Assembly: GCA_902386535.1 (NCBI GenBank)
Contig: CABMJK010000010.1
Span: 1-33,692 of the forward strand
Reading direction: 5' to 3'
DNA length: 33,692 nucleotides
Source: Candidatus Burarchaeum australiense
Lineage (GTDB): Archaea; Micrarchaeota; Micrarchaeia; Burarchaeales; Burarchaeaceae
Part shown: piece by piece, positions 1 through 33,692 of the stretch
Numbering within the stretch: the stretch's first letter is position 1
Layout of the letters: the number at the start of each line of letters is the position of its first letter
The notes under the pieces: generated by a model
Database searches by the model: none
What the model was told of the DNA's origin: nothing
The model's input: only the letters and a program-made list of their open reading frames with translations
Made by a program: the position numbers and the translations under genes

Positions 1-630
1 AAATGCTCTCCGGCACCGACCGGTCCTCCCCAACTGACGCTAGTATGCGCAGGTTGCACGTGCTCTCTATCTCCTTGTTGTGCATCTCGTACCTTTTGTT
101 TTGGACGCGGTTCAGCACAAGGCCGACAACCTTGGTCTTGCACTCCTCGGACAGCTCGATCATTTTCACGGCGCTCATCACGCTCGGTATGTCGGGCGTG
201 ATTACGATGACCGACTCCGTGGATGCGCAGGCAATGTCCTCGACATTCTGCGAGACGCCCGGAGGCGAGTCTATTATGAATGTTTCATGCTTTGCCGCCT
301 GCACGACCTCCTTAAGCCGCGAGGTCTTGATTCCCCTCTGATATTCCAGGGTCGCGGGCACAACGCGCATGCCCGTTGCAGGGTGCAGCACTATGGCCTG
401 CTCGAGTTCGCTCTTGCCCGAAAGCACGGCCTGGAGCCCGTTCGTGTAGCCCCAGAGGCCGAGGTGCAGGCCCACGCTCGGGTTGCTCATGTCTCCGTCG
501 ACAATCACAACCTCCTCATCCGCAGCCGCAAGCGCGGCCAGGTTGACTGCCACGGTGGTTTTGCCCACTCCTCCTTTTCCAGAAAGTATGCTTATGATGC
601 GCTTGGGCATATTATCAGTCTCTTGCATTA
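1..630 (-). CDS. minD: MinD/ParA-family P-loop ATPase, truncated by window start
   Basis: Minus-strand translation MPKRIISILSGKGGVGKTTVAVNLAALAAADEEVVIVDGDMSNPSVGLHLGL...; deviant Walker A (KGGVGKTT) and VDGD; later TFIIDSPPG. Start at 630 or 612; open through position 1. Confidence 0.93.
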
Positions 631-687
631 GGCACGAGCAATATGAAATGGACTCTTTTTATACCTGCGCCTCTGTGAACGACTAAA

Positions 688-2430
688 TTACTGGTCTTCA
701 GTCTTGACGAGCTTGCTGAGCGATTTCGCATACTCGAGCCGCTCCTCGCTGAAGCTGGAGCCGCCGCCCTCCCTTCTCCTCGCATAAAGCAGGTAGGCAA
801 AAATGAGCGCAATGAGGAGGATTCCCACGAGCGCGGCATCCGTGGGCTTGACGGTTATGGCTGCCGCGGCAAGCTCTCCCGCAGTCGGCGCAATGACTAT
901 GGGCAGCCGCGCGCTCACCTGCCCGCTATCCGTGTACAGTAGGAACTGCAGCAGGTGCGAGGAGGCTGGCGCATCCTGCGGCACGCCCACTTCAAACCTC
1001 GCAGTGAACGTGTCACGGGGCTGCAGCATGGTTGTAAGATAGCTGGGGTCCACGGTAAAGCCCGCGGGCACGCTGAGCGTCATCGTTGCCGGCATCGGCT
1101 CATCGCCCACGTAGAGCACGGTGGCCACCACGTTGCCCGTCGAGCCGGGCTTCATTTCGCTCGCGCTCACGTCAATTATCTTGACCACGTCCGAAAGGTC
1201 GACCTTCTGGGTCACCACCAACTCGGACGCATACCAGTTCACATAGGGCGTATATTCGGTCAAAACCCCGTCCATCGTGTAAGTCACGGTGACCTGTTCA
1301 TGTGAAAGCAGTTCCGGGAACTCCCACAGCACGTATTTTTTGCCGTCAAGGCTCTTCTCCTCGCCGGGCCGGTCTAGGAACTGCACCTTGCTGTTTTGAA
1401 GGCCTGCGGGAAGCTGGTCCGTGAAGAGCGTGGTCTTCAGGTCCTTGGAGCTCGGGTTTCTCACAGTCACGGTCACAGTTGTCTTCCCGCTCGTGCGGTC
1501 CAGTTCAACGGTCCTCAGCACAACAGGCTGCGTCCGGCTCGGGCTCACTCCCTTTATGCGGACGACCATGAAGTCCGAGCTCACGCCATCCGCGTTCTCG
1601 GCATCCAGCCTAATCAGGTAGTCGCCCTCCTGCGCGCCTTCAGGCACGCTGATGGCCAAATCCACGTTGCGCGTCTCTCCTGGCATCAGCGTGGTTTCGG
1701 GCGCGCTCACCTGCAGCCAGTTCTGGTCCACTCCGGTAGCCACCAGCTTCACGGTCTCATTCCCACTCCTCCTGTTTATGAACGTCACTTCCTGCAGGGC
1801 CGACTGGCCGGCAACCATTTCCTTGAGCACCGGGAACTTCAGGAAATCCACCGGCCCGCCCGCCTTGGGCGCGAGCGGCGGCAATTTTTCAATGGGCACG
1901 GGCTTTATCTCGCCCCAGGGATTGAAGTACGGCGGGCCGGGCTGGTTCCCGCCTCCCCCGTTCACAATGGCAAAGCTGAAGCTCAATTCGTTGCTCACCG
2001 TGTTCGTGCCGTTCAGCGGGTCGTAAGTCACGTTGCCCCTTGCCGTGTAGGGGCCGACGGGCAATCCGTCCGTGGCCCAGGGTTTCTGCTGCGCAATCTG
2101 CTGGTTCGGCACTATGGGCGCGGGGCCGAAAGCCACCGTGTCAACGAGCGCGTTTGCGGCATTGAAAATGTAGACCGTGGCAGTCGCCGTGGTCGTGGCC
2201 GTGCCGGTATTCTCGAAAACAACCGAGACGTCCGTGGTCGAGCCGCTGGTTATCTCCGTCGAGGGCAGCGAGAGGTTGTCGAGCGTTATGGAGGCATAGA
2301 GCTCGCTGTTGATGAAGTATGCCTGCGAGCCTGCGAAGTCCGGGTTAGCTAAGGGCGCGAGGAGCAGGAGAAGTAAAAGCGTCCAGACAGCTTTCACCCA
2401 TATCCTCCCCATCCAAGCATCATGCCGCAC
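688..2430 (-). CDS. Exported membrane-anchored protein with CARDB/NEW3-like Ig-fold repeats (S-layer or surface protein)
   Basis: 580 aa ORF; N-terminal hydrophobic signal, repeated beta-rich segments, C-terminal TM helix (AALVGILLIALIFAYLLYARRR) with basic tail. Overlaps the upstream gene by 11 bp. Confidence 0.85.
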   Translation of the reverse strand: MRHDAWMGRIWVKAVWTLLLLLLLAPLANPDFAGSQAYFINSELYASITLDNLSLPSTEITSGSTTDVSVVFENTGTATTTATATVYIFNAANALVDTVAFGPAPIVPNQQIAQQKPWATDGLPVGPYTARGNVTYDPLNGTNTVSNELSFSFAIVNGGGGNQPGPPYFNPWGEIKPVPIEKLPPLAPKAGGPVDFLKFPVLKEMVAGQSALQEVTFINRRSGNETVKLVATGVDQNWLQVSAPETTLMPGETRNVDLAISVPEGAQEGDYLIRLDAENADGVSSDFMVVRIKGVSPSRTQPVVLRTVELDRTSGKTTVTVTVRNPSSKDLKTTLFTDQLPAGLQNSKVQFLDRPGEEKSLDGKKYVLWEFPELLSHEQVTVTYTMDGVLTEYTPYVNWYASELVVTQKVDLSDVVKIIDVSASEMKPGSTGNVVATVLYVGDEPMPATMTLSVPAGFTVDPSYLTTMLQPRDTFTARFEVGVPQDAPASSHLLQFLLYTDSGQVSARLPIVIAPTAGELAAAAITVKPTDAALVGILLIALIFAYLLYARRREGGGSSFSEERLEYAKSLSKLVKTEDQ

Positions 2431-3310
2431 CCTTTACCTTCACAACGACAGTTATTTGGAAATATGGCCGGTCGACGCCGGATGCGAACGAGCTCGTGAC
2501 GTAGTTCGTCCGATACTTCGCGAACCATTCCTTCTCCACGTCCGAGGGCGGCCCGCCGGCGTTCACGCCTATCACGTAGTTGCCGGGCTTGGCATCTGGC
2601 TTCACGTTCACGTGCACCAGCACCTTCTGGGTCCAGTTCGCGTCGAATATCGGGAATGCGGGGCCGAGCAGCAGGTAAGGCGGGTCAAACGTGACGTCAA
2701 AGTATTTGCTGGCCTCGCTGGAATTCTGAATGACCTTGAAGCCGGTTTCCTCATAGGGAACCGTGGTCTCGGCCGGATACGCGGTTTCCAGTCCCACGCC
2801 CTGATACGTCTTCACGAGCCAGCTGGAGTATATGTACGTGGTGGCGGTGAAGTTGGTGCCCTGGTCTGTCACCACGAGCATGTCGCTCGGGTAGGCGCCC
2901 AGGCCCCACGCGCCCCACCTGTCCATCGGCGGATTCTGCATCATCTGCACGCCCGCGCCCTCGAAGTTCGGATACCATTCCGGCTGCTTCCAGTACTCGG
3001 GGCCGAAGTCCTGCATGTCCATCTTTCCGTACTGCACGAGCACCATGGTCTCGTAGAAATCCGTCGGGAAAGGCGGGAGGTTCTTGTAAACGACTGCAGG
3101 CAGATAGTCTGGCCTGTTGCTGAGCTTCGCAGCCCTCTGCTGGTCTGCCTCTATTATCAACTCAATCGGGGTCTTGTTGGCCGTCTGGTTGGATGAAACG
3201 TTCGGAGTCGTTGCCCCGCCCGGCGCCGGCTGTGCCGGACCCTGCTGCGCGCAGCCCAGGAATAGCAGCCCCACCACTATCAAAACCGCCGCAATGCCAA
3301 AAAATCTCAT
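2420..3310 (-). CDS. Putative lipoprotein, paralog of 4141..5052
   Basis: 296 aa; lipobox-like N-terminus MRFFGIAAVLIVVGLLFLGCAQQ; shares YWKQPEWYPNF..GV..M.NPP.DRWGAWG..YP and SSWLV blocks with the 4141..5052 product. Confidence 0.85.
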   Translation of the reverse strand: MRFFGIAAVLIVVGLLFLGCAQQGPAQPAPGGATTPNVSSNQTANKTPIELIIEADQQRAAKLSNRPDYLPAVVYKNLPPFPTDFYETMVLVQYGKMDMQDFGPEYWKQPEWYPNFEGAGVQMMQNPPMDRWGAWGLGAYPSDMLVVTDQGTNFTATTYIYSSWLVKTYQGVGLETAYPAETTVPYEETGFKVIQNSSEASKYFDVTFDPPYLLLGPAFPIFDANWTQKVLVHVNVKPDAKPGNYVIGVNAGGPPSDVEKEWFAKYRTNYVTSSFASGVDRPYFQITVVVKVKGAA

Positions 3311-3361
3311 GATATACCTCCCACTTTTTTGTCAAAGAAAAAAATCAAAAGGAACTTGGCT

Positions 3362-4015
3362 TTAGCCGCCGTCAGTGGCCTGGCTGGCGTGCGTCAGGTT
3401 CCTGGTGTATGCGCCAGTGCCCACCGAGCCGCCCGTGGCAGGGAAGTTGTCGTAGGTTGCCCACATGAACAGGTTCCTTACCTGGCTGGGCTGAAGGTCT
3501 GCCAAGAAAGTGCTGAACGCGGTCGTCACGTTCTTGCAGGTCGTGCCCGGGTCGCCGTCAGGCGCTGCGGTAAGGCCGACGCCAGTTCCAAGCGTGCAGT
3601 CCCCGGTGTTATACGAGCCCGTGCCGTTCGAGGCCGTGACGTTCACGCCCGGCGGCATGGTAGTTCCGTTGAACGCGAGCGTTATGTTGATCGGTATCGT
3701 GCCCGTATTCGTGTATTGGAATATCGGCGTGGCGGCAGTCTGCTGGTTCGCGCAGCAGGGCGCGACGCTGGCGTTTATGCCGTAATAGCTCTTGTTGCTC
3801 GCGTTGAACTCTATGTCCGCCGTATAAATCGCGGCAATGGCCGGAGTCGCGTTGGTCGCGGTAACCGCGGCCTGGCCCGGCAGCGTGACGGTGAACGAGA
3901 TGGTTCTCTTGATGATGAAGAACACGCGTGTATTCACGAAGTCCGCCATCGCCACGGTTGAAAGCACGAGAATTATTCCAACGAAAATTACAAAACCCAG
4001 CATCCCAATTTTCAT
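3362..4015 (-). CDS. Secreted protein, near-duplicate of the C-terminal module of the 6367..9726 protein
   Basis: 217 aa; hydrophobic N-terminus MKIGMLGFVIFVGIILVLSTVAMA; VNASVAPCCANQQTAATPIFQYTNTG-like and NGTTMPPGVNVTASNGTGSYNTGDC blocks shared with the 1119 aa protein. Confidence 0.82.
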   Translation of the reverse strand: MKIGMLGFVIFVGIILVLSTVAMADFVNTRVFFIIKRTISFTVTLPGQAAVTATNATPAIAAIYTADIEFNASNKSYYGINASVAPCCANQQTAATPIFQYTNTGTIPINITLAFNGTTMPPGVNVTASNGTGSYNTGDCTLGTGVGLTAAPDGDPGTTCKNVTTAFSTFLADLQPSQVRNLFMWATYDNFPATGGSVGTGAYTRNLTHASQATDGG

Positions 4016-4140
4016 TCAATGCACCCCTTGCGAATTGTCTAGTCGCCGATTAATCGCAAGGTGATTTGATTTGGCCGAGTATATAAGTCTTTCTACCTCG
4101 GAGCTTGGCTCGCAACTTCCGGCCCGCGCAGCCGCACTCT

Positions 4141-5052
4141 TCAAGTGCGACCGCCGCTCCCAGCCCGCTCCCGCACGCTCACGTGAATCACGTAATAGGG
4201 CCGGTCAGGTGCGCTCGCAAACGAGGATGAGGAAATGTAGGTGCGGCCTTCGGCATCCCATTTTTCCACCGCCTCCTGCGAGGGCTGGCCCAGGTCGAAG
4301 TAAATCGCATAGTCGCCGGGCGGCGCGTCCTCCGCGACATTGCCCCTTACGACAACCTTCTGCGCACAGCTCTCCTCGAAAACCGGCCAGGAGGCTCCGA
4401 GCAGGAACTCGCGCGGCTCGATTGAAAGCGAGAAATACCTTGCCGCATCCTCCCCGCTCCTCACGCCGCCTTCAAAGGCCGCGCGCGGCTCAAGCGAGAC
4501 CGCCTGCCGGTTGACTACGAGCCAGCTCGAGGCGAAGAAATTGGCCGAAGTGAACGCCTCGCCAGGCCTTGCGCTCACGAAATGCTCTGCCGGATAGCCG
4601 CGCATGCCCGAAGCGCCCCACCGATCCCCAGGCGGGTTGCCCATCGCTTCCACCCCGCTGAGCCAGAAGCCGGGATAGAACTCGGGCTGCTTCCAGTAGC
4701 TCGCATCCAGGCCGGCCAGCTCGCGCTCGCTGAAATAGTTGGTGTTCACAAGGAGCGCAATCTCGTGCAGGTCGGGCGGGAAGGCTGGCAGCGCGGAGAA
4801 AAGCGACGGCGAGAGGTTGTGCGCCCTTCCGCCTCCCATCTTTTCGGGCCCGAGCATGAGCTCCAGCCTTTCGTCCGGTATTTTCCGATAGCCCGATGCA
4901 TCCGACCATTTTACGTCAACAGCATCAATGCCCTGCGCACCCGCTTCTTTCTTCTCACCAACGCATCCGGAAAACGATGCTAAAAGCCAGGTGAAAAATA
5001 GTGCGGCAAGTGCAATCACGAGAAATCTCCGTCCCTTCCCTTTTCCTTCCAT
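4141..5052 (-). CDS. Putative lipoprotein, paralog of 2420..3310
   Basis: 303 aa; MEGKGKGRRFLVIALAALFFTWLLASFSGCVGEKK lipobox; YWKQPEFYPGF, NPPGDRWGASG, SSWLV, DRPYYVIHV conserved with the paralog. Confidence 0.85.
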   Translation of the reverse strand: MEGKGKGRRFLVIALAALFFTWLLASFSGCVGEKKEAGAQGIDAVDVKWSDASGYRKIPDERLELMLGPEKMGGGRAHNLSPSLFSALPAFPPDLHEIALLVNTNYFSERELAGLDASYWKQPEFYPGFWLSGVEAMGNPPGDRWGASGMRGYPAEHFVSARPGEAFTSANFFASSWLVVNRQAVSLEPRAAFEGGVRSGEDAARYFSLSIEPREFLLGASWPVFEESCAQKVVVRGNVAEDAPPGDYAIYFDLGQPSQEAVEKWDAEGRTYISSSSFASAPDRPYYVIHVSVRERAGSGGRT

Positions 5053-5109
5053 GGCCTCGGTTTCCCAGAGAATCTTTTTTAAGCTGAAGCCGATAATCTC
5101 GCGGGCAAT

Positions 5110-6366
5110 ATGGTTTCCAAAGGCCAGGCAAGGCTTCCGCTCGTGCTCGCGCTCATCGTGCTCGCAGGCCTCGCGCTCTCGCAGCAGGAAGGCGCGCCTC
5201 CCTCTCTCTCCTGGTTTTCATCAGAAACAGGCGCAAGCTGGGACGGCTCGGCCTTTCACGCGGACAATTCGCTCATCGCGACCAGCGTGCCTGCAGGCAA
5301 TGTCAGCATTGCGATAGCCGGCTGTCCGGCCGAATGGGTCTGCCTTGCCGACCCGGCTTCCATCGACCACGATGGCACGGATAAGGCTTACCCCGTAACT
5401 CTGCTCATAATCGCGCCCCAGAACTCAAGCGGCACGCTTGCGGTTTCTGCCTCCGACTCCACGGGCGTGAGTTCTGGCGCATGGGTCATCGCGGTTTCTC
5501 CTCCATCAGGGGCTCAGCCGCCAGGACAGCCTCATGCGAACGAAACGCAAGAGCAGCCGGCTGAGCAGCCACCAGTGCAGCCCGCAAACGAGACCCTACC
5601 TCCTGCCGCAAACGAGACGCAGGAGCAGCCGCCCGGGCAATCCGGCTCGCCCGGAAAGCCCACCCCGCAGATTCCCGAAGGATTCACTAAAGTATATGCG
5701 TGCGGCGAGCTGGCGCGCCATTCCGTGCTCGTGAACGACATAAGCACGGACGGCAACTGCTTCACCATTGTAGACGACAATTCCGTGCTCGACTGCGCAG
5801 GGCATTCAATCACGCAAACAAAGCAGGGGGAGAGTTACGGGATTGCCGTGAACGGCGCAGGCCACACGTCCATTAGGAACTGCGTGATAATCAATTTTAG
5901 CGGAGGCATAATTCTGCGCTCTTCCGCAAAGAGCTCCATAACGGACACCATCGTGAAGTCCGAGGCCGGCTATGGCATAGTCGCGGATTCTTCTCCCGAC
6001 CTGAAGCTCTCGAACGTAGTTGCAGACATTCCATGGTCCGAGGCAATAATGATTTCCGCGGAGTCCTTCGATGCGCAGCTCCTCAACGTGACCGCGAGCT
6101 CCTATGACGGCGCGGCGCTCTACGTTGACTCGCCGGGCATCAGCATAATCGGCTCGTCATTCTCCACCAGCGCGTTCGAGGGCGCCATCAATTTCCAGAT
6201 ACTCGGCGAGTATGGACCATCCTATGCGAACAAGATGATTTCATCGCACGCCTCCTCGCTCATCGCAGGCGGCCAAGGCTCAATAATTCTTGTCGTGAAC
6301 AGCACGCTTCCGCACTACATCGAGCGCGGAGGCGTGGTGCGGTTTGCACCTCCCGGGGATGGTTAG
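5110..6366 (+). CDS. Secreted right-handed parallel beta-helix (NosD-like) protein with Pro/Glu-rich linker
   Basis: 418 aa; signal peptide; ANETQEQP-type linker; YACGEL..NDISTDGNCFTIVDDNSVLDCAGHSI cap motif followed by helix-repeat segments. Stop TAG directly abuts the next ATG. Confidence 0.82.
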   Translation: MVSKGQARLPLVLALIVLAGLALSQQEGAPPSLSWFSSETGASWDGSAFHADNSLIATSVPAGNVSIAIAGCPAEWVCLADPASIDHDGTDKAYPVTLLIIAPQNSSGTLAVSASDSTGVSSGAWVIAVSPPSGAQPPGQPHANETQEQPAEQPPVQPANETLPPAANETQEQPPGQSGSPGKPTPQIPEGFTKVYACGELARHSVLVNDISTDGNCFTIVDDNSVLDCAGHSITQTKQGESYGIAVNGAGHTSIRNCVIINFSGGIILRSSAKSSITDTIVKSEAGYGIVADSSPDLKLSNVVADIPWSEAIMISAESFDAQLLNVTASSYDGAALYVDSPGISIIGSSFSTSAFEGAINFQILGEYGPSYANKMISSHASSLIAGGQGSIILVVNSTLPHYIERGGVVRFAPPGDG

Positions 6367-9300
6367 ATGAGGCCGCCCATTCGAATTGTATTGCTCGCGT
6401 TCGTTGCCCTTCTTTCCCTAGCGCCGCTCTCCCAAGCGGTGAACTTTTTCTACAACGACAGCTACCCCATCGTGAGCACGAACGGCATCACGAACATTGA
6501 CCTGTTGAATCTCACCTTCGCAGCCGACTCGAAATGCTATCTGCTCACTTCCACTGCCGATGCCACTGGCACTGTCAGTGTCATCATAAACAGCACTTTT
6601 GCCATAGGCAACCTAATCGACCGTCCGCTGAATTCGAGCGTGCGCATCGCCCACGAGATAGCTGGAAGCCAGGAATTGGCTGCGGCAGCCAAGGTGGCCT
6701 GCTTCGGAGCAGCCACCACTTCCACGCAAATCGCGTTCAACTCTATGACTGCAGGCACGGCCGTTTCAGAAGGCCATGGAAGGCTCACCGCACTTGAACT
6801 CACGTCCGCCAATTATCTCTGGAACTTCACTATAGCCAGTAACATCGCAGCGGCATGGACTTACCTTGCCAACGTCACCTTCACCGTGCCTGCTGGAGGC
6901 GGGAATTACACGATAATCGCGGTTGGCAGCACCAATGCCTCCACCGCAAGCACCAGACACGTTATAAGGCTGGATATAGATGGCGTGGAGGTGGCCATGG
7001 AGAATGCGACCAACAACGTGGCCAGCACCGGCACCTCCTTCTTCGCCCATCTCACCCCCACCCTGGCTGCAGGCTCCCATTCGGCGCGGGTGAGCGCATT
7101 CTGCGGCACAATAAACCGCTGCAGCGTTGGGAATCTCAGCGTGATTGTAGTGAACCTCACGGGCATGAGTCTCGTACACATGACCAACAACACGGCAGGG
7201 CCGCTAATCAATTCTCTTGACAACACGTTCACGGACGTGGTCAACCTTACTTTTGTTCCCTTGGCCCCGACCACTTATTTCCTGATTGCAAGCGCAATAC
7301 TGAACTCGACCAGCACGACGTCGAGCGACAACTTCGAGGCTGCGCTCGTGATAGACGGCGAAATAGGCAAAACGCAGAACAATCTGACCTTCCAGGCCAA
7401 CGTGGTGCCGGACCTCCAATCCTTCGGCGTCGCAGGTAATTTCACGTTCACGGGCGGCGTCACCCACACGGTGCAAATAATGTTCAGGAGCCCATCAAAG
7501 GACACGGCTTGGATAGACAACGCCAGCATAACCCTGATAGCCGTCAAGTCGGAATGCGGCACCCTTGTTGCCAACACGTTCCTTACGGAGGACATTACCT
7601 CCACGGGCACCTGCTACACCATAGGCGCGGACAGCATCACGCTCGACTGCAACGGGCATACGCTGACCGGAGCAGGCACGGGCAATGGGGTTTTCAACAA
7701 CGGCTACGACAACGTCGTCATAAAGAACTGCATAATCAACAGCTTCGCGAAGGGCATCTACTTCCAAAGCGGCTCGAACAGCGCCATTTTCCTGAACAAC
7801 ACTTTCAATAACAACGTGGACGGCATCTACGTGGACCACAGCGACTTGACAAGCGCATGGAACAACACGATTGCCTCCGCGACCAACACCGGAATAACCC
7901 TTAACGTTTCGCAGTGGAGCGCAGTGGTGAATACGACCGTGCGCGCCGCGCGCAGCCGCGCCATCCAGCTCTACCAGGTCAACAATTCCTTCGTCTACAA
8001 TGCGACTCTCGGCACTAACTTATTCATTCCGGCCACGGGCATTGCAGGAATAAATGTGGAAGAATGCAATGGCACGACAATAGCGAACATCTCGCTGTCC
8101 TCCATGTCGACCGGCATTGGCATAAACATCACGCTTTCAAACGCGACAAGAATCGAGAACTCGAGCATAGACAATCTTTTCGTATATGGCATCCAGATGG
8201 TCCGCTCGAACAACTCGTTCGTTTACAACTCATCGCTTACGAACATGTCCTTTGACTTTCCGCCAACCAGCACTCCTGGCGCAGGAATATCCCTTTCCGG
8301 CAGCTACTTCAACCTCTTCCAGAACCTAACAATCTGGAACAATTCCGGTTCCGGCATGTCTTTCAGTTCCTCGGACAATAACAGCGTGGAGAACACCAGC
8401 TTCAGGAGGAACGGGCTTGCCTCCGCCACCTATTCGATAAACCTGGTGAACTCAAACAACAACACCTTCTGGAACACGACCAGCGAGGACCAACTGAGCA
8501 ACCCGGACAGTTGCGGCGTGCTTTTGAACGGCGGGACCAACGACAACCGCTTCCTCAACTTCACTGCAAGGAATAACTCAAGAGGCTTTATGTTTACCAG
8601 TGCGGGCAGGAACCTGTTCGTGAATGCCAGCGCGCTGAACAACACCTACGGCGTCTATATCATAAAAAGCTCCAGCGACAATTATTTCATCAACTCTACC
8701 TTCGTGACTTCGGGCGTGGCGAGCGTCTTTGTCACAGCTGCCGGCGCCCCTGCCTCCGTCGCGACCAACAACACCTTCCTGAACTGCACTTTCGGAGTGT
8801 ACAACGTCAGCCTGCCATCGAGCCCGGGAGGAACCAATTATATTCGCGTGCAATGGTATTCGCGCATACGGGTGCTGGATTACGGGGGCGCGGGACTGAC
8901 TGGCGCGTTCTTCAACGTTTCCAACGTGAGCGCCCTGATTGCCACCGACCTTGCAACCGGCAACCAGATAATAAACCTCACGGACGGGGCAATTGGCGAC
9001 GGCTACTCGAACTGGACTATAGTGGAGGAGGGTGTGATACGCTCCAACATCCTCGGTAGCCAGGTTTTCTTTACAGAAAACAACCACACGTTCAACGCGA
9101 GCGCAACCGGTTATGCCACGAACTGGACGAACGTGACCGTGAACGAGAGCGTGGCCACCGTGGTTTACCTCCCGAGCGCCGCAGTCGACGTTTCCTTCAC
9201 GCTCACCCTGCCAGGCCAGGCCGTAATCAATGCCTCGAATTACACGCCGCCCCTGAACGTCAACTACACGGCTGATATCGAGTTCAATATCACGAACAAG

Positions 9301-9726
9301 AGCATGTGGGGCGTGAATGCCAGCGTCGCGCCCTGCTGCGCGAACCAGCAGACTGCCGCCACGCCGATATTCCAATACACGAATACGGGCGGCGCGGCAA
9401 TCAACATATCTTTATGGTTCAACGGCACGACAATGCCGCCGGGCGTGAACGTCACGGCCTCGAACGGCACGGGCTCGTATAACACCGGGGACTGCAAACT
9501 AGGCGCGTTTGCCGACCGTGATATGACTCCCGACGGCGACCCGGGCACGACCTGCAAGAACGTGACGACCACGGCATCAAGATTCATATCGGACCTGCAG
9601 CCAGGCCAGAGCAGGAACCTGTTCCTGTGGGCGACGTTCGACAACTTCCCTGCCACGCCCGGCTCGGTGGGAACCGGGGACTACACCAGAAACGTGACGC
9701 ACAGCAGCGAAAATGCAGCTCCTTAG
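6367..9726 (+). CDS. Large secreted beta-helix surface protein with duplicated C-terminal module
   Basis: 1119 aa; signal peptide; ECGTLVANTFLTEDITSTGTCYTIGADSITLDCNGHTLTG cap; many N-X-S/T sequons; C-terminal ~180 aa matches the 3362..4015 protein. Confidence 0.86.
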   Translation: MRPPIRIVLLAFVALLSLAPLSQAVNFFYNDSYPIVSTNGITNIDLLNLTFAADSKCYLLTSTADATGTVSVIINSTFAIGNLIDRPLNSSVRIAHEIAGSQELAAAAKVACFGAATTSTQIAFNSMTAGTAVSEGHGRLTALELTSANYLWNFTIASNIAAAWTYLANVTFTVPAGGGNYTIIAVGSTNASTASTRHVIRLDIDGVEVAMENATNNVASTGTSFFAHLTPTLAAGSHSARVSAFCGTINRCSVGNLSVIVVNLTGMSLVHMTNNTAGPLINSLDNTFTDVVNLTFVPLAPTTYFLIASAILNSTSTTSSDNFEAALVIDGEIGKTQNNLTFQANVVPDLQSFGVAGNFTFTGGVTHTVQIMFRSPSKDTAWIDNASITLIAVKSECGTLVANTFLTEDITSTGTCYTIGADSITLDCNGHTLTGAGTGNGVFNNGYDNVVIKNCIINSFAKGIYFQSGSNSAIFLNNTFNNNVDGIYVDHSDLTSAWNNTIASATNTGITLNVSQWSAVVNTTVRAARSRAIQLYQVNNSFVYNATLGTNLFIPATGIAGINVEECNGTTIANISLSSMSTGIGINITLSNATRIENSSIDNLFVYGIQMVRSNNSFVYNSSLTNMSFDFPPTSTPGAGISLSGSYFNLFQNLTIWNNSGSGMSFSSSDNNSVENTSFRRNGLASATYSINLVNSNNNTFWNTTSEDQLSNPDSCGVLLNGGTNDNRFLNFTARNNSRGFMFTSAGRNLFVNASALNNTYGVYIIKSSSDNYFINSTFVTSGVASVFVTAAGAPASVATNNTFLNCTFGVYNVSLPSSPGGTNYIRVQWYSRIRVLDYGGAGLTGAFFNVSNVSALIATDLATGNQIINLTDGAIGDGYSNWTIVEEGVIRSNILGSQVFFTENNHTFNASATGYATNWTNVTVNESVATVVYLPSAAVDVSFTLTLPGQAVINASNYTPPLNVNYTADIEFNITNKSMWGVNASVAPCCANQQTAATPIFQYTNTGGAAINISLWFNGTTMPPGVNVTASNGTGSYNTGDCKLGAFADRDMTPDGDPGTTCKNVTTTASRFISDLQPGQSRNLFLWATFDNFPATPGSVGTGDYTRNVTHSSENAAP

Positions 9727-9753
9727 GCCGCCTGGCTTAACCGGTCCTGAAAC

Positions 9754-10485
9754 TTATCTCGCCAACGGATATTTCGCCATGTAGATTTGGGTCTGCAACA
9801 CCACCAGGAACGGGAAGATGAAGAGCGAGTTGATTACGAGCACCCCTAGCTGGGCGACCTTGTGGGAAACCAGGCCCGAAAGCGAGAGGCCGATGAACTC
9901 CACGAGCGAAAGCGAGACCACTGCAATCACAATCCAAAGAAGGAACAACTCGGGCCTTTTCCTCACCGCATTGAAGCTCGCCTCGATGGCGCGGAGCGGC
10001 CTCATGTCGTCTATCACGAGGGCCGCGGGCGCATATACCAGGAAGCATGAGACCAGCAGAGTGGCGAGCGGGTTGAGCCAGCTCTGCACCTGCCAGTCGT
10101 AGGCCACGAGGCCAACGATGATGTAGAGGAGCTCGGCGGTGAGGAAGAGCCAGAAAATGTTCAGCACGTATTTCTCGATTCCGATGATGACCTCGCGCCT
10201 TATGTGCGTGAGGGTGCGCTGGGACCGCACGACGATGCAGATGGCCGCGGTCGCGAACGAGATTAGCAGCAGCGAGACGAGGAAGGCGATGCCCATGACC
10301 GCGATGTCGAAGCTGGTCAGGTCGGGCATGCTGCTCGTGCGCAGGTAGGCCCCGCCCACGGCCACGAAGGTCGGCAGTGGCGAGGCTAGGGGTATCAGAA
10401 CCGCCAGCAGCGCCGGCAGCGAGAAGAAAAGCATGAGCTTCAGGTTGCGGGAATACGCGTTCAGCGAATGCTCCAGCACGCCCAT
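9754..10485 (-). CDS. Multi-pass integral membrane protein of unknown function
   Basis: 243 aa, about six hydrophobic segments; compositionally like archaeal DUF7847-type membrane proteins (not verified). Confidence 0.75.
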   Translation of the reverse strand: MGVLEHSLNAYSRNLKLMLFFSLPALLAVLIPLASPLPTFVAVGGAYLRTSSMPDLTSFDIAVMGIAFLVSLLLISFATAAICIVVRSQRTLTHIRREVIIGIEKYVLNIFWLFLTAELLYIIVGLVAYDWQVQSWLNPLATLLVSCFLVYAPAALVIDDMRPLRAIEASFNAVRKRPELFLLWIVIAVVSLSLVEFIGLSLSGLVSHKVAQLGVLVINSLFIFPFLVVLQTQIYMAKYPLAR

Positions 10486-10578
10486 TTCATCACGCGCGTT
10501 TATCGCTTCCCTATTATTAAACCTTTACGCCCTCGAGACTCTTTCCGGTCTGGCACGGAATCTGCTCGCTTCCGCAAA

Positions 10579-10594
10579 CCTATATAAATATAGG
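10579..10594. promoter_or_regulatory. Perfect AT-rich palindrome CCTATATAAATATAGG overlapping a TATA-like element between divergent genes
   Basis: 7-bp arms CCTATAT/ATATAGG around AA, in the intergenic region between 10485(-) and 10646(+). Confidence 0.5.
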
Positions 10595-10645
10595 TGGTAT
10601 TTATAATTTCAGAGAAACGCAATATGTTGTGTTGAGGGTTTTCGA

Positions 10646-11335
10646 ATGGCTTCCTCTCCGCCGGCCCGGCTCTTCGCTTCCGTCGTGCTACTCGCGCTGG
10701 CCTTCCTCCTGGTTGTCCTGCCCTCTCTTGCAAGTGCAGGTGAGTTCGCCCGTGCAGCCATCATCGCCGACTCGGGTACCGGCGTTCAGACCGCCTGCGT
10801 CAACTTCTCGGGCTCAGCCAGCGCGGCCGAGCTTCTTGCACAATCCGGTCTGGGGCCCGAGTTCGCGGACTATGGCGACATGGGAAAGGCCGTGTGCAAG
10901 CTGGGCGCCACGGGCTGCAATGCCACAAGCTGCTTCTGTAGTTCAAGCTACTGGGCCTTCTATTACGCGCGCAACGGCTCGTGGGTTTCCTCCGATGTCG
11001 GCGTGAGCTTCCACAATGCGACCGATGGCGAGGTGCTGGGCTTCAGGTGGACTTCCGCAATGCCCGCCGAGGAGCCGGCCTGGGTAAACTTCTCGGAAGC
11101 GTGCGAGCCGATGGAATCCACTGCCTCGGAAGTCACGCCACAACCTCCGGCCAACATGACCCGGCAGCCCCCGACCAATGCTACTTCACAGTCTCCAACC
11201 GTGCAATCCGCACCGCCCGGGTCCGCTTCTTCGGAGCAGCAGAATTCCTCTGCCTTCAACGATTTTCTGCAGGCCGCATCGGATTTCTTCGCCAGCATCG
11301 GCAGGTTTATATCGGGACTGTTCAATTGGAAATAG
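10646..11335 (+). CDS. Secreted DUF4430-like (transcobalamin C-terminal-like) protein
   Basis: 229 aa; signal peptide; TGVQTACVNFSGSASAAELLAQSGL...CKLGATGCNATSCFCSSSYWAFYYARNGSWVSSDVGVSFHNATDGEVLGFRW fits the DUF4430 pattern; Pro/Thr-rich linker; hydrophobic C-terminus. Confidence 0.7.
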   Translation: MASSPPARLFASVVLLALAFLLVVLPSLASAGEFARAAIIADSGTGVQTACVNFSGSASAAELLAQSGLGPEFADYGDMGKAVCKLGATGCNATSCFCSSSYWAFYYARNGSWVSSDVGVSFHNATDGEVLGFRWTSAMPAEEPAWVNFSEACEPMESTASEVTPQPPANMTRQPPTNATSQSPTVQSAPPGSASSEQQNSSAFNDFLQAASDFFASIGRFISGLFNWK

Positions 11336-11347
11336 AAGGTTGTTGAC

Positions 11348-11908
11348 ATGCGCTATCGGCTTGCAGCGGCATCCGGCCTGGTCGTGGCTGCGGCAGCGAG
11401 CGCGGCCACCATGCACTATTTCGGAGCCCCTCCGAACATCGAACTGCTAATGCCCTTCGTGCTTGCAAGCGGGCTGATGCTCGGCCCTGCCGCAGGCTTT
11501 GCCAGCGGCCTGCTCATGCGCGCGCTCTATGACTTCTTCATTGCCTGGCCCGGCCCCTGGACTACGGCACCCGCGTTTTCCTACGGCGTGGTCGGCCTTC
11601 TCGCGGGCCTCGTGCCCCTGCTGGCGCATGGCCGCCGCACCTTTTCGCGCATCGAAATCACGGCCATGGCGGTGGCTTTCACTCTAGTTTACGATTTCCT
11701 CACCCTCCTGGCATTCAGCGCCATGTTCGGCCTCCCGCTCCTGCTCGCGCTCGGCCCGCAGGTGCCCTTCACCATCAACCACGTTCTCGGGAACGCGCTG
11801 TTCGCATTCGCCTTCACGCCCCTGCTGAACTCGGTGCTCTCCAAGGTCTGCCTGCTCGATGCGGCAGAAGCAAGGCAGCAGCAGCCCGTGAGCCTCGTGC
11901 AGGAATAG
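11348..11908 (+). CDS. ECF transporter S-component-like membrane protein
   Basis: 186 aa, about five to six TM segments; LMPFVLASGLMLGPAAGFASGLLMRALYDF resembles S-component substrate-binding subunits; follows the DUF4430-like gene by 12 bp. Confidence 0.68.
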   Translation: MRYRLAAASGLVVAAAASAATMHYFGAPPNIELLMPFVLASGLMLGPAAGFASGLLMRALYDFFIAWPGPWTTAPAFSYGVVGLLAGLVPLLAHGRRTFSRIEITAMAVAFTLVYDFLTLLAFSAMFGLPLLLALGPQVPFTINHVLGNALFAFAFTPLLNSVLSKVCLLDAAEARQQQPVSLVQE

Positions 11909-11970
11909 AGCAAGTGCAGTCGCGTGAACTTTCGTAAACCTTCCATGCGTAAGCGTCTTCATGTGATTTT

Positions 11971-13233
11971 ATGGCCGTCCCGCAAGCAACAGTGCAGGTT
12001 TCTCCTTCGCGCAACGGGGCGGGAGAACTTCCGGCGCAGCCCTCGCGCTCGCTCGACGCGCTAGAGGCCAGCCGCCGGCACCTGATGCGCCTCCATGGGC
12101 GGGAAGTCGAGCTGGCGCGCTTCGACATGCGGCTCGAAAGCGCCGAAGGCGACTGGGTGCGCCTGTCCTGGTACGGCGTGAAGGGCATGAACGGCATCGA
12201 AGGCATGCAGGTGCTGTCCGCTGTCACTGGCGACAGGTTTTCCTACACCATCCGGATGCACGCCACGCTCGGGCCCGAGGTGACCGACATCCGCCTGCTG
12301 CTTGACGACCGCGAGATAGCGCTGCACAAGAGCGAGAAGGGCGGGCCGCAGTTCTATTTCCAGGATTTGCTGCCCGCCACGCGGACCGGCGGCGAAACGA
12401 TTTTCCTCGGCTTCCACCAGATACGGAACGATTCCGTGATGGACTTCACGTTCCGCGACGACCGCGGCGAGCGGTTCATGGGCGACATCAACCTGCGCGA
12501 GGCGCCCGTGATTTACGCGCGCGATTATGCGCGCGGGCAGATGGGCAGGCCGCATGGCGAGCAGAAAGACGAAAGCAGGCCCAGGACCGGCTTTGCCGAC
12601 CACGGCAATGACTCCACCACGCTGGCCCGGAAAACCGAAGCGATGAGCGGGGACTTCCGCCGCGACTATGACAGCGTCTGCCCGGTCAACCTGTCTTCCG
12701 AGCAGCAGCTGTTCGCAGGCCAGCCCCTTATGATCGAGCCGCTTACTTACCTGGCGCAGAATGCGGGTGTGCAGATGCAATACGAGCTGGCCGGCACTTC
12801 CGCCTCCATCTTGTCTTTAACTCCGGTGTCGGTCGAAGAAGGGCTCGCGTCAAATTACCTCGTTCCCTACGGCGATGACGCGGTGCGGAAGGCGCGCGCA
12901 TTGCTGGCCGAGCGCGATGCTGAAAGGCAGGCAAAGGTGCTGCGAAGGTTTTACGATTCCCTGTTGCAACTGTGGATGCTTAATCAAGGCGCAAACGCCA
13001 GTGCGGAGGCGAGAAGGGCGCAGGAAAGGGAAAGAGAGCTGCAGAAGGCCATGAGGAATCTCCAGGCAGAGCTGAAGCAGATGACGCGTTTTTTGCCCCC
13101 GGGCGCCCGCGCCAGGCTGGAAGGCAGCCTGGACAAGCTCGCACGAAAGCTGGAAGAGCTCGGAAAGCGCTCAGGAAATGAAGTCCTCCGCAAGGGCGGC
13201 GCAAACGGGTGGCTGAACTGTGTGGCGGGATGA
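11971..13233 (+). CDS. Hypothetical cytoplasmic protein with C-terminal coiled coil
   Basis: 420 aa, no signal peptide, beta-rich N-terminal half, charged helical C-terminus (RRAQERERELQKAMRNLQAELKQMTRF). Confidence 0.7.
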   Translation: MAVPQATVQVSPSRNGAGELPAQPSRSLDALEASRRHLMRLHGREVELARFDMRLESAEGDWVRLSWYGVKGMNGIEGMQVLSAVTGDRFSYTIRMHATLGPEVTDIRLLLDDREIALHKSEKGGPQFYFQDLLPATRTGGETIFLGFHQIRNDSVMDFTFRDDRGERFMGDINLREAPVIYARDYARGQMGRPHGEQKDESRPRTGFADHGNDSTTLARKTEAMSGDFRRDYDSVCPVNLSSEQQLFAGQPLMIEPLTYLAQNAGVQMQYELAGTSASILSLTPVSVEEGLASNYLVPYGDDAVRKARALLAERDAERQAKVLRRFYDSLLQLWMLNQGANASAEARRAQERERELQKAMRNLQAELKQMTRFLPPGARARLEGSLDKLARKLEELGKRSGNEVLRKGGANGWLNCVAG

Positions 13234-13331
13234 ACTGGTCTGTAATCTAGCCATACTTACATCACCTGCTTTTGTCAGAATGCCTTTTTAGGTGCTGTTG
13301 AGTGCCCCCAAGTGCAAAAAAAGGTGCGCAC

Positions 13332-13424
13332 ATGCCAGAACAAAACGACGTAGAAAAGGATAAAAAACCATTCTCCGAATTGTTTGTGTTGGTGACAGAA
13401 TATGGAGTTAACGGAGTTTATTGA
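13332..13424 (+). CDS. Possible 30-aa small ORF overlapping the start of the AlbA_2 gene
   Basis: ATG preceded by GGTG; MPEQNDVEKDKKPFSELFVLVTEYGVNGVY*; overlaps the 13402 start in another frame. Confidence 0.25.
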   Translation: MPEQNDVEKDKKPFSELFVLVTEYGVNGVY

Positions 13425-14802
13425 ACTATCCAAACAAGAAACTTTTTTTGTAGAGAAAAAGAACGGAATAGGCGATGCTTTAGGAAGACTGATGGCTGCA
13501 TATGGGACTTCAGGAACAGGTAAAGCATTAGTTGGCATTGAAGACTCAGGAACTCTTTCCGGTCTTTTTTATAATGACAATTCAAAAAAAGATTTAAATG
13601 TCCTTTTAGAAAAATGTCTTCCCAAACCAACGGTGAATGTTGAAAGTATTCCTTTTGAAAAAGGAAAAGTCGTATTGTGCATTACAATACACGAATCAAA
13701 AATAAAGCCGACCTACTTCAACGGAACAGCGTATTGGCGAGACAACGGCGAAACCAAAGTATGTTCAAATGAACAAGTTTTGCATTTTCAAATTGAATCT
13801 GGGCGACTAAAGTTCGATGCTTTACCTTGTAAAACTTCAGAAAGAATCGGCTTGCTTCAGGACATAGATACAAATACCGTTTCTGAATTCCTTGATGCTG
13901 CTAAAATTAAACGAAATCGGACTTTAAGTAATAGCGTTCGAACTGAAGACGTTCTGTCCAATCTAAGTTTATATAATAAAAACGACAACACAATTAATAA
14001 TGCCGGAATTTTATTATTTGGAAAGAAGCCACAAGAATTTTGTCCTCAAGCGAGCATCACGCTCTCCGTTTTCAATAGCGACAGTGTGTCAACAGAACCT
14101 TTCATAAGACAGCAATTAAACGGCAATATATTTTACTTAATTGAAAATAGCGTTAATTTAATCAAACAATATGCGCCACCGGTCTCAAGAATTGAAGGAC
14201 TAAAACGAATTGATGTCTATCCCTACCCTTACGAAGCGCTCAGGGAGTTGATAATCAATGCAATTGCCCATAGAGATTATTTTACTCCATCTGAAATAAC
14301 GATTCGGCTTTTTAAAAATCGAATTGAAATTACAAATCCGGGCGGAGTGCCAAAGGAAATTGATTTTGAAAAATTAATTAATGGTGAAAATAATCTGTCC
14401 GTTAGGCGTAACCAACTAATTTCTGATGTCTTAGATTTCGCAGGATACATGGATAAAGCTGGATATGGCTTCATCAAGATCTTAACTGCTCTTCACTCTC
14501 AGGGACTTCCAAAACCAGAATTTCCAAAAGTTCAAGATAGTTTCAAAGCAATAATCTACGCAGGCAATACGACTTCGGGACTAAGTACAACGAAGGTTTT
14601 GGATTATCCCAAGGGCGTGGTTGTTATTTTAAAAACAATTATTGAAGCCGGAACTAACGGAATTTCTAACCAAGAGTTGGTGAGCAAGAGTGGTTATACT
14701 GCGGTGTATGTCTCAAATATCACTAAAATTCTTGAAGACGAAAAACAAATTTTCAAAAAAAGGCGAGGAAATCGGATTCATTTATTCGTAAAATCTTCTT
14801 AA
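13402..14802 (+). CDS. AlbA_2 (Schlafen-type) DNA-binding / HATPase_c_4 transcriptional regulator-like protein
   Basis: 466 aa; N-terminal ETFFVEKKNGIGDALGRLMAAYGTSGTGKALVGIEDSG; YPYEALRELIINAIAHRDYF..EITIRLFKNRIEITNPGGVP; C-terminal winged-helix-like segment. Markedly AT-rich. Confidence 0.85.
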   Translation: MELTEFIELSKQETFFVEKKNGIGDALGRLMAAYGTSGTGKALVGIEDSGTLSGLFYNDNSKKDLNVLLEKCLPKPTVNVESIPFEKGKVVLCITIHESKIKPTYFNGTAYWRDNGETKVCSNEQVLHFQIESGRLKFDALPCKTSERIGLLQDIDTNTVSEFLDAAKIKRNRTLSNSVRTEDVLSNLSLYNKNDNTINNAGILLFGKKPQEFCPQASITLSVFNSDSVSTEPFIRQQLNGNIFYLIENSVNLIKQYAPPVSRIEGLKRIDVYPYPYEALRELIINAIAHRDYFTPSEITIRLFKNRIEITNPGGVPKEIDFEKLINGENNLSVRRNQLISDVLDFAGYMDKAGYGFIKILTALHSQGLPKPEFPKVQDSFKAIIYAGNTTSGLSTTKVLDYPKGVVVILKTIIEAGTNGISNQELVSKSGYTAVYVSNITKILEDEKQIFKKRRGNRIHLFVKSS

Positions 14803-14941
14803 ACTATTTTTGTTTAATTATTTTAATTACTTTAAGTATGACCCTTTGACTTTATGAGCAAAATGGACTTTCTTAGCGACCCCCGTCACGATAACCATTA
14901 TAAACTTCTTCCCCCAGAAGAAGCGCTGACACGGTGATATT

Positions 14942-15121
14942 TTGAATTGCGAAAGATGCGGAGAACCTACCCCGATGCCGAGGCAGTGCGAATACTGTAA
15001 GAAAGTCATCTGCCGCGCCTGCGTGAAGTCCTCGAAGCGAATCGGGAAAGTCACGCAGATGGCCATATGCAAGAGCTGCTGGGGCGACCTGAAGGCAAGG
15101 AAAAAGTTCAAGTCGGTCTAG
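14942..15121 (+). CDS. Small zinc-finger protein with four CxxC motifs
   Basis: TTG start with upstream GGTGAT; (M)NCERCGEPTPMPRQCEYCKKVICRACVKSSKRIGKVTQMAICKSCWGDLKARKKFKSV; not in the supplied ORF track. Confidence 0.72.
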   Translation: MNCERCGEPTPMPRQCEYCKKVICRACVKSSKRIGKVTQMAICKSCWGDLKARKKFKSV

Positions 15122-15157
15122 TCTTTTCGTGCGGTCCTGCTGGGCACCTATTCGTAA

Positions 15158-16273
15158 TCAGGCCTTCTCAACAACAAGCCTTACTTCCCATTCCTCTATC
15201 TTCCACATCTTGCCCTCTGCTTTTCCGCCAGTCTTTCCTTCTTTCTTCTTGGCCTCTTCCTTGAGCTCGAGCTTTTTCGCGTTCACCGACTTGGCGAGCG
15301 CCTGCTTCTGCCCCTCGACCAGCGCCAGGAACTCCGCGGGCGCGTAAATGGAAACCTTCACCTCGTCCTTCTCGAGCAAATCAATCTCCTTCCTCGTGGC
15401 CTGAATCCTGCGCGTGAGCTCGCGCGCCATGGCCTCGGCGTAGAGCGCGGCATCCAGCTTCGGGTTGAACCAGGCCTTGCCCTCCTCGAAATCCGCGCTC
15501 ACGTGGCCTTCTTTTGCCTTGCCCATGCCCACTGCCTTCGCGTTCGCGAGCTGCGCAATCACCTGCCCGAGCCTGGCGACCGCGGCCGCCACCGCGCTCG
15601 ACTCGCTCTCGACTATTACCTCGGCAATGGGCCACCGGAGCTTCACGCCCGCGCCCTGCCGCGCATTTGCGGATGCATTGACTATCTGGTCCGCAATCTT
15701 CATCTGGCCCTCGAGCAGCGTGTCTATCGCCTTCTCGTCATAGGCCGGCCAGCCCAGCAGGCTCGCGCTCGCCTCCTTTTCGCGCTGCCTGAAGAAGCGC
15801 TGGTAGATGTCCTCGCACACGAAAGGCGTGATGGGCGTCATGAGCTTCATGAGCGCGAGCATGGATCTGTAGAGAACTTCGTTCACCGCGTCCGCATCCT
15901 CGCCCGCGCCCATCCTCGCCTTCGCTATCTTCAGGTAGAATCGGCTCAGGTCATCGACCACGAACCTGCGCAGCGCGTTCACCGCGTCGTGGATGCGGTA
16001 CTCGTCGAAGGCGAGCGTGGCCTCCTTGGTCACGCTGTTCAGCCGCGAGAGCAGCCACGCATCCTCAAGTCTGTAGGAAACTTTTCCCTTTGCCTTCGGC
16101 TCGGAATAGAAGCGCTCCAGGTAGATGCACAAATTATAGAGTATTCCGACCGTGCCCGCGGCCTCCTTCATCTCGCTCCAGTTGAAGCGCAAATCCTCCC
16201 ACACGCTCGAGCTCAGGCTCCACAGCCTGAACGCGTCGGCCCCGTGCTTGTCGAGCATCTCCTCCAGCGGCAC
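15158..16273 (-). CDS. ileS: IleRS C-terminal fragment (anticodon-binding domain)
   Basis: Possible GTG at 16273, immediately after the broken KMSKS segment; VPLEEMLDKHGADAFRLWSLSSSVWEDLRFNW..., same frame as the upstream fragment. Confidence 0.75.
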   Translation of the reverse strand: MPLEEMLDKHGADAFRLWSLSSSVWEDLRFNWSEMKEAAGTVGILYNLCIYLERFYSEPKAKGKVSYRLEDAWLLSRLNSVTKEATLAFDEYRIHDAVNALRRFVVDDLSRFYLKIAKARMGAGEDADAVNEVLYRSMLALMKLMTPITPFVCEDIYQRFFRQREKEASASLLGWPAYDEKAIDTLLEGQMKIADQIVNASANARQGAGVKLRWPIAEVIVESESSAVAAAVARLGQVIAQLANAKAVGMGKAKEGHVSADFEEGKAWFNPKLDAALYAEAMARELTRRIQATRKEIDLLEKDEVKVSIYAPAEFLALVEGQKQALAKSVNAKKLELKEEAKKKEGKTGGKAEGKMWKIEEWEVRLVVEKA

Positions 16274-16453
16274 GAAGTTGCTTAGCTACTTCCTCATCTT
16301 CTCGCCCTTCTCCTCCATGAAGAAGCCGTTCATTAGAATGGATTTGTAGGGAATCTCGTCCTTGAGAACCACGCCCGAGCCGAGCAGCGAGTAGAACCAG
16401 CCCCGCACCTGGTCCTTGCCCTCGGTTATGAAATCGCAGGGATACCAGAATTT

Positions 16454-18049
16454 TTACTCCTCGGGCGTGAGCGAGGCCCAGATGGCATTGCCCGAGTCGA
16501 ACCACACGTCGAGCACGTCGGGCGTGCGCCTCATCTCGCCGCCGCACTTGCACGGGAAAGTCACCTTGTCCATGTCCGGCTTGTGCAAGTCCGGATACTG
16601 CCCCGGCAGCTCGCCGGCCGAGCCCACGACTTTCATCTCCTTGCAGCCCTCCTTCTGGCAAGTCCAGATGGGCAAAGGTATCCCCCAGTAGCGCTGGCGC
16701 GAGATGCACCAGTCGGGCGCGTTGCCCACGAAATCGCGGAACCAGGTGCGCGCGTGCTCGGGCTGCCACCTTATCTTGTCGATTTCCTTGAGCATCTCTT
16801 CCTTCACTTTCGAGACCGCGATGAACCACTGGTCCGTAGTGATATAGATGAGCGGAGTCTTGCAGCGCCAGCAGTGCGCGTACCTGTGCCTTATGGTGCC
16901 CGCGTGGATTAGCGTGCCCCTCTCGCGCAGATACTCGATTATCTCGTGGTTGGTCTTCTTCACGTTCTTGCCCGCGTACTCGCCGGCCTCGGCAGTGTAA
17001 TTGCCGTTCGCGCCCACGGGGCAGAAAATTTCCAGGCCATAGCGCTTGCCCACTATGAAGTCCTGCGGGCCGTGCCCTGGCGCGCAGTGCACGAGGCCCG
17101 TGCCGTCCTCGAGCGTCACGAACTCGTCGCTGAGCACCACCTTGTGCACAATCTCCTGCTGCTTCGGCACCTTCTCGAAAAGCGGGTGCACGTACTCGAG
17201 GCCCTCGAGCTTCTTGCCCGAAACCTCGCCCAGAATCACCGGGCTAAGGCCGAGCTCGTGCGTCACCGCCATCAGCGCGTCCAATCTTTCCTTCGCCACA
17301 ATCCAAATTTCATCTCCAACTTTCGCCTTCACGTACTTGAACTCCGGGTGCACCATGACGGCCATGTTCGCGACCAGCGTCCACGGCGTGGTCGTCCAGA
17401 TTATCAAAAATTCTTTTTCTTTTGAATCTTTTCCCTTCACCTCGAACTTCACGTAAATAGACGTGTCATCCACGTCCTCGTACTCGAGCTCGTAGTTGGC
17501 CATCGTGGTCTCGCAGCGCGGGCAGAGCGGCAGCACGTAGATGCCGCGGTGCAGCAGGCCCTTCTCGTGCGCCTTCTTGATGGTGGCCCAGGAGCGCTCG
17601 ATGAAACCCCGCTTATATGTAATATAGGGGTCCTCCCAGTCCATCCACACCCCGCACCTCTGGAACTGGCCGCCCATCACGCCGATATATTGGGTGGCAA
17701 ACTGCTTGCACTTCTCTATGAATTTCTCGACCCCGATCTTCTCCTCAATCTCCTTCTTGTTCCTGAGCTTGAGCTCCTGCTCCACTTTCACCTCTATCGG
17801 AAGGCCGTGCGTGTCGTAGCCCGGCTTTGCCCTCAGGTTCCTGCCCCTTGCCCTCCAATATCGGCACATGGCGTCCTTTATGCACTTGTTCCATGCCGTG
17901 CCCGGATGTATCTGCCCTGTGGCATAGGGCGGGCCGTCGCAGAAATAGAGCTTCTCGCCCTTGGCGTTCCTCTCCTTCACCTTTTCATACACTTTCTCGC
18001 TTTGCCAGAGCTGCAGAATCCTCTTCTCGGTTTCCATCGCGCTGTACAT
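16454..18049 (-). CDS. ileS: IleRS N-terminal fragment (Rossmann catalytic fold plus editing domain)
   Basis: ORF ends with TAA after DSGNAIWASLTPEE; start at 18049 has upstream GGTG (the track extends to 18067). Confidence 0.85.
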   Translation of the reverse strand: MYSAMETEKRILQLWQSEKVYEKVKERNAKGEKLYFCDGPPYATGQIHPGTAWNKCIKDAMCRYWRARGRNLRAKPGYDTHGLPIEVKVEQELKLRNKKEIEEKIGVEKFIEKCKQFATQYIGVMGGQFQRCGVWMDWEDPYITYKRGFIERSWATIKKAHEKGLLHRGIYVLPLCPRCETTMANYELEYEDVDDTSIYVKFEVKGKDSKEKEFLIIWTTTPWTLVANMAVMVHPEFKYVKAKVGDEIWIVAKERLDALMAVTHELGLSPVILGEVSGKKLEGLEYVHPLFEKVPKQQEIVHKVVLSDEFVTLEDGTGLVHCAPGHGPQDFIVGKRYGLEIFCPVGANGNYTAEAGEYAGKNVKKTNHEIIEYLRERGTLIHAGTIRHRYAHCWRCKTPLIYITTDQWFIAVSKVKEEMLKEIDKIRWQPEHARTWFRDFVGNAPDWCISRQRYWGIPLPIWTCQKEGCKEMKVVGSAGELPGQYPDLHKPDMDKVTFPCKCGGEMRRTPDVLDVWFDSGNAIWASLTPEE

Positions 18050-18090
18050 GCCACACACCAAAATCAATCAAGCTTGACCTTAAACCATTC

Positions 18091-18492
18091 CTAGGCTGCC
18101 TTCTCCGCGGGCACGGCTGCCGCAGCCCCCGTTTTTCTCTGCGCCCGCACGATGGCGGTTGCCATGGCCACTGCGCACACGGCGATTATCGCCAGGGCCA
18201 GGGACGTGGCCACGGTTCCCCTCAGCAAAAGCATCGTGAAAAACATCGCGCCCGCGAGCGCCGCAGCGCAGGCAATTCCCGCGCCCTCCTCGTTCCCTAT
18301 TCCGAATTCTTCCGCGCCCTTCAGCACGAAATAGGCAAGCCCGCCGCAGGCGAGGAGCAGGACAACTGCGAACTGGCTGTAGTCCGGGCCTCCGAGCCCC
18401 CCGAATTTCATTATCACGAGCATCGCGGAGGCTATCACTATCCATGCAGCCACGAATACGCCGTCTCCTTTCGAATCAGCCAACTTGTCCAC
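18091..18492 (-). CDS. Small multi-pass membrane protein
   Basis: 133 aa with about four hydrophobic segments. Confidence 0.65.
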   Translation of the reverse strand: MDKLADSKGDGVFVAAWIVIASAMLVIMKFGGLGGPDYSQFAVVLLLACGGLAYFVLKGAEEFGIGNEEGAGIACAAALAGAMFFTMLLLRGTVATSLALAIIAVCAVAMATAIVRAQRKTGAAAAVPAEKAA

Positions 18493-18576
18493 CCTTTCCC
18501 CGGTTCATGCCGTTCCCGAGAAACCCCCTTAATACGTAATCTAATATTTAATAAGGATTGGGTGGAAAAAACCATC

Positions 18577-19794
18577 ATGCGCTTTTCGCCAATCGCATTT
18601 CTCGCACTGGCGCTAGTTTGCCTTCTTCCCGCCTTCGCACTGGCCCTGGACCTGCCAGAGCCGCATTACACCACTAGCACGGTGGACGTTCTCTACCAGC
18701 ACCAGCTTCCTCCCGTCACGCTTGCCGAAGTGACCGAAGTCCACGGCTGCGCCCTCGAGCCCGCGTACCTCAACATCTCGCCGTCGGACAACAAGATGAC
18801 CGTGCGAGTAACTTACCTCTATGCCAATGGCACCGAGTCCGTGGTTTTCGAGAAGGACTACGACCCCCTGGCTTTCCCGAGCGGCATCAGCTACACCTAT
18901 GCCATTCCAAGAGAAGGCGAATATGCGCTTACGATACTCTACTATAACCAGCTTAACAAGCGCCGCACTTTCATCGTGGACTGCACCTACAACGCCAGTG
19001 CCTACGTGCCCCAGCCCCCCGCAGTCCCGCCTTCGACTCCGCCGGCCCAGCCGCCCGCGCAGCCTCCTTCCACCAACGTCTCCGGCAATGCAACGGTGCC
19101 TCCGGTCCAGCCGCCGGCAACAAACGTCTCCGGCAACGCGTCGCTGCCGCCCGGCCAGACCTTCGAGGACGAGACCGCGGCCTTCAATGCAATAGGCAAT
19201 GCCGCCTACACCATAGATGTGACCCGCAATGAAGGTGCCGACGTAACCCCTGCCCAGCAAAAGCTCGACCAGGCTCGCTCCGCCTATGCTTCCGAGAATT
19301 ACAAGGAGGCCCTTTCGCTTGCCCAGGAAGCCACGGCGCTTGCCGAGAAGGCCCGGATGCCCGTGAACCAAACCTCGAACGTGAGCGGCGGAGGCTTCCA
19401 GCTCCCGTCAATCCAGCTGCCCTCCATCGACCTGTCCGGAATTTCGGCAGGCCTGTCGGGGATCGTCTCCGCCCTCCTGTCAAACATTCTGCTGATAGTC
19501 GGCGTAATCGTGGTTGCCGCCGCAGCCTTCTTCCTCCTGCAGCGCAAAAAGAGGGAAAAGGAGTCGCAGCCGCCGCCGGAGAAGCCCATGTCCGGGGAGC
19601 AGCTTCCGTCCTCGCGCAGGTCCCGCGAGGAGGTTGATGCCGAGCTCGGGTCAGAGGAGAAGGCTGGCGAGGAGGAAGCGCCGTCTTCAGAGGGAGGCGA
19701 AGCGCCCCAGGGCGGCGAGGAGCAAAAAGAAGGCGGGGAAAGCTATGGCCGGCCGGAGTCTGAAGACAACGCTCCGCAAACCCATGCGCCGTAA
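18577..19794 (+). CDS. Surface protein: signal peptide, beta domain, Pro-rich linker, helical juxtamembrane module, TM, acidic cytoplasmic tail
   Basis: Start ATG 18577 with GGTGG upstream and TAATATTTAA element; MRFSPIAFLALALVCLLPAFALA; TFEDETAAFNAIGNAAYTIDVTRNEGADVTPAQQKLDQARSAYASENYKEALSLAQEATALAEKA; TM LLIVGVIVVAAAAFFLLQRKKREKE. The track ORF begins artefactually at 17827. Confidence 0.82.
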   Translation: MRFSPIAFLALALVCLLPAFALALDLPEPHYTTSTVDVLYQHQLPPVTLAEVTEVHGCALEPAYLNISPSDNKMTVRVTYLYANGTESVVFEKDYDPLAFPSGISYTYAIPREGEYALTILYYNQLNKRRTFIVDCTYNASAYVPQPPAVPPSTPPAQPPAQPPSTNVSGNATVPPVQPPATNVSGNASLPPGQTFEDETAAFNAIGNAAYTIDVTRNEGADVTPAQQKLDQARSAYASENYKEALSLAQEATALAEKARMPVNQTSNVSGGGFQLPSIQLPSIDLSGISAGLSGIVSALLSNILLIVGVIVVAAAAFFLLQRKKREKESQPPPEKPMSGEQLPSSRRSREEVDAELGSEEKAGEEEAPSSEGGEAPQGGEEQKEGGESYGRPESEDNAPQTHAP

Positions 19795-20002
19795 GACGAA
19801 GGAGGAAGCGAGAAATTCCCAGATGAGGCACCTGACGAATCTTCCCATCCATAGACGTGTTTTCATCCCGGGCCCTCCTTCGGTTTCCTCATCCCTCCCC
19901 GTAGAAGATAGGTTTATAAACAATAAAGATTCATTACCCCCAGATAGTTCCAAAGAGGTTCCGATAGAGATAGCGATCTCAAAAACATATGAGGTGGTGG
20001 AT

Positions 20003-22021
20003 GTGAAAGGTAAGCTGTTCGTTCTGACGTTAGTTGCGATGATGTTCCTGTCGAGCATCGCAGCCGCATGGGACCCGGTGATGAACCAATCGGTCATCTT
20101 CGGCTCAAATCCCACGAAAGTGCTTCTTAACTCGTCCTCCAACTCTTCCATCGTGTTCAACGTTACTGCCATAAACCAGTCCAACCTGATTTCGCTGTTC
20201 GTAAACACTACGAGCTGCAAACTTTACGTCTCGCTGCCCGGCACCGACTACATGGTCGGCCCGGTCAACACCACCAACTCGAGCGGATTGGCATTAACCG
20301 CGAATCAAATAGGTTTCTCATTCATAATAGGCAATGCCACCGTGGGTGCGCTTGCCGAGAGGGGCAGGGAGAACGCCTACAACGTGACCGTCAACTGCAC
20401 GTTCACCAACGGCACCTTCACCTGGAACTCCACGAACTCAACCAACCTGACGATTGACGTAACTGCGCCGACGGTTGCCCTGCGCTACCCGGCGGACAAG
20501 ACGTGGAACAGCTCATGGGGTCCGGTGACTTTCTCATGGACTCATGTCGACACGGGCACCAACGTTTCGAGGTGCAACCTCTATCTGGCATCACAGAACT
20601 CCTCGCAGTCCACACCCAGCTCAGCCGGAGTGGGCAACGTTTCGATACTTTGGGCGCTGAACACAACCAACGCCACAAACGTTTCGACCGGCACCAGCAA
20701 CCTGATGTACTACCAGGGCGGCACACTCGCCTTGCCTTACGTGACTGCGGATGCGAACGTAAGCTGGAACGTCCAGTGCTTTGACTTCGCGGGCAACGGC
20801 GCCTTTGCAACGAGCAACAGGAGCGTTGTCATCGACAACAGTTCGCCCGTGTATGTCAAGCTGGTTTCACCGACCAACAACACCGCGGTTGTCTGCGGCC
20901 ACTCAATTGGCTTCGGCTTCAGCGTCTATGATGACTGGGGCCTGGCAAGCTGCTCGGTAGCGTTGAACTACTCGGGCATTGCGGCGGGTGACATGGATGC
21001 AGACCACTCTCCTGGCGGCATTGGCTTCAAGACGAATGCCACGGCCACGTACTCAACGAACACAGTCGGTCCCAACGGCAACTGGCTGGAGACGACCTTC
21101 TACAACGTGTCTGCCGGCATTACCAACTACATAAGCTTCGCAATCCCGAACGTCAACTTCTCATCGGTCAACTGGACCGTGCGATGCACTGACCATGCGG
21201 GCCACAACACGACCAACACGACCTGGTTCCTGGTGACCCTGACCAATGATACGGGAGCAAACCGTGGCACCGGTGGCGCCGGGTCTAACCCAGCGCCCAG
21301 CGTGGACGTGTCAACTGGGTGCGTTGGCGAGTCGACGACAATTTCCGTGTCGGGCTTGTACAACCCCGTGAACATCAACGTGATGAAAGTGGACGTGGCG
21401 CCCTCGCAGAGCGTCTATACCACCGTCCTGAACTACGACGGCTCGGTGAACTTCGTCGCGAGCGCGAAGGGCTCCTACTCTGCCTATCTTTCAGGCACCG
21501 GGCTGACCCCAATGTCAGTGCCCTTCTCTGTCACGTGCGACTCTAGCCCCGTGACCACGCCGACGCCAACAACTCCTCCAGAGACAACCACTCCGCCGGC
21601 CCAGCCGCCGGCACAACCCGAGCAGCCACCCGTGCAGCCTCCGGCCCAGCCTCCTGCAGTAACGCAGGCTGACGCCCAGAGCGCGTACAACGCTGCCAAT
21701 GCGGCCATAGTCGCTGCGGCTGACGCAAACAAGGACGTGTCAGCTGCCCAGAGCAAACTCGCAGAAGCCCTGTCTGCCCTGAATGCGGGCAACTACGAGA
21801 ATGCGGTGACTCTGTCGAATGCGGCGGCCTCGTTGGCTGAGAGCGCGAGTGCGCTGGCACCGACCACTCCAACCACGCCTGCACCGACCACTCCAACCAC
21901 GCCTGCACCGACCACTCCAACACCCGCTCCGAGCGGCACAAACTGGCTGCTCTGGATAGTGGTGATAGTGGTGATCGTGGCAGCGGCCTACTACCTCATG
22001 ACCAAGAGGAAGAAGTATTGA
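20003..22021 (+). CDS. Large surface protein: Ig-like repeats, Pro/Thr linker, helical juxtamembrane module, C-terminal TM
   Basis: GTG start after GAGGTGGTGG; VKGKLFVLTLVAMMFLSSIAAAW signal; DVTAPTVALRYPADKTWNSSWGPVTFSW Ig-like repeats; QADAQSAYNAANAAIVAAADANKDVSAAQSKLAEALSALNAGNYENAVTLSNAAASLAESA; TM plus KRKKY. The track ORF begins artefactually at 19514. Confidence 0.85.
   Translation: MKGKLFVLTLVAMMFLSSIAAAWDPVMNQSVIFGSNPTKVLLNSSSNSSIVFNVTAINQSNLISLFVNTTSCKLYVSLPGTDYMVGPVNTTNSSGLALTANQIGFSFIIGNATVGALAERGRENAYNVTVNCTFTNGTFTWNSTNSTNLTIDVTAPTVALRYPADKTWNSSWGPVTFSWTHVDTGTNVSRCNLYLASQNSSQSTPSSAGVGNVSILWALNTTNATNVSTGTSNLMYYQGGTLALPYVTADANVSWNVQCFDFAGNGAFATSNRSVVIDNSSPVYVKLVSPTNNTAVVCGHSIGFGFSVYDDWGLASCSVALNYSGIAAGDMDADHSPGGIGFKTNATATYSTNTVGPNGNWLETTFYNVSAGITNYISFAIPNVNFSSVNWTVRCTDHAGHNTTNTTWFLVTLTNDTGANRGTGGAGSNPAPSVDVSTGCVGESTTISVSGLYNPVNINVMKVDVAPSQSVYTTVLNYDGSVNFVASAKGSYSAYLSGTGLTPMSVPFSVTCDSSPVTTPTPTTPPETTTPPAQPPAQPEQPPVQPPAQPPAVTQADAQSAYNAANAAIVAAADANKDVSAAQSKLAEALSALNAGNYENAVTLSNAAASLAESASALAPTTPTTPAPTTPTTPAPTTPTPAPSGTNWLLWIVVIVVIVAAAYYLMTKRKKY
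21857..21920 (+). repeat. 24-bp tandem repeat (GCACCGACCACTCCAACCACGCCT), about 2.7 copies, encoding APTTPTTP
   Basis: Two exact units at 21857-21880 and 21881-21904, then a partial third unit. Confidence 0.85.
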
Positions 22022-22211
22022 GGCATAGGGCGTAGGACGGAACGATAAGTGGGGGCGGGCGCAAAGGCTTGCCCCATTCTCTTTCTTTTGTTTTCCATCC
22101 CCCAGCGCAAGCAGGAGGATTCGTCTGCGCTGCGGGAAAGACGGACAGACGGAGGGCGGGCGGGCCGAAAAGTTTTTTAAATAGGGGATTTATTTGTGTG
22201 CGGGTGACCAA

Positions 22212-22775
22212 ATGAGCAGAAATTTAGTGCTAATAGTCCTGATAGCTTCCATCATGGTGCTATCTGCCTTTGCCACGGCGGAGGTGACGAAGACTGACGC
22301 GCAAAATGCCATAAGTGCCGCGGACTATGCCATTTACACTGCGCAGCAGGCCAACAAGAACACCACGCTTGCCGAGGCCAAGCTGGCCCAGGCAATAAGC
22401 GCGCTCACCGGAGACTATTCTGGTGCCCTGAATCTGGCCAATCAGGCCAAGACGTTAGCCGAAAGCGCGCCTTCCCTGACCCCCACGCCCGCTCCAGCGC
22501 CGCCAGTGCAAAACCAGACCAATTCCACAGGCGCAGGCAATCAGGGCTCCACAGCGCCTTCAGGGGAGCAGCAGACGCCTGGCAGCAGCACAACCCCTCC
22601 ATCCGGCACCGAGCCGCAGGCTCCTGCCCCGACAACAACGCCTCCCGCAACGACCAGCGAGGCCAGCAGCGGCCCCAACTGGCTGTTCATAGGCGGCGTC
22701 CTGTTCTTCTTCGGAGCAGGTGCAGTCACTTTCCTGATAATCATATGGTATTTCTTCCTCAGAAGGCGCTACTAG
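22212..22775 (+). CDS. Short surface protein with helical juxtamembrane module, Pro/Thr/Ser linker and C-terminal TM
   Basis: ATG 22212 with GGGTGA upstream; MSRNLVLIVLIASIMVLSAFATA signal; KTDAQNAISAADYAIYTAQQANKNTTLAEAKLAQAISALTGDYSGALNLANQAKTLAESA; TM plus RRRY. Confidence 0.8.
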   Translation: MSRNLVLIVLIASIMVLSAFATAEVTKTDAQNAISAADYAIYTAQQANKNTTLAEAKLAQAISALTGDYSGALNLANQAKTLAESAPSLTPTPAPAPPVQNQTNSTGAGNQGSTAPSGEQQTPGSSTTPPSGTEPQAPAPTTTPPATTSEASSGPNWLFIGGVLFFFGAGAVTFLIIIWYFFLRRRY

Positions 22776-22870
22776 GCAGGGGCGCAACAGTTTAGGAAGG
22801 AAATCATCGCGCTAGCGCGCGGTATCATTTTAAATTCTAGCCGCGAATAGCCCAAGCGGCAGGCGTTCGC

Positions 22871-23845
22871 ATGGAGGCAACCGAAATAATCTGGACCGAG
22901 AAGTACAGGCCGCACACGCTGGACGAGCTCGTGGGCCAGAAGGAGACCGTTGAAAGGCTCAAGGCCTACGTGAAGGCCCGCAACATGCCCCATCTGCTGT
23001 TTGCAGGCCCGCCAGGAGTCGGCAAGACCACGGCCACGCTTGCGCTCTGCCGCGACCTTTTCGGCGAGCGCTACCGCGAGTCCCTGCTCGAGCTGAACGC
23101 CAGCGACGAGCGGGGCATCGACGTCGTGCGCGAGAAGATAAAGGATTACGCGCGCACAATGGCGCTCAGCGAAGTGCCCTTCAAGATAATCTTTTTGGAC
23201 GAGGCCGACGCGCTCACGTCCGACGCGCAGAATGCGCTGCGCAGGACCATGGAGCTCTACGCCTCGACCACGCGCTTCATCCTCTCGTGCAACTACAGCA
23301 GCAAGGTGATAGCGCCCATACAGAGCAGGTGCGCGGTCTTCAGGTTCCGTGCGCTCGAGGAGAAGGAAATAGCCCGCATGCTCGACCACATCGCGAAAAA
23401 GGAGAAGCTGCACCTGACCGACGAGGGCGTGAAGGCCATAATTTACGTCAGCGAGGGCGACCTGCGCATGGCCATAAACGCGCTGCAGGGCGCCGCCTCC
23501 ATCTCGGGCAAGATTACCGACGAAGCGGTCTTCAAGGCCAGCTCGCGCGCCAAGCCCGACGAGATCGAGAAGATGGTGAAGCACGCGATTGACGGCGAGT
23601 TCATGAAGGCGCGCGAGGCGCTGGACAAGGTCATGGTCGAGTACGGCATGAGCGGCGAGGACGTCATCCTGCAAGTCTACAAGGAGGTGACGGGGCTCGA
23701 CATCGACGACCACAAGAAAGTGATGATGATTGACAGGATTGGCGAGTACAACTTCAGGCTGAGCGAGGGCGCGAACGAGCGGATACAGCTCGAGGCCCTG
23801 CTCGCGCAGCTCATGCTGCTGGGCGAGGATTCGAGGAAGAAATAG
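22871..23845 (+). CDS. rfcS: Replication factor C small subunit
   Basis: EKYRPHTLDELVGQ, GPPGVGKTT Walker A, FLDEADALTSDAQNALRRTME, CNYSSKVIAPIQSRC. Confidence 0.97.
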   Translation: MEATEIIWTEKYRPHTLDELVGQKETVERLKAYVKARNMPHLLFAGPPGVGKTTATLALCRDLFGERYRESLLELNASDERGIDVVREKIKDYARTMALSEVPFKIIFLDEADALTSDAQNALRRTMELYASTTRFILSCNYSSKVIAPIQSRCAVFRFRALEEKEIARMLDHIAKKEKLHLTDEGVKAIIYVSEGDLRMAINALQGAASISGKITDEAVFKASSRAKPDEIEKMVKHAIDGEFMKAREALDKVMVEYGMSGEDVILQVYKEVTGLDIDDHKKVMMIDRIGEYNFRLSEGANERIQLEALLAQLMLLGEDSRKK

Positions 23846-23892
23846 TGCTCTGCCTGCGTAATGGTCATGCTGTTCCGGGCTCTAAAAAAAGT

Positions 23893-25152
23893 CTAGCCTG
23901 CTTTTCCTGAATCTTTATCTTCTTTCTCCTTCCCCTTGGGCGCCAGCTTCACGCGCATCTCGCCCTCGGGTCCCCTCGTAATCGCCACTTCCATGTTGGA
24001 ACTGCCAATGAGCTCGCGCAGCTGCTCGTAGGTGTATGCGCCAGGCTCCTCCTTGCTCCCGCCAGCCCTTCCGCCCGCAGCCCCGGCTGAGCCAGAAGAG
24101 CGCTGGCCGATGATTTCCTCGCGCTTGCTCCTTATCTTGTTCAGCGGCACGAGCGCGTGCTCTATTGCCAGGTTCCTGCGCGCAGCCTTGCCGCCGAAAA
24201 CGCTCTCAAGCCCGAAGTCCACGATGCCCTTGCCCTGGTAAATGAAATTCACGACCGCGTCGAACTCGCGCGCGATGTCGTTCACGACCATGCTCGTCTC
24301 GTTCCTGCCGCCCGCGACGACGAATTCGCCCTCGCCCAGGTAGCCCACGAAGCCGCGCCTGCTGTCCCACTCGCTCACCTTGTCCTGCAGCAGCTGCGAG
24401 ACCAGGCGCACAATCGCCTTGGCATCCTCCTCTCCGTATTCCTCGCGGTAATCGTCAAGGTTCTTCACGTGCAGGTTTGTGACCTCGAAATCCTCTGCGC
24501 TGACCACGCGCTCGATCTCGGCGCTCAGCCTGTGCTCGTCGGGCAGGTCGACCAGCGGGTCGAAGCGCTTGCCCTTCTTGCGCAGGAAGATGTTCGTGAG
24601 CGAGCGCAGCTGCTTGGGCTCGAACGGCTTCTTTATGTAGTAGTCCGCGCCGTACTTCAGGCCCTTGAACCTGTTCTTCACCGCGTCTGTCGCGGAGACT
24701 ATGATGATTATCGTGTTCTTGAGTTCCGGGTCCTTCTTCACGGTCTGGCAGATGTCCAGCCCGTCCACGCCCGGCAGCATGATGTCGAGCACGATGAGGT
24801 CAGGCCTGAACTCGCGTATCTGCTTCATCGCGTCCCTGCCCTCGTGTGCCTGCCTTATCGCGTAGCCCGAGCCGAGCGAGAATTTCACGAGGTTGTTTAT
24901 GTTCGGGTCGTCCTCGACAATAAGCACTTTCTTGCGCACGTTCAGCTGCAGCGAATACCAGGTCACGCTGTTGCCCACAGTGCGGGCCTCTATGGCGCCA
25001 TGCTCCTTCAGGCTCTTCAGCACGCCCGCCAGCTCCTCCTGCGGCAACTCGAGCCTGCCCGCGAGTTCGCTCTCGCTAATCCCCTCTTCGTTGCTTTCTA
25101 TCGCCTGGAGCACGCGGGCCTCAAGCTTGATAGCACTTGGCACGTCGTTCAT
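23893..25152 (-). CDS. Response regulator: N-terminal winged helix, REC domain, degenerate GGDEF-like domain
   Basis: KKVLIVEDDPNINNLVKFSL...LIVLDIMLPGVDGLDICQTV...YYIKKPFEP; then DPLVDLPDEHRLSAEIERVV...GFVGYLGEGEFVVAGG. Confidence 0.88.
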   Translation of the reverse strand: MNDVPSAIKLEARVLQAIESNEEGISESELAGRLELPQEELAGVLKSLKEHGAIEARTVGNSVTWYSLQLNVRKKVLIVEDDPNINNLVKFSLGSGYAIRQAHEGRDAMKQIREFRPDLIVLDIMLPGVDGLDICQTVKKDPELKNTIIIIVSATDAVKNRFKGLKYGADYYIKKPFEPKQLRSLTNIFLRKKGKRFDPLVDLPDEHRLSAEIERVVSAEDFEVTNLHVKNLDDYREEYGEEDAKAIVRLVSQLLQDKVSEWDSRRGFVGYLGEGEFVVAGGRNETSMVVNDIAREFDAVVNFIYQGKGIVDFGLESVFGGKAARRNLAIEHALVPLNKIRSKREEIIGQRSSGSAGAAGGRAGGSKEEPGAYTYEQLRELIGSSNMEVAITRGPEGEMRVKLAPKGKEKEDKDSGKAG

Positions 25153-25357
25153 TCACTCGCCTTTGTCGCCTTCCGAGAAATGGGCGCGAAAGAATATAAA
25201 GGGCGCGGTTTTGGCTCGCGCCCGTCGCGTTGCCCCGATTCCCTGGCGCGGAGGGTGCCTCGCGCCCGCACCCTGTTCCGGCGCCCTGGCGCGGTTTTGC
25301 CTCCAATCTGAATCGCCCACCGCTCACTTTATATTCCCGGAAACCAATAGCACGCCG

Positions 25358-27355
25358 ATGAATGCGACCGGCGAGGCGCTGCCAGGCTTCATGGCTGCGA
25401 TGGGGGCAAACAAAAGCCTAGCCGAGCTTTTGCGCTCGCTGCCGGCCGCGCTCGCAGCGCTCACCCTGCCGGCCAAGTTCGACGAGGCCGCGCTCGCTTT
25501 CCTGCCCGAGGGCCGCGAGGAGAGTTTCGAGGCCAAGGCGCTTTTCGGGAAAGGATGCTGGTCTGGCAAGATGCCATTCGCAGGCTCGGCGGTGCAGGCC
25601 GCGGTTGAGAAGCGCGCCCCGCTCACCGAGGCCGGAATAGGAAAGTACAGCAACTATTTCGACGTGCGCAAGCTGGCCGAGGCCGGGCTCCTGAGCTACG
25701 CCATCTTTCCGCTTTCGTGCGAGGGCCGGATTTTCGCCACGCTCAATTTCGCCAGTGCAAACGAGAACGCATTCTCCGAGGCCAGCCTGCGGCTTCTGGA
25801 ATCCGCGGGCGACTACCTGGCCAAATCCACCTATGCCCTCATGAGCAGCGAGCGCGCAAGGCAGCGGAGCACAAGCGAGGCCATTGCGCAACTCCTGCCC
25901 CACATCTATTTCTCGCTCGACTCCGACTTCAGGCTTTCGCCCGCCGACGGTGCGCCGCTCTCCCTACTCGGCTATACGAGCGCCGAACTCGCGGGCCTGC
26001 GCATCTCGAACATAGTGCATTCGGACGACTATGCGCGCCTCGACACGGTGCTTCAGGACCTCTCGGCTGGCGCGACCGTAAAGGACGTGGACTTCACATT
26101 CATAGCCAAGGACAGCTCGCATCGGCGCTTCGAGCTCCGGGGCCGGAAGAACGGCCCGCGCATCGAGTGCCTCCTTCTGCCCTCGGGGCCTGCGGATGGC
26201 GACAAGGGCTCGCGCATGGTGGCTGACTTCGCCGCGCTATCGTCGGACGCCATCTACACCATGGACGTCTTCGGAGTCGTGCGCAGCTGGAGCCCTGGCG
26301 CCCAGCGCATCTTCGGCTACACCGAGGCCGACATCGTGGGCACCGAGGCGCGCAGGCTCTTCCCGAACTCAAGCACGCGCGAGCTGGACGAGATGATGGC
26401 AAGGCTGAAAAGCGGCAACAGCAAGGCGGCGCCTCCAACCCCGCAATCCATGATGACTGCACGTGTGGGCAAGGACAACAAGCCCGTGGCCGTGCTCTCC
26501 TCGGCAATAGCGCTCACGGACGATGACGGCAAGGTCACCGGCTATCTGGAGGTGCTGCGCGACATGCGGCCCGCGGTGCTGCTCGATGCGAAAGAGCGCG
26601 AACTGCGCGAGCAGGTGCGCAAGAACCGCGAGCTGGCCAACGACATCGGAGAGAAGGACAAATTCATATCCGACGTCTCGCACGAGCTCCGCACGCCGCT
26701 CACCAACATACGCGGCTACGCCTCGCTGCTGCGCGATGGCGAGGCTGGCGGGCTGACGCAGCAGCAGCGCGAGTTCACGGAAATAATCTGCGGCCAGACG
26801 GACCGGCTCTCCCAGCTCATAACCGACGTGCTGGACCTTTCGAAGATGGAATCGAACAAGTTCAGGCTCGAGATGCGGCTCTTCGACCCGCGCACGCTGG
26901 AGGAAACCTGCTCGTGCGAGTCCATGGCGCAGGAGAAAGACCTTTACGTGAAATGGAATTTCGGAGATGGCGTGGATGATGTGTACGGCGACCCGGCCAA
27001 GCTCGCGCAGGTGCTCATAAACCTGATTTCAAATGCCATAAAGTTCACCGGCTCGGGCGGCGTGACTGTCAACGTGAAGAACCTGAGCCGCACGTTCGTG
27101 CAGTTCGACGTGAGCGACACGGGCGCGGGCATACCTGCGGATGAGAAGCCCAAGCTGTTCAAGCGCTTCTCGCAGCTCTCCGCAGGAGCCGACAGGAAGG
27201 GCGGCACGGGGCTCGGCCTCGCAATAACCAAGGAGCTCGTGCGCCTGCATGGCGGCAAGATTTGGCTGGCCTCGAGCGAGCCCGGCAAGGGCTCGACATT
27301 CAGCTTCAAGGTAAGGCGCACGCCGCCCCCGAAGAGGGGGAAGAAGGAGGAATAG
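25358..27355 (+). CDS. Sensor histidine kinase (GAF-like, two PAS, HisKA, HATPase_c)
   Basis: Start ATG 25358 after TATA-like TTTATATT; KDKFISDVSHELRTPLTNIRGYASLLRDGE H-box; LINLISNAIKFTGSGG N-box; VSDTGAGIP; GGTGLGLAITKELV. The track ORF begins artefactually at 24893. Confidence 0.93.
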   Translation: MNATGEALPGFMAAMGANKSLAELLRSLPAALAALTLPAKFDEAALAFLPEGREESFEAKALFGKGCWSGKMPFAGSAVQAAVEKRAPLTEAGIGKYSNYFDVRKLAEAGLLSYAIFPLSCEGRIFATLNFASANENAFSEASLRLLESAGDYLAKSTYALMSSERARQRSTSEAIAQLLPHIYFSLDSDFRLSPADGAPLSLLGYTSAELAGLRISNIVHSDDYARLDTVLQDLSAGATVKDVDFTFIAKDSSHRRFELRGRKNGPRIECLLLPSGPADGDKGSRMVADFAALSSDAIYTMDVFGVVRSWSPGAQRIFGYTEADIVGTEARRLFPNSSTRELDEMMARLKSGNSKAAPPTPQSMMTARVGKDNKPVAVLSSAIALTDDDGKVTGYLEVLRDMRPAVLLDAKERELREQVRKNRELANDIGEKDKFISDVSHELRTPLTNIRGYASLLRDGEAGGLTQQQREFTEIICGQTDRLSQLITDVLDLSKMESNKFRLEMRLFDPRTLEETCSCESMAQEKDLYVKWNFGDGVDDVYGDPAKLAQVLINLISNAIKFTGSGGVTVNVKNLSRTFVQFDVSDTGAGIPADEKPKLFKRFSQLSAGADRKGGTGLGLAITKELVRLHGGKIWLASSEPGKGSTFSFKVRRTPPPKRGKKEE

Positions 27356-27385
27356 GTGCGTCCAGGGAAGAAGGAGGAATGGGAG

Positions 27386-27515
27386 CGCCCCCGCTGGGAT
27401 TCGAACCCAGGTCTCAAGCTTTCACCGGCGCCTTTTCTTTACCCTGGGGCTTTCTTTCCGCAGAAAGAAAGGGCCATCGGAAGCTCGAATTCTATCCAGG
27501 CTATACCACGGGGGC
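27386..27515 (-). tRNA. tRNA-Arg (anticodon CCG favoured) with a 56-nt intron at 37/38 (exons 27515-27477 and 27420-27386)
   Basis: Perfect 7-bp acceptor GCCCCCG/CGGGGGC; T-arm CTGGG-TTCGAAT-CCCAG; anticodon stem CGAGC/GCTTG around loop TTCCGA|intron|A; D-arm pairing is weak. Gly-TCC is the less likely alternative register. Confidence 0.8.
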
Positions 27516-27538
27516 TAAAAGAACCTACGGTTCTTTTA
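27516..27538. promoter_or_regulatory. 10-bp perfect inverted repeat TAAAAGAACC-TAC-GGTTCTTTTA abutting the tRNA 5' end
   Basis: Read directly; overlaps a TTAAAAG TATA-like element on the minus strand about 20-25 nt upstream of the tRNA. Confidence 0.55.
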
Positions 27539-27568
27539 AGAACTCCCTTACTTTTAACGGCGAGAGGG

Positions 27569-27582
27569 AAATATTTATAAAC
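27569..27582 (+). promoter_or_regulatory. Archaeal TATA-box-like element upstream of the ArvA-like gene
   Basis: AAATATTTATAAAC, about 115 nt upstream of ATG 27698. Confidence 0.5.
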
Positions 27583-27697
27583 AACCCCCGCGAATCGCAA
27601 CAAGCGACCAGCAAGGTGCAAGTGCTGAAGGTCTTAGAGGATATGCGATTACCTGCATGCGAGAAAGAGCGATAGCGAAAAATATGCCGTGATGTGA

Positions 27698-28321
27698 ATG
27701 CCTTTCGGAAGATTCCTGGCATGGCTGCAGAAGTTCTTCAATGGACGCAAGTCCATCTCCCTAGGATTCTACGGATCGCCCAACGCGGGCAAGACCACGA
27801 TTGCGAACAGGTTGTCCATAGACTGGCTCGGCGAGCCCGTGGGCATCGTGAGCGAGATACCGCACGAGACGCGGGTGGTGCAGAAGAAGGAGCACGTGCA
27901 GATGAAGGTGAATGGCCGAACGCTGACAATGAACCTGCTCGACATGCCCGGCATAGCGACCAAGGTCGACTACCGGGAGTTCCTGCCCTACGGCCTGAGC
28001 ATGAAGGAGGCGCAGAAGCGGGCGAAGGAGGCGACCAGGGGCATAATCGAGGCCATAAAGTGGCTCGAGAACGTGGATGCGGCACTCGTGGTGATGGATG
28101 CCAGCGAGGACCCGTACACCCAGGTCAACATAACGATACTCGGCAACCTAGAAGCGAAGAAGATACCGGTGATATTGGTGGCGAACAAGATTGACCTTCC
28201 GAACGCGAAGCCCGAGCGCATCCGCGAGGCATTCCCGCAATACCCTGTGATAGAGATGAGCGCGCTCAAGGGCACGCACGTGGAGCGGCTCTACACCGAG
28301 CTTACCAAGAGGCTGAACTGA
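27698..28321 (+). CDS. arvA: Era-like small GTPase, ArvA/OapA-like
   Basis: GFYGSPNAGKTTIANRLS (G1), DMPG (G3), ANKIDLP (G4: NKID), SALKG (G5); followed by a DUF2073-like gene and a Zn-ribbon gene. Confidence 0.8.
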   Translation: MPFGRFLAWLQKFFNGRKSISLGFYGSPNAGKTTIANRLSIDWLGEPVGIVSEIPHETRVVQKKEHVQMKVNGRTLTMNLLDMPGIATKVDYREFLPYGLSMKEAQKRAKEATRGIIEAIKWLENVDAALVVMDASEDPYTQVNITILGNLEAKKIPVILVANKIDLPNAKPERIREAFPQYPVIEMSALKGTHVERLYTELTKRLN

Positions 28322-28330
28322 GGTGCAAGC

Positions 28331-28693
28331 ATGAGCGGCATGAAGGGCATTCACATAGAGTTCGTGGCCTCCGAAATTCTGGAGAAGGAGGGCGACAACA
28401 AGACCGACTACATACTCGAGAACGTCAAGGACGACACCATACTGGTGCTCGAGGACCCGCTTACCAGCGAGGAGCAGAAGGAGCTCATCAAGGAGACGAT
28501 GAAGAGAGTGGACCCGGGCTTCCCGGGCATAGAAGTGAGCACGCTCGGCGGCGAGTCCGAGGGCCTACGGTCCACGCTAATCCGCATCCTGGGCGGCAAG
28601 AGGCGCGGGCTTACGGTCATAGGTCCATCAAAGCTGATCAGCCAGATAAGGAAGAACCCGAACTCGATCCATCTTTTCGCGAAGATGCGTTAG
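28331..28693 (+). CDS. arvB: DUF2073 / OapB/ArvB family protein
   Basis: 120 aa; FPGIEVSTLGGESEGLRSTLIRILGGKRRGLTVIGPSKLISQIRKNPNSIHLF; adjacent to the GTPase. Confidence 0.82.
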   Translation: MSGMKGIHIEFVASEILEKEGDNKTDYILENVKDDTILVLEDPLTSEEQKELIKETMKRVDPGFPGIEVSTLGGESEGLRSTLIRILGGKRRGLTVIGPSKLISQIRKNPNSIHLFAKMR

Positions 28694-28707
28694 GTCGTGG
28701 CAGGTGC

Positions 28708-29058
28708 TTGGAATTGCCCCACAAGTGTGTCCGCTGCAACCAGCTCCACACGGCGGGCTCGCTAGCGCTGAGGAATGGGTGCGAGTGCGGCTCCAAGGTC
28801 TTCGTCTATCTTTCCGATGAGGATGCGCAGAGGGAGCTCGGGGACATGAAATGGATCGAGCACGAGCTGGCGCACATAGTGGAGAAGAATGCCTCGCCAA
28901 TCTCGCTCGAGGTCGAGAACGTGCGCGTGCTCACCAAGGGCATCTTCGAGCTGGACGTTAACTCACTAGTGAAGAACCCGATAGTCATAAAGGACGAGGA
29001 CGGCGTGTACTATATCCGGCTCGGCGGGCAGGGGAAGAAGAAAAAGAAAGGGAAGTGA
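28708..29058 (+). CDS. arvC: OapC/ArvC-like zinc-ribbon protein
   Basis: TTG start; HKCVRCNQLH..GCECGSKVFVYL zinc ribbon; C-terminal GVYYIRLGGQGKKKKKGK. Confidence 0.8.
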   Translation: MELPHKCVRCNQLHTAGSLALRNGCECGSKVFVYLSDEDAQRELGDMKWIEHELAHIVEKNASPISLEVENVRVLTKGIFELDVNSLVKNPIVIKDEDGVYYIRLGGQGKKKKKGK

Positions 29059-29060
29059 AC

Positions 29061-30239
29061 TCAGAGGTAGGGCGCGCTGAACACTATGACTGGCTCGCCG
29101 TTCCTGTCCCGCGTCACCCAGAGGAAGACGTCTCCGCTGAAAATCGGGAGCTGCAAGTTCTCCGGAATCATCAGTGATTCGGAAAATGTAAGCTCCTTTA
29201 CCCTGTCTCCGCTTTTCACGATTTCAGTCTGAAGCCCCTCGCCGTAGCGGGCGCGCGTGAGCGCATCTGGAATCGGGGAAATCTCGCCCGAGTTGATGAC
29301 CAGGTTGAGGGCCGCATCGTTCTGACGCACCTTCATGGCCACTACCTGTATGTTCTGAACGCCCAGGTCGCGTGCCTGGCCAAGCACATCTGTGCCGTAG
29401 GATACGCCTTCTGAAAGCATCGTGGGCGTCGAGACCTGCCAGCGGCCCGCAGGCGTATCGGTGCCGAAGACCGCACTCACGCAGTTCTTCTCGATTCCGA
29501 CGACTTTCATGAACACTCCGACAACCGCCTGGCCTTTATCAGACGCTTCCTTCCAACTGCCGCGGACCTCCTGGTTCAGGCCCACGTAGCCTCCCAGGGG
29601 AATGTCGCCCAGATGAATTTTCCCCTCCTGTCCGTCAAGGTATGGCGTTGAAACGTAGCGCGGCTCGCCCAGGATTACGACTGGCGTGCCAACGTTGAAA
29701 TGCGAGCCGCTCCATTCGCCCTGCCCTGCAATGGCGGTCCTGAAGCTCATCGTAAGCCGCACTATCCCGGTTAGCGCCCGCGTGCCGTCCGGTTTGTCAG
29801 TCACCATTCCCTGGAAGGTCAGGCCGTTCTGCTGCCTCGTGGTGACTTGCTCGCCATTCGGGCCCACCTCCACGATATCCGTCTCGCTGCAAGGCGGCAC
29901 CTCGCGTCCAGTGACAGTTATGCTCGTGTTCTGTCCTGGCACTGCCCCGAATGCCACATTGAGGAGGCCATTGTTCCTCTCGAACGGCACGGGCTCTGGG
30001 TTTTCCGGCAACGGGGCGGTCACGATGGTCGTGGACGAGCAGGAAGCCGAAGTCAAAAGAGGAATCGTTGCGAACGAAACAGGGATAGCCGCGGTCATCA
30101 ATCTGGCGGCCACGCCAAGGTTAAGTGTGAAATTCCTCATTCTCTGTGCGCCCGCATCTTTTTGTGCGGCAGTGCCATTGAAAGCAGCGTCAGCACCCAG
30201 CGTCTGCCTTCTCGCAGTAATTTGCGTCATCAAAACCAC
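29061..30239 (-). CDS. Hypothetical exported protein
   Basis: 392 aa; likely internal start MRNFTLNLGVAARLMTAAIPVSFATIPLLTSASCSS; rest beta-rich, no recognised family. Confidence 0.65.
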   Translation of the reverse strand: MVLMTQITARRQTLGADAAFNGTAAQKDAGAQRMRNFTLNLGVAARLMTAAIPVSFATIPLLTSASCSSTTIVTAPLPENPEPVPFERNNGLLNVAFGAVPGQNTSITVTGREVPPCSETDIVEVGPNGEQVTTRQQNGLTFQGMVTDKPDGTRALTGIVRLTMSFRTAIAGQGEWSGSHFNVGTPVVILGEPRYVSTPYLDGQEGKIHLGDIPLGGYVGLNQEVRGSWKEASDKGQAVVGVFMKVVGIEKNCVSAVFGTDTPAGRWQVSTPTMLSEGVSYGTDVLGQARDLGVQNIQVVAMKVRQNDAALNLVINSGEISPIPDALTRARYGEGLQTEIVKSGDRVKELTFSESLMIPENLQLPIFSGDVFLWVTRDRNGEPVIVFSAPYL

Positions 30240-30299
30240 CTCAGAACCAGGCTAAAATATGCCTTTCAGACTTTATTAACCTGCTGGCCCTTTTCCTTC

Positions 30300-30632
30300 C
30301 TAAGTGAGCGCGAGGCCCGCTAGCAGCGAAACCAGGTTTGCCGCCACCGCAGCCAGCGTGGCCCGCAGTGCGCCCGCATTCCTGAAGGCGCTGCAATAGA
30401 TTATCATCTCGAGGAACAGCGCGAACAATTCTGAGAGCATAAGGACCGTGAAATAGGGCAGGCGCAATAGCGCGGGAAACACGAACCACACGTAGGGCAT
30501 CGTCAGCAGGTTGCAAAGCAGCACGACGGCCAGGATGCGCAGCAGGCCCTCGCGCTTGCGCAGCAGGAAATAGGCCACCAGCATCTCGAGCAGGTTGGTG
30601 AGTACGAATGCTAGCGCAAAAGTCATTTCCAT
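30300..30632 (-). CDS. Small multi-pass membrane protein
   Basis: 110 aa, about three to four TM segments. Confidence 0.65.
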   Translation of the reverse strand: MEMTFALAFVLTNLLEMLVAYFLLRKREGLLRILAVVLLCNLLTMPYVWFVFPALLRLPYFTVLMLSELFALFLEMIIYCSAFRNAGALRATLAAVAANLVSLLAGLALT

Positions 30633-30647
30633 TCAACCACTTTTTCT

Positions 30648-31196
30648 CTACTTCCGCGAGCGCATGTAAGCGAATGCAGGCAGCAGGGCCAGCACTGATG
30701 CCGAACTGCAGCAGCAATAGCGGCGGTACCAGGGCGCCGGCGCGGGGTTCGGTGCCGGGCCCGGCCCGGGAGGCTGCGGGTTTCTCGGAGATGCATTCAG
30801 CGCTCCAGTGTTCACGTCCATGGAGAATTCATAATTGCCCGGAGACTCCAGATACACTTCCCGGCTCGTCACGGTTTTCCCGTTCACGGCCAGCTCAAAG
30901 CTGCCGTTCGAGTAGAAGCAAGGATTGAACTTGTAATATGCGCCCCGGATGCACTTACCGGCCTCGCAAGCCATCAGCACGTCTATGGGCTCCACCGAAT
31001 TGTTGGCCGTGAGCTTACGCTCAGTCGCCTTCGAGCAAAGGTACGTCATGGCCGCCTCGCCAGCATATGGGGCGCCTCCTGAAGTAAGCGTGACCATCAC
31101 GTATGCCGGGTCGGGTCCGGGCCCGATATCCGCGAATGCAAGGCCGCCAAGCGCCAGGAGCACGATGGCAACAATTGCCGCAAACTTTTTCATCAA
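30648..31196 (-). CDS. Exported protein with Pro-rich linker and C-terminal hydrophobic anchor
   Basis: 182 aa; signal peptide MMKKFAAIVAIVLLALGGLAFA; PPGPGPAPNPAPAPWYRRYCCCSSASVLALLPAFAYMRSRK. Confidence 0.72.
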   Translation of the reverse strand: MMKKFAAIVAIVLLALGGLAFADIGPGPDPAYVMVTLTSGGAPYAGEAAMTYLCSKATERKLTANNSVEPIDVLMACEAGKCIRGAYYKFNPCFYSNGSFELAVNGKTVTSREVYLESPGNYEFSMDVNTGALNASPRNPQPPGPGPAPNPAPAPWYRRYCCCSSASVLALLPAFAYMRSRK

Positions 31197-32509
31197 ACCG
31201 ACCTCCCGATTATCTTCTCCGCCTGCCCCACGTAAGTCGTGAAATCGAACAGCTCCCCGAGCGCCTTCTTGTCCAGCAGCCTGGCCACGCGCCTGTCCTT
31301 TGCTGCAACGTCCCTCATTCCGGTCCTGCCCGCAAACGCCTCCATGGCAAGCCCGCGCACGAGTTCGTGCGCCTCCTGCCGCGGCATGCCTTTTTCCACC
31401 AGCGCGCCCACGAGCCGCTCGCTCAATATCGCGCCGCCGCTCATTTCCAGGTTCTTGCGTATGTTCTCGGGGAAGAACACGAGCCCCTCCATGATGGCGG
31501 TCATCTCCTTCATCATGTAGTCTGTGAGTATGAATGACTGGGGTATGATGATGCGCTCGTTGGCCGAGTTGGTCAGGTCCCGTTCATGCTCGAGCGCAAT
31601 GTTCTCGAGCGCCACCTGCACGTCCGACCTGACTATGCGCGCCAAACTGCAAACCCTTTCGCTCTTGTGCGGGTTCCTCTTCTGCGGCATTGCCGACGAG
31701 CCCACCTGCTTCTTTCCGAAAGGCTCGGCCACCTCGCCTATCTCGCTTCTCTGCAAATTCCTTATCTCCTTGGCCATTTTTTCCAGCGTGCCTGCCATGA
31801 GCGCCAGTATGAACAATGCCTCGGCGTGCCTGTCCCTCTGCACCACCTGGTTGGTCACGCGCGCGGCTTCGAGCCTGAGGTTTTTCATCATCAGCCCCTC
31901 TATCCTGAATGCGTCGGGCCCAAGTGCGGCCATGGTTCCGACGGCGCCGCTCACCTTGCCCACGAACACGCGGGGCTTGCTCTGCGCCAGCCTTACCAGG
32001 TGCCTGTCCAGCTCGTTCTTCCAGAGCGCGAATTTCATTCCGTAGGTTGTCGGCACCGCGTGCTGCCCGTGGGTCCTGCCGACGCAAACCGTCTTCGCAT
32101 GGGCCAGCGCGAGCTTTCCGAGCACAGAGGAAAGCTTTCCGCACCGCTGCTCGATGAGCGCATAGGCATCCCGGAGCATGAGCGCCGTGGCCGTGTCCTC
32201 AATGTCGTAACTCGTCGCGCCCAGGTGCACGTAGCGCGCACTCTTCGGGCTGCACTGCTCGCTCAGCGCCCTCACCATGGCCATGAGGTCGTGGTGGATT
32301 TCGTCCTCGATGCTCCTCACGCGCTCGAGCTTCACCTTGCGCGCAGCCGCCTCTATCTCGCGGGCGCATTCCCTAGGCATGTCGCCCACTTCCGCATGCG
32401 CCTGGGCCAGCGCCACCTCCACTTCGAGCCAGTAGCGGAGCTTGCGCTCCTCGTCGAATATGGCGTTCATGTCGGTTGCGTAGCGCGAGTCCAGCGGAGA
32501 AACAGCCAT
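31193..32509 (-). CDS. purB: Adenylosuccinate lyase
   Basis: MAVSPLDSRYATDM; GRTHGQHAVPTTYG; signature GSSAMPQKRNPHKSE. Confidence 0.96.
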   Translation of the reverse strand: MAVSPLDSRYATDMNAIFDEERKLRYWLEVEVALAQAHAEVGDMPRECAREIEAAARKVKLERVRSIEDEIHHDLMAMVRALSEQCSPKSARYVHLGATSYDIEDTATALMLRDAYALIEQRCGKLSSVLGKLALAHAKTVCVGRTHGQHAVPTTYGMKFALWKNELDRHLVRLAQSKPRVFVGKVSGAVGTMAALGPDAFRIEGLMMKNLRLEAARVTNQVVQRDRHAEALFILALMAGTLEKMAKEIRNLQRSEIGEVAEPFGKKQVGSSAMPQKRNPHKSERVCSLARIVRSDVQVALENIALEHERDLTNSANERIIIPQSFILTDYMMKEMTAIMEGLVFFPENIRKNLEMSGGAILSERLVGALVEKGMPRQEAHELVRGLAMEAFAGRTGMRDVAAKDRRVARLLDKKALGELFDFTTYVGQAEKIIGRSV

Positions 32510-32567
32510 GTAATCCCGAACCTATTTGGGCAAAACAATATTAAATCCAGCGTGCCATTTTTGCCCG

Positions 32568-32885
32568 ATGATGCCGCTGACGATGGTCCAGATAGTAAGC
32601 CTCATCGGCCTGCTGCTCGCCATGCTGCTCGCAAAGCTTGCGGCCGACGAGTCTGCCAAGCTAAAAGGCAAATCCTTTTCGCTGACCCTCTCGCTTCTCT
32701 CAGCGGGCCTCCTGGTCTTGGCGGCCGGCGAAATAGCCACGTTCATGGCCCCATTTCCCGGCATGGACTGGCCGCTTCTCGAAGCCTCCTGCGACCTCGT
32801 GTTGCTCATAATCCTGAGCTATGCGCTTATCAAGCTGAACAGCAGCCTCGCGGCCTACCATCACATACTGAGGAGATACAAATAG
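32568..32885 (+). CDS. Small membrane protein
   Basis: About 105 aa; three hydrophobic segments; ATGATG start at 32568. Confidence 0.6.
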   Translation: MMPLTMVQIVSLIGLLLAMLLAKLAADESAKLKGKSFSLTLSLLSAGLLVLAAGEIATFMAPFPGMDWPLLEASCDLVLLIILSYALIKLNSSLAAYHHILRRYK

Positions 32886-32951
32886 TTGGTTGAACAGCAC
32901 CAGAGGTCCGGTCCTGAAAGTCTGCGCCCCAACCCCTGCAAGCTTCTCTTC

Positions 32952-33413
32952 CTACTGGCACGTGCCAGTAAGTTGCGTTGCGCCGGTGAACGTGAACTCT
33001 CTGCCGCTCAGCTGGTCCTGGTAGGTCATGGAAACCGTGTAGCTGAACTGCTGGCCCGAATTGCACGCGGGAATGCCGTTGACATTGACGTCTGTCTGGC
33101 CGCCCGGCGGGAGCAGCACGGACGTGCTGGCAACGGCCCCCTGGCCATCGAACCTTACCCCGTTGAGCCTGATGGAGAAGCCCTTGTTGTTCTTCACGGT
33201 CAGCTCTGCCGTGCTTCCCGCAATCCTGTAGTTGGGAAGTATGCCGACCTCTGCGTTCTGCCAATAAGCCTCGCTTTGCTGCCTCGTAACTGTGCCGGAA
33301 ATCGCAGGGAAGGCGCCGAGAACGCCCACCACGATCAGAGCTATTATCACAACGACGGCAAGTATAATCAGATATTCAGTGGCCGCCTGCCCGCGCATCC
33401 CCATTTCAAGCAC
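32952..33413 (-). CDS. Pilin-like protein with archaeal class III signal peptide
   Basis: MRGQAATEYLIILAVVVIIALIVVGVLGAF; QAATEYL motif followed by hydrophobic stretch. Confidence 0.85.
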   Translation of the reverse strand: MLEMGMRGQAATEYLIILAVVVIIALIVVGVLGAFPAISGTVTRQQSEAYWQNAEVGILPNYRIAGSTAELTVKNNKGFSIRLNGVRFDGQGAVASTSVLLPPGGQTDVNVNGIPACNSGQQFSYTVSMTYQDQLSGREFTFTGATQLTGTCQ

Positions 33414-33468
33414 CTCTATCTTCTTCTCCTTCCCTTTTTTAAGGCTTTTGCCCCGCCTGTCATCTCTC

Positions 33469-33692
33469 TCATGACGGGAAAAATATCCTCAGTATGTACT
33501 GCCTCATTATCACGAAAAATATGATCGAGCCCAGCAGGGTAATCGGCAGGTAGGTATAGCCCGCCAGCTTGCTGCCCCGCTGCACCACGCCGATGAGCGC
33601 GCTTGCGAAAATCGACGTCACGGCGAGCGTCAGCAGCGAAAGCGTGAACAGCACGTTGTAGTCCAGGGGCGGCGCGACCGTCAGGCCGAGCC
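33469..33692 (-). CDS. Membrane protein, probably truncated by window end
   Basis: Frame stays open to the window edge (LGLTVAPPLDYNVLFTLSLLTLAVTSIFAS...IFFVIMRQYILRIFFPS); two TM segments visible. Confidence 0.55.
   Translation of the reverse strand, partial: LGLTVAPPLDYNVLFTLSLLTLAVTSIFASALIGVVQRGSKLAGYTYLPITLLGSIIFFVIMRQYILRIFFPS

Follow-up and report, generated by a model that had tools for sequence, protein, structure and literature searches.

Genes A and B and their surroundings

The window, 33,692 bp in length, is an entire contig of a 1.2-Mb, 68-contig Candidatus Burarchaeum genome (G000; contamination estimate 5.4%, GC near 58%), and Burarchaeum is placed in Candidatus Micrarchaeia. 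Gene A (3362-4015, minus strand) is an open reading frame for a 217-aa secreted protein composed of a signal peptide, a short N-terminal strand and a domain that is shared with gene B. The predicted signal peptide (residues 1-25; 3941-4015, minus strand) was read from the sequence and forms a helix over residues 3-21 in a structural model, the N-terminal extension (3899-3940, minus strand) carries a strand pattern conserved in A proteins and is a putative donor strand, and the shared domain (3365-3898, minus strand) was delimited by A-B alignment and a domain tree. Gene B (6367-9726, plus strand), recognised as an open reading frame with Pfam matches, encodes a 1119-aa surface protein with a beta-helix/NosD body (residues 437-733; 7675-8565, plus strand; PF13229 with E = 1.5e-22, and PF05048), ending in the shared domain of about 178 aa (9193-9723, plus strand).

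Both genes belong to a conserved cluster. Comparison of neighbours added to it a lipoprotein-like gene (2420-3310, minus strand) and a gene for a NEW3/Ig-like protein of about 580 aa with a C-terminal hydrophobic segment (688-2430, minus strand; PF10633). A second lipoprotein-like paralogue (4141-5052, minus strand) was seen only in the Burarchaeum family in the same comparison and served as a negative control for conversion, and a smaller NosD/beta-helix protein (5110-6366, plus strand) was found upstream of B by Pfam scan. Gene A was recovered in 11 relatives. In relatives from the order and class, B, variable at the front and ending in the domain, adjoins A, followed by the lipoprotein-like gene and the NEW3 protein of about 580 aa, and in most of them the cluster also includes a MinD/ParA-like ATPase (cluster loci L017, L019, L020, L021, L022, L023, L024, L025, L068, L069 and L070). 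The N-termini of B differ among relatives, with beta-helix, CBM96 or Ig/FG-GAP modules ahead of the domain. Genes for a type II/IV secretion ATPase and T2SSF lie near the cluster in some genomes (L017, L022, L024).

In the relatives from outside the Burarchaeum family, A and B point the same way. Within it, B is inverted relative to A and the second lipoprotein-like gene lies between them; this holds for G000, for the same-genus metagenome-assembled genome Candidatus Burarchaeum sp. E19_metabat.bin.22 (G001), and for G002, which is from another genus of the family. Burarchaeum was sampled by G000 and G001 only, each a fragmented assembly. A search of genome contigs with the genus alignment gave a match in the G001 genome only, and a single-sequence scan of genome contigs with the B domain gave no match. 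Two G001 contigs (L018 1-2693; L017 16424-18765) break off within gene B, probably where its beta-helix is repetitive; A, the second lipoprotein gene and the front of B are nonetheless contiguous despite this break.

Three further observations concern other parts of the window. The isoleucyl-tRNA synthetase (15158-18067, minus strand) is present as two open reading frames in different frames and corresponds to one 964-aa open reading frame in G001, which probably reflects an assembly frameshift or a broken gene. A 466-aa open reading frame (13402-14802, plus strand), of AlbA_2/Schlafen type by eye, occupies a low-GC patch (37-43% vs about 58-60% around it) and was possibly acquired from elsewhere. 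Proline-rich PPAQPPAQP linkers (19036-19145 and 21590-21618) give rise to short direct repeats between a further two proteins predicted to be at the surface.

An earlier note on this DNA had pointed to exact reverse-complement matches of 72, 64 and 39 bp. These are indeed present and bounded by mismatches: block 1 (72 bp) pairs 3701-3772 in A with 9319-9390 in B, block 2 (64 bp) pairs 3595-3658 with 9433-9496, and block 3 (39 bp) pairs 3521-3559 with 9532-9570, the A copies being on the minus and the B copies on the plus strand. The blocks are the best-matching stretches of an inverted similarity that extends further, with arms at 3383-3898 and 9193-9708, both coding, of which the left comprises most of gene A and the right the C-terminal end of gene B. 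A search of the genome found no third copy of the module. The A and B domains align over 178 codons with no gap, at 72% amino acid and 75% nucleotide identity, and codons for the same residue are identical at 100 of 129 positions, where codon usage predicts 62. That the tracts between the blocks are rich in mismatches was likewise borne out (3659-3700 and 9391-9432 are just 60% identical), as was the extension of identity to synonymous sites, although synonymous sites are perfectly identical in the blocks only: same-residue codons are identical at 58/58 positions inside the three blocks vs 42/71 outside (Fisher p = 2e-9, a test biased by the choice of the blocks for their identity, so that the orthologue comparison and permutation described below are the fairer tests).

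Predicted fold and possible function

The domain matched no family in Pfam or NCBIfam, and a profile search of the PDB with it returned chance matches only, with no sequence match to a solved structure; by these three resources, it does not belong to a known pilin family. The mature A protein of G004, a relative outside the Burarchaeum family, was modelled with confidence as a beta-sandwich (pLDDT 87.7, pTM 0.82), and its closest folds were mostly chaperone-usher pilins (Csu, the FimF/FimG complex, CupE and FimA) along with the fibre protein TLP-1a, all of them weak matches (best E = 0.066, TM ≤ 0.50, none at E < 0.001). The model of the G000 A protein with its signal peptide was only fair (pLDDT 75) and its matches were weak, the second of them being the Pyrobaculum bundling pilus (7ueg; E = 0.1). 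Directly after the signal peptide, a TxVxFxV-like strand is conserved in 12 A proteins and was not seen in B; to judge from its sequence, it is the putative counterpart of what would be expected of a donor strand.

From the models and the strand pattern, we infer that A is probably a pilin-like filament subunit. In B proteins, the domain lies behind the front modules, the arrangement of a tip adhesin such as FimH, and by analogy B may be a large surface protein of adhesin type with the same subunit domain at its end.

A serious possibility, though not the one we expect, is that the pair and its conversion are real and that there is no filament, the two being S-layer or cell-wall-associated proteins that share a domain for anchoring or assembly. 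No machinery that would assemble such a filament was identified, nor were any known filament assembly proteins, the fold matches are weak, and many N-glycosylation motifs can be read from the sequences, as in S-layer proteins. Set against this, pilin folds predominate among the better matches, and A, apart from its signal peptide and a strand, amounts to little more than a single domain copy, which is what a subunit would look like.

Domain replacement and later exchange of tracts

In a tree of 21 domains (11 from A and 10 from B), the A and B domains formed two groups, with support of only 91/91. The sole exception was provided by the two Burarchaeum B domains, which fell within the A group and were joined to the Burarchaeum A domains (100/99), and the B domain of G002 grouped with those of G003 and G004 (100/99), G003 being a second relative from outside the family used in the tree and outgroup comparison. 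An approximately unbiased (AU) test against all B domains as a single clade gave p = 2.65e-6, or 2.3e-4 with the three identical blocks masked; with this masking, the branching amongst the four Burarchaeum domains was supported at 60/71 only. The flank of B agrees between G000 and G002 at 53 of 88 residues over the last 90 or so residues up to an SFTL motif, and at 39 of 137 beyond it, which places the breakpoint at this motif. In G002, an old B-type domain follows this same flank, and the gene order is inverted in the same way.

Since the Burarchaeum B domains lie in the A clade and the B of G002 has the old domain behind the same flank, these sequence comparisons demonstrate that, in the ancestor of Burarchaeum, an A-type domain overwrote the one at the C-terminus of B, whose body and place were kept. 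The inversion of B preceded this replacement, as G002 is inverted and yet not replaced. The B-type domain of G002 (L068 5639-10679) contains cysteine and the A protein of that genome is very divergent, on a long branch, so that in this genome there is a strong difference between the subunit and adhesin domains. Prior to the replacement, A and B are estimated to have been only about 30% alike, which is a poor substrate for homologous conversion, and the first step was therefore perhaps an illegitimate fusion; entry of the first copy by fusion at a short SFT motif is as likely as by classical conversion.

Comparison with the sister species (A0 and B0 denoting the proteins of G000, A1 and B1 those of G001) exposed a second layer in this history. 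In the blocks, A0 and B0 are 100% identical where orthologues share 64-85%, and same-residue codons are identical at 58/58 positions for A-B vs 26/37 for orthologues. In the two tracts between the blocks, identity is 60% and 42% for A0-B0 vs 69% and 53% for A0-A1. The longest run of identical variable sites spans 21 sites for A0-B0, where permutation gives 8.1 on average (p = 0.0004), and 11 sites for A0-B1 (permutation p = 0.0008). The A0-B1 run agrees with block 1, in which the A protein of G000 reads PCC-ANQQ-AATPIF like the B protein of G001, whereas the A proteins of G001, G003 and G004 retain the older A type, so the transfer that left B-type residues in A ran from B to A. A few sites suggest the reverse direction, A to B, for block 2. 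Additionally, an LLATGG insert is carried by A and B of G001 and missing from A and B of G000 as well as from the outgroup A domains, pointing to transfer in the G001 lineage also. The A orthologues of G000 and G001 are just 62-65% or so identical overall. The control pair, the lipoprotein paralogues beside A in direct orientation, gave no sign of exchange, with orthologues at 62-69% identity and paralogues at 35-38%.

Near-identity is thus found in bounded tracts where paralogues are closer than orthologues, against an older gene tree; moreover, the B flank and the gene order are unchanged and block 1 has a direction, as befits non-reciprocal transfer. The gene conversion proposed in the earlier note is strongly supported by this mosaic, in which synonymous divergence is not uniform inside and outside the blocks, and the exchange of short tracts between A and B since the replacement is well documented in these comparisons. 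The history is larger than had been proposed, with the short tracts following replacement of a whole domain. The note's alternative wording of a recent duplication does not apply to the pair, as both genes are found class-wide, and holds only in the sense that the domain of B was replaced by that of A in the ancestor of the genus.

Could each Burarchaeum species instead have undergone its own recent domain duplication, rather than one replacement followed by conversion? Paralogues within G000 (67-72% at the amino acid level) are closer than orthologues (56-62%), as such duplications would produce. We consider this very improbable, however, because residues specific to B (YTPPLNVNYTADIEFN; 22/30 vs 14/30 for A-A there) are common to the B proteins of the two species and the A copies likewise share A-specific ends, which indicates that the A and B lineages predate the species split. 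A uniform duplication also fits neither the patchwork of tracts nor the permutation p value.

The earlier note further held that recombination between the copies could flip the interval and swap the ends of the two proteins. Were the copies an inversion switch, crossing-over would flip about 3.8-9.3 kb; inverted arms with 72 bp of exact identity could support it, and the domains are in register, thus swapped proteins would remain in frame. Both orientations were sought in the assemblies, and a single one was found in the three family genomes, with the same order and orientation despite their long divergence, so nothing in them suggests that the interval has flipped since they diverged. Additionally, among the neighbours covered by the Pfam scans, none was recognisable as a recombinase gene, and the 3' ends retain several orthologue-like residues outside the tracts. 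An inversion switch is therefore very improbable. Constraint at the nucleotide level, imposed by an overlapping antisense gene or an RNA element, has almost no credibility as a source of the identity, since the antisense frame, which runs open through the blocks of A and of B, is not maintained in relatives and is broken by a stop inside block 1 in the A gene of G001, which excludes dual coding, an RNA element is rejected by the lack of any Rfam match, and orthologues differ at silent sites in the very same blocks.

Proposed history and comparison with known systems

Altogether, these observations are probably best explained by gene conversion with a filament subunit and its adhesin as the partners, as replacement followed by tracts and with no flipping. 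Domain replacement, mosaic tracts and a constant orientation are established at the level of the sequences. B would have been inverted relative to A first, and an A-type domain would then have been copied over the C-terminal domain of B in the Burarchaeum ancestor. Thereafter, we infer, gene conversion moved short tracts from one inverted copy to the other with no accompanying crossover, probably from A to B as well as from B to A, and in G000 and G001 alike; the domain would polymerise by donor-strand exchange, and the homogenisation would have been kept because the subunit domains match.

Only tentatively would we extend this to an undescribed filament system of Micrarchaeia, in which a donor-strand subunit A would be topped by a large adhesin B whose binding modules would be exchangeable, the genes lying together with those of the lipoprotein, the NEW3 protein and the MinD-like ATPase, and in which conversion in Burarchaeum would keep the subunit domain of the adhesin matched to the filament.

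Recombination between related surface genes is already known. What is new is that, in Micrarchaeia, a stand-alone domain gene undergoes conversion with the part of a large, inverted surface-protein gene that encodes its end domain, and a literature search found no report of domain-scale gene conversion in an uncultivated small-genome archaeon. The locus documents such conversion, its direction and relative timing included. It also brings out a conserved, unnamed cluster of Micrarchaeia surface proteins with a layout resembling a pilus subunit and tip adhesin, and thereby a concrete protein pair that bears on how such cells attach to other cells or to surfaces.

In Haloferax volcanii, gene conversion equalises genome copies (PMC11276520). 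As in that example of archaeal conversion and concerted evolution, transfer here is non-reciprocal and copies in one cell become alike; the exchange differs in taking place between genes rather than chromosome copies, and in linking a stand-alone domain gene with the last domain of a far larger protein, the two being inverted relative to each other, after replacement of the whole domain. Segmental transfer into a surface-protein gene also recalls vls antigen variation in Borrelia (PMC11499132). Here, however, there is no array of silent cassettes, both genes are complete, only two copies exist, and the tracts homogenise rather than diversify.

With regard to the proteins, a putative subunit with an N-terminal strand and an adhesin-like protein with a C-terminal domain of the same fold are reminiscent of FimA and FimH of the type 1 pilus, unlike which the present pair is archaeal, has no recognised chaperone or usher and has no significant sequence match to solved structures. 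Archaeal threads (Saci_0406; PMC9715654) and bundling pili/TasA (PMC9674648) are built from secreted beta-sandwich subunits with an N-terminal strand, and threads and TasA use a donor strand after the signal peptide (PMC9715654, PMC9674648). A would resemble these as a secreted beta-sandwich, according to the model, with a putative N-terminal strand, the fold matches being weak (E = 0.1). The partner of the thread subunit is a small putative cap protein (PMC9715654), whereas that of A is the large adhesin-like B.
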